Positions 1 to 64,000 of a DNA stretch of 64,000 nucleotides are shown here, piece after piece (the stretch's first letter is position 1; every line of letters starts with the position of its first letter). Position numbers and translations under genes: made by a program. The DNA lies in contig NZ_AQXU01000015.1 of assembly GCF_000376945.1 (NCBI RefSeq), positions 1-64,000 on the forward strand, written 5' to 3'. The notes under the pieces are model-generated. The model saw only the letters and a list, made by a program, of their open reading frames with translations, was not told the origin of the DNA and did no database searches. This DNA comes from Leeia oryzae DSM 17879 (GTDB lineage Bacteria; Pseudomonadota; Gammaproteobacteria; Burkholderiales; Leeiaceae).

Positions 1-390
1 GTGGCGATCCTGATCCAGTCCCGGCTGCGGGAAATCGACAAGTCGCTGGAAGAAGCGGCGATGGATCTGGGCTGTCATCCGTTCAAGGTGTTCTTCGTGA
101 TCACCATTCCGGTGATTGCGCCGGCACTGATCTCCGGCATGCTGCTGTCGTTCACGCTGTCGCTGGATGACTACGTGCTGACGGCGTTCCTGTCAGGACC
201 GGGGTCGACCACGTTACCGCAGTGGATCTTCTCGTCGATCAAGCTGGGTCTGACGCCGAAGGTAAATGCGCTGGCGACGATCGTGGTGGTGATTGTAACG
301 ATCTTCGTGGTGTTGTCGAACCGGATGATGCTGACGGCGCAGAAGAAGCGAGACAAGGCGATGCAGGCGGCGGCCGCTGGCGGGCACTAA
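1..390 (+). CDS. ABC transporter permease, PotI-like (5' end outside window)
   Basis: C-terminal 129 residues of a binding-protein-dependent inner-membrane permease. The EAA loop is visible near residues 18-40 (EEAAMDLG, then a conserved Gly and an IPVIAPAL segment); this loop contacts the ATPase subunit. Two hydrophobic segments follow. The sequence resembles PotI/YdcV-type permeases of spermidine/putrescine importers, which are about 270-290 residues long, so over half the protein lies upstream. The frame is open from base 1 and the GTG there is probably internal. An intrinsic terminator follows at 456, so this is likely the last gene of its operon. Polyamine specificity is inferred from similarity only. 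Confidence 0.8.
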   Translation: MAILIQSRLREIDKSLEEAAMDLGCHPFKVFFVITIPVIAPALISGMLLSFTLSLDDYVLTAFLSGPGSTTLPQWIFSSIKLGLTPKVNALATIVVVIVTIFVVLSNRMMLTAQKKRDKAMQAAAAGGH

Positions 391-786
391 GCAAGGTGCC
401 GCAGTCACCGCAATAGCTGCATTCACCCAGTCACACGTAGTTGTGTCACACAGAGAGCCGGCCTTGTGCCGGCTTTTTGTTTGGGTGATTGATCAGAAAC
501 AAAAAAACATCCATTCAGTTTTGTTTTTTTGATGTAGAAATAAGTTTCGCTTGCACCGGATGACGACCCGGGAAATAATTCTTGTCAGATACGGGTCAAA
601 TAATCGCTAAGTCCTTAGTTTATTTACAAAAAAGACTTGCCCCGCTGTCACTTTTGGGTCAGAATCGCCCCGGCTAAAACGAATCAACTTTAGCAGACTA
701 ACTACATTCAATAGCTCATTAACACTTTCCGCCCTATCTCGCTGGTGAGACACGGCTGGTCCTTCGAAACTTGGGGGTCTTGGTTT
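391..786. other. Intergenic region, 396 bp
   Basis: Apart from the terminator at 456-479 I see no gene here. The sequence is AT-rich from about 480 to 700 and should hold the promoter of the downstream Rieske oxygenase gene. A 6-bp inverted repeat (565-570 with 592-597, loop 21 nt) is present but weak. No clear -35/-10 pair can be chosen with confidence. Confidence 0.5.
456..479 (+). terminator. Intrinsic terminator after ABC permease gene
   Basis: A 7-bp GC-rich stem (456-462 with 468-474) and a 5-nt loop, followed by a run of T. It lies 66 bp after the permease stop codon and closes that operon. Confidence 0.8.
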
Positions 787-1899
787 ATGTCCGACTTGGC
801 GCATGCTGCGCAGCTTCAGGCTTTTGGTACGCAGCTTCCCATTCATACCTATTTTGATGCTGATTTTTATCAGCTTGAACAACGCTTGTTATTCGATAAT
901 GCGCCTGTCTATTATGGCCACCATTCCATGGTGCCAAATGTCGGCGACTATTACACACTGCCATGGATGGATCATGGCAAGATGCTGGTCCGCAAGGATG
1001 AGCACCAGGTTTCCCTGTTATCCAATGTATGCCGCCATCGTCAGGCCATCATGCTCAAAGGGCGTGGCAATGGTCCGAATATCGTTTGCCCGGTACATCG
1101 CTGGACTTATGATAATGCGGGTGAACTGATGGGGGCGCCGCTGTTCCCGCAAAATCCTTGCATGAATCTTGGCAAAACAGAGCTGTCTCTCTGGAACGGC
1201 CTCTTGTTTGATGCCAGAAGAGACGTGGCCAAAGACCTGGCCAGGCTAGGATGCAAAGCCGAACTGGATTTGTCTGACTACCTCTTTAACCGTGTTGAGC
1301 TGACAGAATATAACTTCAACTGGAAAACCTTTATTGAGGTGTATCTGGAAGATTACCATGTCGATCCGTTCCATCCGGGTCTTGGCCAGTTTGTGAACTG
1401 TGCTGATCTGACTTGGGAGTTTGGCGAGAATTACAGCGTCCAGACTGTTGGGCCAAAGCATGGCCTGGCCAAGCCTGGCTCTGAGGTTTATCGTCAGTGG
1501 TCAGAGCATGCCCTGGCGGCCAATGGAGGCGAAACGCCTAAATACGGTGCCATCTGGTTGACGTACTACCCGAACATCATGATCGAGTGGTATCCGCATA
1601 CGCTGGTTGTCAGCACCGTACTACCGCGTGGTGTGGATAAATGCACTGTGCTCACCGAGTTCTATTATCCGGAAGAAATTGCCTTGTTCGAGCCGGAATT
1701 GATCGAGGCCGAGCAAGCTGCCTATTTTGAAACCGCCAAAGAAGACGACGACATCTGTTATCGCATGCACGAAGGACGCAAGGCCTTGTATGAGCGCGGA
1801 GATAACGAGGTCGGGCCATATCAGTCACCCACGGAAGATGGCATGCGCCATTTTCATGAGTGGATGCGCGTTCATATGGGCGAGCATCTCAAGGGGTAA
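787..1899 (+). CDS. Rieske-type aromatic ring-hydroxylating oxygenase, alpha subunit family
   Basis: A 370-residue oxygenase. The N-terminal Rieske [2Fe-2S] domain shows the Cys-X-His pair (NVCRHRQ) and the Cys-X2-His pair (CPVHRW). The C-terminal catalytic domain has the mononuclear iron motif in EDYHVDPFHPGL (two His ligands). Family members use electrons from a reductase to hydroxylate or demethylate aromatic or quaternary-amine substrates. No reductase or ferredoxin gene is adjacent, so substrate and electron donor are unknown. The start at 787 is chosen because a G-rich ribosome binding site lies about 9 nt upstream; an in-frame upstream start at 745 would add 14 residues. A terminator follows at 1918. 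Confidence 0.85.
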   Translation: MSDLAHAAQLQAFGTQLPIHTYFDADFYQLEQRLLFDNAPVYYGHHSMVPNVGDYYTLPWMDHGKMLVRKDEHQVSLLSNVCRHRQAIMLKGRGNGPNIVCPVHRWTYDNAGELMGAPLFPQNPCMNLGKTELSLWNGLLFDARRDVAKDLARLGCKAELDLSDYLFNRVELTEYNFNWKTFIEVYLEDYHVDPFHPGLGQFVNCADLTWEFGENYSVQTVGPKHGLAKPGSEVYRQWSEHALAANGGETPKYGAIWLTYYPNIMIEWYPHTLVVSTVLPRGVDKCTVLTEFYYPEEIALFEPELIEAEQAAYFETAKEDDDICYRMHEGRKALYERGDNEVGPYQSPTEDGMRHFHEWMRVHMGEHLKG

Positions 1900-1917
1900 G
1901 ACATCGGCGAAACCCGG

Positions 1918-1950
1918 AAACACCCATCCCGACCGGATGGGTGTTTTTTT
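1918..1950 (+). terminator. Intrinsic terminator after Rieske oxygenase gene
   Basis: Stem of up to 12 bp (1918-1929 with 1935-1946), 5-nt loop, then a T run. It lies 19 bp after the stop codon. Confidence 0.85.
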
Positions 1951-1993
1951 ATGAAATAGCGGCATTCCCCCGGAATGTCTGTAAAATGCAGAT

Positions 1994-2878
1994 ATGATCA
2001 AATCCGTGATGTTCTTTCCCCGTCAACTGAACACCGCACAGCGTGGCGCCTTATGGATGCTGGTCGCCGGTGCCGGTTTTGCTGTCATGGGTGCACTCGT
2101 CAAGCTGGGTAGCCGACACTTTTCGACGGCTGAACTGGTCTTTTACCGGTCATTTATCAGTCTGCTGGTATTGGTGGTAACCATTGTCATCCAGGGACAT
2201 TCATTACGCACGCCGCATCTCAAAACGCATTTGCAACGCTCTTTGTCGGGGTCTGTCGCCTTGATGATGTCGTTTTATGCGGTGACACAGTTGCCGCTAG
2301 CCACCGCAACGACTCTTAACTATACCTCTTCGATTTTTCTGGCCATCCTGACCGTGGTTGTCTTCAAGCGGCGTCCGCCGCTATTGCTGATTATGGCGGT
2401 ACTGCTGGGTTTTTTCGGCGTTATTTGCCTGTTAAAGCCATCGCTGGATCAGGATACGATCATTCCGGCGTTTATCGGTCTGACGTCCGGTTTTCTGGCG
2501 GCCATTGCCTACCTGAACGTCAAGGCGCTGGGGCAACTGGGCGAGCCGGGATGGCGGGTGGTGTTCTACTTTACGCTGACCGCCAGTCTGTGCGCGTTTG
2601 TCCTCATGCTGTTTGACCGCTTCCATGCCATTTCGCTCGATTCCGGGCTGATACTGGCCGGTATTGGCGGGTCGGCCACGATTGCACAGCTGGCGTTAAC
2701 CAAAGCATACAAACAGGGCAAACCTCTGGTCGTGGCGAGCCTTGCCTATAGCACCGTGGTCTTTTCTACCTTGATCAGCGTGATCTTTTGGGGGGAGTCA
2801 CTGGTCCTGCTGGCCGGATTGGGCATTTTGCTGGTGATCGCCAGCGGGGTGTTGAGTGTATTTGCGTCGAAAGAATAA
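1994..2878 (+). CDS. EamA/DMT-family transporter
   Basis: A 294-residue, very hydrophobic protein with about ten membrane segments arranged as two repeated halves, typical of the drug/metabolite transporter superfamily. The N-terminal half carries the usual GxxFAxMGALVKLG-like helix and the conserved FYRS segment. Members export amino acids, nucleotides or other small metabolites across the inner membrane; the substrate cannot be told from sequence. It stands alone between a terminator and the next gene 91 bp downstream. Confidence 0.85.
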   Translation: MIKSVMFFPRQLNTAQRGALWMLVAGAGFAVMGALVKLGSRHFSTAELVFYRSFISLLVLVVTIVIQGHSLRTPHLKTHLQRSLSGSVALMMSFYAVTQLPLATATTLNYTSSIFLAILTVVVFKRRPPLLLIMAVLLGFFGVICLLKPSLDQDTIIPAFIGLTSGFLAAIAYLNVKALGQLGEPGWRVVFYFTLTASLCAFVLMLFDRFHAISLDSGLILAGIGGSATIAQLALTKAYKQGKPLVVASLAYSTVVFSTLISVIFWGESLVLLAGLGILLVIASGVLSVFASKE

Positions 2879-2969
2879 GAATTTTCTCAATTTGGTGTCA
2901 TGCCGAATAATAAATTGCAAAGTGATCTGCTAGAGTTAAACTAGTGACAGACAAAGAAGGGCTCTGATT

Positions 2970-3314
2970 ATGATAACAATCGAACAAAAAAATAATGTGC
3001 TTCAAGTAAGCGTCCTCGGGCAGTTCACTCTGGATGATTACAAAACCTTTGAAGACCACGTCAGATACAACGTGAAATTTAATGGTGATATCAGTCTGTT
3101 ATTTGATTTCAGGGACATGCTTGGCTACAGCATCGATGTCGCCTGGGAGGAAGTCCGCTTTGCCAAGGAGCAGGCAGGGCATTTTGTGAAGGTCGCCATT
3201 GTCAGTGATGGGCAGTGGGTGTCCTGGCTGGCATGGATGCAAAGCCTGTTCATGCCGCACGAACTGCAGATTTTTGATAATTTTGATAATGCCGCCCTGT
3301 GGCTGGCTGCATAA
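2970..3314 (+). CDS. SpoIIAA-like / STAS-fold small protein
   Basis: A 114-residue soluble protein. The alternation of short strands and helices (ITIEQKNNVLQVSVLGQFT, then SLLFDFRDM, then VKVAIVSDGQW, then LQIFDNFDNAALWL) matches the SpoIIAA-like family, a STAS-related fold. In characterised STAS proteins the domain acts in protein-protein contacts or binds small ligands; members of this subfamily are mostly uncharacterised. An AGAAGGG ribosome binding site precedes the ATG. The next gene starts 108 bp downstream on the same strand and may share a transcript. Confidence 0.65.
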   Translation: MITIEQKNNVLQVSVLGQFTLDDYKTFEDHVRYNVKFNGDISLLFDFRDMLGYSIDVAWEEVRFAKEQAGHFVKVAIVSDGQWVSWLAWMQSLFMPHELQIFDNFDNAALWLAA

Positions 3315-3422
3315 TTGTCGTAACATAAACTGGTTACTTCGCAAGTCAGGGCCCTAAAGGGTCCGCTTGTCAAAAAATGTGTATCCTGATTTGGGCAAAC
3401 ACATCCATTAGGTGAGTAGGTT

Positions 3423-5147
3423 ATGTGGGATAAACTGAAACGGTTCATATCCGGAACAGAAACCATGCCGCTATCCAGTGCGTCAGCGGCAAAGCAATGG
3501 TTCACGGGGTTGGGTGACCTGGACCCGTCCGGGAGAATCACGGCGTATCTGCAGTTGTGCAAGACACTGGAAGCAGAATCTGAAGATCCGACATCGCAGG
3601 TGGCTGCCTTGCTATGGCTGGAAGACCGGCTCTATGACTCTTGGGCGTTTCTGCAAGAGCATTATGCCCAAAACCCCAAAATGCCTAAAGTCATGGAAGA
3701 AGCATGCTGGCAGTTGATTATCAACTATGCCAATCAGCAGATTCGTCACTGGCTTCGGGAAATCAAAAGCGAGCATTTCCAGCAACTGAATGTGTCCCAG
3801 CAGACGCGCATTCAGGCATTGGTACTGCGCTATATCAACGTCATTGCCAAATTCCATTATTTCCGTTTCAAGGCTGTACCGGAACATCTCTGGCCAATGG
3901 CGCACCAGTTGATCCGTGCGGCGGAGGCTGCCGAAGCCGAGGCTCAGCCATTGGTGCTTCATCCGGAGGCGCAGACATCAGAAGGTGCAACCTCCTGTAC
4001 CGACGAGTACCTGACGCTGATTCTGCTCAATACCCTGAGTGCTAGCGGGCTGACCATTCGCCAGATAGACATGGCAGACCAGTGGCTGCATGTCTGGAGC
4101 CGAGGGGTGGCACTCGACAGGCGGTTCCAGCCGCAGAAGCATCATTTTGGGATTGATCTGGCCCAGGCTGACGGACCTACCCGCATTCACGCAGGGATCG
4201 AAAGTCCTTCGGCCCGCTATATCGACTGCAATGATCTGGTGGTGCAAATTGACAAGGCGATCCAGGCGATTCGTGCCGGCGGGTCGGAGATCGATAATCT
4301 GGGCTTGCCAGACTCTATCAGGCATCCTGGGGCATCTGAGCTGCTGAGCTTCCTGCATGCCCAATGGTCCAATACAGACCGGGCCAAGAAGCGCCATTCG
4401 CCGCGTGTGATGGTGAACAAACTGCTGGATGTTGCGCTGGGTTTTCATCATGTGGCAAGCCTGATTCAGGCTGATAATATCTCCCGCAACGGTGACAGCA
4501 TCAAGATGGGTGTCGATTATGATGAAATGATCGATATGCGCCTGTACGGGTTTGTTTCCCAGCGGACCAAGGCAAAGCAGGCCGCAACCGCCAAAGCCGT
4601 GGCAGCGGAAGCTCGCGAGAAGGTGCCTTATGAAACCTGGCTGATCCAGGACGAAAGCGAAGGCGGATTTGGTGCCGTATTACCTTATACTCATGCTGCG
4701 GATGACCTGAAGTTGGGGCAGATATTGGCAGTCAGGCTGGCAGAAGAAGAAAACTGGCACGTAGCGACGTTGCGCCGGGTCAGTCTTCAGGACAACAAAC
4801 ATTATTTTGCAGGTATCCAGTTACTGGGGGTGGACCCCGTGATTGCCCTGTATCATGATGAGCATACCAAGTCGATCGGCTATGTGGCGACCTCCGCCAA
4901 AGGGCCTGGCGGCGTTGATTTGCCCCCACACAAACTGGCGATCTTTATTGAGCTGAGCTTCGAGAAAGAGCACAACCGCTCCTTGTTATTACGTGCAGAA
5001 GATTTTGCCAATGGCAAGGTCATGGAGCTGCATATTGAAGGCAAGCCGCGCTCGTTAGAGCTTTTGCGCGTGATCGAAAAAGGCGTGGATTGGGTCTGGG
5101 CAGAAGTGCGGCCCGTGTATGTGGTGGAAGAATCCATTGTGATGTAA
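3423..5147 (+). CDS. Conserved-looking protein of unknown function, possible PilZ-like C-terminus
   Basis: A 574-residue protein I do not recognise. It has no signal peptide or membrane segment. Residues about 20-400 are rich in helix and charge, with several Trp-containing amphipathic stretches. Residues about 405-490 switch to a strand-rich pattern (YETWLIQDESEGGFGAVLP, then LRRVSLQDNKHYFAGIQLLG) that recalls PilZ-type c-di-GMP-binding beta barrels, where a GxQ(F/L) strand follows the ligand motif. The RxxxR and (D/N)xSxxG ligand motifs are not clear, so c-di-GMP binding is only a guess. Preceded by an AGGTGAG ribosome binding site and followed by a strong terminator. Confidence 0.5.
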   Translation: MWDKLKRFISGTETMPLSSASAAKQWFTGLGDLDPSGRITAYLQLCKTLEAESEDPTSQVAALLWLEDRLYDSWAFLQEHYAQNPKMPKVMEEACWQLIINYANQQIRHWLREIKSEHFQQLNVSQQTRIQALVLRYINVIAKFHYFRFKAVPEHLWPMAHQLIRAAEAAEAEAQPLVLHPEAQTSEGATSCTDEYLTLILLNTLSASGLTIRQIDMADQWLHVWSRGVALDRRFQPQKHHFGIDLAQADGPTRIHAGIESPSARYIDCNDLVVQIDKAIQAIRAGGSEIDNLGLPDSIRHPGASELLSFLHAQWSNTDRAKKRHSPRVMVNKLLDVALGFHHVASLIQADNISRNGDSIKMGVDYDEMIDMRLYGFVSQRTKAKQAATAKAVAAEAREKVPYETWLIQDESEGGFGAVLPYTHAADDLKLGQILAVRLAEEENWHVATLRRVSLQDNKHYFAGIQLLGVDPVIALYHDEHTKSIGYVATSAKGPGGVDLPPHKLAIFIELSFEKEHNRSLLLRAEDFANGKVMELHIEGKPRSLELLRVIEKGVDWVWAEVRPVYVVEESIVM

Positions 5148-5171
5148 TTGCGTTGCCTGTACCCACAAAAC

Positions 5172-5204
5172 AAAAGCGCTATCCCGTTAAGGGATAGCGC
5201 TTTT
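5172..5204. terminator. Bidirectional intrinsic terminator
   Basis: A perfect 14-bp stem (5172-5185 with 5191-5204), loop GTTAA, with A-tract before and T-tract after. It can stop transcription both from the unknown plus-strand gene ending at 5147 and from murJ ending at 5233 on the minus strand. Confidence 0.9.
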
Positions 5205-5232
5205 TTACTGGACGGTATCGGCGGTGGGAAAC

Positions 5233-6768
5233 TTAGTCTGCCCGGCGACGGAAGTGGGCCACTCTAAAACCCAACAGATAGAGCGAGGCAAAATAGACGC
5301 CAGCACCACCTGCCACACAGACGGTTAGCCAGATTGCTCGCTGCCATGCGCGAATGTGCAACCATTGCTCGAAATGGCCGCGCAAGAACCAGAGGCTGGC
5401 TGCCATGGCCAGCGTTGCCAACCCCAGCTTCACGGTAAACATGCCCCATCCTGCTGCGGGGCTATAGTCGCCACGTTTACGCAGATTGTAAAACAGCAGG
5501 CTGGCATTCATGCAGGCGCCCAGGCTGATGGCCAGAGCCAGGCCTGCATGGTGAAACCGGGAAACCAGCAGGATGTTCAGCAGCTGGGTGCCCAGCAATA
5601 CCATGACCCCGATTTTTACCGGGGTTTTGATGTTCTGCTTGGCATAGAAACCAGGGGCCAGTACCTTGATCAGGATCAGCGCAATCAGCCCGACACTATA
5701 GGCAACCAACGCTTGCTGGGTCATGAACACGTCGTGTGCGGTGTATTTGCCGCCCATGAACAGGGTGGCCAGCAACGGGGAGGCCAGCATGGCCAGACCT
5801 ACTGCCGCGGGGAGTGCCAGCAACAGGGTGAGTCTTAGTCCCCAGTCGAGCAATGCATTAAATTCATCATGATTATTGCTTGCGGCATGCCGTGACAGTG
5901 ACGGCAACAGGACGGTACCAAGCGCAACGCCCAGCAAACCGGTGGGGAGCTCCATCAAGCGGTCTGCATTATAAAGCCAGGTGACGCTACCGTTTTCCAG
6001 ATAAGAGGCAAACCAGGTGTTGATCAATAGGCTGATCTGGCTGATGGAGACGGCAAAAATGGCTGGCCCCATCTGCAGCATGATCCTGCGCACGGCCGGG
6101 TCTTTAAAGTTGGGGACAGGTTTTGGCAAGCGCCCCAGTTTGGCTAGGTGCGGCAATTGATAAACCAGCTGCAGTACCCCGCCCAGCATAACGCCAAACG
6201 CCAGTGCCAGTACCGGTGGGTGTACATAGGGGGCAACTACCACGGTGGCAAAGATCATGGCGATATTCAGCAGTGTCGGGGTAAAGGCCGGCACCGAGAA
6301 TTTGTTATAGGCATTCAGAATGCTGCCCGCCAGTGACGCCAGGGAAATCAGCAGAATGTAGGGAAACAACCAGCGCAGCAATGTTACCGTCAGGTCAAAC
6401 TTGGCGGGGGTGTTGGCAAAACCGGTGGCGGTCAGCCATACCACAAATGGCGCGGCAATAATCCCCAGGACCGTGACGATCAGCAGGGCCAATCCCAATA
6501 CCCCGGTGACATGATTGAGCAGCGTGTTGGTTTCTTCTTCGGTTCTGGTTTTGCGGTATTCTGCCAGAATCGGGACGAAAGCCTGGGAGAACGCGCCTTC
6601 GGCGAAGGTTCTGCGCAGCAGGTTGGGAATCTTGAAGGCAGTCCAGAATGCATCGGTGGCGATGCTCACACCAAAAATCCGGGCGATGGCTGCATCCCGG
6701 ATAAATCCGAGAATACGGGAAATCAGGGTCATGCCACTGACGGTAAAAACGGTTTTTAGCAGATTCAT
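5233..6768 (-). CDS. murJ: Lipid II flippase MurJ
   Basis: A 511-residue polytopic membrane protein of the MOP superfamily. It has about 14 membrane segments and the characteristic N-terminal start MNLLKTVFTVSGMTLISRI followed by RDAAIARIFG and TDAFWTAFKIPNLLRR. MurJ moves lipid-linked peptidoglycan precursor across the inner membrane for cell-wall synthesis. Length agrees with the family (about 510). It is divergent from rpsT across 257 bp, an arrangement common in beta- and gammaproteobacteria. Confidence 0.95.
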   Translation of the reverse strand: MNLLKTVFTVSGMTLISRILGFIRDAAIARIFGVSIATDAFWTAFKIPNLLRRTFAEGAFSQAFVPILAEYRKTRTEEETNTLLNHVTGVLGLALLIVTVLGIIAAPFVVWLTATGFANTPAKFDLTVTLLRWLFPYILLISLASLAGSILNAYNKFSVPAFTPTLLNIAMIFATVVVAPYVHPPVLALAFGVMLGGVLQLVYQLPHLAKLGRLPKPVPNFKDPAVRRIMLQMGPAIFAVSISQISLLINTWFASYLENGSVTWLYNADRLMELPTGLLGVALGTVLLPSLSRHAASNNHDEFNALLDWGLRLTLLLALPAAVGLAMLASPLLATLFMGGKYTAHDVFMTQQALVAYSVGLIALILIKVLAPGFYAKQNIKTPVKIGVMVLLGTQLLNILLVSRFHHAGLALAISLGACMNASLLFYNLRKRGDYSPAAGWGMFTVKLGLATLAMAASLWFLRGHFEQWLHIRAWQRAIWLTVCVAGGAGVYFASLYLLGFRVAHFRRRAD

Positions 6769-6951
6769 GCTTGTGCAGTAGGTAGTTGTATCAAGGGAGG
6801 TGACTGTTTAGAATGGTCAAACATCAAATGTGGATTGCATCCGGCTACATAAACAGCGGCCTCTTGGATAGGAGTGGGGCTATTTTTGTGGTGCGCTAAA
6901 GACGCAGTCGCAAAAATAAGTTAAATTCAAGCCATAAATGATACGCGAAAC

Positions 6952-6980
6952 TTGCAATTTGCGCAGGAAATCCGTAACAT
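6952..6980 (+). promoter_or_regulatory. Possible sigma-70 promoter for rpsT
   Basis: TTGCAA at 6952-6957 and TAACAT at 6975-6980 are separated by 17 bp, each matching 4 of 6 consensus positions. The expected transcript start would lie about 35-40 bp before the rpsT ATG. This is a weak pattern match only. Confidence 0.3.
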
Positions 6981-7025
6981 CCAACATTTGTTTGATCCAG
7001 TCATTTACAGGTTTAAGGAGTTTAC

Positions 7026-7289
7026 ATGGCAAATAGCGCTCAAGCCAGAAAGCGTGCGCGTCAAGCCGAGCAAGCTCGCCAGCACAATGCCAGCCAGCGT
7101 TCAGCACTGCGTACGGCTATCAAAAAGGTGCGCAAGGCGATTGAAGCCGGAGACAAAGCAGCAGCACAAGGCGTATTCCAAGCATCGATGAGCATCATCG
7201 ATCGTATCGCAGACAAGAAAATTGTTCACAAGAACACCGCTTCTCGTAACAAGAGTCGTTTGTCTGCTGCGATTAAGGCGATGGCCTGA
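7026..7289 (+). CDS. rpsT: 30S ribosomal protein S20
   Basis: An 87-residue, highly basic protein beginning [16 protein letters not shown], which is diagnostic of S20. S20 binds 16S rRNA early in assembly of the small subunit. Length matches the family. An AAGGAG ribosome binding site lies at about 7015-7020, and an intrinsic terminator follows at 7327, so it is probably a single-gene unit. Confidence 0.97.
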
Positions 7290-7326
7290 TCCAGCTGGAC
7301 CGTATCTTCACTGATACAGTCAATGT

Positions 7327-7353
7327 AAAGCCACCCGTAGGGTGGCTTTTATT
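7327..7353 (+). terminator. Intrinsic terminator after rpsT
   Basis: Perfect 10-bp stem (7327-7336 with 7340-7349), 3-nt loop GTA, followed by a T-rich tract. Confidence 0.85.
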
Positions 7354-7407
7354 TTTTGTGCATCCATATTTGGTTGTCTTTGGTAGAAGACAACACGTCC
7401 GTTCCTC

Positions 7408-9192
7408 TCAATCCTGATCGGTCGGCACGACCTTGATCACTTCTTCCAGCGTTGTCAGCCCGGCAGCGATCTTTTGTGCTCCAGCGAGTTTCAGGGGTTT
7501 GAGTCCATCCCGCACGGCCTGTTTTCTTAGTAGGTCAGGGGCGGTATTGCGGCTGATCAGCCGTTTGAAATCTGGCGTAATGGTCAGCATCTCGTACAGG
7601 CCGATACGTCCTCTGTAGCCAGTCATCCGGCATTCCAGGCAACCTTTGGGCTGGAAGACCCGGGCAGGGACGGGGGCCTTATAGGGTAACAGCAGTTCAT
7701 TCCAGGACACTTCGTCCAGTTCACCGGGTTGCTTGCAGTGCGGGCATAAGGTTCTGACCAGCCGTTGCGCCATGACCCCCACCAGGCTGGCACTGATCAG
7801 GTAGTCTGGTACGCCGAGTTCGATCAGGCGAATCACAGCCGAGGTGGCATCGTTGGTGTGCAGGGTGGATAGCACCAGATGGCCAGTCAATGCAGCCTGT
7901 ACCGCCATTTCAGCGGTTTCCCGGTCGCGTATTTCTCCTACCATGATGATGTCCGGATCTTGCCGGAGCAGGGTGCGTACGCCAGAGGCAAAGTCCAGAT
8001 CGATTTGCGATTGCACCTGCATCTGGTTAAAGGATGGTTCGATCATCTCGATCGGGTCTTCGATGGTGCAGACATTGACCTCGTCGCTGGCCAGCTGCTT
8101 GAGCGTGGTGTACAGGGTGGTGGTTTTGCCCGAGCCTGTGGGGCCGGTGACCAGCACAATGCCATGCGGGCGGCTGATAAAGCGGTTCCAGGTGGCATGG
8201 TCTTCGCTGGAGAATCCCAGTTCACTGTAGTTGCGGATCAGAATCTGCGGATCAAAAATCCGCATCACCAGTTTTTCGCCAAAGGCGGTGGGCATGGTGG
8301 ATAAGCGCAGTTCGATTTCACGGTTGTCGGGTGTTTTGGTTTTGATGCGTCCATCCTGCGGGCGGCGCTTTTCGGCCAGGTCCATGCGGCCCAGGGCTTT
8401 GACCCGGGCAATGATGGCCCCCATGACGGTTGACGGTACCTGATAGGCCGAGTGCAGGACGCCATCAATCCGGAAACGGATATTGCCCATCTCCCGGCGG
8501 GGTTCAATGTGGATATCGGAAGCACGCTGTTCAAAGGCGTATTGAAACACCCAGTCTACCAGCGCGACCACATGATGGTCGTTGGCATCCAGGCTGGTGC
8601 GTTGGCCGAGCTCTACCAACTGCTCGAAGTTCTGAAGGATGGATTGCTGTGACACCTGCGCACTGGCTTTTTTGACAAAGCGTGACAGGTTGTAAAATTC
8701 TGGCAGGTAGCGGGCGATGTCTTCCGGGCTGGCCAGCACCCGGATCACGCGCCGTTTCAGCAGGCGGGTGAGCTCTTCTTCCCAGTCCCGGATGAACGGC
8801 TCTGCGGTGGCCACCGTGACGCTGTCTTTATCGACAGCCACTGGCAGGATGCTGTAACGGCTGGCGTAGGCATGGGTGACGACGCCACCCACGGCAGCCA
8901 CATCAATCTTGAGCGGATCGATGGTCAGGTAGGGCAGGCCGATTTTGTCTGCCAGCCATTTGCCAAGCACTTCCAGCGTCAGTTGCTGATGTGGTGGCGA
9001 GCTGCTTTTCCAGCTTTGGGCGGCAATCAGCGCCAGCGGGTGCGAATCGCCATTGATAGAGGTTCTGGCCGGAATCAGAAAGGCATCTGCCAGGGCCGGG
9101 CTCAGCCATTTATCCGCAATCAGTGCATCAAAAATGCCTTGGGTAGAGAGTCGCCTGTCGGTCGCGGAGCGAATGGGGAGAAATTTTTGCAT
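7408..9192 (-). CDS. GspE/PilB-family secretion ATPase
   Basis: A 594-residue hexameric-type assembly ATPase that powers type II secretion or type IV pilus extension from the cytoplasmic face. The N-terminal MshEN-like region covers about residues 15-170. The catalytic core shows Walker A GPTGSGKT (350-357), an Asp box IEDPIE (377-382), Walker B DPDIIMVGEIRD (412-423) and a His box TGHLVLSTLHTN (436-447). A four-Cys zinc site follows (CPHC at 483-486 and CLEC at 518-521). No pilus or secretion partner gene is adjacent, so pilus versus secretion role is open. Confidence 0.85.
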   Translation of the reverse strand: MQKFLPIRSATDRRLSTQGIFDALIADKWLSPALADAFLIPARTSINGDSHPLALIAAQSWKSSSPPHQQLTLEVLGKWLADKIGLPYLTIDPLKIDVAAVGGVVTHAYASRYSILPVAVDKDSVTVATAEPFIRDWEEELTRLLKRRVIRVLASPEDIARYLPEFYNLSRFVKKASAQVSQQSILQNFEQLVELGQRTSLDANDHHVVALVDWVFQYAFEQRASDIHIEPRREMGNIRFRIDGVLHSAYQVPSTVMGAIIARVKALGRMDLAEKRRPQDGRIKTKTPDNREIELRLSTMPTAFGEKLVMRIFDPQILIRNYSELGFSSEDHATWNRFISRPHGIVLVTGPTGSGKTTTLYTTLKQLASDEVNVCTIEDPIEMIEPSFNQMQVQSQIDLDFASGVRTLLRQDPDIIMVGEIRDRETAEMAVQAALTGHLVLSTLHTNDATSAVIRLIELGVPDYLISASLVGVMAQRLVRTLCPHCKQPGELDEVSWNELLLPYKAPVPARVFQPKGCLECRMTGYRGRIGLYEMLTITPDFKRLISRNTAPDLLRKQAVRDGLKPLKLAGAQKIAAGLTTLEEVIKVVPTDQD

Positions 9193-9291
9193 GAATCTGG
9201 GCTGACTTTCTGATTGAAGGTGCTAGCGGTATTCTAGCGGGTATTTGCCATCATGACATTGGCTTTAAATGTAAAGATTCTTCAAGGTTGA

Positions 9292-10179
9292 TCAACCGAT
9301 GTGGCTAAAGCGGTTTCTTTGCAGGTATTGCCGGGTCCAGGCGAGGATGGGGGCTTCTTTCTGCCCGGCACGCCAATACAGGCGTACTTCGAGCGCGGGG
9401 AAGAACAGGTCTTTGCTGTCCAGTTCGGTCAGCCGGCCATTCAGGGTCGGGTAGCGCGCAATATTGAGGGGCAAGACGCCCCAGCCAAGTCCTTGCGCAG
9501 CCAGTTCTGCCACCGCATACAAGCTGTCGGCCCGCCAGACGTGGGGACTGATGCGTTCTTCATCGTCTTCATCTGCCAGCCCTGGCGACAAAATCAGCTG
9601 TCGGTGCTTGGTGAGTTTTCTGCGGTTGACGCTGGTTTCTTGTGCCAGCGGATGGCTGGGGGCGCACACCATGACCCTGGGGACGGCGCTGACGGATTCT
9701 GACTCCAGTGATGGCGGGATGCTGCCACGGTGAAAACCCAGTGCGATATCCGCCTGACCGGACTGTAGCCATTCGTTGAGGTTGAGTTGCGAGCCGTGCA
9801 GGATATTGAGCTCGATATTGGGAAACGGTGTGGCCAGGGCAGCCAGCAGTGCCAGTGTGGGCGGGTAGGGCAGACCCTCATCCATGGCAAAGGTGACCTG
9901 GCCTGCGTGGGTCTTGGCCAGCACAATGGCCTGATTATTGAGGTAGTCACATTGGCGCAGGATTTCCCGGGCTTCTGCCAGCAGGGCTTGCCCGGCTTCA
10001 GTCAGGACGGGGATCTTGGTTGTCCGGTCAAATAGCTGAACCCCCAGGCTGCTTTCCAGCAAGGCGATGGCGGTACTGACGGCCGACTGTGCCCGGCCCA
10101 GTCTTCGGGCTGCGCCCGAAAATGAACCACTGTCTGCTGCCGTTGAAAAGACATGCAGTTGCTCTAGTGTCCAGTTCAT
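9292..10179 (-). CDS. LysR-family transcriptional regulator
   Basis: A 295-residue regulator. The N-terminal winged helix-turn-helix spans about residues 1-60 (LEQLHVFSTAADSGSFSGAA, then RRLGRAQSAVSTAIALLE), and the rest forms the effector-binding domain. It is divergent from an EmrE-like exporter gene whose start lies 86 bp away. LysR proteins commonly control the divergent neighbour, so it may regulate the exporter. The effector is unknown. Confidence 0.85.
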   Translation of the reverse strand: MNWTLEQLHVFSTAADSGSFSGAARRLGRAQSAVSTAIALLESSLGVQLFDRTTKIPVLTEAGQALLAEAREILRQCDYLNNQAIVLAKTHAGQVTFAMDEGLPYPPTLALLAALATPFPNIELNILHGSQLNLNEWLQSGQADIALGFHRGSIPPSLESESVSAVPRVMVCAPSHPLAQETSVNRRKLTKHRQLILSPGLADEDDEERISPHVWRADSLYAVAELAAQGLGWGVLPLNIARYPTLNGRLTELDSKDLFFPALEVRLYWRAGQKEAPILAWTRQYLQRNRFSHIG

Positions 10180-10265
10180 CTATCTATAAACCTGATGGTA
10201 TTTATCTTTAACAATTCATTTTTATGAATTATTGTGCATCCATACACGAAACACAAGGAGGCATC

Positions 10266-10598
10266 ATGAATGCTTATATTCTGCTGACATTCGCCATCGT
10301 ATCCGAGGTGATTGCAACCAATTCATTGAAGGCATCACAAGGCTTTACCCGGGCGATTCCGTCCGTGATGGTGGTGCTGGGTTATGGTCTGTCTTTTTAT
10401 TTGCTGGCGCTGGTGATGCGGGTGCTGCCAGTGGGGCTGGTATATGCGATTTGGTGTGGTATCGGCATTGCGCTGGTGATGCTGACCAGTATCGTGATTT
10501 TCAAGGAAGTACCGGATGTACCGGCCATTATCGGCATTTTGATGATTGTGGGAGGTGTGCTGGTGATCCAGCTGTTCTCCAAAGTGACACCGCACTGA
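10266..10598 (+). CDS. SMR-family multidrug exporter, EmrE-like
   Basis: A 110-residue small multidrug resistance protein with four membrane helices. Glu14 in the first helix (AIVSEVIATNS), the essential proton/substrate-binding residue, is present. The YAIWCG segment corresponds to the YAIWSG substrate-site helix of EmrE, and the ending LFSKVTPH is very close to EmrE. It acts as an antiparallel dimer exchanging protons for cationic compounds. The ATG at 10266 is chosen because an AAGGAGG ribosome binding site lies just upstream and the protein then aligns with EmrE from residue 1. Confidence 0.85.
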   Translation: MNAYILLTFAIVSEVIATNSLKASQGFTRAIPSVMVVLGYGLSFYLLALVMRVLPVGLVYAIWCGIGIALVMLTSIVIFKEVPDVPAIIGILMIVGGVLVIQLFSKVTPH

Positions 10599-10637
10599 GA
10601 TCATGCAGGTTTAGAGTGGTGCCGATGGGCAAGACGT

Positions 10638-10668
10638 AAAAAAAGCGGGGATGATCCCCGCTTTTTTT
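10638..10668. terminator. Bidirectional intrinsic terminator between EmrE-like gene and sodB
   Basis: A 13-bp stem made of an A-tract plus GCGGGG (10638-10650) paired with CCCCGC plus T-tract (10656-10668), 5-nt loop. It serves the convergent exporter and sodB genes. Confidence 0.9.
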
Positions 10669-10686
10669 ACTGTATGACAGGCCGGA

Positions 10687-11274
10687 TTAACCCAAGCGAG
10701 CAGCTACTACGTCCCAGTCTACCAGCTTCCAGAAGCCTTCCAGGTAGTTAGGACGGCTGTTGCGGTAGTCGATGTAGTAAGCGTGTTCCCACACGTCACA
10801 GGTCAGCAGGGCGGTGTCTGCGGTTGTCAGTGGGGTACCGGCGGCAGAAGTGTTGACGATGTCCAGTGAACCGTCAGCTTTTTTCACCAGCCAGGTCCAG
10901 CCAGAACCGAAGTTACCGGCGGCAGAGGTGTTGAACGCTTTTTTGAATTCGTCCAGTGAGCCCCATTTTGCATTGATGGCATCTGCCAGTTTGCCGGTTG
11001 GTACACGTGCTTCACCTGCGTTTGGCTTGAAACCCAGCCAGAAGAAGGTGTGGTTCCATACCTGAGCGGCGTTGTTGAACAGGCCACCCGCTGGGGCTTT
11101 TTTAACAATCTCTTCCAGAGACAGAGATTCGTTCTCGGTGCCCTTGATCAGGTTGTTCAGGTTGGTGATGTAAGTCTGGTGGTGTTTACCGTAGTGGTAT
11201 TCCAGTGTTTCTTTAGACATGTGTGGTGCTAGTGCGTCCAGTGCATATGGCAATTCTGGCAGTTTGTGTTCCAT
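10687..11274 (-). CDS. sodB: Superoxide dismutase, iron-type
   Basis: A 195-residue Fe/Mn superoxide dismutase that converts superoxide to peroxide and oxygen. Metal ligands are visible: His in the [11 protein letters not shown] segment, His in [11 protein letters not shown], and Asp/His in [13 protein letters not shown]. The [10 protein letters not shown] segment, with Gly where manganese enzymes usually have other residues, and [11 protein letters not shown] favour the iron form. The start at 11274 is preceded by a GGAG ribosome binding site; an upstream TTG would place that site inside the coding region and is less likely. Confidence 0.93.
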
Positions 11275-11651
11275 TTGGGACTCCAAATAAATAAGCAGCT
11301 ATGAAATGCACCTGCAGGCTGCAGATGCATGAAAACCGATCTCGGATGGTCTGTTATAACTGGCAGCGCTGAGCTTATAACTCAAAGCAGCAAGCCGGTT
11401 CCGTTATCGTTTATAGTTTATAGAACAAACTTTTGACCGACAATAGTTGACTAATTTAATAACCTATTTTTTTCAGTTATTTTAAATAATCCATAATATG
11501 CGTATGTGCCAAGACAAGCTTTGCCGCTTTGTGTTATCTTGCATAGCGCCCGATCACGCGGAGTAGCGCGTGCATGGCTGAAGTGTATGTGGTCCATATG
11601 CCTATAAAACCAAGATGACCGCAAAACATCATCATACCAACTGGAGCCTTC
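11275..11651. other. Intergenic region between sodB and the CobD/CbiB-family gene, 377 bp
   Basis: Divergent promoter region without a gene I can support. It is AT-rich from 11400 to 11520. An 8-bp direct repeat TTATAACT occurs at 11354-11361 and 11375-11382, exactly 21 bp apart, and TTTATAG is tandemly repeated near 11409-11422. These may be promoter or operator elements of sodB on the minus strand. Confidence 0.4.
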
Positions 11652-12572
11652 ATGAGTTTGCTTGCTTTAATTCTGGCACTGCTACTGGAGCAATTTTACC
11701 CGCTGGGTAGTCGCAACCAATTCTTTCTGTTTTTTACCCGCTTTGCCAATGTGATCGAGCGCAAGTTCAATGCGGGCGAATATGTGCATGGCGTGGTGGC
11801 CTGGCTGCTGGCCGTGATTCCTGCCTGCCTGGTGGCTTGGGCGGGCTATGTGGCGTTAAGACATGTTAATCCGCTGCTGGGGCTGGCGTGGAATGTGCTC
11901 GTGTTGTACCTGACCATGGGCTTCCGGCACTTTTCCAGCGCATTTTCCGGTATTTCTGAAGCCCTGCAGCAACAAGACTTGCCGCGAGCACGTGACTTGC
12001 TGGCTACCTGGACCAACCAGCCCACCAGCGAGATGACCGAGTCCGAGGTTTCCAAGGTATCGATCGAGCAAGGGCTGATTGATTCGCACCGTTTTGTATT
12101 TGCCACGATTTTCTGGTTCCTGATTTTGCCTGGCCCGTCTGGTGCCGTGCTGTACCGGCTGGCATCGCGCCTGTTTGACAAATGGGGTCTGCGTGCCGAG
12201 CGTCTGGAAGACAAGTTTGGCTTGTTTGCGGCTTCGATTCACAATTTGCTCGACTGGGTGCCTATCCGCCTGACGGCGGTGAGCTTTGCCATTGTGGGTG
12301 ACTTTGAAGATGCCGTGTACTGCTGGCGTGCGCAGGCGGCAAACTGGGCCAGCTACGCTTACGGTATTTTGCTGGCCAGTGGGGCCGGTGCGATTGGTGT
12401 GCGTCTGGGTGACCCGGTGCATCAGGATCATACCGTCAAATACCGTCCGGAACTGGGGGTGGGTGACGAGGCAGACCCGGACTACCTGAAAAGTGCTGTT
12501 GGGCTGATCTGGCGTGGTGTGTTGCTCTGGTTGCTGATTGTCCTGATTCTGTGGTTATCGCACGCCATTTAA
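11652..12572 (+). CDS. CobD/CbiB-family membrane protein
   Basis: A 306-residue integral membrane protein with hydrophobic segments near the N-terminus, about residues 55-100, 155-175 and at the C-terminus. The overall pattern (YLTMGFRHFSSAFSGISEAL, the SHRFVFATIFWF segment, and a DWVPIRLTAVSFAI segment) matches the CobD/CbiB-AmpE-like family. Classical CbiB attaches aminopropanol to cobyric acid in cobalamin synthesis. No other cobalamin gene is in the window, so the cobalamin role is uncertain here. It is bounded downstream by a strong terminator. Confidence 0.7.
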   Translation: MSLLALILALLLEQFYPLGSRNQFFLFFTRFANVIERKFNAGEYVHGVVAWLLAVIPACLVAWAGYVALRHVNPLLGLAWNVLVLYLTMGFRHFSSAFSGISEALQQQDLPRARDLLATWTNQPTSEMTESEVSKVSIEQGLIDSHRFVFATIFWFLILPGPSGAVLYRLASRLFDKWGLRAERLEDKFGLFAASIHNLLDWVPIRLTAVSFAIVGDFEDAVYCWRAQAANWASYAYGILLASGAGAIGVRLGDPVHQDHTVKYRPELGVGDEADPDYLKSAVGLIWRGVLLWLLIVLILWLSHAI

Positions 12573-12595
12573 AACCCGCCGGATAATGTTGTGCT

Positions 12596-12632
12596 AAAAA
12601 CCCCGCTGCAAGTTAATTGCAGCGGGGTTTTT
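12596..12632. terminator. Bidirectional intrinsic terminator
   Basis: A perfect 16-bp stem (12596-12611 with 12617-12632), loop GTTAA, flanked by A- and T-tracts. It lies between the convergent CobD/CbiB-family gene and the chloride channel gene. Confidence 0.9.
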
Positions 12633-12651
12633 GTTTGGACGCTGACCTGTT

Positions 12652-14337
12652 TCAGGAGGCGTCTGGCGCGTTGCTCCAGCGGCTGCCCAGAAGCTTGAGC
12701 AGGTCATTCTTGGTGACATACCCGGCCAGCAGGCCATCGCTGCCAATGGCGGGCAGGCGCTCACCCTGGTGGGTGATGAAGACTTGCAGGCTGGTCTCGA
12801 CCGATTGATGCACCTGGATTCTTGGGTAATCCATCTTGATAAGCTGATCGGGAAGCGTGCCAGCATCTTGCTGGGCCTCGGCCTGCTGCAGATATTGGCG
12901 AAAATCGTGCAGCGAGATGGCCCCCAGAAAGCGGTGGTCGGCATCGGTGACATAGACGTGCGGCCAGCGATATTGCTGAAATAGGGCATCAGCGTGCTGG
13001 CGTTGGGGCGGGTAAGTGATGTACGGGGCATCACTGCGCAGCAGGCGGGCCACAGGCGAGGTTTCTGGTGTGCTGTCGGGCAGGGCTTTGGCATACACGG
13101 ATGCGCCGCCCAGGGCCCGGGTAATCATGTAGGCAGAAATGGTGGCCAGCATGAGCGGGACAATCGCCAGAGGTGCCTGGGTCATCTCGAACAGCATCAA
13201 GATGGCCATCAGTGGCGCATGGGTTGTGGCGCCCAGAAAGGCCCCCATGCCGACGATGATCCAGAGCGGGGTTTCCGGCAGGTAGGGGAAGAATCCGTGA
13301 GCCAGGTGGGCAATGACCCCGCCAATCACGGCGCCGACAAAGAGCGAGGGGGTGAAAATGCCGCCAATAGCACCCGAGCCGGTGGCGGCCGCGGTGGCCA
13401 GCGACTTGCAGATCAGTACGGCAATCAGCACGGAGATGGTCCAGTTGTGTTTGAGCAGGTGGTCCACGGTTTCGTAGCCGTTACCCCAGACCTCGGGCTG
13501 GATGACGGATAACCCGCCCACGATCAGCCCGCCGAGCCCGAGCTTTACCCACAGGGCGGCATTCAACTGGCCAAACAGGCGTTTGCTTTGGGTCATCAGC
13601 CATAAGAAAACGGGCGCGCACAGTCCGGCGACGATGCCGGTGAGCAGAAACCAGTACCAGTCGATGCGGGCGATGTCATGGATGGGCGGGATGTGATAAA
13701 TGGCGGATGTCCCCAGGAAGGGGCGACTGACCAGCTGCGCGGTGGCTGCAGCCAGTACCAGCGGCGCCAGGGATTCGATGGCGATGGATTTGAGCACGAT
13801 CTCGCTGACAAAGAGCGCCGCGGCAATCGGGGTGTTATAGGCCGCGGTAATGCCGGCGGCGGCACCACAGGCGACCAGTAGCCGCTTTTGCGGGATGCCA
13901 AGTTTCAGCAGATTGACGAGACCGGAACCCGTCAGGGCGGCGAGCTGGATCATGGAGGCTTCTCGGCCAATGGCGCTGCCCGAGGCAATCGAGCAGGCAG
14001 AGGACGCGGCTCTCAGCAAGGAATGGCGGGCTGGCAAATGGCCATTACCCAGCGTGACCGCCTCCATGTAATCGACTGGGGTACCCGATGGTTGACGGAT
14101 AGCTTGCAGGATGTAGCCGGCCAGCATGCCGCCCAGGGTCGGGATCAGGATTCGGCTGGCGGTGCTGAGCTCACTGGCGGTCCTGACGGGTGAGTCGACA
14201 TGGCCAAAGAGTAGGTTGCTCAGCAGCGTGAGCAGTTCGCGGAACGCATGGGTGGCCAGGCCACCGCAGGCACCGATGACCATTGCACAGCACAGGGTGA
14301 ACAGCAGTTTCTGATAGTGGGCCTGCTGGAATGGCAT
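12652..14337 (-). CDS. ClcB-like CLC chloride channel/antiporter with CBS domains
   Basis: A 561-residue protein. The first about 420 residues are the CLC membrane core; the gating glutamate is Glu126 in GSAIGREASM, and the GSGAIGGIFTPSLFVGAV segment is the GxFxP chloride-binding region. The last about 120 residues contain two CBS motifs (around 440-500 and 505-555), which in other CLC proteins bind nucleotides. E. coli ClcB lacks the standard GREGP sequence in a similar way but has no CBS tail. Predicted to move chloride across the inner membrane, perhaps as part of acid tolerance. Confidence 0.88.
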   Translation of the reverse strand: MPFQQAHYQKLLFTLCCAMVIGACGGLATHAFRELLTLLSNLLFGHVDSPVRTASELSTASRILIPTLGGMLAGYILQAIRQPSGTPVDYMEAVTLGNGHLPARHSLLRAASSACSIASGSAIGREASMIQLAALTGSGLVNLLKLGIPQKRLLVACGAAAGITAAYNTPIAAALFVSEIVLKSIAIESLAPLVLAAATAQLVSRPFLGTSAIYHIPPIHDIARIDWYWFLLTGIVAGLCAPVFLWLMTQSKRLFGQLNAALWVKLGLGGLIVGGLSVIQPEVWGNGYETVDHLLKHNWTISVLIAVLICKSLATAAATGSGAIGGIFTPSLFVGAVIGGVIAHLAHGFFPYLPETPLWIIVGMGAFLGATTHAPLMAILMLFEMTQAPLAIVPLMLATISAYMITRALGGASVYAKALPDSTPETSPVARLLRSDAPYITYPPQRQHADALFQQYRWPHVYVTDADHRFLGAISLHDFRQYLQQAEAQQDAGTLPDQLIKMDYPRIQVHQSVETSLQVFITHQGERLPAIGSDGLLAGYVTKNDLLKLLGSRWSNAPDAS

Positions 14338-14401
14338 GACAAAGCTCCAACCGGGATTCTATGCAGTCACGGAACCGCCGTACAAGACGTAAGATTGCCC
14401 G

Positions 14402-14437
14402 AAAAAAACACCCATCGCCGGAGAAGAGCGATGGGTG
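14402..14437 (-). terminator. Intrinsic terminator after choX
   Basis: A 10-bp stem (14409-14418 with 14428-14437) and a 9-nt loop. On the minus strand it is followed by a run of seven T, placing it directly after the choX stop codon. Confidence 0.85.
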
Positions 14438-14455
14438 CAGTCGGAGAGGTATTGC

Positions 14456-15400
14456 TTATTTGGCCAGGGCCTGTTTGACCGCAGTCAGGCCATCGGCACC
14501 AGCGGCGGTCTGGACGCCGGCCAGCCAGCTGGTGACCAGCTGCGGATTGGCCTTGAGTGCGGCTTTGGCGGCCACTTTGGCATCCACTTTCTTGTCCAGA
14601 ACATCCGTGATGATGTCGTTTTCCATATCGACATTGAACTTCATCTGGGTAAAGAGCTTGCCCAGGTTCGGACACTGCTTGGCGTAGCCTTTACGGGTCA
14701 CGGTGTGTACGCTGGCGCTGCCGTAGTTGGGCCCGAAGTAGGCATCACCGTCTGCCAGATAGCTGATCTTGAACTTGGTGTTCATCATGTGTGGTTCCCA
14801 GGCGAGGAACACAATCCAGCCTTTGTCGGCAATCTTGCGGGAGACCTGGCTCAGCATGCCGGCCTCGCTGGATTCCACCAATTTCCAGTCTTTCAGGCCA
14901 AAGTCGTGTTTGATCAGCATGTTCTGGATATTGCGGTTGGCCGGGGCGCCTGCCTCGATCCCGTAGATTTTGCTATCAAACTTGTCGGCATTCTTTTGCA
15001 GGTCGGCAAAGCTTTTTACCCCGGCAGCAGCGACATAAGCAGGCACGGCCAGGGTGAATTTGGCTTGTGCCAGATTGGTCTGGGCCACTTCGATCGACCC
15101 GTCCTTGATCAGGCCTTCGACCATGGGTTTCTGGGCCGGCATCCAGTTACCCAGAAACACATCGGTCTGCCCCATTTGCAGGCCGCGGAAGGTAATAGGG
15201 ACAGAAAGTGCATCGACTTTCTGGGTGTACCCTAGCGCATCCAGAATGACGCCAGCCATGGCGTTGGTTGCCTGAATATCGGCCCAGCCGGGTTCTGACA
15301 TCTTGACCGTTTTGCAAGTCTCGGATTCGGCGGCAAATGACGGGGTGGCCAAGGCGACGGCGAGCAGGGCCGGTACGACGTTAAGTGCAGTGTGACGCAT
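14456..15400 (-). CDS. choX: Choline ABC transporter substrate-binding protein
   Basis: A 314-residue periplasmic binding protein of the OpuAC/ChoX type. A signal peptide ends near SFA-A (about residue 23). Trp and Tyr residues suited to a cation-binding aromatic box occur in SEPGWADIQATNA, LGNWMPAQ and VFLAWEPHMMN. Its position right after betC, with a choline-sulfate-type LysR regulator nearby, supports choline specificity. The permease and ATPase genes (choW, choV) are not next to it. Start 15400 is favoured by a CAGGAGAG ribosome binding site; a longer frame begins at 15448. Confidence 0.88.
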   Translation of the reverse strand: MRHTALNVVPALLAVALATPSFAAESETCKTVKMSEPGWADIQATNAMAGVILDALGYTQKVDALSVPITFRGLQMGQTDVFLGNWMPAQKPMVEGLIKDGSIEVAQTNLAQAKFTLAVPAYVAAAGVKSFADLQKNADKFDSKIYGIEAGAPANRNIQNMLIKHDFGLKDWKLVESSEAGMLSQVSRKIADKGWIVFLAWEPHMMNTKFKISYLADGDAYFGPNYGSASVHTVTRKGYAKQCPNLGKLFTQMKFNVDMENDIITDVLDKKVDAKVAAKAALKANPQLVTSWLAGVQTAAGADGLTAVKQALAK

Positions 15401-15463
15401 GATGACTCTCTCCTGACATGTGATGGTGACTGCTAAATCATGAAACATCCTGCAAGGGCGGGG

Positions 15464-16993
15464 TTAGCCGCCATGTCCGTGAACTTTGGGGAAGCGCGCC
15501 ATCGCTTCCAGCGTATCCAGCTCAATGTGGTTGCGCATGTATTTCTGGCTGGCGTCCTGGAAAGGCTGGAAATCCCAAGCTTTGCGTTTGCCCATGGTTT
15601 GTGCTTCGTAATGGAACTGCCGGCGTTTCTGGCTGGCCAGGACGGACTGGGTCAGCGCACTCAGTTGCCAGCGACGGTCGATCTCTGCCCGGAAAGCCTG
15701 CACAGTGTCTGCAAACGCCGGGTCTTTGGCCAGATTGGTTTTTTCCAGCGGGTCTTTGTCCAGATCAAATAGCATGTCCGGGTCTGTCGGGCTAAAGACA
15801 AACTTCCATTGGCCGCGGCGAATCATCAGCAGCGGGGCGATGGTACCTTCCCCCATGTATTCACCGATGACTTCGTCGTGACCGGGGGCACCGGTGAGAT
15901 GCGGCCACAGGCTACGCCCGTCGATTTCTTCCGGATAAGCCGGGCTCTGGCCATCGTGTGACATATCGACCAGGGTGGGTAGTACATCTGCCAGAGAAAC
16001 CGATGCTTTGATGCGGCCAGGGGTAAATTTTGCCGGCGCCGAGACAATCAGCGGCACTCGGGTGGCCCCTTCAAAGAAGTTCATCTTGTACCAGAGTCCC
16101 CGTTCGCCCAGCATGTCGCCATGGTCGGCCAGCAGCATGATGATGGTGTTGTCTGCCTGACCGGTTTTTTCCAGTGCAGTCAGTATCTCCCCGATCTGGT
16201 CATCTACAAACGATACGGCACCATAATAGGCATGGCGGGCATTGCGGATCTGTTCGTCGGTGATCGGGGTGCTGTCCATGTCACTGACGTGGCGCAGGCG
16301 CAGGCTGTGCGGGTCGGCCGCTACGTCTGCGGCGCTGACTTTGGGCATGTCGATGTCTGCATGGTTGTAGCGGTCCCAGTATTCCTGCGGGATGGCATAC
16401 GGGTCGTGCGGGTGGGTCATGGACACCACCATGCAGAAGGGGCGGTCATCGCCCTGACGTGCCAGGTCGTACAGCTTTTGTTTGGCTGCAAAAACGACTT
16501 CTTCGTCAAAGTCTAGCTGGTTGGTGCGAACACAGACGCCGGCATCGGTGACCGAGCTCATGTTGTGATACCAGCTGGGGCGAACCTCGGGCTGGGACCA
16601 GTCCGGTGTCCAGCCAAAATCCGCCGGGTAGATGTCGGTCGTCAGGCGTTCTTCAAAACCATGCATCTGGTCTGCACCGCAGAAATGCATTTTGCCGGAC
16701 AGGATGGTCTGGTAACCCGCATGGCGCAGGTAGTGGCCGAAGGTGAGGACTTCGGATGGCAGCTCGGAGGCATTGTCATAGCCGCCAATGCGTGACGGCA
16801 GTTTGCCGGACATGAAGACATAGCGTGAGGGTGCGCACAGCGGGCTGTTGGTATAGGCGGATTCAAATACCACACCTTGTGCGGCCAGCCGGTCGATATT
16901 GGGGGTTTTGCAAACACGGTTGCCATAAGCGGCTAGCGCGCCTGGTGTCAGTTGGTCTGCCATCAGGATCAAAATATTGGGTTGCTTTTTCAT
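15464..16993 (-). CDS. betC: Choline-sulfatase
   Basis: A 509-residue type I sulfatase that hydrolyses choline-O-sulfate to choline and sulfate. The catalytic cysteine lies in the CAPSR motif at residues 53-57 and is converted to formylglycine by a maturation enzyme not found in this window. Metal-binding residues are seen in NILILMADQ near the N-terminus and in LLADHGDMLGERG. There is no signal peptide, as in cytoplasmic BetC. choX follows 63 bp downstream, giving a betC-choX operon, and the LysR regulator is divergent upstream. Confidence 0.93.
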   Translation of the reverse strand: MKKQPNILILMADQLTPGALAAYGNRVCKTPNIDRLAAQGVVFESAYTNSPLCAPSRYVFMSGKLPSRIGGYDNASELPSEVLTFGHYLRHAGYQTILSGKMHFCGADQMHGFEERLTTDIYPADFGWTPDWSQPEVRPSWYHNMSSVTDAGVCVRTNQLDFDEEVVFAAKQKLYDLARQGDDRPFCMVVSMTHPHDPYAIPQEYWDRYNHADIDMPKVSAADVAADPHSLRLRHVSDMDSTPITDEQIRNARHAYYGAVSFVDDQIGEILTALEKTGQADNTIIMLLADHGDMLGERGLWYKMNFFEGATRVPLIVSAPAKFTPGRIKASVSLADVLPTLVDMSHDGQSPAYPEEIDGRSLWPHLTGAPGHDEVIGEYMGEGTIAPLLMIRRGQWKFVFSPTDPDMLFDLDKDPLEKTNLAKDPAFADTVQAFRAEIDRRWQLSALTQSVLASQKRRQFHYEAQTMGKRKAWDFQPFQDASQKYMRNHIELDTLEAMARFPKVHGHGG

Positions 16994-17070
16994 GGTCTGT
17001 CCTGCCTGCTGATCATCAGTATCGTTTATGTGTCTGATGGTGGGTTAAACATGCATGAGCAGAATTTATA

Positions 17071-17111
17071 TTGATATGAAGGCAGTGTGAACGGTAGACT
17101 TTGATATGAAG
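17071..17111. promoter_or_regulatory. Direct repeat in the betC / LysR intergenic region, candidate operator
   Basis: The 11-mer TTGATATGAAG occurs exactly at 17071-17081 and 17101-17111, a 30-bp repeat distance that places both copies on about the same face of the helix. It lies in the 133-bp divergent gap, ending 15 bp before the regulator start. A role as LysR binding site is inferred from position. Confidence 0.5.
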
Positions 17112-17126
17112 ACATAAGGAAACGTT

Positions 17127-18044
17127 ATGGCAAACCTGTCAGATATCCCTGCGCTACAGACGCTGCAGCATTTTGCGGCCGCAGCGAGGCATTTGAATTT
17201 CACGACGGCAGCCGAAGAACTGGGGACGACGCAGCCCGCGATCAGTTTACGGATTACCCAACTGGAGAAAGCGCTGGGGGTACCACTTTTCAAGCGGCAG
17301 CATCGTGGCGTGGCGCTGACCCATGATGGCGCCAGATTATATGAGGCGGTGCGCGAAGGGCTGGGCATCATCGGTAACGTGACGCAGGAAATCCTGGCCC
17401 GCCAGAAGAAACCGGTACTGACGGTGGCGACTGACTTCGGCTTTGCCGCGTATTGGCTGATGCCCAGAATGCAGGCGTTGCGGGAACATATTCCGGATCT
17501 GGACGTGCGTATCATGACCTCGCAGCAGGTGATTGATATTCGCGATGATGTCATTGATGCTGCCATTGCCTTTGGCGATGGCTACTGGCCCGGGTGCGTG
17601 GCCGAGAAACTGCTGCCCGAGCAGGTGCAGCCGGTATGCAGCCAACGGTTCAAGGACCAACATGGACTGTCAGACGATGGCGACTGGCAGGATGTACCTT
17701 TGATTCATCTGGAGCGGCCGGAGCCGGTGCGCTGGATCAGCTGGTCTGACTGGTTTGCACAGAAGCACTGGCCGGCACACCATAGCGGGCATGATGTGAC
17801 CTTTAACAATTATCCGCTGGTGATTCAGGGTGCCATGACCGGTCAGGGGGTCGCCTTGGGCTGGCTGCCACTGGTGCAGGATTTGCTGGCCACGGGCCAG
17901 CTGGTGCCCGCAGCGACAGCAACCATTGAGACGCAAAGGGGATATTTTTTGGTGCTAAGGGAATCCACCCGACTGACCGGGCACATCAAGCTGTTCCGGC
18001 AATGGATTCATGCCGCTTGTCAGACGGACTTGGGTATTCGCTGA
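17127..18044 (+). CDS. LysR-family regulator of choline sulfate utilisation
   Basis: A 305-residue LysR regulator: N-terminal winged helix-turn-helix about residues 8-66 (LQTLQHFAAAARHLNFTTAA, then EELGTTQPAISLRITQLE), then an effector-binding domain. The divergent position next to betC-choX matches the conserved arrangement of the choline-sulfate regulator family. It probably controls betC-choX in response to choline or choline sulfate; the effector is inferred. It starts 133 bp from the betC start, and the two share a repeat-containing control region. Confidence 0.85.
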   Translation: MANLSDIPALQTLQHFAAAARHLNFTTAAEELGTTQPAISLRITQLEKALGVPLFKRQHRGVALTHDGARLYEAVREGLGIIGNVTQEILARQKKPVLTVATDFGFAAYWLMPRMQALREHIPDLDVRIMTSQQVIDIRDDVIDAAIAFGDGYWPGCVAEKLLPEQVQPVCSQRFKDQHGLSDDGDWQDVPLIHLERPEPVRWISWSDWFAQKHWPAHHSGHDVTFNNYPLVIQGAMTGQGVALGWLPLVQDLLATGQLVPAATATIETQRGYFLVLRESTRLTGHIKLFRQWIHAACQTDLGIR

Positions 18045-18056
18045 TACCAGCGAAGG

Positions 18057-18665
18057 TCAGGGAACCTGCCAGCAGGCATCCAGCTGCCCGTGAGACCACT
18101 GGTACAATGCACGCCGCTGGTTGAAAGGGGCAAGGTATAGCCAGGTCAGCTCGGAAACGTGCAGGCTCAACACCACAAAATAAGGTTTACCGGCTTCGCT
18201 TTCTGCCAGGCTCGGCGCACGGTAAGACAGATCCTTGGGCAAACCGTTGCCGGGCAAACCGATGGTTTGGCCGGGCGCCGGGTTGACCAGATAGGCGCGT
18301 CTGGAATGCATCCGGGTGGTTTGCCAGAACCGTTCAGCCACCTCATCCCCGTGATGCACACTGATCTCACCCCGAAGTTGCAGCTGGATTTTCTGGGCGT
18401 GGTCATACATTTGCAGAACGGCCACTGGTTGTTTTGCCAGCTCGGCCATCTTTTGCGTCCGGCAATCGCTAAAGAAAAAAACTTGCCGGGTCTTTACGTC
18501 CACCCCACGCAATACTACTGTCCTTGCCTGGGGCGTTCCGTCCAGACCGACCGTCGCCAGCACCGGCAGGTGAGACCCAACACGCGGGTCCTTGACACCA
18601 AGCTCAAGCAGACGCCAGGCATGGGCCAGTGTTTCGTTCAGGTCATCAAAGAAGGCTTGTACCAT
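18057..18665 (-). CDS. Pyridoxamine 5'-phosphate oxidase-related FMN-binding protein
   Basis: A 202-residue split-barrel flavoprotein. RTVVLRGVD and FFFSDCRTQKMAEL correspond to the FMN-phosphate-binding strands of PdxH. The C-terminal PdxH part that holds pyridoxine-specific residues is replaced by WLYLAPFNQRRALYQW, so it is more like the Alr4036-type group than true PdxH. Reaction unknown. Its stop is 12 bp from the convergent LysR gene stop, and its start is 5 bp downstream of the serB stop, so it is probably cotranscribed with serB. Confidence 0.75.
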   Translation of the reverse strand: MVQAFFDDLNETLAHAWRLLELGVKDPRVGSHLPVLATVGLDGTPQARTVVLRGVDVKTRQVFFFSDCRTQKMAELAKQPVAVLQMYDHAQKIQLQLRGEISVHHGDEVAERFWQTTRMHSRRAYLVNPAPGQTIGLPGNGLPKDLSYRAPSLAESEAGKPYFVVLSLHVSELTWLYLAPFNQRRALYQWSHGQLDACWQVP

Positions 18666-18670
18666 GCGCT

Positions 18671-19510
18671 TTACAGTGGAAACAGGTTGAGCAGGCCATC
18701 CAGCCCGACCTGGTCAAAGGCGGCGGATGCTTCTGCTTTCAGGACGGCCTTGCCACGGAAGGCAATCGAGTAGCCGGCTGCATGGAACATGGTGCGGTCA
18801 TTCGCGCCGTCACCAAAGGCAATGGTTTGTTCCGGGGCCAAACCGAGTTCGTCCCGCAGTCTGATCAGATTATCCGCCTTTGCCTGCGCATCGACAACGT
18901 CACCCAGCACGCGACCGGTCAGTTTGCCGTTAACGATTTCCAGCTCGTTGGCAACCGTCCAGGTCAGCCCCAGCTCAGCTTGGAGCCGGCGGGTAAAATA
19001 GGTAAAGCCGCCAGAAATCAGCAAGGTCTTGATGCCTTTGGCGTGTGCGGCCGCCAGCATTTCACGCGCGCCGGGTTGCAGCTGCAAGCGTTCTTCGTAC
19101 ACGGTTTCCAGTACCGACTCGCTCAGCCCTTCCAGCAGAGATACCCGTTCACGCAGGCTGGATGAAAAATCCAGCTCACCCGCCATGGAGCGTTCGGTAA
19201 TGGCGGACACTTGGGCTTTCAGACCCTGCATGTCGGCAATTTCATCAATGCACTCAATCGTGATCAGGGTGGAATCCATGTCCATGGCAATCAGGCCAAA
19301 ATCACTCAGCGATTTGTTGGGCGCAAACGCATAATCACAGGCATGGTGCGCGCAAATATCGGCTACGCTGCTTTTATGCGCAATATCCGCACCTTCTAGC
19401 CGAAACGCACGCTGATTGATCTGCTGAATACCGTTTGCATTGGCCGCTTTGGCGATCTCTTTCAGAACAGGGGTCGCAATCTCGGCGGTGGATTGAATGA
19501 TCAGATTCAT
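18671..19510 (-). CDS. serB: Phosphoserine phosphatase
   Basis: A 279-residue HAD-superfamily enzyme making L-serine from O-phosphoserine. The catalytic motif DMDST is at residues 77-81. Later motifs are SGGF near residue 165, and GDGANDRTMFHAAG close to the C-terminus. The N-terminal about 70 residues form the ACT-like region seen in many proteobacterial SerB. It ends 5 bp before the FMN-binding protein gene and starts 2 bp after the mfd stop, suggesting one transcript mfd-serB-oxidase. Confidence 0.95.
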   Translation of the reverse strand: MNLIIQSTAEIATPVLKEIAKAANANGIQQINQRAFRLEGADIAHKSSVADICAHHACDYAFAPNKSLSDFGLIAMDMDSTLITIECIDEIADMQGLKAQVSAITERSMAGELDFSSSLRERVSLLEGLSESVLETVYEERLQLQPGAREMLAAAHAKGIKTLLISGGFTYFTRRLQAELGLTWTVANELEIVNGKLTGRVLGDVVDAQAKADNLIRLRDELGLAPEQTIAFGDGANDRTMFHAAGYSIAFRGKAVLKAEASAAFDQVGLDGLLNLFPL

Positions 19511-19512
19511 GA

Positions 19513-22500
19513 CTAGCTAAGTTCCTTGAACAGTTCTTTGATACGGGCAATACGCACGCCAATTTCCGGCAGCTTGCTTTCTACACGCAGTTTGTCCTGC
19601 CCAGCCAGCTTGTAGTGGCGTTTGGTCTGGATCAGGGTAATGATTTTCATCGGGTCAATCGGCGGATTGGCTACAAACTGGACGCTGATACCCACCTCGG
19701 TGGCATCCAGCTTGATAATACCCAGCGGTTTGGCCAGCAGGCGGATACGATGGGATTCCAGCAAGGCCTGTGCGGCATCCGGCAGCAGTCCGAACCGGTC
19801 GATCATTTCCTGATGCAGCTCGTCCAGTTCATCGGCAGTGTCGCAGTTGGCCAGCCGTTTGTAGATGACCAGCCGCTCATGGACATCCGGGCAATAGTCC
19901 GTCGGCAGCAGGGCAGGGACATGCAGATTAATCTCGGACACCACTTCCAGCGGTTGGGAGAAGTCCGGCTCGATACCCTTTTTCAGCGCCTTGACGGCCT
20001 GGTTCAGCATGTCCGAATACAGGTTGAAACCGATTTCCTGCACCTGACCACTCTGCCCCTCACCCAGCACCTCACCCGCACCGCGGATTTCCAGATCGTG
20101 CATGGCCAGATAGAAACCGGACCCAAGTTCTTCCATCATCTGGATGGCTTCCAGCCGCTTCACGGCCGAGCTGGTGGTTTTTTCTGGCGTCAGCAGGTAG
20201 GCATAGGCCTGATGGTGGCTACGGCCAACACGACCACGCAGCTGGTGCAACTGCGCCAGACCAAACTTGTCGGCACGGTGGATCAGGATCGTGTTGGCAT
20301 TCGGGACGTCAATCCCGGTTTCGATAATCGTGGTACACAGGAACAGGTTAAAGCGCTGCTGATAGAAGTCGCGCATGATCTGCTCCAGATCACGCTCGCG
20401 CATCTGGCCATGACCAATGCCGATACGGGCTTCCGGCAACAGCTTCTCCAGTCGCTCGCGCATGTTCTCGATGGTGTCTACCTCGTTATACAGATAGAAC
20501 ACCTGGCCACCGCGTTTGAGCTCCCGCAAAACGGCTTCGCGGATCACGCCGTCAGATTCGTTGGCCACAAAGGTCTTGATGGCCAGCCGGCGTTGCGGGG
20601 CCGTGGCAATCACGGAGAAGTCGCGCAAGCCTTCCAGTGCCATGCCCAACGTACGCGGAATCGGTGTCGCGGTGAGCGTCAGCACGTCCACTTCGGCGCG
20701 CAAGGCTTTCAGCTGTTCTTTCTGGCGCACGCCAAAGCGATGCTCTTCATCAATAATCACCAGCCCAAGACGGGCGAATTTCATATCCGACTGCACCAGA
20801 CGATGCGTACCGATCACGATGTCGGCACTACCGTCTGCCAGCATCTTCATGGCTTGTGCCTGTTCTTTGGCTGAGCGGAAACGGGACAGCTCAACCACCT
20901 TGACCGGCAGATCGGCAAAGCGGTCACAGAAGGTCTGGTAGTGTTGTTCGGCCAAGAGCGTGGTCGGGACCAGTACGGCCACCTGCTTGCCATCGGCAAC
21001 CGCCACAAAGGCGGCCCGCAAGGCAACCTCGGTCTTGCCGAAGCCGACATCCCCGCACACCAGTCGGTCCATCGGCTTGCCGGAGGTCATGTCCTTGATG
21101 ACGGACACAATGGCAGCGGCCTGATCTGGCGTTTCTTCAAAACCGAAGCCATCGGCAAATGCGGCATAATCATGCTCGTTAAAGCCAAAAGCATAGCCTT
21201 GTCGAGCGGCACGCCGTGCGTAAAGGTTCAGCAGTTCGGCTGCGGTGTCGCGGACCTGTTCGGCCGCTTTCTTCTTGGCTTTGTCCCATTGCCCGGAGCC
21301 CAGCTTGTGCATGGGCGCGGCATCGGCAGATACACCCGCATAACGCGATACCACGTGCAACTGCGCCACCGGGATGTACAGTTTGGCGTCGTCAGCATAA
21401 GACAAGTGCAGGAATTCGGTGGCACCTTCACCCAGGTCCATGGTGACCAGACCCAGATAGCGTCCCACCCCGTGCTGCTCATGGACGACCGGGTCGCCTT
21501 CTTTCAGCTCGGACAAGTCACGCAACAGGTTTTCGGTATTGGTTTTCTTGCCCTGGCGTTTTTGCTGCGCCCGATTGACGTTCGCGTATAGCTCGGCTTC
21601 CGTGATCAGGTGGAAAGCATCGCACGAGAACCCCTGTTGCGGGTTGCCTACCGCCAGCGCAAACGGGCTGTCTGAGGCCAGAAAGCCGGCAAAATCATCG
21701 ACCACCGCAGGGGTCAGGCCGTATTCTTTCAGGAAGTTCAGCAGCGTTTCACGGCGACCCAGCGATTCAGCCACCAGCAGCGTACGTTTCTTGCTCTGGG
21801 CCAGCATGGCATCCAGCCGGAACAGCGGGTTTTCGGCTTTGCGGTCTACCAGCACGTTAGGCGGGATCAAGGTCAGCAGCTGATCGTTATCTGCGGCCAT
21901 TTCCGGCAGATGAACCACGCGGTAGGCATGGGTCGAGGCAAAGAATTGTTCCGTGGTCAGAAACAGCCGGTTAGGCGGCAATAGCGGCCGTTCTTTGTCG
22001 CCAGATAACAGGCGGTAGCGCGAATCAGTATCTTTCCAGAAAGCTTGTGCGGCGGCATCCAGATGATGGTGCTGTACCAGCAGCGTGTCTTCCGGCAGGT
22101 AGTCAAACAGCGTCGCCGTCTCATCAAAAAACAGCGGCAGATAGTATTCGATACCGGCCGGGGTCAGATTGTTGCTGACATCCTTGTACAGCCGGGATTT
22201 GGTCGGGTCACCCTCAAACGCTTCGCGGAAATTGCGCCGGAACGTGCTAACGCCATTGGCATCCGACGGGTATTCGCGCGCCGGCAGTAGCTGGATGTCC
22301 CCCACCGGATAGAGGGTACGCTGTGTATCCACATCAAACGTGCGGATGGTTTCCAGATCATTATCAAACAGATCCAGACGGTAGGGCAGGACGGCCCCCA
22401 TCGGGAACAGATCGATCAGGCTGCCCCGGATGCTGTATTCGCCCGGGGAATACACCTGCGTGACGTGGGTGTAACCAGCCAGGGTGAACTGCTCTCTCAG

Positions 22501-22938
22501 GCGCTCCAGATCCAGCGTCTGGCCTTTCTTCAGCATGAAGGTGTATGCCGCCAGGAAAGACGGCGGTGCCAGCCGGTATAGCGCGGTTGCGACCGGCACA
22601 ATGGCAATGTCAAATTGCCGATTATGTAAACGGTACAGGGTGGCCAAGCGTTCAGAGATCAGGTCCTGATGTGGCGAGAAGTGATCGTAAGGGAGGGTTT
22701 CCCAGTCGGGTAGCAGGCAGACACGGGCATCCGGCGCAAAAAAAGCCAGTTCGTCTTTTAGGCGCTGGGCATGCTGCGCGGTGGCCGTTATCACGGTCAC
22801 CGGGGTTTTGTGGGTACTTAATTGTGCAATCGCCAGCGCATCGGCAGACCCATGCAAGTACGGCCAGCGTAGCTTGTTGCCTGGCTTGGTTGCAGCTGTG
22901 AACGGGCTTGGCAAGGAAAGTACGGGGTGCTTGGGCAT
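19513..22938 (-). CDS. mfd: Transcription-repair coupling factor
   Basis: A protein of about 1141 residues that removes stalled RNA polymerase from DNA lesions and recruits UvrA. The UvrB-homology part occupies the N-terminal third. The RNA-polymerase-interacting domain near residues 460-530 contains LKEGDPVVHEQHGVGRYLGL. The RecG-like translocase has Walker A GDVGFGKTEVA and the DEEH box in IIDEEHRFGVRQKEQLK. The C-terminal domain ends at residue 1141. The ATG at 22938 gives the usual family start; an upstream ATG at 22983 would add 15 residues. Neither has a strong ribosome binding site. Confidence 0.95.
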   Translation of the reverse strand: MPKHPVLSLPSPFTAATKPGNKLRWPYLHGSADALAIAQLSTHKTPVTVITATAQHAQRLKDELAFFAPDARVCLLPDWETLPYDHFSPHQDLISERLATLYRLHNRQFDIAIVPVATALYRLAPPSFLAAYTFMLKKGQTLDLERLREQFTLAGYTHVTQVYSPGEYSIRGSLIDLFPMGAVLPYRLDLFDNDLETIRTFDVDTQRTLYPVGDIQLLPAREYPSDANGVSTFRRNFREAFEGDPTKSRLYKDVSNNLTPAGIEYYLPLFFDETATLFDYLPEDTLLVQHHHLDAAAQAFWKDTDSRYRLLSGDKERPLLPPNRLFLTTEQFFASTHAYRVVHLPEMAADNDQLLTLIPPNVLVDRKAENPLFRLDAMLAQSKKRTLLVAESLGRRETLLNFLKEYGLTPAVVDDFAGFLASDSPFALAVGNPQQGFSCDAFHLITEAELYANVNRAQQKRQGKKTNTENLLRDLSELKEGDPVVHEQHGVGRYLGLVTMDLGEGATEFLHLSYADDAKLYIPVAQLHVVSRYAGVSADAAPMHKLGSGQWDKAKKKAAEQVRDTAAELLNLYARRAARQGYAFGFNEHDYAAFADGFGFEETPDQAAAIVSVIKDMTSGKPMDRLVCGDVGFGKTEVALRAAFVAVADGKQVAVLVPTTLLAEQHYQTFCDRFADLPVKVVELSRFRSAKEQAQAMKMLADGSADIVIGTHRLVQSDMKFARLGLVIIDEEHRFGVRQKEQLKALRAEVDVLTLTATPIPRTLGMALEGLRDFSVIATAPQRRLAIKTFVANESDGVIREAVLRELKRGGQVFYLYNEVDTIENMRERLEKLLPEARIGIGHGQMRERDLEQIMRDFYQQRFNLFLCTTIIETGIDVPNANTILIHRADKFGLAQLHQLRGRVGRSHHQAYAYLLTPEKTTSSAVKRLEAIQMMEELGSGFYLAMHDLEIRGAGEVLGEGQSGQVQEIGFNLYSDMLNQAVKALKKGIEPDFSQPLEVVSEINLHVPALLPTDYCPDVHERLVIYKRLANCDTADELDELHQEMIDRFGLLPDAAQALLESHRIRLLAKPLGIIKLDATEVGISVQFVANPPIDPMKIITLIQTKRHYKLAGQDKLRVESKLPEIGVRIARIKELFKELS

Positions 22939-23177
22939 GGTCGTGGGGTAATGGCTACGTGTGCAGTGGCAAAAAACCTGCATTATACCCTTGCTTATCC
23001 CGTGACGGTGCGAATGTATGCGTGTATCGCCATGCTACGGGATGCTTTGCCAGGTTCAATGCCGATAAGCGCTTGCCATGCGGAGCGACCTTGCCTACAC
23101 TCTACCGGACACTGCAATTTTCAGATATGTTTTATGAAGTTCAATTATTTTTTTGTGTTTAGATGGGAGTCAAAACA

Positions 23178-23723
23178 ATGATCAAGAAAATCCTGGCAGG
23201 CCTGTTGGCCACGTTCAGCATGGTAGTTGCATTTGCAACGGTAAACATTAACACCGCCACCGAAGCACAGCTGGAAACCCTGAAAGGCATTGGCCCGGCC
23301 AAAGCCAAAGCCATTATCGAGTATCGCCAGAAAAACGGCCCGTTCAAGACCCTTGAAGCGCTGAAAGACGTCAAAGGCGTGGGCGATGTGACCTACAACA
23401 GCATCAAGTCCGAGATTTCACTGAGCGGCGCGACCACCGCGCCAGCAGCGCCAGCCACCAAAGCGACGCCTGCAACGCCGGCAACCAAGGCCGTCCCAGC
23501 AACCCCGGCTACCAAGGCAACACCAGCAGTACCGGCCACGCCTGCGACCAAAGCGACGCCAGCTGTCCCTGCATCTCCTTCCAAGGCTGAGCAAAAGAAA
23601 CAGGAAAACGCGGATGCCAAAGCGGCCAAGAAGCAGGAAAAAGAACTGAAAGCATCTGAAAAATCTGGCAAAAAAGGCAAGAAGCCAGTAGAAGAAGGCA
23701 AAGATAAAGGCAAGAAAAGCTGA
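23178..23723 (+). CDS. ComEA-like helix-hairpin-helix protein with repetitive tail
   Basis: A 181-residue exported protein. Residues 1-20 are a signal peptide. Residues 21-82 form a ComEA-type double helix-hairpin-helix (NINTATEAQLETLKGIGPAK, then VKGVGDVTYNSI) that binds DNA without sequence specificity; in ComEA proteins it binds incoming DNA in the periplasm during transformation. Residues 88-134 are a low-complexity Thr-Pro-Ala-Lys repeat and the last about 45 residues are very rich in Lys, Glu and Gly. The start at 23178 has a GGGAG ribosome binding site. The tail is unusual for plain ComEA, which ends after the HhH part. Confidence 0.75.
   Translation: MIKKILAGLLATFSMVVAFATVNINTATEAQLETLKGIGPAKAKAIIEYRQKNGPFKTLEALKDVKGVGDVTYNSIKSEISLSGATTAPAAPATKATPATPATKAVPATPATKATPAVPATPATKATPAVPASPSKAEQKKQENADAKAAKKQEKELKASEKSGKKGKKPVEEGKDKGKKS
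23439..23579 (+). repeat. Coding repeat of ATPATPATKA type
   Basis: About four imperfect copies of a ten-residue unit (ATPATPATKA with Val replacements) encoded within the ComEA-like gene. The repeats differ at silent sites, so they are diverged rather than freshly expanded. Confidence 0.75.
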
Positions 23724-23756
23724 TTCGTAGATGATTTGCTAATCGTCTGCTGATCC

Positions 23757-23803
23757 AAAAAACGAGCCCGCAGGCAGAAATGCTTGCAGGCTCGTTTTTT
23801 TTG
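23757..23803 (+). terminator. Intrinsic terminator after the ComEA-like gene
   Basis: Outer stem AACGAGCC with GGCTCGTT (about 23761-23768 and 23788-23796), inner imperfect stem with loop GAAA, followed by a T-tract of more than six. Confidence 0.8.
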
Positions 23804-23940
23804 CCTTTCGTTTAATGCATGCAAGACGTACATACGCTATTTTCTTCGGGAACTAACTATTTTCAGGTAATATCCATATCATATTCTCTGATGATTCTTC
23901 TCGTACGCTTTTGGGCTGCGATGTCTTTTCTGGATGACAC

Positions 23941-24846
23941 ATGTCTTATCTAACGCTTGCAAATACCGTGGGCAATACTCCGTTGGTGGCCCTGACCCGG
24001 CTACCGCAACACTTCGGCGTTCCCGCCTCGACCACCCTGTTGCTGAAGCTGGAAGGGAATAACCCTGCCGGTTCGGTCAAGGACCGTCCTGCGTTGTCGA
24101 TGATTCGCCGTGCGGAGGCCCGAGGGGATATCAAGCCGGGGGACACCCTGATTGAAGCTACCAGCGGTAATACCGGCATTGCACTGGCCATGGCATCGGC
24201 CATGATGGGGTACAAGATGGTGCTGATCATGCCGGAACACCTGAGCATCGAGCGCCGGCAATCCATGGCCGCCTACGGGGCACAAATCATCCTGACGTCA
24301 AAAGAAATCGGCATGGAAGGCGCGCGGGATCTGGCGGTACAGATGGAGCAGGAAGGCAAGGGCAAGGTGCTGGACCAGTTTGCCAACCCGGATAATCCGT
24401 TGGCCCACTATGAAGGTACCGGGCCGGAAATCTGGCGCGATACCCAGGGCAAGATCACGCATTTTGTCAGCAGCATGGGGACGACAGGTACCATCATGGG
24501 GGCGTCCCGTTTTCTGAAAGAACAAAATCCGGGGGTGCAGATCATCGGCGTTCAGCCGGAAGAAGGCGCCCAGATTCCGGGTATCCGCAAATGGCCGGAA
24601 GAATACATGCCTTCCATTTTCGATGCATCCCGTGTGGATGAATTGGCCTACGTGTCTCAAACGGCTGCCGAAGACACTACCCGCCAGCTGGCCAGAGAAG
24701 AAGGCATTTTTGTCGGTGTATCTTCTGGCGGTGCGCTGTATGCCGCGTTGCAACTGGCGCGCACGGTGGAAAACGGTGTCATTGTCTCGATCGCGTGCGA
24801 CAGGGGTGACCGTTACCTGTCGACAGGCATTTTCCCGGCAGGATGA
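23941..24846 (+). CDS. cysM: Cysteine synthase B
   Basis: A 301-residue PLP enzyme forming L-cysteine from O-acetylserine and sulfide or thiosulfate. The PLP lysine is Lys47 in NPAGSVKDRP. TSGNTG and the substrate-loop residues follow, and the phosphate-binding segment SSMGTTGTIMG is present. Length and the ARG-rich 210-loop match CysM rather than CysK. The ydbH-like gene begins 17 bp downstream, so they may share a transcript. Confidence 0.93.
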   Translation: MSYLTLANTVGNTPLVALTRLPQHFGVPASTTLLLKLEGNNPAGSVKDRPALSMIRRAEARGDIKPGDTLIEATSGNTGIALAMASAMMGYKMVLIMPEHLSIERRQSMAAYGAQIILTSKEIGMEGARDLAVQMEQEGKGKVLDQFANPDNPLAHYEGTGPEIWRDTQGKITHFVSSMGTTGTIMGASRFLKEQNPGVQIIGVQPEEGAQIPGIRKWPEEYMPSIFDASRVDELAYVSQTAAEDTTRQLAREEGIFVGVSSGGALYAALQLARTVENGVIVSIACDRGDRYLSTGIFPAG

Positions 24847-24862
24847 CCCTGGCGGCAGGCTC

Positions 24863-26851
24863 ATGAAACCACTCGCCGCCGGTATTCTTGCCAGTTTGTT
24901 ATCGCTGACCGCATGGGGCGGTAACCTGTTATCCGTTCAGATTGGTCATCTGCATGGCCCCAATCTGGATGCCGGGCCGATCGAACTGTTGTGGCAGGGG
25001 AATGCCAAGCCGGCCAGCTTGCAGATCGGCCGGCTGGATGTGGCAGGCCAGCACTGGACGCAGGTGAAGCTCGGTTGTCCTTCGTTTGTGCTGCAAGATC
25101 AGCAGATTGCCTGCAAAAATGCCCAATTGTCCGGCAAGTCTCTGCCGGCCCTGTTCCAGACCGCGAAAATCAATTGGGCATACCTGCCTGCCACTTCCGC
25201 TTTTCGGCTTGAATTGTTGCTCCCCAAACAAGGGAGTGCTGTCATGAATGCCCGTCAGGAAAAAGGCCTTTGGTCAGCTAACGCCAAGCTGACGGCGTGG
25301 CCGTTAGCCAGTGTGGCCGATCTGATCCCTGCTAGTCTGCTTCGCCCGACCAAAGGTACGGTCGATGCCCAGCTGAACTGGCAAGCCGGTGCGCAAAAGC
25401 TGGCCGGGGATATGACGTTGCACGATGTGTCTTTCTCGGACGAATCCGGGAACCATGCTGGCGAGAATGTCTCCTTGTCGATGAAGCTCGTTGCCCGGCA
25501 ACAGGCTGGCCAGTGGCAGACAAATGTGCAGTCGCAATGGCAGCTGGGAGAAATATTCTGGGCGCCATTTTATGTCAAGGCGCCTGCACAGCCGGTGAAT
25601 CTGACCGCTAGCGGGCAGTTGGCCTCTCTGAAAGATCTGATGGTCAGGCAGTTCAGTCTGGATTGGCCGGCACTGGGGCAACTGACCGGCAATCTGGCGA
25701 TCAAGGCAGGGCAGATTGACGCATTACAGGTCAAATCCAGTCCTTTGAATCTGGCATCTTTGTATGCAACCTGGCTGAAACCACTGGCTGGCGAGGGTTT
25801 GTTATCCGACCTGGAAGTTCAGGGTGGCGCCACCTTGCAGATGGCCATGGACGCATCCGGCATGACGTCACTTGATCTGGACCTGCAGAAGCTGTATGCA
25901 GAAGACCGCCAGGGCAGGCTGGCCATTTATGGACTGACCGGCAAAGTCCCATGGCGAAAAGCCGAATGGACACATCCGGCACTGAGCCTTGAAGGTGGCA
26001 AATTTTTCAAGCTGCCATTTGATGCAACCGCACTGGCAATGGATGTCAAAGGCGGGCAACTGCAAATGCCCGCACTTACTTTGCCCCTGATGGGCGGACA
26101 ACTGAACCTCAAAGACTTGAAGCTGTCCCGGCAGGAGAACGGCTGGTCAGGCGGTGTATCTGGCGAAATCTCGCATGTATCGATGCCCAAAGTATCGACT
26201 GCACTGGGCTGGCCGGTGATTGATGGCGAACTCTCAGCCAGCCTGCCGCGCGTGCTGTTTGACCCGATGGAACTGCGGGCATACGGTCCCATTGAACTAG
26301 ACCTGTTTGACGGGGTCTCATTCTTGCGTAATCTGAAGCTGACAGAGCCTTTTGGGCGTGCACCACGGCTAACAGCCGATCTGGAAATGCAGAATCTGGA
26401 CATGGGCAAGTTGACCAAGACGTTTTCATTTGGCGCGATGGAAGGCAAGCTGGATGTGACGGTCGATGCACTGACGCTGGTCAATTGGGAAGTCAGCAGT
26501 TTCGATGCACACATCGAAAATAGTCCGGGAGACTATCGCAAGCGCATCAGCCAGAAAGCGGTAGAAAACATTGGCGAACTGGGTGGTGCCGGCTTTTCTG
26601 GCGCCCTGCAACGCAGTTTCCTGCGGTTCTTTGAGAGTTTCGGTTATAGCCGGCTGGGTCTGCACTGTAAACTGGCGAACAATGTCTGTCAGATGAACGG
26701 GGTGGCGCCTGCCCCCAATGGTTATTATCTGGTGGTGGGCGGAGGCGTTCCGTCAATTAACGTCATCGGCTACAATCAGGCTGTGCACTGGTCAGAGCTG
26801 GTGGCGCGCATCAAACGGATTACGCAAGGTGGAGCACCCGTTGTGCAATAG
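24863..26851 (+). CDS. ydbH: YdbH-family AsmA-like intermembrane protein
   Basis: A 662-residue protein with an N-terminal hydrophobic export or anchor segment (about residues 4-19), followed by long beta-rich sequence with repeated short strand patterns. The C-terminal end (VVGGGVPSINVIGYNQAVHW) and the two following genes identify it as the YdbH partner in the YdbH-YnbE-YdbL set. E. coli YdbH is known to bridge inner and outer membranes and help move phospholipids outward. The ATG at 24863, 17 bp after cysM, is chosen because the leader is a signal sequence; the frame is open further up within cysM. It is shorter than the E. coli protein, which has roughly 880 residues. Confidence 0.85.
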   Translation: MKPLAAGILASLLSLTAWGGNLLSVQIGHLHGPNLDAGPIELLWQGNAKPASLQIGRLDVAGQHWTQVKLGCPSFVLQDQQIACKNAQLSGKSLPALFQTAKINWAYLPATSAFRLELLLPKQGSAVMNARQEKGLWSANAKLTAWPLASVADLIPASLLRPTKGTVDAQLNWQAGAQKLAGDMTLHDVSFSDESGNHAGENVSLSMKLVARQQAGQWQTNVQSQWQLGEIFWAPFYVKAPAQPVNLTASGQLASLKDLMVRQFSLDWPALGQLTGNLAIKAGQIDALQVKSSPLNLASLYATWLKPLAGEGLLSDLEVQGGATLQMAMDASGMTSLDLDLQKLYAEDRQGRLAIYGLTGKVPWRKAEWTHPALSLEGGKFFKLPFDATALAMDVKGGQLQMPALTLPLMGGQLNLKDLKLSRQENGWSGGVSGEISHVSMPKVSTALGWPVIDGELSASLPRVLFDPMELRAYGPIELDLFDGVSFLRNLKLTEPFGRAPRLTADLEMQNLDMGKLTKTFSFGAMEGKLDVTVDALTLVNWEVSSFDAHIENSPGDYRKRISQKAVENIGELGGAGFSGALQRSFLRFFESFGYSRLGLHCKLANNVCQMNGVAPAPNGYYLVVGGGVPSINVIGYNQAVHWSELVARIKRITQGGAPVVQ

Positions 26852-26921
26852 TGGCTGGTAACGGGTACCTGAACAGGTTTCTCCGTGAATCATCATGGAA
26901 TGAACGCAAAAGAGAGCGAAA

Positions 26922-27125
26922 ATGACCGTGTTAAAACTACATAAACCCATGCTGCCCGTGATGGCACTGGCTGGCATGTCGATGCTGCTAAGCGCATGCG
27001 TCACGATCAATATCTATTTTCCTGCCGCGGCAGCCGAAAAAGCAGCCGACAGGATTATTGATGAAGTTTTACAAGTGAAACCCGTCGTGAAACCTGCAAC
27101 CGAAAAACCGGCTTCAGCGAGTTAA
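26922..27125 (+). CDS. ynbE: YnbE-family outer-membrane lipoprotein
   Basis: A 67-residue lipoprotein with lipobox LLSAC, Cys26 being the predicted modified residue. After it comes VTINIYFPAAAAEKAADRIIDEVL, the segment conserved in YnbE. In E. coli YnbE sits in the outer membrane and joins the end of YdbH by strand pairing. The gene lies 70 bp after ydbH and 15 bp before ydbL, as in the E. coli operon. Confidence 0.85.
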   Translation: MTVLKLHKPMLPVMALAGMSMLLSACVTINIYFPAAAAEKAADRIIDEVLQVKPVVKPATEKPASAS

Positions 27126-27140
27126 GGGAAAGAGCACATC

Positions 27141-27566
27141 ATGAAATACACACAATTTTTTGCCAGTCTGATGATGGGCGCAGCCTTGCTGTCCATTCAG
27201 CCGGTCTATGCCGCAGCAGACCTGGATGTCAGTACGCCGGCCGTGCAATCCATCACCCAGAGCATGAAGACCCGAACCGGCAAACTGAGCGAATATTATG
27301 CGTCAGGCGCGGTCGGGTTTGCCAAAGATGGCAATCTGGTTGTTCGGGATGCCAGCCTGGTGCCGCTGCCTAAACGTCAGGAGGTCTCACGACTGGTTGC
27401 TGATGAAAATCAGGACCGGGCGGCACTGTACCGTGAAATCGCCCGTGCCAACAACCACCCGGAATGGGAAGCCGATATTCGCCAGACCTTTGCACAGCGC
27501 TGGGTGCAGCGGGCCCAGTCTGGCTGGTGGGTACAGCAGAGCAATGGCAGCTGGTCGCAGAAATAA
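27141..27566 (+). CDS. ydbL: YdbL-family periplasmic protein (DUF1318)
   Basis: A 141-residue exported protein with signal peptide ending near residue 25 (VYA-AAD). The mature part contains the motif RTGKLSEYYASGAVGFAKDG and RDASLVPLPKRQEVSRLV typical of YdbL/DUF1318, with the ASRANHEW-like segment IARANNHPEWEADI. In E. coli YdbL assists correct YdbH-YnbE assembly. Third gene of the envelope-lipid module. Confidence 0.85.
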   Translation: MKYTQFFASLMMGAALLSIQPVYAAADLDVSTPAVQSITQSMKTRTGKLSEYYASGAVGFAKDGNLVVRDASLVPLPKRQEVSRLVADENQDRAALYREIARANNHPEWEADIRQTFAQRWVQRAQSGWWVQQSNGSWSQK

Positions 27567-27604
27567 CCCCATTTACAATACCCGTTTTAGTGAAGGGATA
27601 AAGC

Positions 27605-27949
27605 ATGCGCCGTTTCCTGACCCCGCTGTTGCTGGTGGCCATGGGTGTGATCTGGTTGCTGGCCGAACTGGACATGGTGGACGCCAGTACCATCTTTTGG
27701 CCGGCCGTTCTCGGCCTGGTGGGGATATCCGTCTGGCTGGACGATGGCATCAACCGTAACAGTTTCCCGTTGGGTAGCGGTTTTTTGCTTGCAGGTGCCC
27801 TGATGGCCTGGCGTGCCATGCATGACATCCGTTTCGGCTTGCTGATGCCCTGGTGGATGATTGGTATGGGTGTTGTACTGCTGGTCAACCGTAGTGGCGT
27901 CATTCCGCCTGCCGCCAACCGTGGCAAAGCGAAACGAGACGTTGAATAA
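27605..27949 (+). CDS. Small four-helix membrane protein (LiaF-TM-like / DUF5668)
   Basis: A 114-residue protein with four predicted membrane helices (about residues 4-20, 30-45, 55-72 and 80-95) and a basic C-terminus. The pattern RRFLTPLLLVAMGVIWLLAELD and FWPAVLGLVGISVWLDD resembles the membrane module of DUF5668 proteins. Function unknown. It starts 38 bp after ydbL and ends 14 bp before dsbB, so it likely belongs to the same operon. Confidence 0.6.
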   Translation: MRRFLTPLLLVAMGVIWLLAELDMVDASTIFWPAVLGLVGISVWLDDGINRNSFPLGSGFLLAGALMAWRAMHDIRFGLLMPWWMIGMGVVLLVNRSGVIPPAANRGKAKRDVE

Positions 27950-27963
27950 TTATCTGGATAAAC

Positions 27964-28473
27964 ATGATTAATACCTTACTTGGCATCTTGCCGAAAAGGC
28001 GGTGGGTGTATCTGGCCGCTGCTGCTGTCTGTGCCGGTCTTATCGGGTTCGCCCTCTATCTGCAGTATTACAAGTATCAGGAGCCTTGTCCGCTTTGCAT
28101 GTTGCAGCGTGTTGTCATCATCCTGATGGGGATTCTGTTTTTTATCGCAGGTGTCCATAACCCGGGGCGGCATGGTGCGCGCGTCTATGGCTGGATCATT
28201 ACGCTGACCGGTCTGCTGGGGGCTGGCATTGCTGCACGGCACGTCTGGATTCAGTACCTGCCGCCCGAGCAGGTGCCGGTATGCGGGCCTGGGCTCGATT
28301 ACATACTGCAGACCATGCCGTTTGGTTCCGCCATCCTGCAGGTACTGCATGGTTCCGGCGAGTGCGCCGACAAATCCTGGATGTTCCTCGGCTTGACCAT
28401 TCCCGGCTGGACCTTCCTGTTCTTCCTGTTTTTATCTGTACTGGCTTTATTGCTGCCAAGAAAGTCATCATGA
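27964..28473 (+). CDS. dsbB: Disulfide bond formation protein DsbB
   Basis: A 169-residue inner-membrane protein with four helices that re-oxidises DsbA and passes electrons to quinone. The redox pairs are Cys42-Pro-Leu-Cys45 in the first periplasmic loop and Cys107/Cys134 in the second. DsbA is not in this window. The stop codon overlaps the next start as ATGA, so the ferredoxin gene is translationally coupled. Confidence 0.93.
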   Translation: MINTLLGILPKRRWVYLAAAAVCAGLIGFALYLQYYKYQEPCPLCMLQRVVIILMGILFFIAGVHNPGRHGARVYGWIITLTGLLGAGIAARHVWIQYLPPEQVPVCGPGLDYILQTMPFGSAILQVLHGSGECADKSWMFLGLTIPGWTFLFFLFLSVLALLLPRKSS

Positions 28474-28793
28474 CCCAAGCTGCCTCCTTTTTTGACAAGC
28501 ATGTGTTCTTCTGCTGCAACCAGCGGGCGCCAGGAGAGTCTTGTTGCAATAACTTCGGTGCGACCGAGATCAAGAATTACGCCAAAGACAAGATCAAGGC
28601 TTTAGGCCTGTCTGGTGACGGCAAGATTCGTATCAACCAGGCGGGCTGCCTGGGGCGCTGTGACGATGGCCCCGTGCTGGTCGTGTATCCGGAAGCCGTC
28701 TGGTATACCTACATCGACAAAGACGATATTGACGAAATCGTGGATTCCCATCTGGTGAACGGCAATATTGTTTCTCGGCTAAAACTGGACTGA
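28470..28793 (+). CDS. Thioredoxin-like [2Fe-2S] ferredoxin family protein
   Basis: A 107-residue protein of the NuoE/Shethna-type thioredoxin-fold ferredoxin group. Candidate cluster ligands are among Cys15, Cys16, Cys25, Cys26, Cys60 and Cys64; the RINQAGCLGRCDDGPVLVV segment is characteristic. It likely carries electrons in the cytosol; the partner is unknown. The true start is the ATG at 28470 overlapping the dsbB stop by 4 bp. A much longer open frame upstream runs antiparallel in composition to dsbB and is not a coding extension. Confidence 0.85.
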   Translation: MTQAASFFDKHVFFCCNQRAPGESCCNNFGATEIKNYAKDKIKALGLSGDGKIRINQAGCLGRCDDGPVLVVYPEAVWYTYIDKDDIDEIVDSHLVNGNIVSRLKLD

Positions 28794-28926
28794 TTCATTC
28801 ATGTGATCAGTACAAATACTGATATTCAAGAAAAATTTTTCAGTAAAAACCATGGCGCAATGTTCGTTGATATGACATATTAATGATCGTTGTGCCATTT
28901 GCGTCTCTTCCTAGAGCCATTACCCA

Positions 28927-29553
28927 ATGAAAATCGACACACAAACCCTGTTTATTGACGGTCCGGTCGGCAAGCTGGATACCATTGTACTGACCTCTGC
29001 ATCCCAGCCTGTTCGCGGCATTGCACTGATTGCCCATCCCAACCCTACCCAGGGCGGTACCAACACCAACAAGGTTGTACAAACGCTTGCCAAAGCCTTT
29101 GCCAGAAAAGGTTTTGTTGCACTTTGCCCTAACCTGCGTGGTGTAGGAGAGAGCGACGGCGCTTTCGACGCCGGCATTGGCGAAACGGATGACATGGCGG
29201 CCGTGCTGGCTTATGCAAGAGCTACCTATGGGCAGCTCCCCCTGATGCTAGCGGGTTTTTCGTTCGGGACTTTCGTTCAGTCAAACCTGGCACACCGGTT
29301 GCAGCAACAGGGCGAGGAAATCTACGGCATGCTGCTGGCCGGCCCTGCTGTCAAACGCTTTGCCCTGCCAGAAGTGCCAGCCCATACCCTGATCATCCAT
29401 GGCGAAGAGGATGAAGTCATTCCGCTGGCCGACGTACTGGACTGGGCGCGGCCGCAGAAGCTGCCGGTAGTCGTTCTGCCGGGCGTCAGCCACTTTTTCC
29501 ATGGCCATCTTGGCCAATTGACCGAATGGGTTAATCTCAAATGGCCGTCCTAA
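28927..29553 (+). CDS. Alpha/beta hydrolase
   Basis: A 208-residue cytosolic hydrolase. The nucleophile elbow GFSFG has Ser112, the acid is near Asp162 in HGEEDEVIP, and the catalytic His is His189 in GVSHFFHG. The HPNP segment near residue 37 and NLRGVGESDG are typical of the small serine-esterase group found beside NodIJ-type ABC transporters. Substrate unknown. Its end overlaps the ABC ATPase start by 13 bp, implying coupled translation. Confidence 0.85.
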   Translation: MKIDTQTLFIDGPVGKLDTIVLTSASQPVRGIALIAHPNPTQGGTNTNKVVQTLAKAFARKGFVALCPNLRGVGESDGAFDAGIGETDDMAAVLAYARATYGQLPLMLAGFSFGTFVQSNLAHRLQQQGEEIYGMLLAGPAVKRFALPEVPAHTLIIHGEEDEVIPLADVLDWARPQKLPVVVLPGVSHFFHGHLGQLTEWVNLKWPS

Positions 29554-30452
29554 AGGTTGAACACCTTTGCAAGCAATACGCCAGCGAGCTGGTCGTCAAT
29601 CAGCTTAGCCTGACTATCCCGGCTGGGATCTGTTTCGGGCTGCTGGGCCCGAATGGTGCCGGAAAAACCACTACGCTGAAGCTTTGCCTGGGACTGATTA
29701 CACCAGATAGCGGTTCGATTGAACTGATGGGCATGCCGGTGCCGGATGCCGGTCCCAAGGTGCGTCTTCGCGTCGGGGTAGTGCCCCAGTTTGATAATCT
29801 GGACCCGGATTTTTCAGTTGCCGAGAACCTGATCATTTTTGGCCGCTATTTTGGAATTAAACCCGACGTGGTTCGGGCCAACGTGCCAGAACTGCTGGCG
29901 TTTGCCGGGCTGGAAGGCAAAGAAAAAAGCCGGATCAGGGAGTTGTCTGGCGGTATGCGACGCCGGCTAACGCTGGCGCGTGCGCTGGTGAATGATCCGG
30001 ACGTCATTTTCCTGGATGAACCTACAACCGGGCTGGACCCGCAAGCCCGGCACCTGATCTGGGAGCGTCTGCGCCAGCTGGTGGCCAAAGGCAAAACCCT
30101 GATCCTGACTACCCACTTCATGGATGAAGCCGAGCGGCTGTGCAATTGTCTCGCCATCATGGATCATGGCAAGATCATTGCCGAAGATTCGCCAAAGCGT
30201 TTGATCGAAAACCTGATTGAACCGGTGGTGGTAGAAGTATTTGGTGACGGGCTGGATGACTGGCTTGCCACTGTTGCCACGGGCACCGGATGCCGGATAG
30301 AGCGCGCAGGGGAGACCATTTTCTGCTATGGGCAGGATGCTACTGCCGTGCTGCAAAGCATGGTGACTTTCCCCGGATTAAAGTCCGTGGTGCGTCAAGC
30401 TAACCTGGAAGACGTATTTATCAAGATTACCGGCCGGGAGTTGCGCGATTGA
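29541..30452 (+). CDS. ABC exporter ATP-binding protein, NodI type
   Basis: A 303-residue ABC ATPase: Walker A GPNGAGKT (36-43), signature LSGGMRRR near 135-142, Walker B VIFLDEPTTGLDP. The C-terminal extension of about 80 residues is like that of NodI/DrrA-type ATPases paired with ABC-2 permeases. Its matching permease is the gene at 31996, but a diguanylate cyclase gene lies between them. The stop codon overlaps the next start (TTGA). Confidence 0.9.
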   Translation: MAVLKVEHLCKQYASELVVNQLSLTIPAGICFGLLGPNGAGKTTTLKLCLGLITPDSGSIELMGMPVPDAGPKVRLRVGVVPQFDNLDPDFSVAENLIIFGRYFGIKPDVVRANVPELLAFAGLEGKEKSRIRELSGGMRRRLTLARALVNDPDVIFLDEPTTGLDPQARHLIWERLRQLVAKGKTLILTTHFMDEAERLCNCLAIMDHGKIIAEDSPKRLIENLIEPVVVEVFGDGLDDWLATVATGTGCRIERAGETIFCYGQDATAVLQSMVTFPGLKSVVRQANLEDVFIKITGRELRD

Positions 30453-31945
30453 GCAGCTTCTCCCAAGCCGGCGGACGGTATCGCCACTGGTTGAGATATC
30501 TTGCATTGCCGCTGGCACTGCTTGCAGCCGTGTGGCCATTGACTGCCCTGGCTGACCCGGGTACTTACCCGTTGCTCACTTCTTCGGTGTGGTCCGGCTT
30601 GTCGCCGCAGATTGTGCTGGTGGTGGTGGCGATCGTCTTGAGTATTTCTTCATGCATTGATGCCTGGTTGCATAAGGACTCTACGTACCTGCTGTTTACT
30701 GGATTTATCCTCAGTCTGTCTTTATGGGTGGTGATTTTCTCAGGCGAGCATGGGGCTGACTTACGCTACTGGCTCTGCATGCTGGCGCAGGCGCTGGCCA
30801 GCATCCTGATCATCTTGCTGTGCAGAAGCTGCCTGGACTTGCCGGCGCATGCGTATGGTCTGAACCGTATCTCCATCTATCTGGCGATCCTCACCGGCAT
30901 CATCGCGCTACCCGCCATACTGTTTTCCGGCATGCTCGGCCTGATGCTGGTCATGAGCGTTTGTGCCCTGTCGCTTTTCCTGACCTTTGTGATCTGTGTC
31001 ACGTTGCTGAAGGTCCGTTTTGCCGAGGCAATCTGGTCCGGATTCGCTGTGCTGTTGCTGATGCTGGCCGATATGGCGGCCATGGTCTCTCTGTTGCAGA
31101 CCAACAGCTTTCTCCCGGAGAAACAATCGGTGTTTCTGGTGCTGACGACGTTCTTGTGCATGGCGATTGCCGTGGCACATCGTCGTGGTCAGATGCAGGA
31201 AGAAGCCATTCTGGCATTACAGCAAATGTTTCTGGAGCAATTGGGCAAAGTCCAGTTTCTGGAAAGCACCGAGCAGGTCCTTAACCGGCGGCTGGAGCAG
31301 CGGGAATCAAAGCTGGATAGCCTTTCACGCCAGTTGGCAGAACATGTGAAGCGCGGCCGCCTGCTGTCTCGGCGTCTGTCAGAGAATGAAGACCTGCTGA
31401 AACAATTTGCTTATCACGATGCGTTGACGGGTTTGCCAAACCGCTTGCTGTTTGCCGACCGCCTGGAACGGACGCTGGACGAAGAAACCGCGCCGGCGGC
31501 ATCCGGCATGATTGCGATCCTGTTGCTGGATCTGGATGATTTCGGCCGCATCAATAGCCGGAAAGGGCCGCGCTACGGTGATCGTGTATTGGCTGCACTG
31601 GCCAAACGCCTCCAGCAGTTGTTGCCACCAGACACCTGTCTGGCCCGTTTTGGCGGGGACGAATTTGCTATCATGCTGCACCCTCTGGCGTCTCAGGACG
31701 TCGGACGCTTGCTGGCCAGAACCTTGATTCAGGACCTTGCGGTACCTCTGGATGTGGAAGGCGAGAAACTGGTGCTAAGCTGTTCGGTGGGCATGTCGGT
31801 CTTCCCCGTCGACGGTCGTGACCTGGATGCACTGATACAACAGGCGGAAGGTGCGCTTTATCGGGCCAAATCCACGGGTACCGGTGCGTTGGTGTGTGCG
31901 TCCGGTGACGAGGTAAACCCCGGTCATTTTGTACGGGAAGCATGA
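30449..31945 (+). CDS. Membrane diguanylate cyclase (GGDEF)
   Basis: A 498-residue protein. An N-terminal signal-like or membrane segment (18-36) is followed by about seven membrane helices (52-70, 80-97, 107-125, 141-160, 162-187, 195-216, 226-243), a coiled linker (about 245-320), and a GGDEF domain (about 321-490). The active site GGDEF is intact at 402-406 and DALTGLPNR starts the domain, so it probably makes c-di-GMP. No RxxD inhibitory site lies five residues before GGDEF. It starts with TTG overlapping the ABC ATPase stop. Confidence 0.85.
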   Translation: MSSFSQAGGRYRHWLRYLALPLALLAAVWPLTALADPGTYPLLTSSVWSGLSPQIVLVVVAIVLSISSCIDAWLHKDSTYLLFTGFILSLSLWVVIFSGEHGADLRYWLCMLAQALASILIILLCRSCLDLPAHAYGLNRISIYLAILTGIIALPAILFSGMLGLMLVMSVCALSLFLTFVICVTLLKVRFAEAIWSGFAVLLLMLADMAAMVSLLQTNSFLPEKQSVFLVLTTFLCMAIAVAHRRGQMQEEAILALQQMFLEQLGKVQFLESTEQVLNRRLEQRESKLDSLSRQLAEHVKRGRLLSRRLSENEDLLKQFAYHDALTGLPNRLLFADRLERTLDEETAPAASGMIAILLLDLDDFGRINSRKGPRYGDRVLAALAKRLQQLLPPDTCLARFGGDEFAIMLHPLASQDVGRLLARTLIQDLAVPLDVEGEKLVLSCSVGMSVFPVDGRDLDALIQQAEGALYRAKSTGTGALVCASGDEVNPGHFVREA

Positions 31946-31995
31946 TGCTGCCTATACATCCATAATACATCGGCATCCAAACATAAACAGGGCGA

Positions 31996-32757
31996 ATGAT
32001 GTTTAACCAACGAGCACTTGCGGTCTGGCTGCGTAATTTCTGGGTATGGCGCAAACTGGCCGTCCCGTCCGTGCTGGGCAATATTGTCGAACCCATGCTG
32101 TACCTGCTGGGCCTCGGCTATGGACTGGGAAGTCTGTTGCCCAACGTGGCCGGGTTTCCGTATATCCACTTTCTGGCGGCCGGTATCGTCTGCCAGAGCA
32201 CCATGAATTCCGCCACCTTCGAGGCGCTGTACTCGGCGTTTTCACGTCTGCATGTGCAAAGAACCTGGGAAGCCATCATGCATGCGCCGGTCTCGCTGGA
32301 CGAGATCCTGATGGGGGAGTGGTTATGGGCGGCCAGTAAAAGCCTGCTATCCGGGTGCGCCATCTTGCTGGTGCTGGTCGTGTGGGGTATTACCTCGCCG
32401 CTACATGCGTTAGCCGTGGTGCCTGCCATTTTGCTGACCGGGCTGTGTTTTGCGGGTATGGGTCTGGTGATCACCAGCGTCTCGCCCAACTACGATTTTT
32501 TCATGTATTACTTCACATTGGTGATCGGCCCGATGCTGTTCGTCTCCGGCGTGTTTTATCCGGTTACCCAGCTGCCGGTATGGCTGCAATGGTTTAGTCA
32601 ACTGCTGCCGCTTACCCATGCGATATCCCTGATTCGGCCGTTGGTACTGGGAGAAAGCCTGACACTCGCCTGGTTGCATATCCTGGTGTTGTTGCTTTAT
32701 GGCGGTATCGGATTCCAGTTATCCCGCAAACTGGCCCGAAAGCGGCTTCTGAGCTGA
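31996..32757 (+). CDS. ABC-2 type exporter permease, NodJ type
   Basis: A 253-residue inner-membrane permease with six membrane helices, of the ABC-2/NodJ group. SKSLLSG, PISLDEIL-like PVSLDEILMGEWLWAASK and the conserved VSGVFYPVTQLPVWLQW segments are seen. It should pair with the ATPase at 29541 to export a lipid, polysaccharide or drug-like compound. The 50-bp gap after the cyclase gene shows no terminator. Confidence 0.87.
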   Translation: MMFNQRALAVWLRNFWVWRKLAVPSVLGNIVEPMLYLLGLGYGLGSLLPNVAGFPYIHFLAAGIVCQSTMNSATFEALYSAFSRLHVQRTWEAIMHAPVSLDEILMGEWLWAASKSLLSGCAILLVLVVWGITSPLHALAVVPAILLTGLCFAGMGLVITSVSPNYDFFMYYFTLVIGPMLFVSGVFYPVTQLPVWLQWFSQLLPLTHAISLIRPLVLGESLTLAWLHILVLLLYGGIGFQLSRKLARKRLLS

Positions 32758-32877
32758 CATTCGGCGGTGTTTGGCCGGCGGGACAGATGCGGGTTTTACC
32801 CCTTATATGGTGAGCTGATGCAACAGACCGATCGAAAAGTGCATGCGGACGTTTTCCAGAAGGTCAGTTTGCGGTAA

Positions 32878-34551
<1,674 letters not shown>

Positions 34552-34554
34552 TCC

Positions 34555-35394
34555 ATGCAGTTATGCGGATTTGAGGTAGGTCTTAACCAGCCATTCTTTC
34601 TGATCGCAGGTCCTTGCGTCATCGAGGGAGAGCAGTTCTCCATCGATACGGCCGGCCAGCTGAAAGAAATTGCAGACAGTCTGGGTATCCCGTTTATTTT
34701 CAAATCTTCATTTGATAAGGCAAACCGGAGCTCGGGGACCTCATTCCGCGGCTTTGGCATGGATGCAGGTCTGGAAATCCTGGCCAAAGTACGTGACCAG
34801 ATTGGCGTACCTGTCCTGACAGATATTCACGATATCGATCAGATCAAGCCGGTTGCTGCCGTGGTTGATGTCTTGCAGACGCCAGCTTTCCTCTGCCGTC
34901 AAACGGACTTTATCCAGGCCGTAGCGTGTTGCGGCAAACCGGTCAATATCAAAAAAGGCCAGTTCCTTGCCCCATGGGACATGAAAAACGTGGTGGAAAA
35001 AGCCAAGCAAGCCAATGGCGGGCTGGATAACATCATGGTGTGTGAACGCGGTGCGTCTTTTGGCTACAACAATCTGGTATCTGACATGCGTAGCCTTGCC
35101 GTGATGCGTGATACCGGATGCCCGGTGGTGTTTGATGCAACGCACTCCGTACAGTTGCCAGGCGGGCAGGGTACGAGTTCTGGCGGTCAGCGCGAGCATG
35201 TTCCGGTACTGGCACGTGCAGCGGTCGCTGCTGGCGTGGCCGGCTTGTTCATGGAAACCCATCCTGATCCTGCCAAGGCGTTGTCGGATGGACCAAATGC
35301 GTGGCCGCTTCCTAAAATGAAGGCGCTTTTGCAAACCTTGCAGGCGATAGATGCTGTCGTCAAATCGGGAGAATGGATTGAAAATGGGGTCTAG
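34555..35394 (+). CDS. kdsA: 3-deoxy-D-manno-octulosonate 8-phosphate synthase
   Basis: A 279-residue aldolase condensing phosphoenolpyruvate with arabinose 5-phosphate to make KDO 8-phosphate for lipopolysaccharide. Motifs include [22 protein letters not shown], and the metal/substrate segment [20 protein letters not shown]. Presence of KdsA indicates a Gram-negative outer membrane with LPS or lipooligosaccharide. Confidence 0.97.
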
Positions 35395-35395
35395 A

Positions 35396-35872
35396 ATGTC
35401 AGATGCAAAATCGCTTGATTTGATTGTAACCAGAAGCAGCAGCAAGCATGCGGCGGCCATCATGTTGTTGAGTGAAATGGAAGCCGAGCTGGTGGGGCGC
35501 TATGGCGATTATGAAATCAGCCCCTTCCGCCTGTCGGATGTCGACAAGCCAGGCAATGCGTTGTACCTTGCTACCTGTGATAATGCCTTGGTTGGTTGTG
35601 GCGCGCTAAAACCCATCGAAGCCGATACGGTTGAAATCAAACGCATGTATGTGCGTTCTTCTTTCCGTCGTATGGGGGTTGCCAGCCGCCTGTTGTCAGA
35701 ACTGGAAAAAGCAGCCAGACATTTTGGTTACCACCGAATCGTGCTGGAGACCGGTAACCGTCAGCCGGAAGCGGTCGCCCTGTACGAGCGCCACGGATAT
35801 GTCCGGATTCCTGCCTTTGGCGAATACGCCAAAGAGCCTCGAAGCATCTGTTTCGAGAAAGTACTGCCATAA
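35396..35872 (+). CDS. GNAT-family N-acetyltransferase
   Basis: A 158-residue acetyltransferase. The acetyl-CoA-binding loop reads RRMGVASRLL, preceded by the strand VEIKRMYV and followed by the C-terminal RIVLETGNRQPEAVALYERHGY. Acceptor unknown. The ATG at 35396 immediately follows the kdsA stop; an earlier in-frame ATG at 35384 would overlap kdsA. A hairpin follows before eno. Confidence 0.85.
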   Translation: MSDAKSLDLIVTRSSSKHAAAIMLLSEMEAELVGRYGDYEISPFRLSDVDKPGNALYLATCDNALVGCGALKPIEADTVEIKRMYVRSSFRRMGVASRLLSELEKAARHFGYHRIVLETGNRQPEAVALYERHGYVRIPAFGEYAKEPRSICFEKVLP

Positions 35873-35881
35873 AAATAATGA

Positions 35882-37255
<1,374 letters not shown>

Positions 37256-37279
37256 GTCTGTAGCTATTTGATTGATTAA

Positions 37280-37313
37280 AAAAGCAAAACGGGTGAACCC
37301 CGTTTTGCTTTTG
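37280..37313 (+). terminator. Intrinsic terminator after eno
   Basis: A 14-bp stem (37280-37293 with 37299-37312), loop TGAAC, with T-rich end. ftsB begins about 50 bp later, so ftsB may rely on read-through or its own promoter. Confidence 0.85.
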
Positions 37314-37366
37314 TCATTGAATATGTTACATTGCCGTTAGTTTTTAAGTGGACGTCAATTGTGTTC

Positions 37367-37681
37367 ATGCGCATGTTAAGCCTTGTTTTTGCTACGCTGA
37401 TAGTAGCGCTTCAGTACCCGCTCTGGCTGGGGAAAGGCGGCTGGCTGAAGGTTTGGCAGCATGAGGCGCAGCTGGAGCAGGCGCAAAAGGCGAATCTGGC
37501 ACTTAAAAACCGCAATGATGCCCTTGATGCCGAAGTGCAAGATCTGAAGCAAGGTTATGATGCGATTGAAGAGCGTGCCCGTAATGAACTCGGCATGATC
37601 AAGCAAGACGAGCTGTTTATCCAGATTCTGAATACCACCAATGTCATGCCGGCCAAACCGGTCGAAAAAGTGACGCCATAG
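37367..37681 (+). CDS. ftsB: Cell division protein FtsB
   Basis: A 104-residue bitopic protein. A membrane helix (about 3-20) is followed by a coiled coil (about 30-70) and the conserved EERARNELGMIK segment. FtsB joins FtsL and FtsQ in the divisome. Length matches E. coli (103). The start is uncertain: ATG at 37367 or 37373, or an upstream GTG/TTG; none has a clear ribosome binding site. Position after eno is the usual order. Confidence 0.88.
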   Translation: MRMLSLVFATLIVALQYPLWLGKGGWLKVWQHEAQLEQAQKANLALKNRNDALDAEVQDLKQGYDAIEERARNELGMIKQDELFIQILNTTNVMPAKPVEKVTP

Positions 37682-37909
37682 TCAGTTCAATTAGAGACCA
37701 ATAAGAGAAATCTGTCTCCACTTTGGGGTTTTCCCCTATCTGCATTGTTTTTCTGTCATATTTTCCGGCTTTCTTGCTGCTTTAACTTTCGGTAGATCGT
37801 TCTTCTATCTACAATGACGTGCAGAAGTTGAAATTTTATAGCAGGTATGCCGGGAGCTCGCGGGTTCACGTTGCATGACCTGCATGTTTTATTTTTGACA
37901 GGTATTCGC

Positions 37910-39679
37910 ATGGCGGAATTAACGAATCCCACCGAAATCGCACGTGAAACGCTCAAGCAACTGGCGCTCAACCGATTGCTGCCCACACCCGACAATTACC
38001 GGAAGATCTATGCAGAGATTTCTGGCGGAGAGGGTGCGGAGATGCATCCCGTGGTGGAACTGCTGGTGGAGCGCTTGTCTTTGCTGCCCAAACCCGCTTT
38101 CGAGATTCAGCGTCTGAAACAATCGCTGGAAGAGTCTGAGGCGTCAGGTAACTGGCTGCAATGGGCGGACCGCTTTGTGAATGGTGCAGCCGGCACGGAA
38201 AGCGAAGAACCAAATGCGCAGGTCAAGCTTGGCTGGTCGGATTTGATTCGTGACCTGATCAAGCAATGGGATCTGAGGCAGGCAGGCTGGACGACTTCCC
38301 GCAAAAAAGAAGCGCTGGAAAAGGTTTTGATCAATTTTGGGGCTCGCCCCAGTGAATTGAATGAAAAGCTGGGCGCACTCGTCCGGGCGTGGTCAGAGAA
38401 TGTCCCCCTTGATGATGACGTGATGGATGTTGGCGAGGAGACTGCTGCTGCACCGGTCGGCACAGAGGAGGCGGGAGAGGTCTTCTATGCCTGGCGGGAC
38501 TTGTTGATCTACACGCTGGAGTATGGTGTCGTCGGTCGGTTGTCGGCTGTCAGTGATTTGCATGAAGAAGCGCTTGCACTGGTGCAGCGTCTGAAGGAAA
38601 CCAATGACCTGAAGATGCTGGAATCTTTTTCGGCCATGGCCAGAAAGTTCTGGTTGAAGCTTGAGCTGAGAAATGAATCAGACCAGACGTTGATGCTGGG
38701 TTTGCAGCGCCTTTTGCGTCTCCTGGTCAATAATATTGCCGATCTGATCGTCGATGATGGCTGGATGCAGGGGCAGGTAGAGATTATCCGCGCCATTATC
38801 GATAAACCGCTTGATAGCCGCTTCCTGTATGAAATGGAAGAGTCGCTGTCAGAGCTTATCTTCAAGCAGGGTCATCTCAAACAGAGTCTGGTCGATGCAA
38901 AGCACACTTTCAAGAACCTGATCACCAGCTTTATCGACCGCCTGGGGGCGATGGCCGAGCATACCGGTTCTTACCACGACAAGATTGTTACTTACTCCGA
39001 TGCCATCCGGAACACCGACGACCTTACCCAGATCAGCATGATTGTAGATCAGCTCATGGACGATACACGCTCCATGCAGCTTGATATCTTGCGATCCAGA
39101 GACGAGTTGTTACAGGCGCGGGAGGAGGCCAGCCTGGCCTCCGACAAGATTAGCGCGCTGGAAAAAGAAATTGAAACCATCTCTGCACAGGTGAGGACCG
39201 ACCAGCTGACGGGGGCACTAAACCGCCGTGGCCTGGAAGAAACTATGCAGATGGAACTGTCCCGTGCCAACCGCGAGCATCGTGCCTTGTCCGTCGCCTT
39301 GCTGGATATTGATAACTTCAAGAAACTGAATGACCGCCTGGGGCACCAGGCAGGCGATGAGGCATTAAGCCATCTGGCCAAGGTTATTACCGATACGCTC
39401 CGGCCGACAGATTCGATTGCCCGTTACGGCGGTGAAGAGTTTGTCATTGTGCTGCCTGCCACGGCGTTGTCTGAGGCCGTGCAGGTGATGCAACGCGTGC
39501 AACGTGAGTTGACCAAGCGTTTTTACTTGCGAAAGAATGAACGGGTGCTCATCACCTTTAGTTGTGGCATTTCTCAATACCGGGAAGGTGAAGATGAGCA
39601 TGCGGTCCTGAATCGGGCGGATATGGCCATGTACAAAGCCAAGAGTGCGGGCAAGAACCGGGTCGAGGTCGAAATGTGA
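37910..39679 (+). CDS. Soluble diguanylate cyclase with helical N-terminal region
   Basis: A 589-residue cytosolic protein. Residues 1-400 are mainly helical, with an acidic Ala-rich linker near 170-190 and a coiled segment about 395-430; no known sensor domain is recognised. The GGDEF domain spans about 428-585, with active site GGEEF at 507-511 and inhibitory site RPTD at 498-501 exactly five residues before it. It should make c-di-GMP under product inhibition. It sits upstream of the flagellar cluster, separated by a terminator. Confidence 0.85.
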   Translation: MAELTNPTEIARETLKQLALNRLLPTPDNYRKIYAEISGGEGAEMHPVVELLVERLSLLPKPAFEIQRLKQSLEESEASGNWLQWADRFVNGAAGTESEEPNAQVKLGWSDLIRDLIKQWDLRQAGWTTSRKKEALEKVLINFGARPSELNEKLGALVRAWSENVPLDDDVMDVGEETAAAPVGTEEAGEVFYAWRDLLIYTLEYGVVGRLSAVSDLHEEALALVQRLKETNDLKMLESFSAMARKFWLKLELRNESDQTLMLGLQRLLRLLVNNIADLIVDDGWMQGQVEIIRAIIDKPLDSRFLYEMEESLSELIFKQGHLKQSLVDAKHTFKNLITSFIDRLGAMAEHTGSYHDKIVTYSDAIRNTDDLTQISMIVDQLMDDTRSMQLDILRSRDELLQAREEASLASDKISALEKEIETISAQVRTDQLTGALNRRGLEETMQMELSRANREHRALSVALLDIDNFKKLNDRLGHQAGDEALSHLAKVITDTLRPTDSIARYGGEEFVIVLPATALSEAVQVMQRVQRELTKRFYLRKNERVLITFSCGISQYREGEDEHAVLNRADMAMYKAKSAGKNRVEVEM

Positions 39680-39741
39680 TTTGCCTCCTGTGCTTGCGGC
39701 TGATATTGCTGTCGTAGCACTGTTTGATGTGATTTATCTCC

Positions 39742-39770
39742 GAGCGGCAATCCTTGCCGCTCTTTCTTTT
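39742..39770 (+). terminator. Intrinsic terminator after the diguanylate cyclase gene
   Basis: Perfect 9-bp stem (39742-39750 with 39754-39762), 3-nt loop, followed by TTTCTTTTT. It separates the cyclase transcript from flgB. Confidence 0.85.
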
Positions 39771-39833
39771 TGCTTGTGGCCGTTTTTGCCATTTCTGCGC
39801 CCGCAAGAGTGCCATTTTTCTTCGTTTCAGCAC

Positions 39834-39849
39834 TGGCATGTTTCCTGCT
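39834..39849 (+). promoter_or_regulatory. Sigma-54 promoter upstream of flgB
   Basis: Sequence TGGCATGTTTCCTGCT matches the -24/-12 consensus TGGCACGNNNNTTGCW at all but two fixed positions, with the correct GG-to-GC spacing. It lies 38 bp before the flgB ATG. Predicted RpoN-dependent transcription of flgBCDEFGHI. Confidence 0.75.
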
Positions 39850-39886
39850 TATATTAGCTTGAATATTTAGCGGGGTATAAAACATC

Positions 39887-40297
39887 ATGTTGAAATCCAT
39901 TGACGAACATTTCCGTTTTCTGGAAACCGCTCTGAAAGGACGCGCGTATCGTCAGGAGTTGTTGGGTTCCAATCTGGCAAATGCTGATACCCCGAATTAC
40001 AAGGCCGTTGACTTCGATTTCAAAACGGCCCTGACGCAAGCATTGGGAAAGTCTGCTACAGGTGGCGTGTTGCCATTAACAAAGACAGCGGCAGGCCATC
40101 TGGGTGATAGCCAATCCAATCCGCTGGACGTGCAGACGCAATACCGCGTGCCTTATCAGGCCTCGATTGATGGCAATACGGTTGAATCCGAAAATGAAAT
40201 GGCGCGTTTTTCAGAAAATGCCATGCAATATCAGGCACTTCTGAGCTTTACTACCAACCGCATCAAGACACTGCAGCAAGCATTGTCTGCGCAGTAA
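39887..40297 (+). CDS. flgB: Flagellar basal-body rod protein FlgB
   Basis: A 136-residue proximal rod subunit. It has the N-terminal rod motif LLGSNLANADTPNYKAVDFDF, and the C-terminal helix ending LLSFTTNRIKTLQQALSAQ. First gene of the flg rod/hook operon behind a sigma-54 promoter; flgA, flgM and flgN are not upstream. Confidence 0.95.
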   Translation: MLKSIDEHFRFLETALKGRAYRQELLGSNLANADTPNYKAVDFDFKTALTQALGKSATGGVLPLTKTAAGHLGDSQSNPLDVQTQYRVPYQASIDGNTVESENEMARFSENAMQYQALLSFTTNRIKTLQQALSAQ

Positions 40298-40318
40298 ACG
40301 TGTTAAAGGGCGAATAGC

Positions 40319-40729
40319 ATGTCGATCATGGGTGTTTTTCAGATTGCGGGTTCTGCCATGACGGCTCAGTCCATGCGGCTGAACGTAGTGGCCAGTAACC
40401 TTGCCAACGTGGATTCTGCCACCAGCTCGACCGGACAGCCCTACAAGGCGCGTCAGGTGGTATTTCAGGCTGCACCTGTGGATGGTTCGACGAATGGTGC
40501 CATGGGCGTGAAAGTATCGCAGGTGGTAGAAGACCCTGCGCCGCCACGTCTGGTGTACTCGCCTGACAATCCGCTGGCGGATGAGAAAGGCTATGTCGCC
40601 ATGCCTAATGTGAGCGTGGTGGAAGAAATGGCCAACATGATCTCTGCATCCCGTGCGTATCAGACAAACGCAGACATGATGAATACAGCGAAAACATTGA
40701 TGCAGCGGACGCTGTCCCTGGGTCAATAA
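40319..40729 (+). CDS. flgC: Flagellar basal-body rod protein FlgC
   Basis: A 136-residue rod subunit. The N-terminal motif [17 protein letters not shown] and the C-terminal [21 protein letters not shown] are family signatures. It lies 21 bp after flgB and 11 bp before flgD in the operon. Confidence 0.96.
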
Positions 40730-40740
40730 GGAGTAAGAAA

Positions 40741-41409
40741 ATGGCAACAGTAACGACAGTAGATGGCGCCTCCAACCCGTTTGCCGCATTTAATACCGCT
40801 ACTTCGGGAACATCTGTCAGTCAGAATCAGGAAGACCGCTTTTTGAAGCTGCTGGTGACACAACTGCAGAATCAGGATCCATTGAACCCGATGGATAACT
40901 CGCAAACTACGTCACAGATGGCACAGATCAGCACTGTGAGTGGTATCGAGAAGCTGAATACCACCATCCAGTCTCTGGCTAGCTCATTTGCTGCATCCCA
41001 GTCTTTTCAGGCGGCAACACTGGTGGGGCGTAATGTGTTGACGGCAGGCAGCACGCTGAATCTTGCTTCCGGTGCGGCCCAAGGCGGTATTGAGTTGGGT
41101 GCGGATGCCGACAAGGTTACCGTTACCGTCAAGGATTCTTTTGGTAATACCGTTGATGAAGTCGACATGGGGGCGCAGAAAGCGGGCGTCATGAACTTCA
41201 CCTGGGATGGCACCAACACAGATGGCACGAAAGTTGCTGATGGTAAGTATACGTTCAGCGTCAAAGCAACATCGGCTTCTAAGGCGGTAGATGCAACGGC
41301 GCTGACCTACGGCAAGATTGCCAGTGCAACATTCAGTACCTCGGGTATTTCATTATCTGTGCCAGATGTCGGCAGTATTGCCCTCACTGACATTAAACAA
41401 ATTCTGTAA
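40741..41409 (+). CDS. flgD: Flagellar hook capping protein FlgD
   Basis: A 222-residue hook cap. N-terminal FLKLLVTQLQNQDPLNPMDN and TSQMAQISTVSGIEKL identify FlgD; the remainder holds the Tudor/FnIII-like fold with FTWDGTNTDGTKVADGKYTF. The cap promotes FlgE assembly and is discarded later. Confidence 0.96.
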   Translation: MATVTTVDGASNPFAAFNTATSGTSVSQNQEDRFLKLLVTQLQNQDPLNPMDNSQTTSQMAQISTVSGIEKLNTTIQSLASSFAASQSFQAATLVGRNVLTAGSTLNLASGAAQGGIELGADADKVTVTVKDSFGNTVDEVDMGAQKAGVMNFTWDGTNTDGTKVADGKYTFSVKATSASKAVDATALTYGKIASATFSTSGISLSVPDVGSIALTDIKQIL

Positions 41410-41421
41410 GCGGAGGCGAAC

Positions 41422-42696
41422 ATGGGTTTCCAACAAGGTTTAAGTGGCCTGAATACATCTTCTAAAAGTCTGGATGTGATCGGCAACAACGTCGCCAACG
41501 CCAGCGTAGTCGGTTTCAAACCTTTTCGTGCGCAGTTTGCCGATGTGTTTGCGGCCAGCCTGAACGGTGGTGGTACCAATAATGTCGGTATCGGTTCTGC
41601 GCTGTCTGCGGTCACGCAACAGTTTTTGCAAGGGAATATCTCGGTTACCAGTAACCCGCTGGATGTGGCGATTAACGGTAACGGCTTCTTCCGCATGTCG
41701 GATAACGGGACGATCGGTTACAGTCGTAACGGGCAGTTTCAGGTCGATAAAGATGGTTATGTGGTGAATGACGAGCAGCATCATCTGACCGGTTACCTGG
41801 CGGATTCTGCTGGCAATATCATTGCCTCATCTCCGGTAGACATCAAAATAAATACTGCAGATTTGTTGCCTGCCGCAACTGCTAAGCAAACGGTTGGTAT
41901 CAACATGGATGCCCGTTCATCCACGATTACTGCCCAGTTTGACCCGAATGATGCAACCACATTCAATAATAGCACCTCTCAGACCGTGTATGACAGTTTG
42001 GGTAACCCCCATACACAGGCACTGTATTTTCAGAAAGGCGCTGCAAATACCTGGAACGTGTACATGACCGTGGATGGTACTGGCGTTAATCTGAACGATG
42101 CAATGCCTGCAGCCAATGTCCCCGGCACACCTACGATTCTGCCAGCTCAGATGGTTTTTGGTACTAATGGTACGTTGACCAGTCGTGATACCTTCCCGGC
42201 TGCACAACCTAACCATCTGCTGTCTGCAACCTATACAGCATCAGGTGCCACTGCACAGACGTTTGACATCAATATTGGTACATTTACCCAGTTTGGTAGC
42301 ATTTTTAGTGTCAACAAGCAGACCCAAGACGGTTATTCTTCTGGCCGATTGAGCGGGATCAGTATTGGTTCAGACGGTACCTTGCAAGGCCGTTACAGTA
42401 ACGGTCAGTCACGCAATATGGCCCAGATTGTGCTGGCTAACTTTTCCAACCCGCAAGGTTTGCAACCTAAAGGTGGCAACGAGTGGTCAGAAACCCCTGC
42501 TTCAGGTGGCCCATTGGTTGGGGTTCCTGGCAGTTCCAGCTTGGGTCTTCTCCAGTCTTCTGCAGTGGAAGAGTCCAAAGTGGACTTGACCGAAGAACTG
42601 GTCAACATGATTACCGCACAACGTGTGTATCAGGCCAATGCGCAGACCATTAAAACCCAGGATCAGGTGTTGCAAACCCTGGTGAGCTTGCGCTAA
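41422..42696 (+). CDS. flgE: Flagellar hook protein FlgE
   Basis: A 424-residue hook subunit. N-terminal MGFQQGLSGLNTSSKSLDVI plus GNNVANASVVGFK, and the C-terminal ELVNMITAQRVYQANAQTIKT, bracket a variable middle region. Length is normal for the family. Secreted through the flagellar export gate to build the hook. Confidence 0.96.
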   Translation: MGFQQGLSGLNTSSKSLDVIGNNVANASVVGFKPFRAQFADVFAASLNGGGTNNVGIGSALSAVTQQFLQGNISVTSNPLDVAINGNGFFRMSDNGTIGYSRNGQFQVDKDGYVVNDEQHHLTGYLADSAGNIIASSPVDIKINTADLLPAATAKQTVGINMDARSSTITAQFDPNDATTFNNSTSQTVYDSLGNPHTQALYFQKGAANTWNVYMTVDGTGVNLNDAMPAANVPGTPTILPAQMVFGTNGTLTSRDTFPAAQPNHLLSATYTASGATAQTFDINIGTFTQFGSIFSVNKQTQDGYSSGRLSGISIGSDGTLQGRYSNGQSRNMAQIVLANFSNPQGLQPKGGNEWSETPASGGPLVGVPGSSSLGLLQSSAVEESKVDLTEELVNMITAQRVYQANAQTIKTQDQVLQTLVSLR

Positions 42697-42717
42697 GTAG
42701 CGAAAGGTTGATCTGAC

Positions 42718-43461
42718 ATGGATCGGTTGCTCTACATTTCAATGACGGGTGCGCAGCATGCTTTGTACAAGCAGGCAACCACCACGCATAATCTGGCTAA
42801 CGTCAATACCCAGGGTTTCAAGGCGCAGACGGACAGTTTCCGTGCGCTCTGGGTCTATGGTCAGGGGATGCCTACCCGTACATTTGCGGTAGATGCAACC
42901 ACCGGGACAGATTTCGCACCAGGGAGCCTGATGCAGACCGGGCGTGATCTGGATATGGCGGTTCAGGGCAAAGGCTGGTTTGCCGTTCAGGCAGATGACG
43001 GCTCTGAAGCCTACACCCGCAACGGTGGCTTCCAGATCGACAGTGAAGGTACGCTCAAAACCGATCGAGGGCTCCCGGTGATTGGTGATGGTGGCCCCAT
43101 CCAGATTCCAGCCAATACCCAGATCACGATCGGGCATGATGGCACCATTTCCACAGTACCCAACGGTACCGGTGTCACGCAGGTGACGGTGCTGGGACGG
43201 CTTAAGCTGGTGAATCCGGATGAGAAGCAGCTTAAGCGTGGCGATGACGGGCTGTTCCGGCTTGAGTCAGGACAGCCTGCCGAAGCAGATCCTAATGTTC
43301 GCCTGGCCGGCAATGCACTGGAAAGCAGCAACGTAAATGCAGCTCAGGCAATGGTTGATCTGATTACCCAATCCCGGCAGTTTGATATGCAAGTCAAGAT
43401 GATGCAAAACGCAGATCAGAATGCACAAAAAGCCGCACAAGTGATTAACCTCAACGGTTAA
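42718..43461 (+). CDS. flgF: Flagellar basal-body rod protein FlgF
   Basis: A 247-residue proximal-rod subunit. MDRLLYISMTGAQHALYKQA and TTHNLANVNTQGFKAQTDSF at the N-terminus and NAAQAMVDLITQSRQFDMQV at the C-terminus fit FlgF, as does its position directly before flgG. Confidence 0.95.
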   Translation: MDRLLYISMTGAQHALYKQATTTHNLANVNTQGFKAQTDSFRALWVYGQGMPTRTFAVDATTGTDFAPGSLMQTGRDLDMAVQGKGWFAVQADDGSEAYTRNGGFQIDSEGTLKTDRGLPVIGDGGPIQIPANTQITIGHDGTISTVPNGTGVTQVTVLGRLKLVNPDEKQLKRGDDGLFRLESGQPAEADPNVRLAGNALESSNVNAAQAMVDLITQSRQFDMQVKMMQNADQNAQKAAQVINLNG

Positions 43462-43476
43462 CAAGGATATTAGACA

Positions 43477-44259
43477 ATGATTCGTTCTCTCTGGATTGCC
43501 AAAACCGGTCTTGATACCCAGCAAACCAACATTGATGTGATCTCGAACAACCTGGCCAACGTTAGTACCAACGGTTACAAACGTCAGCGTCCCTTGTTTG
43601 AAGACTTGCTGTATCAGACCATGCGCCAGCCCGGGGCTAACTCGACCCAGCAAAACCAGATTCCGAGTGGCCTGCAGATTGGTACAGGTGCTCGCACCAT
43701 TGCGACAGAACGTATCTTTACGCAGGGCAACCTGCAACGTACCGAAAACAGCCTGGATATGGCCATCAATGGATCGGGCTTCTTTCAGGTCCTGATGCCG
43801 GATGGTTCGATTGGCTATTCTCGTGACGGTTCCTTCCAGAAAGACAGCACCGGGCAACTTGTCACCAGCAGTGGTTATCCGCTTCAGCCCGCCATCACCA
43901 TCCCTTCTGATGCAACCTCCTTGTCAATCGGCACGGATGGTACGGTGTCGGTGAATCAGCCTGGCAATACGGCTCCGACGCAAATTGGCAACATCACGCT
44001 TGCCAACTTCATCAATCCGGCCGGCTTGCAAAGTGTCGGGGAGAATCTGTTTCTTGAAACAGCCTCCAGCGGCGCGCCGAATATCGCTACGCCTGGCACC
44101 AATGGCCTTGGCGTAATTAATGAAAATTATGTTGAAACATCCAACGTCAACGTCGCTGAAGAGCTGGTCAGCATGATTCAGGCTCAGCGTGCTTTTGAGC
44201 TGAACTCAAAAGCGATCACGGCATCTGATCAGATGCTGCAAAAGCTGAGCAGCCTGTAA
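43477..44259 (+). CDS. flgG: Flagellar distal rod protein FlgG
   Basis: A 260-residue distal-rod subunit, the standard FlgG length. [20 protein letters not shown] and [20 protein letters not shown] at the start and [20 protein letters not shown] at the end are diagnostic. 15 bp after flgF. Confidence 0.97.
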
Positions 44260-44283
44260 AGAGCAGGATGGAAAGGTAGTTTC

Positions 44284-44961
44284 ATGAAACGCATATGGTT
44301 GTTGCTTCCTTTGTTGGGCTTGCTGGCGGCTTGCAGCAATACGCCAAAGACCATTGTGGAAGGGCCTTTGACTGTGCGCCCGCCAAAGCAGGTTGCCAAT
44401 ACAGGGCAGAATGGTGCTATCTATCAGGCAAACAATAGTCGGCTGAACTTGTTTGAAGACCGTATCGCACGCAATATGGGCGATACATTGACGATCAGCA
44501 TCGAAGAAAAGCTGGATGCAAAAAACAAGGCAGAAACCAAGACCAGTACCAGCAATACATTTACCTCTACAACGCCTTCCATTACTGGCCCTTACATTCC
44601 CGGTGTCATCGAGAATCTGGCAAAAATCGGTGTTTCTGGCGCTTCGTCCTCCGCATTTAATGGCAAGGGTGAAAGTAACAACAGCAATTCCTTTACTGGT
44701 ACGATCAGCGTCACCGTCGTGGATGTGCTAAACAACGGTAATCTGGTGGTGGCGGGCGAGAAACAGATTGCACTGAATCAGGAAACGACGTTTGTCCGTT
44801 TCTCTGGCGTGGTGGACCCAAGAGACATCAAGATTGGCAATACGGTTTCTTCGACCAAGGTGGCGGATGCACGGATTGAACAACGTGGTGATGGTCAGGT
44901 GGATGCGTCGCAAGCAATGGGCTGGCTGGCCAAGTTTTTCCTCTCGTTCTTGCCGTTCTGA
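44284..44961 (+). CDS. flgH: Flagellar L-ring lipoprotein FlgH
   Basis: A 225-residue outer-membrane lipoprotein forming the L ring. Lipobox LLAAC with Cys17 as lipidation site. The conserved segment NLFEDRIARNMGDTLTISIE and the C-terminal VAEARIEQ-like VADARIEQRGDGQVDASQAM are present. Confidence 0.96.
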   Translation: MKRIWLLLPLLGLLAACSNTPKTIVEGPLTVRPPKQVANTGQNGAIYQANNSRLNLFEDRIARNMGDTLTISIEEKLDAKNKAETKTSTSNTFTSTTPSITGPYIPGVIENLAKIGVSGASSSAFNGKGESNNSNSFTGTISVTVVDVLNNGNLVVAGEKQIALNQETTFVRFSGVVDPRDIKIGNTVSSTKVADARIEQRGDGQVDASQAMGWLAKFFLSFLPF

Positions 44962-44985
44962 GATGGCACAGGAGTGCTGATAAAC

Positions 44986-46083
44986 ATGAAACGTCTGCCA
45001 TATTATCTGGGTGCACTACTGAGTTTGCACCTGCTTGCGCAAGGCGCCCTGGCTGAGCGGATCAAGGATCTGGCCAATATCGAGGGCGTTCGCCCTAACC
45101 AGCTGGTCGGTTATGGTGTGGTCGTGGGGCTGGATGGCTCTGGTGACAGTTCGTCTCTGACATCGCAAAGTCTGGTGACCATGCTAAGCCAGTTGGGCGT
45201 GCAATTGCCGGCGGGTACCAATCTGTCGGCAAAAAATGCCGCGCCGGTCAGCGTAACGGCAACCTTGCCGGCCTTTGCAAAACCAGGGCAAATCATTGAT
45301 GTTACCGTCTCCAGTCTAGGTAGCTCCAAAAGCTTGCGCGGCGGTACATTATTGTTGAGTCCGTTAAAAGGGGCCGACGGTCAGGTCTATGCCATGGCGC
45401 AAGGCAACATCTTGCTGGGTGGGGCTGGTGCGTCCGCAAATGGTAGCAGCGCGCAAGTCAATCAGCTGAATGCCGGGAGAATCCCTGCAGGGGCCACTGT
45501 GGAACGGGCCGTGGTGACGCCACTGGGGCAAGGCGAGTTTATCAACCTGGAGCTGACGACCACAGATTTTACAACCGCAGACCGGATGGTTGATGCCATT
45601 AATCGTAGTGTTGGCGCAGGGGCCGCCAAAGCCATTGATGGTCGACTGATTCAGGTGCGTGCACCCTCCGACTCCAGCCGACGTGTGGCGTTCATTTCCC
45701 AGATCGAGAACCTGACAGTTTCGCCAGCGACCGCTTCGCCTAAAGTCATTGTCAATGCCAGAACTGGCTCCATAGTGATGAACCAATCGGTTACGGTAGA
45801 TCATTGTGCTGTGGCGCATGGCAACCTGTCGGTAGTGATCGGTACCGACAATTCAGTCAGTCAGCCGAATGCCTTGTCCAGTGGCCAGACAGCAGCCAAT
45901 GCCAATTCGAATGTGTCCATCAACTCGGACAAAGGACAATTATTGTCCCTGCCAAAAGCGACCCGCCTGTCTGATGTCGTCAAGGCACTGAATGCGGTGG
46001 GGGCAACACCACAAGACCTGCTTTCTATCCTGCAGGCCATGAAGGCTGCCGGGGCCTTGCGTGCAGATCTGGAAATTATCTGA
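44986..46083 (+). CDS. flgI: Flagellar P-ring protein FlgI
   Basis: A 365-residue periplasmic P-ring protein. Signal peptide ends near residue 23 (GALA-ERIK). RIKDLANIEGVRPNQLVGYG and the VTVDHCAVAHGNLSVVIG segment are typical. Start at 44986 chosen so the signal peptide begins MKRLPYY; a GGAG lies 11 bp upstream, while a GTG at 44974 is the alternative. It is followed by a terminator, then a new promoter before flgJ. Confidence 0.95.
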   Translation: MKRLPYYLGALLSLHLLAQGALAERIKDLANIEGVRPNQLVGYGVVVGLDGSGDSSSLTSQSLVTMLSQLGVQLPAGTNLSAKNAAPVSVTATLPAFAKPGQIIDVTVSSLGSSKSLRGGTLLLSPLKGADGQVYAMAQGNILLGGAGASANGSSAQVNQLNAGRIPAGATVERAVVTPLGQGEFINLELTTTDFTTADRMVDAINRSVGAGAAKAIDGRLIQVRAPSDSSRRVAFISQIENLTVSPATASPKVIVNARTGSIVMNQSVTVDHCAVAHGNLSVVIGTDNSVSQPNALSSGQTAANANSNVSINSDKGQLLSLPKATRLSDVVKALNAVGATPQDLLSILQAMKAAGALRADLEII

Positions 46084-46113
46084 TTCGATTGTTTGATCTT
46101 TGACGGGTTCCTG

Positions 46114-46140
46114 ACGGCTGCCTTCTTGGCGGCCGTTTTT
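46114..46140 (+). terminator. Intrinsic terminator after flgI
   Basis: A 9-bp stem (46114-46122 with 46128-46136, one G-T pair), 5-nt loop, followed by five T. It lies 31 bp after the flgI stop and before the flgJ promoter. Confidence 0.75.
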
Positions 46141-46158
46141 CATCCGGCCTTTCCGAGC

Positions 46159-46174
46159 TGGCACGCTTCCTGCT
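46159..46174 (+). promoter_or_regulatory. Sigma-54 promoter upstream of flgJ
   Basis: Sequence TGGCACGCTTCCTGCT matches the -24/-12 consensus with TGGCACG exact and GC of the -12 element correctly spaced. It lies 40 bp before the flgJ ATG and just after a terminator, so it should drive flgJKL separately. Confidence 0.8.
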
Positions 46175-46213
46175 TTTTATCAGGTGTAGAGATCACTGCC
46201 TGAGCAAAAGACC

Positions 46214-47206
46214 ATGACTTTTTCCATTTCCTCCATACGTTCGCAAACCGAAGCGCCTGCTTTGGCGGGTGACGTTGCAGCGGTGGGGCAATTGAAAGCT
46301 GGTGTGCATAACGGCAATGTAGAAGCGGTGCGCAAAGCAGCCAAGCAGTTTGAATCCCTCTTGATGGAGCAAATGCTGAAAAGCATGCGGGCATCGGTCG
46401 CGCAGAGTGATTTGTGGGATACGGACGAAACCAAGATGTTCCAGGGGATGTATGACCAGCAAACGGCGATGGATATTTCCAGCCGGCAGGGCATGGGCCT
46501 GGCAGACATGCTGGTGCGGCAACTGTTGCCGCAAGATGGCGGCGTGGCGGCAAGACGTGCCGATGTCTACTCGCACGGACAAATGCCTGTTAGTCGCACC
46601 ACGTTGAAACATCAAGTCGAAGCCTCCTTGGCAGCTGACACCAGCGGACTGGAGAGCCCGGTCAAGCAAGCAACCGAGTCTCAGACGGCACTGACTGTCA
46701 CTGACAAGGGCACATCGGCTTCTGGCGTGCCGCAAGGTGATGACTTCATCAGCCGGATTTATAACGGCTTGCAGCGTGCATCCAGTCTGATCGGTGTTTC
46801 TCCTAAAGCCATCGCCGCACATGCTGCGCTGGAAAGTGGCTGGGGCAAACGGGAGATCCGGGATGCAAATGGCCGTAACAGTTATAACCTCTTTGGCATC
46901 AAGGCCGGGGAGGGCTGGCAGGGCAGAGTGGCGGAGATTACGACCACAGAATACGTAAACGGCAGTCCGGTGAAGCAGGTAGATAAATTCCGCGCTTACG
47001 ATTCATATGAGGATGCCTTTGCCGATTATGCAAAATTGCTGGCCAGTAATGACCGTTATGGCCAAGCCCTGAACAAGGGGGCAGACGTGACCGGATTTGC
47101 ATTGGCTTTGCAGCGCGGTGGTTATGCGACAGATCCAAACTATGCCCTTAAATTGACACAAGTAGCAAAGCAGTCACGCCTGCAGGCGCTGGCGACTGCA
47201 AGCTGA
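46214..47206 (+). CDS. flgJ: Flagellar rod assembly protein/peptidoglycan hydrolase FlgJ
   Basis: A 330-residue two-domain protein. Residues about 35-105 form the rod-capping domain (AAKQFESLLMEQMLKSMR). Residues about 175-325 form the glucosaminidase domain, with catalytic Glu207 in AALESGWGK. It scaffolds rod assembly and opens the peptidoglycan layer. The two-domain type is usual in beta- and gammaproteobacteria. Confidence 0.95.
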   Translation: MTFSISSIRSQTEAPALAGDVAAVGQLKAGVHNGNVEAVRKAAKQFESLLMEQMLKSMRASVAQSDLWDTDETKMFQGMYDQQTAMDISSRQGMGLADMLVRQLLPQDGGVAARRADVYSHGQMPVSRTTLKHQVEASLAADTSGLESPVKQATESQTALTVTDKGTSASGVPQGDDFISRIYNGLQRASSLIGVSPKAIAAHAALESGWGKREIRDANGRNSYNLFGIKAGEGWQGRVAEITTTEYVNGSPVKQVDKFRAYDSYEDAFADYAKLLASNDRYGQALNKGADVTGFALALQRGGYATDPNYALKLTQVAKQSRLQALATAS

Positions 47207-47276
47207 GAGAAAACCATGGGTTTTCCTCAAGAAATCATGAAAGCCGTCGATATTAAGACAGGCAAGGAGCAATAAA

Positions 47277-49172
47277 ATGAGTCTCTATTCCATCGGACTT
47301 TCTGCTTTGAATGCCGCCCAGATGGGGCTGGCAACGACAGGGCACAACATTACCAACGCAAGCAGTGAAACCTATCACCGCCAGGAAATCGCACAATTGC
47401 CGCAAACCCCGCAATTGACCGGTGCAGGTTTTGTGGGTAATGGCACGGTCGTTGTCAATATTGACCGTGCTTACAACAGCTTCATGGATCAGCAGATTCT
47501 GGAAGTCGGTGGCAAAGCAAGCTACTACGCGACGTATCGCGAGCAGATTGGTCAGATTGATAACCTGTTGTCAGATACGACTTCAGGGCTGTCATCTGGT
47601 ATTCAGAGCTTTTTTAGTGCCTTGCAGCAGGTGTCCAGTACGCCGGCCAACGTTTCAGCCCGTCAATCCATGTTGTCTGCTTCCCAGGCCATGGTGGCGC
47701 GTTTTCAGACGATGGATAGCCGGCTGGCAGATTTGTACAACGGTGCCGATCAGCAGATCGGATCATCCATCACCGAGCTGAATTCGCTCGCAAAACAGGT
47801 TGCTAACCTCAATGGCCAGATCATCACCGCAGAAAGTGTCTCCGGTGTTAAACAGGCCAATGACCTGCACGATCAGCGTGATGCATTGATTGCCAAAATC
47901 AATGACATTGCCAAGGTAACGGTATCAGTCGATTCCAGCGGCTACTACAACGTGATGATCGGTAATGGCCAAAGTCTGGTGGTGGGTACAAATTCCAATG
48001 ATTTGAGCGTTCAGCGCTCTGCTGAAGATCCACAGCGTTCTGATATCTATTTTGATAACGGTATTGCAAAAACCCTGGTTAGCCCTACCAGCCTGACCGG
48101 CGGGAGCCTGGGGGCCTTGCTGGAGTTTCGTGATGTGACCGTCACGCAAACCCGGAACGAACTCGGGCGCGAGGCCATGACACTGGCCAATAGTTTTAAT
48201 GCGCAGCATGAGTTGGGTCAGGATTTGACTGGAGCGATCGGCAAGCAGTTTTTTGACGTTGCAACTCCTACGGTGTACAGCAATGCCAACAATACCTCTG
48301 CTTCGGTCATGTCAGCCAGCATCAGTAACTATGGTGCATTGCAAGCCAGTGATTACCGGGTGAGCTTCACCGCGCCAGGTGTTTATTCTGTGACTCGGCT
48401 GTCTGATAACACCGTGTTTTCAGGTTCGCCTGGGACAGTTGACGGTGTTACTCTTTCTTTTAGTGCCGCTGCAGCGGCTGGTGATTCTTTCTATATGCAG
48501 CCGACAAAAACCGGCGCTGGTGATATCAAGCAATTGGTCAATAGTACGGCAGAAGTCGCCGCAGCCTTGCCATTAAGAACACAAAGCGGAAGTGCCAATA
48601 CAGGTGTGGCATCTCTGACACTGGATAACCTGACCACCACGACCGGTATTCCTGCCTATGGCAGTACCACTCCTATGCGTACCCTGACATATTCAGGGGG
48701 TACATTCACCTCGTCTAATGCGGGCGATACACTAAGTCTGAGTGGCAACACGCTGACCGTAAATCTTGCCAGTGGCGGAAGTTTGTCATTGACATTGACG
48801 GGCACGCCAGCCGCGGGTGATACCTTTGACATCAACCGAAACAATTCGGGTATTGCTGACAGTCGTAATGCCAACCTCTTGGGTAAGCTGGTGACTGCCA
48901 ACCTGATGAATAATGGTACCACCACGGTGCTGGGTTCATATGCGCAGATGGTTAGCCAGGTGGGTAATGCTGCAAACGAGCTGAATGTGATGGGAACTGC
49001 CCAAGACACTTTGCTCTCCAATGTAAAAGCAACACAGCAATCTTTCTCAGGGGTTAACCTTGATGAAGAGGCCGCCAAACTGGTGCAGTTCCAGCAGGCT
49101 TATCAGGCTGCGGCGAGGATTCTCTCGACTTCGCAGAAATTGATGGACGACATCTTTAGCCTGATGAGTTAA
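47277..49172 (+). CDS. flgK: Flagellar hook-associated protein 1 FlgK
   Basis: A 631-residue hook-filament junction protein. N-terminal MSLYSIGLSALNAAQMGLAT and TGHNITNASSETYHRQEIA, with C-terminal VNLDEEAAKLVQFQQAYQAA and ARILSTSQKLMDDIFSLM. The middle from about residue 330 to 560 is a variable Thr/Ser/Gly-rich region. Located 70 bp after flgJ. Confidence 0.96.
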   Translation: MSLYSIGLSALNAAQMGLATTGHNITNASSETYHRQEIAQLPQTPQLTGAGFVGNGTVVVNIDRAYNSFMDQQILEVGGKASYYATYREQIGQIDNLLSDTTSGLSSGIQSFFSALQQVSSTPANVSARQSMLSASQAMVARFQTMDSRLADLYNGADQQIGSSITELNSLAKQVANLNGQIITAESVSGVKQANDLHDQRDALIAKINDIAKVTVSVDSSGYYNVMIGNGQSLVVGTNSNDLSVQRSAEDPQRSDIYFDNGIAKTLVSPTSLTGGSLGALLEFRDVTVTQTRNELGREAMTLANSFNAQHELGQDLTGAIGKQFFDVATPTVYSNANNTSASVMSASISNYGALQASDYRVSFTAPGVYSVTRLSDNTVFSGSPGTVDGVTLSFSAAAAAGDSFYMQPTKTGAGDIKQLVNSTAEVAAALPLRTQSGSANTGVASLTLDNLTTTTGIPAYGSTTPMRTLTYSGGTFTSSNAGDTLSLSGNTLTVNLASGGSLSLTLTGTPAAGDTFDINRNNSGIADSRNANLLGKLVTANLMNNGTTTVLGSYAQMVSQVGNAANELNVMGTAQDTLLSNVKATQQSFSGVNLDEEAAKLVQFQQAYQAAARILSTSQKLMDDIFSLMS

Positions 49173-49182
49173 GGAGAATACG

Positions 49183-50091
49183 ATGCGTTTAAGTAGCCTT
49201 ACCATGCGCCTGATGGGCGAACAAAGCATGAGCAGCCGTCAACTGGAGCAGATGACAGCGCAACAACAGCTTTCCTCGGGTCGTCGCATTTTGACGCCAT
49301 CAGATGATCCGGTCGCCGCAGCCAGAGCGCTGAATGTCCAGAACTCGAAAGTACGTGAAGACCAGTTTTCAGAAAACTCCAAAGGGGCTGCTGATACACT
49401 GCGCATCCTGGAGTCTCAACTGACCAGCGTATCTAACAGTCTGTCTAACCTGCAGGATTTGGCGGTGCAAGCCGGTAATGGTGCATTGTCTGATGCCAAC
49501 CTCAAGCAATTGGCAACAGCGGTTGAGGGGCGGTTCCGCGAGATTCTCGGGCTGGCGAATAGCCAGGGCGCAGACGGACAATATCTGTTCTCCGGCTACC
49601 AGGGGCAGACACAACCCTTTCTGGAGACGGCATCGACGACTGCTGTTGGCACGGTTAGCTATCAAGGCGATCAAGGTATTCGACAGGCCCAGATTAGTGA
49701 GTCGCGTGTGCTGCAAACCAGTGAGACCGGGGATCAAGTGTTTGGTAACATGTTCTCGACCCTGAAAACACTGCATGACGCATTAATCAACGGGAAGACA
49801 TCACCAACGTATCAGGCAGATCTTCAAACCGCGTTGACGGGTTTAAAGACCGCGCAAGATCAGGTCACTGTAAAAATCAGTGCGGTAGGTACCCGCCAAA
49901 ACGAAATTGATGCCGCCATTCAGACGCATGGTGACCTGTCTTTGCAATACGAAACTGAACACAGTAACCTGGTTGATGTGGACTATGCGGCCAGTATCAG
50001 CAAGTATATGCAGGCTCAGCAGTTGCTTGAGGTATCGCGTACAACCTTTAAACAGACTCAAGGATTGTCTCTGTTTAACTACTTATCGTAA
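49183..50091 (+). CDS. flgL: Flagellar hook-associated protein 3 FlgL
   Basis: A 302-residue junction protein of the flagellin family. N-terminal SSLTMRLMGEQSMSSRQLEQ and the SSGRRILTPSDDPVAAARAL segment match FlgL; the C-terminal helix region is VDYAASISKYMQAQQLLEVS. It lies 10 bp after flgK and ends the flgJKL unit. No flagellin gene follows. Confidence 0.95.
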   Translation: MRLSSLTMRLMGEQSMSSRQLEQMTAQQQLSSGRRILTPSDDPVAAARALNVQNSKVREDQFSENSKGAADTLRILESQLTSVSNSLSNLQDLAVQAGNGALSDANLKQLATAVEGRFREILGLANSQGADGQYLFSGYQGQTQPFLETASTTAVGTVSYQGDQGIRQAQISESRVLQTSETGDQVFGNMFSTLKTLHDALINGKTSPTYQADLQTALTGLKTAQDQVTVKISAVGTRQNEIDAAIQTHGDLSLQYETEHSNLVDVDYAASISKYMQAQQLLEVSRTTFKQTQGLSLFNYLS

Positions 50092-50174
50092 TTTTGCTTT
50101 TATTTATACGTTAAGTTTGTTAGAATCCAATGTTTTCTAACCCACCTTTTACTTTGAATTGAGGTTGATGTTCC

Positions 50175-50387
50175 ATGCCAAGCGTACGCGTTAAAGAGAA
50201 TGAGCCGTTTGAAGTTGCAATGCGACGTTTCAAACGCACTGTAGAAAAAACCGGTTTGCTGACCGAACTACGTGCTCGCGAGTTCTACGAAAAGCCTACA
50301 GCTGAACGCAAGCGTAAGCTGGCTGCTGCAGTTAAGCGTCACTACAAACGCCTGCGTAGTCAGACTTTGCCACCAAAAATGTACTAA
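50175..50387 (+). CDS. rpsU: 30S ribosomal protein S21
   Basis: A 70-residue basic protein; [20 protein letters not shown] is the S21 signature. S21 is needed for initiation of translation and binds near the anti-Shine-Dalgarno end of 16S rRNA. It begins the classic rpsU-(yqeY)-dnaG-rpoD macromolecular synthesis cluster. Confidence 0.97.
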
Positions 50388-50435
50388 GCGGTATTATTAG
50401 TACATCGTAGTAATTTTCTAGAGAGTTGTTGCATT

Positions 50436-50885
50436 ATGTCATTAAAGCAGCAAGTTCTCGACGACATCAAGGCAGCCATGCGCAGCAAAGAAATGCAGCG
50501 CTTGGGTGCCTTGCGTCTTTTGTCGGCCGAGATTAAGCAAAAAGAAGTCGATCAGCGCATTGAGCTTGAAGATGCCGATGTAGTGGCTATTATTGGCCGT
50601 ATGCTGAAGCAGCGCAAAGACAGTATCTCCCAGTTTGATGCGGCAGGCCGCACAGACTTGGCTGACGCCGAGCGCGCCGAGGTTGCCATTTTCCAGGCCT
50701 ATCTGCCGGAGGCATTGTCGGAAGAAGAAATCAAGGCGGTGGTTGTCAAGGCTGTGACTGATTCTGGTTTGACCGGGCCGCAAGCAATGGGCAAAGTGAT
50801 GCCCGTGCTGAAAGCCGAATTGGCAGGCAAGGCAGATATGTCCATTGTGTCTGCCATCCTGAAAGACGTCCTGGCGAATCGTTGA
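50436..50885 (+). CDS. GatB/YqeY domain-containing protein
   Basis: A 149-residue helical protein of the YqeY family, related to the C-terminal tRNA-binding part of GatB. MSLKQQVLDDIKAAMRSKEM and the end AELAGKADMSIVSAILKDVL are family features. Exact role unknown; it is usually found between rpsU and dnaG in this group of bacteria. Confidence 0.93.
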   Translation: MSLKQQVLDDIKAAMRSKEMQRLGALRLLSAEIKQKEVDQRIELEDADVVAIIGRMLKQRKDSISQFDAAGRTDLADAERAEVAIFQAYLPEALSEEEIKAVVVKAVTDSGLTGPQAMGKVMPVLKAELAGKADMSIVSAILKDVLANR

Positions 50886-50907
50886 TTTTTTGCTTCACGA
50901 TGTCTCG

Positions 50908-50940
50908 AGCCCGTTTCGTTATGGCGATACGGGCTTTTTG
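50908..50940 (+). terminator. Intrinsic terminator after yqeY-like gene
   Basis: A 7-bp stem (50908-50914 with 50929-50935) extended by an inner TCG/CGA pairing, followed by five T. This would limit read-through from rpsU/yqeY into dnaG, an arrangement like the terminator between rpsU and dnaG in E. coli. Confidence 0.75.
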
Positions 50941-51027
50941 TTTCTGCACTAGCACTTCATCTTGTGTTGATGTGCCTTGTCTGTGCTGAATGTGTCGCGT
51001 TACTGTCACTCATGAGGTTGTAGATTC

Positions 51028-52809
51028 GTGATTCCACAATCTTTTATCGATGACTTGCTTGCAAGAGCAGATATTGTCAGTGTGATAGACCGGTATGTTC
51101 CACTCAAAAAAACCGGTATCAATTACTCGGCCTGTTGTCCGTTTCATCAAGAGAAAACCCCGTCATTTTCAGTCAGCCCTGCCAAGCAGTTTTATCACTG
51201 CTTCGGATGTGGCGCGAATGGAAATGCCTTGGGTTTTGTCATGGAATATCAAGGGCTTGGTTTTGTGGATGCCGTCAAACAACTGGCAGCCGATTATGGT
51301 ATGACAGTACCAGATGTCAGGTCGGATCAGGCTGTTCAGGTGCAGGCAACCATTTCGCCGCTGATTGCCGTGCTGGAGCAGGCATCCCAGTTCTACCGAA
51401 CCCGATTAAAAACAGCCTCTGTTGCGATTGATTATTTAAAGCAGCGTGGCTTGACGGGTGAGATTGCCGCCCGGTTTGGCTTGGGGTTTGCGCCGGACGA
51501 CTGGCAAGGGTTAGGTCATGCCTTTCCGGATTATGAGACCAGGCAGGATCTCTCGCAGGCCGGACTCGTCATCGATAATGACCAAGGCCGCAGGTACGAC
51601 CGTTTTCGTGATCGCGTCATGTTCCCTATCCATAATCTCAAGGGCCAGATCATTGGTTTTGGGGGGCGGGTGATCGGCAAAGGGGAGCCTAAATACCTGA
51701 ATTCTCCTGAGACGCCGGTTTTTGAGAAGGGCAGGGAGCTATACGGGCTCTATCAGGCCAGACAGGCCATACGCCAGGCCGGCAAGGTCATGATTGTTGA
51801 AGGCTACATGGATGTGGTTGCGCTGGCACAGTACGGTGTGAACTATGCGGTGGCTACGCTGGGCACCTCAACAACGTCGGATCATCTGCAAAAACTGTTC
51901 AAGCACAGTGAGCATCTGGTGTTCTGTTTTGATGGTGACAATGCGGGCAGAAAGGCTGCGTGGCGTGCGCTGGAAAACGCCTTGCCGCTTCTGACGGATG
52001 CCTTGACGCTGGAATTCCTGTTTTTGCCGGAAGGTGAAGACCCGGATACCCTGGTGCGCCAGATTGGCCATGAGGCCTTTGAAGCCAAGGTTTCACATGA
52101 GGCATTGCCCTTGTCGCGTTTCATGCTGCAGGAGGTGGCGGCCCGGGTTGACCTGCAAAAAGGGCGACCGGAGGATAAGGCCAGATTCTGGCATGAAATC
52201 AAGCCCTTGTTAAATCAGATAGCAGCCCCCACCTTAAGAAATGTGATGTGGACCGAGGCACGAAACTTTGCCGGCTTGATGAAGCCTAAGCAAGACAAGG
52301 TATTCGAGCGAAAAAGCGGCGACTGGAAACGGCGAAATGAGCCGCCACCCATGCCGCGGCAAGAGCCCAAGGGTCTGGAAGACCGGTTGCTGGCGTATCT
52401 GTTGCTAAGGCCGGTATTTGCGGCCAGCAAAGCGAATGATCTGGCCAGATTGCGCCAGGGTATGCTGGAAAATGCAGGGCTCCAAAGAGTGCTTGAGTTT
52501 TTGCAATCTTCACCTAGATTGAAAGAACTGGATACAAAATCCGTTTTGCAGGGTATGCCTGCATTGGCAGAAGGCTGGCGCCAGTGGCTGGGGCAGTCAT
52601 GGATAAGTGCACTTGAGCCGGCGTCTGAAGAGGCAGAAACCGAGTTTACGGACATCTGCTTGCAGTTGGAAAAACAAGGGCAAATACGCATGGGCGGTTC
52701 ACAATTGCAGGATATCGAACGCAAGGTGAATGCCAGTGGTTTTGCCAGCCTGACAGAAGAGGAGCGCGCAAGTTATAAACAGCTCATCCTCGAGAAGCAT
52801 AAGCGTTAG
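51028..52809 (+). CDS. dnaG: DNA primase
   Basis: A 593-residue primase that makes RNA primers at the replication fork. N-terminal zinc site Cys37, His40, Cys58, Cys61 (CCPFH and HCFGCG). TOPRIM core with GRELYGLYQAR, MIVEGYMDVVAL and FDGDNAGRKAA. C-terminal helicase-binding part is the remaining about 170 residues. It starts with GTG-type upstream context but ATT/GTG start choice gives residue 1 at 51028. Confidence 0.96.
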   Translation: MIPQSFIDDLLARADIVSVIDRYVPLKKTGINYSACCPFHQEKTPSFSVSPAKQFYHCFGCGANGNALGFVMEYQGLGFVDAVKQLAADYGMTVPDVRSDQAVQVQATISPLIAVLEQASQFYRTRLKTASVAIDYLKQRGLTGEIAARFGLGFAPDDWQGLGHAFPDYETRQDLSQAGLVIDNDQGRRYDRFRDRVMFPIHNLKGQIIGFGGRVIGKGEPKYLNSPETPVFEKGRELYGLYQARQAIRQAGKVMIVEGYMDVVALAQYGVNYAVATLGTSTTSDHLQKLFKHSEHLVFCFDGDNAGRKAAWRALENALPLLTDALTLEFLFLPEGEDPDTLVRQIGHEAFEAKVSHEALPLSRFMLQEVAARVDLQKGRPEDKARFWHEIKPLLNQIAAPTLRNVMWTEARNFAGLMKPKQDKVFERKSGDWKRRNEPPPMPRQEPKGLEDRLLAYLLLRPVFAASKANDLARLRQGMLENAGLQRVLEFLQSSPRLKELDTKSVLQGMPALAEGWRQWLGQSWISALEPASEEAETEFTDICLQLEKQGQIRMGGSQLQDIERKVNASGFASLTEEERASYKQLILEKHKR

Positions 52810-52886
52810 ACTAGATTTTTTTAAGAAAAAACATTAAAATCAACGGTTTTTCGGGTTCTGTCCAACCCCATTTGGAATTATTGATA

Positions 52887-54794
52887 ATGACCGAAGAAAT
52901 TCGCCAAGACAAGCAGGAAGTCAGCAAGAAAGATCAGGAACAGTCACGTCAACGCCTAAAGACGCTGATTGTCCTCGGCAAAGAACGTGGTTACCTGACC
53001 TACGCCGAGATCAATGATCACTTGCCTGAAGACATGCTGGATGCTGAACAGATCGAACAGATCATCAGCATGATTAACGACATGGGCATTCAGGTCACTG
53101 ACGAAGCACCTGATGCCGAGCAAATGCTGATGTCTGATGCGACGCCTTCGGTTGCTGACGACGATGTGGTAGAAGAGGCAGAAGCAGCTCTTTCATCGGT
53201 AGATTCAGAGTTTGGTCGTACGACCGATCCGGTCCGTATGTACATGCGTGAAATGGGTACGGTTGAGCTGCTGACCCGTGAAGGCGAGATCGAGATTGCC
53301 AAGCGGATCGAAGAAGGCCTGAAGCACATGGTGCAGGCCATTTCGGCCAGCCCGAGCACTATCGCCGATATCTTGTCCATGGTTGACCGCATCGAAAAAG
53401 ACGAGATGCGAATTGACGAGCTGATTGACGGCTTGGTTGACCTGAACGCAGAAGAAGTATCCGAAGAGTTGGCCGAACTGGAAATGCAAGAAGTTGCAGA
53501 AGAAGAGGCTGACGAGGAAGAAGACGAAGACGGTGAAGGCAGTGCGACACCGACTGGTGTTGACCTTGAGAAACTCAAGGCAGACGCCATGGTGCACTTT
53601 AATATCGTGCGCGAACAATATGCGCTGATGCTGAAGGGCCTGGATGAAGACGGTTTTGGCGGTGCTGCCTTCCTGGCTGCACAGCAGGCTATTTCCGATG
53701 CGCTGACCATGATCCGTTTCTCTGCCAAGCAGGTTGATGCACTGTGCGACAGCCTGCGCAAGCTGGTAGAAGAAATCCGTAATCATGAGCGTGAAATTCA
53801 GGACATCGTGGTCCTGAAAGGCCAGATGCCTCGTCCGCACTTCCTGAAAGTGTTCCCGGGCAACGAAGACAATCCGAAGTGGGTGAATGACGAAATCAAT
53901 GCCGGTTTGCCGCATAGCGACACGCTGGCCCGTTTCAAGCATGCCATTTTTGAGCGTCAGGGCAAGCTGTCAGAGATTCAGAAACGCGTAAAGATCCCGA
54001 TCAAGGATCTGAAAGAAATCAACCGTCAGATGTCTACTGGCGAAGCGCGTTCGCGTCGTGCCAAGCGCGAAATGATCGAGGCCAACTTGCGTCTGGTGAT
54101 TTCCATTGCCAAAAAATACACCAACCGTGGCTTGCAGTTCCTGGATCTGATTCAGGAAGGCAACATCGGTCTGATGAAGGCGGTGGACAAGTTCGAATAC
54201 CGTCGTGGTTACAAGTTCTCTACCTATGCCACCTGGTGGATTCGTCAGGCCATTACCCGCTCGATTGCGGATCAGGCACGTACCATCCGTATTCCGGTAC
54301 ACATGATCGAAACCATCAACAAGATGAACCGCATCCAGCGTCAAATCTTGCAGGAAACCGGTCTGGAGCCTACACCGGAAGAACTGGCTGCACGCATGGA
54401 AATGCCAGAGGACAAGATTCGCAAGATCCTCAAGATTTCCAAAGAGCCAATTTCCATGGAAACCCCGATTGGTGACGATGACGACTCGCATCTGGGCGAT
54501 TTCATTGAAGATGCGATCACGATCGCGCCTTCTGATGCTGCCGTGTATGCCAGCCTGAAAGACGCCACCAAAGAGGTACTGGATACACTGACACCACGCG
54601 AGGCCAAAGTGCTGCGCATGCGTTTTGGTATTGAAATGAATACCGACCATACGCTGGAAGAAGTGGGCAAACAGTTTGATGTGACGCGTGAGCGTATTCG
54701 TCAGATCGAAGCCAAGGCACTGCGCAAGCTGCGCCATCCAACCCGTTCCGAGCGCCTAAGAAGCTTTCTGGACGGTGAAGGTAATCAAGCGTAA
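52887..54794 (+). CDS. rpoD: RNA polymerase primary sigma factor RpoD
   Basis: A 635-residue housekeeping sigma factor. Region 1.1 is N-terminal; the non-conserved region near 190-225 is strongly acidic ([14 protein letters not shown]). Region 2 contains [20 protein letters not shown] and [20 protein letters not shown]; region 3 follows; region 4 has the helix-turn-helix [20 protein letters not shown]. The ATG at 52887 gives the usual start; a few upstream codons are open. Confidence 0.97.
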
Positions 54795-54838
54795 AATGCT
54801 GACCTTTCTCGGGGTGATGCTACTGGCATTGCCCTGAT

Positions 54839-54917
<79 letters not shown>

Positions 54918-54925
54918 ACAAACAT

Positions 54926-54960
54926 GCGGCTTGCAGCGATGCAAGCCGCTTTGTTTTGTT
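54926..54960 (+). terminator. Intrinsic terminator after the tRNA gene
   Basis: Perfect 9-bp stem (54926-54934 with 54941-54949), 6-nt loop, followed by TTTGTTTTGTT. It terminates the rpoD-tRNA transcript. Confidence 0.85.
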
Positions 54961-55425
54961 CTACAAAAATGAATTTGCTCTACAAAATTTCCAGAATTAT
55001 GCTATTTGGAATAGTTATCAAGTAAGGCTAATCTTGCTTTCCAGGCTGTGTTTGCGCCGTTTCCATTCTCTGCTTACTCATTCTGCTGTACCCGCTTTGG
55101 CTCTCAGGCTCTTAAATTGAAATGCATGCATTTATCCATGCGGGGGCATAAAGCAAACGGATTTTGCGGCACGCCTGCGGCCTTAATGATTCGCGGGCTG
55201 ACAATATGCACACATGTTTTTGGATGGAAAGAAGCTGGTATGTCATGTGGTGGTGCGTATTCGTGCTGAATTGTATCGGTCATGCCCGATACTGTTTTTT
55301 ATACTGCTTTAGGTGACTTGAGCAGGTTAGGATCAACGGTAAAATATGTTTCAGGCAGGGTGCAATAGGACTATCCTATGAATTCGGAGCCATTACCGGC
55401 TTCGTTATTCTGGAAGGAGTACCCT
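54961..55425. other. Gap between tRNA terminator and the small monooxygenase gene, 465 bp
   Basis: AT-rich at its start. The octamer CTACAAAA occurs at 54961 and 54980. An open frame at 55048-55269 (73 residues, Cys-rich, no recognisable family) ends 3 bp before a terminator-like hairpin, but its codon use and lack of a ribosome binding site make it doubtful. The orphan terminator (see separate entry) suggests a short transcript, perhaps a small RNA. Confidence 0.45.
55273..55300 (+). terminator. Terminator-like hairpin without a recognised upstream gene
   Basis: Perfect 7-bp stem (55273-55279 with 55286-55292), 6-nt loop, then TGTTTTTT. No supported gene ends before it on the plus strand. 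Confidence 0.65.
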
Positions 55426-55713
55426 ATGGCCTACGGAATCATTCATTTCTTTCCTGGTGGTAACAAAGAACAGTACGAGGCATCACTCGCGGCGGTTCAT
55501 CCAAGCAGGAGCAGTTTACCTGCCGGTCAGATTTTTCATGCGGCAGGCGCATCAGAAGGTGGCTGGACGATTATTGCCATTCATGAGTCCAAAGCAAGCT
55601 GGGAGGCATTCAGAGATGAAATATTGATGCCCCGAATGCAAAAAGGGGTAGAGGGCGGGTTTGAGTCCCCTCCGCAAGAAACTGCGTTTGAAGTTTATAA
55701 CCAGCAAGTCTGA
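55426..55713 (+). CDS. Small antibiotic-biosynthesis-monooxygenase-like protein
   Basis: A 95-residue protein with alternating strand-helix-strand pattern (YGIIHFFPGGNKEQYEASLA, then WTIIAIHESKASWEAFRDEI) of the dimeric alpha-beta barrel group. No active-site residue can be assigned. AAGGAG ribosome binding site at about 55413-55418 fixes the ATG at 55426. It is a lone gene with a terminator-like hairpin downstream at 55742-55764. Confidence 0.65.
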   Translation: MAYGIIHFFPGGNKEQYEASLAAVHPSRSSLPAGQIFHAAGASEGGWTIIAIHESKASWEAFRDEILMPRMQKGVEGGFESPPQETAFEVYNQQV

Positions 55714-55741
55714 TGTTGATCGGATGTCGAACTATATCCAG

Positions 55742-55772
55742 GCCCTGCAGACCCTTTGCAGGGCTTGTCTTT
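55742..55772 (+). terminator. Intrinsic terminator after the small monooxygenase-like gene
   Basis: A 7-bp stem (55742-55748 with 55758-55764), 9-nt loop, then TTGTCTTTTT. Located about 30 bp after the stop codon; the convergent lipoprotein gene ends at 55813. Confidence 0.7.
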
Positions 55773-55812
55773 TTGGGTATGGCGATGTGATGCCACTTGC
55801 TGTTCAATTGTT

Positions 55813-56283
55813 TTAAGGCTGTTTTGGGGACGTGCCTATGACAGGCAATCCTTCATGCTCATTCGAGCGATCAAAAACCAGGGACTTACCAAATTCTACT
55901 TGGACCCAGCTTGGATACGTGTAGGCCGTGCCGGTATTGTGATCAATGATGGCACCAATCCCGCCACCCAGAAGAATATTGCCCGCCCAGCTGGCATTGG
56001 CTCGGGAGATCGCCTTACCTGTTGCCGTTGCGCTTTGATTCTCTTGCTGTGTGCAGATGATGTCCAGATCATTGCCTGACCGATGAACCTCTCCGGTATC
56101 TCCGGACTTGATGGCGTAACTGCCAAAGTTGTTGGTCAGGAAACAGTCTGCACCAATAATAAATTGTCCGTTGGGTAATTTGGCATCGACTTTTACGGGT
56201 TGCATGCCTTCATTCATGAGCGAAGCGCAGCCAGTGATGAGAAGCGGGAAGGACAGGTACAGATATTTTAAAGGGTTGAACAT
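55813..56283 (-). CDS. Putative lipoprotein, function unknown
   Basis: A 156-residue protein with a lipoprotein signal: MFNPLKYLYLSFPLLITGCA, Cys19 the likely lipidated residue. After it the protein has a strand-rich part, two further Cys (in ADCFL and IICTQ) and the Gly-rich hydrophobic segment WAGNILLGGGIGAIIDHNTG typical of small envelope lipoproteins. No family name can be given. The start is 56283; a start at 56331 would put extra residues before the signal. Both flanks are gene-poor. Confidence 0.6.
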   Translation of the reverse strand: MFNPLKYLYLSFPLLITGCASLMNEGMQPVKVDAKLPNGQFIIGADCFLTNNFGSYAIKSGDTGEVHRSGNDLDIICTQQENQSATATGKAISRANASWAGNILLGGGIGAIIDHNTGTAYTYPSWVQVEFGKSLVFDRSNEHEGLPVIGTSPKQP

Positions 56284-57019
56284 GTAGTAGTCAGCTTGGC
56301 AAAAGGTGATGATGTAGATTTTTAATGTCAATAAATTAGTTTATATGAATAAATGATTATGGCATAGGGTAACGTTAACCCTGGGAGAGGTTGGTAGGTT
56401 GGCTAGTATGGTACTCAACTGCAACCTTGCATGAGGGTTGTTGGGGAATTTAGTACCAATCAAATGGCATGAGCAGGCTGTCTGCTGAATGATACAAATA
56501 ATACTTGCAAAGCAGATATTCCATGTCCAGACTGCAGTTGTGCGTTGGGAATATTACTGTCTCTTTAAGAAATGGTTGGTATACGTTAAATGCGTCCAGA
56601 AATAAGGGGATCTCGCCTTCTGTCTGTGGTTTGACGTGACTTTTTTAAAAAAGTACTTGCGATTTTCCTACAGGCAACGTATAAATTTGCTTGTCCTGAC
56701 CGCGACCCGGTTTGGGCTGATATCCGGTAATACGAGTTAAACGTGCGGCTATCCAGAGTAAAGCTAGATGATCATGATGTGTTCTACAAGATACGTTATG
56801 TAATTCCATATGGTGTAACACACCAGATCAGTATTGTCGCCAAATGCCGCTAGAGCAAAGCACAAACCGCTGATTGCCTAAAAATAATATTTCCTGCCCA
56901 GATGAAAAACTTGCATCCGCTGTTTTGCAGCGATGCCAATAGAATTTGTCCTGACTGCAACGTTCAAGACTGCAGCAGGCGCTATGGTTTTTTTAATCAC
57001 GCATGCAGAGGGGTCTAAC
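56284..57019. other. Gene-poor stretch upstream of pntAA, 736 bp
   Basis: No supported gene. AT-richer than the neighbourhood. It contains a perfect 16-bp AT palindrome at 56639-56654 (AC, six T, six A, GT), and a short hairpin near 56422-56440 (CAACC with GGTTG). It should contain the promoter of the lipoprotein gene (minus strand) and of pntAA (plus strand). The rest is unexplained. Confidence 0.45.
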
Positions 57020-58138
57020 ATGCGAATCGGCATCATCAAAGAAGTAACGCCGTTTGAAACCCGTGTCGCAGCAACGCCGGAAACGGTGAAGAAGTTTGTT
57101 GCGGCAGGGCTGACGGTTTCCATTGAACGTGGCGCAGGGCTGCTGGCCAGCATTCAGGACGAGGAGTATTCGTCTGCGGGTGCGACGCTGGCGGGTTCTG
57201 CTGCAGAAGCACTTGCAGGCGCAGATATTGTGCTGAAAGTACGTGCGCCTGTGGCAGAAGAGGTACCTTTGATTGCAAAGGGTGCCAAGGTCTTTGCCAT
57301 TGCTAATCCATACAAGAATCCATTGCTGGATACCTATGCCGCAGCTGGCATGGAAGTCCTGGCCATGGAGCTGATGCCACGGATTACCCGTGCCCAGAGT
57401 ATGGATGTGCTCTCCAGCCAGGCTAACATTGCCGGTTATCGTGCCGTGTTGTTGGCGGCACAATATTATCCGCATTTCTTCCCGATGCTGATGACGGCCG
57501 CAGGTACGGTTAAAGCGGCCCGGGTCATGGTGTTGGGGGCGGGCGTAGCGGGTTTGCAAGCGATTGCGACGGCCAAGCGTCTTGGCGCGGTGGTTGAAGC
57601 GTTTGACGTTCGTCGTGCAGCAAAAGAGCAGGTAGAGTCTCTGGGCGCCAAATTTGTAGAAGTACCCGTGGATGAATCTGGCGATGCAGCCGGCGGGTAC
57701 GCCAAGGAAATGTCGGAAGAATACAAGGCCAAACAGGCTGAGTTGATCCATGAACGGGCCAGACAGGCGGACGTGGTGATTACCACGGCGCTGATTCCTG
57801 GTCGTCCTGCTCCTATTCTGATTACGGCAAGAACCGTCGCGGCCATGAAGTCTGGCTCTGTGGTGGTGGATCTGGCCGTGGAGAATGGGGGGAACACTGA
57901 GGGTGTGGTGTTGAATGAAGTTGTCACGACGGCGAATGGGGTCATGCTGGTAGGTAACCCGAACGTACCGGCGCTGGTAGCTGCTGATGCCTCTGCACTG
58001 TATGCAAAAAACCTGCTGAATTTCATTAATCCGATGCTGGATAAGGAAAAAGGTTTGGTGCTGAACCCCGAAGACGAACTTGTGAAAGCAACGCTGGTTG
58101 TGTCGGGTGGTCAGGTGCTGTTTGGCAAGCCGGTTTAG
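57020..58138 (+). CDS. pntAA: NAD(P) transhydrogenase subunit alpha, part 1
   Basis: A 372-residue soluble NAD(H)-binding subunit of the proton-translocating transhydrogenase. N-terminal MRIGIIKEVTPFETRVAATP. The nucleotide-binding loop is VLGAGVAGLQAIATAKRLGA and the mobile-loop area is around residues 220-240. It ends before the membrane part, which is the separate next gene. Start 57020 has a GAGGGG ribosome binding site; 29 more in-frame residues upstream are unlikely to be coding. Confidence 0.93.
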   Translation: MRIGIIKEVTPFETRVAATPETVKKFVAAGLTVSIERGAGLLASIQDEEYSSAGATLAGSAAEALAGADIVLKVRAPVAEEVPLIAKGAKVFAIANPYKNPLLDTYAAAGMEVLAMELMPRITRAQSMDVLSSQANIAGYRAVLLAAQYYPHFFPMLMTAAGTVKAARVMVLGAGVAGLQAIATAKRLGAVVEAFDVRRAAKEQVESLGAKFVEVPVDESGDAAGGYAKEMSEEYKAKQAELIHERARQADVVITTALIPGRPAPILITARTVAAMKSGSVVVDLAVENGGNTEGVVLNEVVTTANGVMLVGNPNVPALVAADASALYAKNLLNFINPMLDKEKGLVLNPEDELVKATLVVSGGQVLFGKPV

Positions 58139-58183
58139 GCTGTTTGCTGACAACTGTTTAACAGGATAAAACAAGGAAAGATC

Positions 58184-58492
58184 ATGGATCCATTGATTGT
58201 CAATCTGACGGTCTTTGTATTGGCCGTATTTGTCGGATACCACGTGGTATGGAATGTTACACCTGCCTTGCATACGCCGCTGATGGCGGTGACCAATGCC
58301 GTATCGGGCATTATTGTGGTGGGTGCTTTATTGCAGGTAGTGGAAATTGATGGTCAGCAAATCACGCTGACTAGCGTATTGGGTGCAGTGGCGGTATTGC
58401 TGGCATCCATTAACATCTTTGGCGGCTTTATGGTGACTCAGCGCATGCTGGAGATGTTCAAGAAAAAAGACCGTAAGAAAGGAAATGCATAA
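58184..58492 (+). CDS. pntAB: NAD(P) transhydrogenase subunit alpha, part 2
   Basis: A 102-residue membrane subunit with three predicted helices (about 5-25, 35-57, 62-85), starting [20 protein letters not shown]. It supplies part of the proton channel. The stop codon overlaps the pntB start by one base (58492). Confidence 0.93.
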
Positions 58493-59859
58493 TGCAAAAC
58501 TTTGCTTCCCTTTTATATCTGGTCGCTTCGGTGCTGTTTATTCTGGCATTGAAAGGCTTGTCGAGCCCTGATAGTGCACGTCGCGGTAATTTGTATGGCG
58601 TGATCGGGATGGTGTTGGCGGTGGTGACGACCCTGTTGCTGATGGATAAACCCATCGTCGCGCTGATGCTGGGTGCGGTGGTGATTGGTGGTGGTATTGG
58701 TGCCACACTGGCGCGTCGGGTGCAGATGACACAAATGCCGGAACTGGTGGCTGCCATGCACTCGCTGGTGGGGTTGGCCGCGGTATTGATCGCGATTGCT
58801 GCGATCTTCCACCATGGTCAGGAACACACTGGCGCGCAGAAAATCGAGCTGTTCATCGGTGCGTTCATTGGTGCGATTACCTTTACTGCATCCGTGATTG
58901 CCTATGGCAAGTTGTCAGGTCGTTTTGGTGCCAAGCCAGTCAGTTTTGGCGGGCAGCATCTGCTGAATCTGGTACTTGCGCTGGCGATGCTGGGCTTCGG
59001 CTTTACCTACTATGCAACGGATAATCATGCGGCCTTCCTGATGATGTCTGCCATTGCTTTGGCACTGGGTGTGCTGCTGATCATCCCGATTGGCGGTGCC
59101 GATATGCCGGTGGTGGTGTCCATGCTGAACAGCTACTCTGGCTGGGCTGCGGCAGGTATTGGTTTTACGCTCAATAACAGCGTGTTGATCATTGCCGGTG
59201 CGTGTGTGGGCTCTTCTGGTGCGATTCTGTCTTACATCATGTGCAAGGCCATGAACCGTTCGATCATCTCGGTCTTGCTGGGTGGTTTTGGAGCCGAAAC
59301 GGCTGCTGGCCCAGCAGCAGACAGTGGTCCGAAAAACTACAAATCCGGTAGCCCTGAAGATGCGCTCTTCATGATGAAGAATGCGGATAGCGTGGTGATT
59401 GTGCCTGGTTATGGTCTGGCCGTGGCGCGTGCCCAGCATGCGCTGCAAGAGCTGGCAGAACTGCTGCAGGAAGAGGGCGTGAATGTTCGTTATGCCATCC
59501 ATCCGGTCGCGGGGCGCATGCCAGGCCACATGAACGTGTTGCTGGCCGAGGCTGAAGTACCTTACGAGCATGTGCTGGAAATGGAAGAAATCAACAATGA
59601 TTTCTCCAGTACCGATGTGGTGCTGGTTATCGGAGCGAACGACGTGGTCAACCCGGCCGCCAAGAATGACCCTTCCAGCCCGATTTTCGGCATGCCGATT
59701 CTTGAGGCACATAAAGCACGTACCGTGATGGTGGTGAAGCGCTCCATGGCGGCAGGTTATGCCGGTTTGGACAATGATCTGTTCTATATGGACAAGACCA
59801 TGATGGTCTTCGGTGATGCCAAAAAAGTGGTAGAAGACATGGTGAAGTCGTTTCACTAA
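58492..59859 (+). CDS. pntB: NAD(P) transhydrogenase subunit beta
   Basis: A 455-residue subunit. The first about 270 residues hold eight or nine membrane helices; the last about 180 residues form the NADP(H)-binding domain with VVIVPGYGLAVARAQHAL, HPVAGRMPGHMNVLLAEA and DVVLVIGANDVVNPAAK. The complex uses the proton gradient to make NADPH from NADH. Confidence 0.95.
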   Translation: MQNFASLLYLVASVLFILALKGLSSPDSARRGNLYGVIGMVLAVVTTLLLMDKPIVALMLGAVVIGGGIGATLARRVQMTQMPELVAAMHSLVGLAAVLIAIAAIFHHGQEHTGAQKIELFIGAFIGAITFTASVIAYGKLSGRFGAKPVSFGGQHLLNLVLALAMLGFGFTYYATDNHAAFLMMSAIALALGVLLIIPIGGADMPVVVSMLNSYSGWAAAGIGFTLNNSVLIIAGACVGSSGAILSYIMCKAMNRSIISVLLGGFGAETAAGPAADSGPKNYKSGSPEDALFMMKNADSVVIVPGYGLAVARAQHALQELAELLQEEGVNVRYAIHPVAGRMPGHMNVLLAEAEVPYEHVLEMEEINNDFSSTDVVLVIGANDVVNPAAKNDPSSPIFGMPILEAHKARTVMVVKRSMAAGYAGLDNDLFYMDKTMMVFGDAKKVVEDMVKSFH

Positions 59860-59900
59860 GTAGGTAGCTGGCCCGATATTATGTTGGGCGGGTTGCTGTC

Positions 59901-59937
59901 AAAAACGCAGGCGAACGCAAGTTCGCCTGCGTTTTTT
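59901..59937 (+). terminator. Strong intrinsic terminator after pntB
   Basis: A perfect 16-bp stem (59901-59916 with 59921-59936) with GCAA tetraloop, followed by a T-tract; among the strongest in the window. It ends the pnt operon and isolates it from rfb. Confidence 0.93.
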
Positions 59938-60034
59938 TATGGAATTGCGCTGTTGGCTGCATATTTTGGTGGCTTGATACTTATCAAAATGGTCTGGAGT
60001 GCTAAACTTGCATTTTTAAGCGCTGGGATCGTGT

Positions 60035-61096
60035 ATGTCCATTCTTGTCACCGGTGGAGCCGGCTTTATTGGCGGCAATTTTGTCCTGGATTGGCTGGCA
60101 GCCTCTGATGAGAAAGTCATCAATCTGGATAAGCTGACTTACGCAGGCAATCTGGATACATTGCGATCACTGGAGGGTAACCCGAACCACGTGTTTGTCC
60201 GTGGGGATATTGGTGACAGGGCACTGGTTGGCCGCCTGCTGGAAGAACACCAGCCGCGAGCCATCATCAACTTTGCCGCCGAGTCGCATGTGGACCGGTC
60301 GATTCATGGGCCGGGCGATTTTATTCAGACCAATATTGTGGGTACCTTCAATTTGCTGGAATCCGCCAGAGCTTACTGGCAAGCATTGACCGGGGAGGCC
60401 AAGTCAGACTTCCGCTTCCTGCATGTGTCTACCGATGAGGTGTACGGCACGCTGAGCAAGGACGACGCGCCTTTTTCTGAGACCAATCCGTACGAACCTA
60501 ACAGCCCCTATTCGGCAAGCAAGGCTGCCAGTGACCATCTGGTGCGTGCCTGGCACCATACGTATGGCTTGCCGGTGCTGACCACCAATTGTTCGAACAA
60601 CTATGGCCCGTATCATTTCCCGGAAAAACTGATCCCGCTGGTGATTTTGAATGCGTTGGCTGGCAAGCCGTTGCCCGTGTACGGGGACGGACAGCAGATT
60701 CGGGACTGGCTGTATGTCAAAGACCACTGCAGCGCCATTCGCAGGGTATTGGCAGCCGGACGACTGGGCGAAACTTATAACGTGGGTGGCTGGAATGAAA
60801 AAGCCAATCTGGATGTTGTGCACAGCATTTGCCGGATTCTGGATGAGCTGAAACCCAAGGCGGATGGTACAGGCTATGCCAGCCAGATTACCTTTGTGCA
60901 AGACCGCCCCGGGCATGATCGTCGCTACGCCATTGATGCCCGCAAGCTGGAAAAAGAACTGGGCTGGAAGCCGGCCGAGACATTTGAAACCGGGATCCGC
61001 AAAACCGTTGCCTGGTATCTGGAGCATACTGACTGGGTGGAGAATGTGACCAGCGGCAGTTATCAGACATGGATTGAAACCCAGTATGGCCAATAA
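60035..61096 (+). CDS. rfbB: dTDP-glucose 4,6-dehydratase
   Basis: A 353-residue short-chain dehydrogenase. Rossmann motif [12 protein letters not shown] near the N-terminus, catalytic Tyr in [12 protein letters not shown], and Thr-Asp-Glu in STDEVYGTL. It catalyses the second step in dTDP-L-rhamnose synthesis. First gene of rfbB-rfbD-rfbA-rfbC. Confidence 0.95.
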
Positions 61097-61097
61097 T

Positions 61098-62012
61098 ATG
61101 CCGGTTTCACCTGTACGGTTACTGATTCTGGGGGCGAATGGCCAGGTTGGGTTTGAATTGCAGCGCGCCCTGTCTTTGTTGGGTGAGGTGATTGCCGCAG
61201 ACAGGTCCATCGTGGATCTGTCTGACCCCGCTCGGATCCGGGCATATGTCAGGGAAGTCCTGCCCGCGGTGATCGTCAATGCGGCTGCCTATACTGCTGT
61301 TGATAAGGCCGAGACGGACAGCGCGATGGCCCGGGCCATCAATGCGGATGCAGTCGGTGCCTTGGCTAGTGTTGCCAGTGAGTTGGGATGCCTGCTGGTC
61401 CATTACTCTACGGATTATGTTTTCGATGGTAGTAAAGCGGAGGCCTATCAGGAAACCGATACGCCAGCCCCGATCAATGTCTATGGTCAAACCAAGCTGG
61501 CGGGTGAGCAGCTGATCCAGCAGCAATGTGCTCGGCATCTGGTATTCCGTACCACCTGGGTCTATGGGGTACACGGCGGGAATTTTGTGAAGACCATGTT
61601 GCGACTGGCCAAAGACCGCGACAGCCTGAATGTGGTAAATGACCAGTTTGGCGCGCCGACCAGTGCTGCGCTGATTGCCGATGTGACCGCCAGTGTCATC
61701 AAACAGTATCTGGTCTCTGACCCAATGCATTTCCCGTACGGAATTTATCATTTGGCCGCCGCAGGTGAGACCAACTGGCATGCGTATGCCAGTTTTGCCA
61801 TCGGCCTTGCCAGGCAGCTGGGCATGCCTTTAACCCTTGACCCCGTCAATATTCAGGCAATCCCCGGTAGTGCTTACCCGGTGCCTGCCGCCCGACCAGC
61901 CAACTCCCGGCTGGATTGCCGCAAGTTGCAGCAGACATTTGGCATTACGCTGCCATCTTGGCAGCAACATGTTCAGCAAACCGTTCAACTGATCACAGAA
62001 CTCAGCAGATAA
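61098..62012 (+). CDS. rfbD: dTDP-4-dehydrorhamnose reductase
   Basis: A 304-residue reductase finishing dTDP-L-rhamnose. Rossmann motif LLILGANGQVGFELQRAL, catalytic Tyr in NVYGQTKLAGEQ, and VINAAAYTAVDKAE-like VNAAAYTAVDKAET. The start is uncertain: ATG at 61098, just after the rfbB stop, or ATG at 61086, which overlaps rfbB. A TTG at 61074 is less likely. Confidence 0.92.
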   Translation: MPVSPVRLLILGANGQVGFELQRALSLLGEVIAADRSIVDLSDPARIRAYVREVLPAVIVNAAAYTAVDKAETDSAMARAINADAVGALASVASELGCLLVHYSTDYVFDGSKAEAYQETDTPAPINVYGQTKLAGEQLIQQQCARHLVFRTTWVYGVHGGNFVKTMLRLAKDRDSLNVVNDQFGAPTSAALIADVTASVIKQYLVSDPMHFPYGIYHLAAAGETNWHAYASFAIGLARQLGMPLTLDPVNIQAIPGSAYPVPAARPANSRLDCRKLQQTFGITLPSWQQHVQQTVQLITELSR

Positions 62013-62033
62013 TCAACTCAGCAGATATCCAAT

Positions 62034-62915
62034 ATGACGACACTAAAACGCAAAGGCATCATTCTGGCCGGCGGTAGCGGTACCCGGCTCTACCCGGCCA
62101 CCCTGGCGGTGAGCAAACAGTTGCTACCCATCTTCGACAAACCGATGATCTACTATCCGCTGACCACGCTGATGCTGGCAGGTATTCAGGATGTATTGAT
62201 CATTTCCACGCCACAGGACACCCCCCGTTTCGAGCAACTGCTGGGGGATGGCAGCCAGTGGGGCATGAACCTGCAATATGCGGTGCAGCCTAGTCCGGAC
62301 GGGTTGGCGCAGGCCTTTATTATCGGCAAGGAATTTGTGGGAAATCACCCATCGGCGCTGGTGCTGGGGGACAATATTTTTTATGGTCATGACCTGATCA
62401 AACAGCTGGAGCGCGCCAATGCCCAGACCACGGGGGCAAGCGTGTTTGCCTACCATGTGCAGGACCCGGAGCGTTACGGGGTGGTTGAGTTTGATGACCA
62501 GTTCCGCGCGCTTAGCATTGAAGAGAAACCCAAACAGCCCAAGTCCAACTATGCCGTGACGGGCTTGTATTTCTATGACCAGCAGGTGTGCGACATTGCC
62601 GCAAGCATCAAGCCTTCTGATCGTGGCGAGCTGGAAATTACCGATGTTAACAAACGTTATCTTGAAGCCGGGCAATTGAGTGTCGAGATCATGGGCCGCG
62701 GCTACGCCTGGCTGGATACCGGTACGCATGACTCCTTGCTGGAGGCCTCCAGCTTTATTGCGACACTGCAAAAGCGGCAGGGCCTGATGGTGGCGTGTCC
62801 GGAAGAAGTAGCCTTGCGCAATGGCTGGATCAGTGACGCCCATGTCGCGGCATTGGCCAAACCGTTGGCCAAGAATGCCTACGGACAATATTTGCTGAAA
62901 CTGATTGGCCAATAA
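62034..62915 (+). CDS. rfbA: Glucose-1-phosphate thymidylyltransferase
   Basis: A 293-residue nucleotidyltransferase making dTDP-glucose, the first step of the pathway. Signature [20 protein letters not shown] and [20 protein letters not shown], with metal Asp in VLGDNIFYG. Length matches RmlA. Confidence 0.96.
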
Positions 62916-62933
62916 CACAAAAGGAAAGCATTC

Positions 62934-63503
62934 ATGCCATATCAGGCTATCCCGACCGGATTACCCGACGTTTTGATTCTGGAACCCAAGGTATTTGGCG
63001 ACGAGCGGGGCTTCTTTTTTGAGAGCTTCAACCAGAAAGAGTTTGAACGGGCAACGGGGCTGCAGCGTACTTTTGTGCAGGATAACCATTCCCGCTCAGC
63101 CAAAGGGGTGCTGCGCGGCTTGCATTACCAGATGGCACCACATCCACAAGGCAAACTGGTGCGGGTAACTGCGGGTGAGGTATTTGATGTGGCCGTGGAC
63201 ATCCGCCCTGAGTCGCCGGATTTCGGTAAGTGGGTTGGCGTGCATTTGTCGGCGCAGAACCATCGCCAGTTGTGGGTGCCGGAAGGGTTTGCACATGGTT
63301 TTCTGGTACTGTCGGAGTCGGCTGACTTCTTGTACAAGACCACGGACTACTACATGCCGGAACTGGAGCGCTGCATTGCCTGGGATGATCCGGAACTGGG
63401 GATCGAATGGCCGCTGGATGGCATGGAGCCTCGCATGTCAGCCAAAGATTTGTATGGCGTATCGTTTGAAGTAGCCACCCAAGCGTTGCATCCGCAACCC
63501 TGA
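62934..63503 (+). CDS. rfbC: dTDP-4-dehydrorhamnose 3,5-epimerase
   Basis: A 189-residue cupin epimerase. Catalytic His lies in LRGLHYQMAPHPQGKLVRV, the base pair partner Asp in VAVDIRPES, and Tyr in DFLYKTTDYYMPE. Third reaction of dTDP-L-rhamnose synthesis. Last gene of the cluster. No glycosyltransferase gene follows in the window. Confidence 0.95.
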   Translation: MPYQAIPTGLPDVLILEPKVFGDERGFFFESFNQKEFERATGLQRTFVQDNHSRSAKGVLRGLHYQMAPHPQGKLVRVTAGEVFDVAVDIRPESPDFGKWVGVHLSAQNHRQLWVPEGFAHGFLVLSESADFLYKTTDYYMPELERCIAWDDPELGIEWPLDGMEPRMSAKDLYGVSFEVATQALHPQP

Positions 63504-63526
63504 CCGGATCAACCTGTCGAGATGAC

Positions 63527-63558
63527 GTGCAGTGCCGGTCTGCGGTACGGCGCTGCAC
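63527..63558. repeat. 11-bp inverted repeat between rfbC and the convergent DMT gene
   Basis: Stem 63527-63537 with 63548-63558 (one G-T pair) and a 10-nt loop, in the 79-bp convergent gap. There is no T-tract, so it is not a clear intrinsic terminator but may still act as a transcription or mRNA-end barrier. Confidence 0.6.
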
Positions 63559-63582
63559 CTGTCCGTTGTGTATGCACTCCTA

Positions 63583-64000
63583 TTACCGTTTCAGGCTGAT
63601 ACCATACAAGGCGATGCCGATCATGATCATGCCGGTAGTATCCATGAGGTGCGGAATCTCGCCTAGCTGCAGGGCGCTGAAGAGCACCGCCAATGCCGGC
63701 ACCAGTAAGGCGTTGAGCCCCACCGTGTTGGCGGGCAGGTTCCGTAGTGCAAACATCCATAGTGTCCAGCCAAGCGCATTGCCAAACAGGGCAGAAAATG
63801 CGGTAGAAATGATGACTGTCTCGTTCCATTGCGTAGGCGGTGTCGGGTAAAGCAGGGCCAGCGCAATGGTGAACAGGCAACCATAAAACATCTGCCAGGC
63901 CGTCAGGCTCAGGGCATCTATCTGATGTTTCATGCAGATGCGCTTGGTGTAAATGATGCTGCATGCCCACACCAGTCCGGATAACAGGGCCCACAAGTCA
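63583..64000 (-). CDS. EamA/DMT-family transporter (5' end outside window)
   Basis: C-terminal part, about 138 residues, of a DMT-superfamily membrane transporter; the start lies beyond base 64000. Five hydrophobic segments form the second half of the ten-helix fold, with the family pattern GNALGWTLWMFALRNLPANT and LNALLVPALAVLFSALQLGE. Substrate unknown. The frame has no stop to the window edge, and an apparent start near 63996 is probably internal. Confidence 0.8.
   Translation of the reverse strand, partial: DLWALLSGLVWACSIIYTKRICMKHQIDALSLTAWQMFYGCLFTIALALLYPTPPTQWNETVIISTAFSALFGNALGWTLWMFALRNLPANTVGLNALLVPALAVLFSALQLGEIPHLMDTTGMIMIGIALYGISLKR

Follow-up and report, generated by a model that had tools for sequence, protein, structure and literature searches.

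A predicted 7TMR-DISM-like diguanylate cyclase gene between NodI- and NodJ-like transporter genes in Leeia oryzae and a relative

In Leeia oryzae DSM 17879, a gene for a predicted membrane-bound diguanylate cyclase separates the ATPase and permease genes of a NodIJ-like ABC exporter, and this arrangement is real and common to two species. The evidence leans to an inserted receptor cyclase over a dedicated export-signalling unit. A limited search of the open-licence literature brought up no earlier account of a cyclase gene placed between those for NodI- and NodJ-like proteins.

Organization of the locus

The window analyzed in this study is a stretch of 64,000 nucleotides (contig NZ_AQXU01000015.1, positions 1 to 64,000). 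According to the ORF list and the sequence, the hydrolase, ATPase, cyclase and permease genes run in one direction across 28927-32757:

28927..29553, + strand: alpha/beta hydrolase, 208 aa (Pfam Hydrolase_4/Abhydrolase_1; orthologues in L071 and L072)
29541..30452, + strand: NodI-like ABC ATPase, 303 aa (ABC_tran; nearest models NodI)
30449..31945, + strand: 7TMR-DISM-like GGDEF protein without ectodomain, predicted diguanylate cyclase, 498 aa (GGDEF E 6.2e-36; orthology)
30497..30556, + strand: signal-peptide-like hydrophobic segment of the cyclase, residues 17-36 (hydropathy)
30611..31183, + strand: membrane region of the cyclase, residues about 55-245, read as seven helices (hydropathy; PF07695 match under the cut-off)
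31409..31882, + strand: GGDEF domain of the cyclase, GGDEF motif intact (sequence of the domain)
31996..32757, + strand: NodJ-family ABC-2 permease, 253 aa (TIGR01291; ABC2_membrane)

A previous sequence-only reading of this DNA had placed a GGDEF gene between the ABC ATPase and the permease, and this was borne out by the ORFs, the sequence and the domain searches. The two overlaps it described are also present: the hydrolase and ATPase genes share 13 bases, and the ATPase stop codon TGA overlaps the cyclase start codon TTG as ATTGA, with GGGAG just 5' of the cyclase start. The cyclase and permease genes are separated by 50 bases, and pyrG, kdsA, a GNAT gene and eno (names read from translations alone) follow 3' of the permease. 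The region was also checked for a promoter of the cyclase's own and for flanking terminators. A consensus scan of 27000-35500 returned 6 promoter-like sites (shuffle mean 5.1, sd 2.3) and 10 terminator-like sites (shuffle mean 9.0, sd 3.0), which is chance level in both cases. Because gene order and the start/stop overlap are kept in a relative (G002, see below) and the scan gives no sign of a promoter or terminator apart from the operon's, co-expression is likely, and the cyclase is probably co-transcribed with the operon. To this extent the tight coupling proposed earlier holds, whereas the tie between c-di-GMP and export that was derived from it is unsupported.

The permease scores 249.6 bits against the NodJ-family model TIGR01291, above the cut-off of 206.65. 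The ATPase reaches none of the equivalog cut-offs of three NodI models, with 421.7 bits for the best one (cut-off 521) and 381.6 vs 549 and 360.9 vs 424 bits for the two others. A polysaccharide or lipid had been suggested as the export product, and none of our results points to such a substrate.

Domains of the cyclase

The GGDEF domain of the window cyclase matches PF00990 with 124 bits (cut-off 23.8). Its GGDEF motif (residues 402-406) is invariant in the window protein and in its orthologues from two related genomes (G001 and G002), and so are D361, D363, N369 and D378, which we take to be the metal/guanine-site Asp and Asn residues of GGDEF domains. The lysine that usually follows D-x-D-x-F in GGDEF domains is replaced by Gly, Gly and Arg in the three locus cyclases. 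In addition, reading by eye found no RxxD at the usual place in any of the three; this inhibitory site before GGDEF is common in diguanylate cyclases, though not obligatory. With its membrane helices, coiled coil and catalytic residues kept, the window cyclase has most likely remained a membrane-bound producer of c-di-GMP.

In the hydropathy profile of the window protein, a signal-peptide-like segment is followed by hydrophobic stretches, which can be read as the seven helices described earlier if the broad segment 139-196 is counted as two. A single-sequence structure prediction (mean pLDDT 45) agrees with these helices and lends weak support only. Matches to 7TMR-DISM_7TM (PF07695) are also weak, with 18.6 bits in the Pfam scan and 22.5 bits (E 1.8e-4) for a match at 30626-31183, both below the cut-off of 29. 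The G001 orthologue scores 109.9 bits against the same model and is a complete 7TMR-DISM receptor, with PF07696 (DISMED2), PF07695 (7TM) and PF00990 (GGDEF) all over their cut-offs. The G002 cyclase has no 7TMR-DISM_7TM match, its GGDEF domain being the sole match over a cut-off. Membrane segments are nevertheless evident from its hydropathy, and no signal-peptide-like segment exceeds the hydropathy threshold used.

A profile search detected the DISMED2 ectodomain in the G001 cyclase and not in the window and G002 cyclases, and the Pfam scan found no DISMED1 in the latter two. The window and G002 proteins lack the ectodomain and keep membrane helices, coiled coil and catalytic residues. In PMC6107284, 7TMR-DISM receptors are described as having seven helices joined to intracellular modules, to DISMED1/2 ectodomains or to both, and this description covers copies that have no ectodomain. 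DISMED2 itself is predicted to sense carbohydrates, according to PMC8846402.

The same locus in two related genomes

The family consists of three genomes, namely that of the window (G000), G001 and G002, which have 63, 30 and 45 GGDEF matches, respectively. Identities of PyrG (93.6 for G000-G002, 90.5 for G000-G001 and 89.5 for G002-G001) and of the hydrolase (78.7, 73.1 and 70.5 for the same pairs) place G001 outside G000/G002. In G002, the order hydrolase-ATPase-cyclase-permease-pyrG is found with the same TTGA overlap and a cyclase-permease gap of 27 bases. The order is thus not confined to the window genome, one relative having it as well, and an assembly artefact was dropped as its source because it occurs in two genomes. 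In G001, the hydrolase and cyclase genes are joined by a TGATG overlap with no ATPase gene between them, and the cyclase is followed by a DUF2189 gene on the other strand, a PilZ gene and then pyrG. In this genome, neither an ATPase at the 1e-80 threshold nor a permease at 1e-55 was found, the best permease-like match being 4.5e-7. Among related genomes, the four-gene order recurs in G002, G001 is without ATPase and permease, and 134 other genomes of the order have no GGDEF gene at the junction (see below).

Across the family, the cyclase is present at the locus in all three genomes and the transporter in two. The hydrolase is a same-strand neighbour in all three, and in G001 it even overlaps the cyclase directly. 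These facts would fit a hydrolase-cyclase pair, in which the cyclase senses a product or substrate of the hydrolase and the transporter is incidental. However, across the order sample the hydrolase gene lies ahead of the ATPase gene with no cyclase present, and simple loss of the ATPase gene would make the hydrolase the neighbour by default. We consider this pairing distinctly unlikely.

Orthology and rapid divergence of the cyclase

The best matches of the window cyclase in the relatives are the locus copies (8.1e-64 in G002 and 2.6e-54 in G001). Conversely, the G001 locus cyclase finds the window cyclase as its best match in G000 (1.5e-53), and in G002 it finds the locus copy by a narrow margin (2.0e-33 vs 2.7e-32 for the next). 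We also built a GGDEF tree of 103 of the 138 family domains, chosen chiefly among the best-scoring ones and comprising the three locus copies plus 40/62, 40/44 and 20/29 of the others in G000, G002 and G001, respectively. In this tree, the three locus cyclases form an exclusive clade (support 0.954), within which those of G000 and G002 group together (0.825). A single acquisition of the cyclase before the three genomes split would be the simplest reading; independent insertions in the three genomes were dropped, since the exclusive clade speaks against them. Around the three homologues outside the genus that were examined (L012, L013 and L023), none of the eleven remaining locus proteins had a match within about 4 kb.

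Between G000 and G002, the cyclases are only 33% identical over 366 aligned positions, compared with 51-94% for the eleven other locus proteins (ATPase 74, permease 76, hydrolase 78 and PyrG 94). By region, identity is 27.5% in the signal and membrane part, 40.3% in the coiled coil and 35.7% in the GGDEF domain. Of 21 reciprocal-best GGDEF pairs between these genomes (median 52%), the cyclase pair has the lowest identity; the set omits 22 G000 domains, mostly lower-scoring, and some of its pairs are not orthologues. The cyclase pair is second lowest among 12 such pairs of G000-G001 and again lowest among 10 of G002-G001, and this conservation rank may serve as a lead. Low identity, together with the replaced lysine and the missing RxxD site, might suggest a decaying or regulatory-only GGDEF protein that has lost c-di-GMP synthesis. 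Against this, the reading frame is open in all three locus cyclases, and the metal-site and GGDEF residues are invariant despite heavy divergence; we regard such a loss as quite improbable.

The ATPase-permease junction in the order

The order sample comprises 399 genomes, with a permease at E 1e-55 or better in 169 and an ATPase at E 1e-80 or better in 171. Adjacency was evaluated from the best 150 of the former and the best 150 of the latter. A total of 141 genomes are among both sets of listed matches. In 136 of them, the two genes share a contig and a strand; in four they are on different contigs, and G306 has them on opposite strands at a distance of about 60 kb. The statement that ATPase and permease genes are normally adjacent is confirmed by these data: among the matches listed, 300 bases or less lie between them in 117 of the 136 genomes and more in 19. 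G000 and G002 belong to these 19 (1546 and 1502 bases, respectively), which leaves 17 wide junctions among the best-listed matches of 134 other genomes.

A profile built from the three locus cyclase domains detected no GGDEF domain in the 17 other wide junctions, and the 117 short gaps would be too small for one, which needs about 480 bases. One member per kind of insert (two for MscL) was scanned with Pfam and the others were assigned by tblastn. The inserts are MscL (four loci), a B12-type radical SAM protein (four), a 4HBT-type thioesterase (two), another radical SAM protein, an Uma2 protein, a cytosine methylase with other genes, a thymidylate-synthase match with other genes, and an ORF without significant Pfam match (one locus each), while no convincing gene was seen in the wide junctions of G144 and G186. 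Hence, this junction has repeatedly taken unrelated genes; the inserts are of six or more kinds, none of them a GGDEF gene.

Tight packing had also been taken as a sign of a tie to export. With start codons chosen by rule, the hydrolase and ATPase genes overlap in 24 of 37 measurable loci (46 loci given; the 37 include G002), by the same 13 bases in 17 of the 24. This overlap is thus common elsewhere without a cyclase; it lends no weight to that argument, and we dropped it as a clue to the role of the cyclase.

GGDEF genes near the permease in other genera

A search with the locus-cyclase profile found a GGDEF gene at 3 of 30 permease loci (L041-L070). In two of them, from G048 and G091 (both genus g47), the gene lies 3' of the permease in the same orientation; in G048, where the protein has 374 aa, the distance is 204 bases. 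The membrane part of the genus g47 protein is a different one, and its motif is GGEEF. In the third locus (L069, a Rhodocyclaceae MAG), the GGDEF gene is on the other strand, beyond further genes. Since tens of GGDEF genes per genome are frequent in this sample, finding a single neighbour of this kind at some 30 loci would be no surprise. GGDEF genes near this transporter arose at least twice, and the genus g47 case keeps a coupling to the transporter alive as an explanation.

According to such a coupling, the cyclase responds to, or controls, NodIJ-type export. It would be consistent with the order and overlap kept in G000 and G002, with the ectodomain being missing where the transporter is present, and with the different GGDEF gene 3' of the permease in genus g47. 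On the other hand, the cyclase is retained in G001 although the transporter is absent there, its divergence is much faster than that of ATPase and permease, the junction holds unrelated genes in other genomes, and a GGDEF gene was present at only 3 of the 30 permease loci searched, in one case on the other strand behind further genes. We consider this explanation unlikely. The earlier proposal that c-di-GMP synthesis is tied to export is unsupported, as the G001 orthologue stays at a locus with neither ATPase nor permease and unrelated genes occupy the junction elsewhere. A variant holds that the receptor shed its ectodomain since its signal now comes from the NodIJ-type pair (or from the hydrolase), with c-di-GMP output reading transport. 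Its basis is one contrast only, namely that the ectodomain is present in G001, where the transporter is absent, and it seems very improbable; if true, the transporter would take the place of the receptor's own sensor.

A proposed insertion of a receptor cyclase into a housekeeping operon

We give somewhat better than even chances to the view that a 7TMR-DISM receptor cyclase was inserted into a housekeeping operon and later lost its ectodomain, with no need for a dedicated coupling to export. Judging from position and tree, a 7TMR-DISM receptor diguanylate cyclase would have entered the hydrolase-NodI-NodJ operon in the genus ancestor, and given the overlap and the lack of other signals, it would probably be made from the operon transcript. 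The ectodomain may then have been lost in the G000/G002 lineage, where the level of c-di-GMP output could be set by operon expression or by intramembrane signals, and the G001 lineage would have lost the transporter genes and retained the full receptor. Three genomes with a single contrast between them are the basis for this order of events. We favour insertion because G001 keeps the cyclase without the transporter, constraint on the cyclase is far weaker than on the neighbouring genes, and other inserts are found at the site elsewhere. Against insertion, order and overlap have persisted in two species although the cyclases diverged to 33%, which is longer than a pure passenger might last, and a different GGDEF gene lies right behind the permease in the two genus g47 genomes.

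The locus would offer a small, readable case of c-di-GMP enzymes entering housekeeping operons and losing their sensors. It also calls for caution, as the cyclase sits tightly inside a transporter operon and yet is kept in a transporter-less relative; because of G001, position alone does not show what the cyclase controls.

Comparison with known systems

Rhizobial nodIJ is reported to have originated in beta-proteobacteria (PMC4447401, citing Aoki 2013). Like the NodIJ and NodIJ-like exporters of beta-proteobacteria, the window locus has a NodJ-family permease over the cut-off and an ATPase nearest to NodI models. It differs from them in that the ATPase is under all three NodI cut-offs and in that a cyclase gene separates the pair, which are neighbours in most genomes measured (117/136). 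With the 7TMR-DISM receptors that have c-di-GMP output domains (a class for which PMC6107284 names NicD and RgsP), the window cyclase shares a signal-peptide-like segment, a membrane region read as seven helices, a coiled coil and a cytoplasmic GGDEF domain. Unlike these receptors, it is without a DISMED2 ectodomain, and its 7TM score is under the family cut-off, whereas the G001 orthologue has the full architecture over the cut-offs.

Other GGDEF genes in the window and the genome

Besides the gene for the 498-aa membrane cyclase that lies between the NodI-like ATPase and NodJ-family permease genes, the window carries a second GGDEF gene (39197-39661). Its reciprocal-best relatives are located near the same locus in the two other genomes of the family, with 70% identity in G002 and 63% in G001, and its conservation is far above that of the studied cyclase. 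At the whole-genome level, 63 GGDEF domain matches were found in L. oryzae (3.79 Mb), compared with 30 in G001 and 45 in G002, its two relatives.

Gene arrangement at related loci

At the G001 locus (L072), the interval between the cyclase gene and pyrG, which is the permease's place in relatives, contains a gene of the c-di-GMP receptor family PilZ, which is set apart from the cyclase gene by an oppositely oriented DUF2189 gene:
L072:6208-6612, minus strand, PilZ-domain gene (E = 2.6e-6)

In two genomes of another genus (g47), a GGDEF gene unlike the studied cyclase directly follows the NodJ-like permease gene on the same strand:
L191:3170-4294, GGDEF gene (GGEEF motif)
L192:2912-4069, GGDEF gene (GGEEF motif)

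The junction between NodI-like ATPase and NodJ-like permease is occupied by mscL in four genomes of two other families (L082, L083, L084 and L088). Moreover, the two genes are 2.7-8.1 kb apart in six genomes of one family, f20 (L073 and L075-L079), and are encoded on opposite strands with ~60 kb between them in a seventh (G306). Because the ATPase and permease are separated in f20, the two transporter halves need not adjoin.
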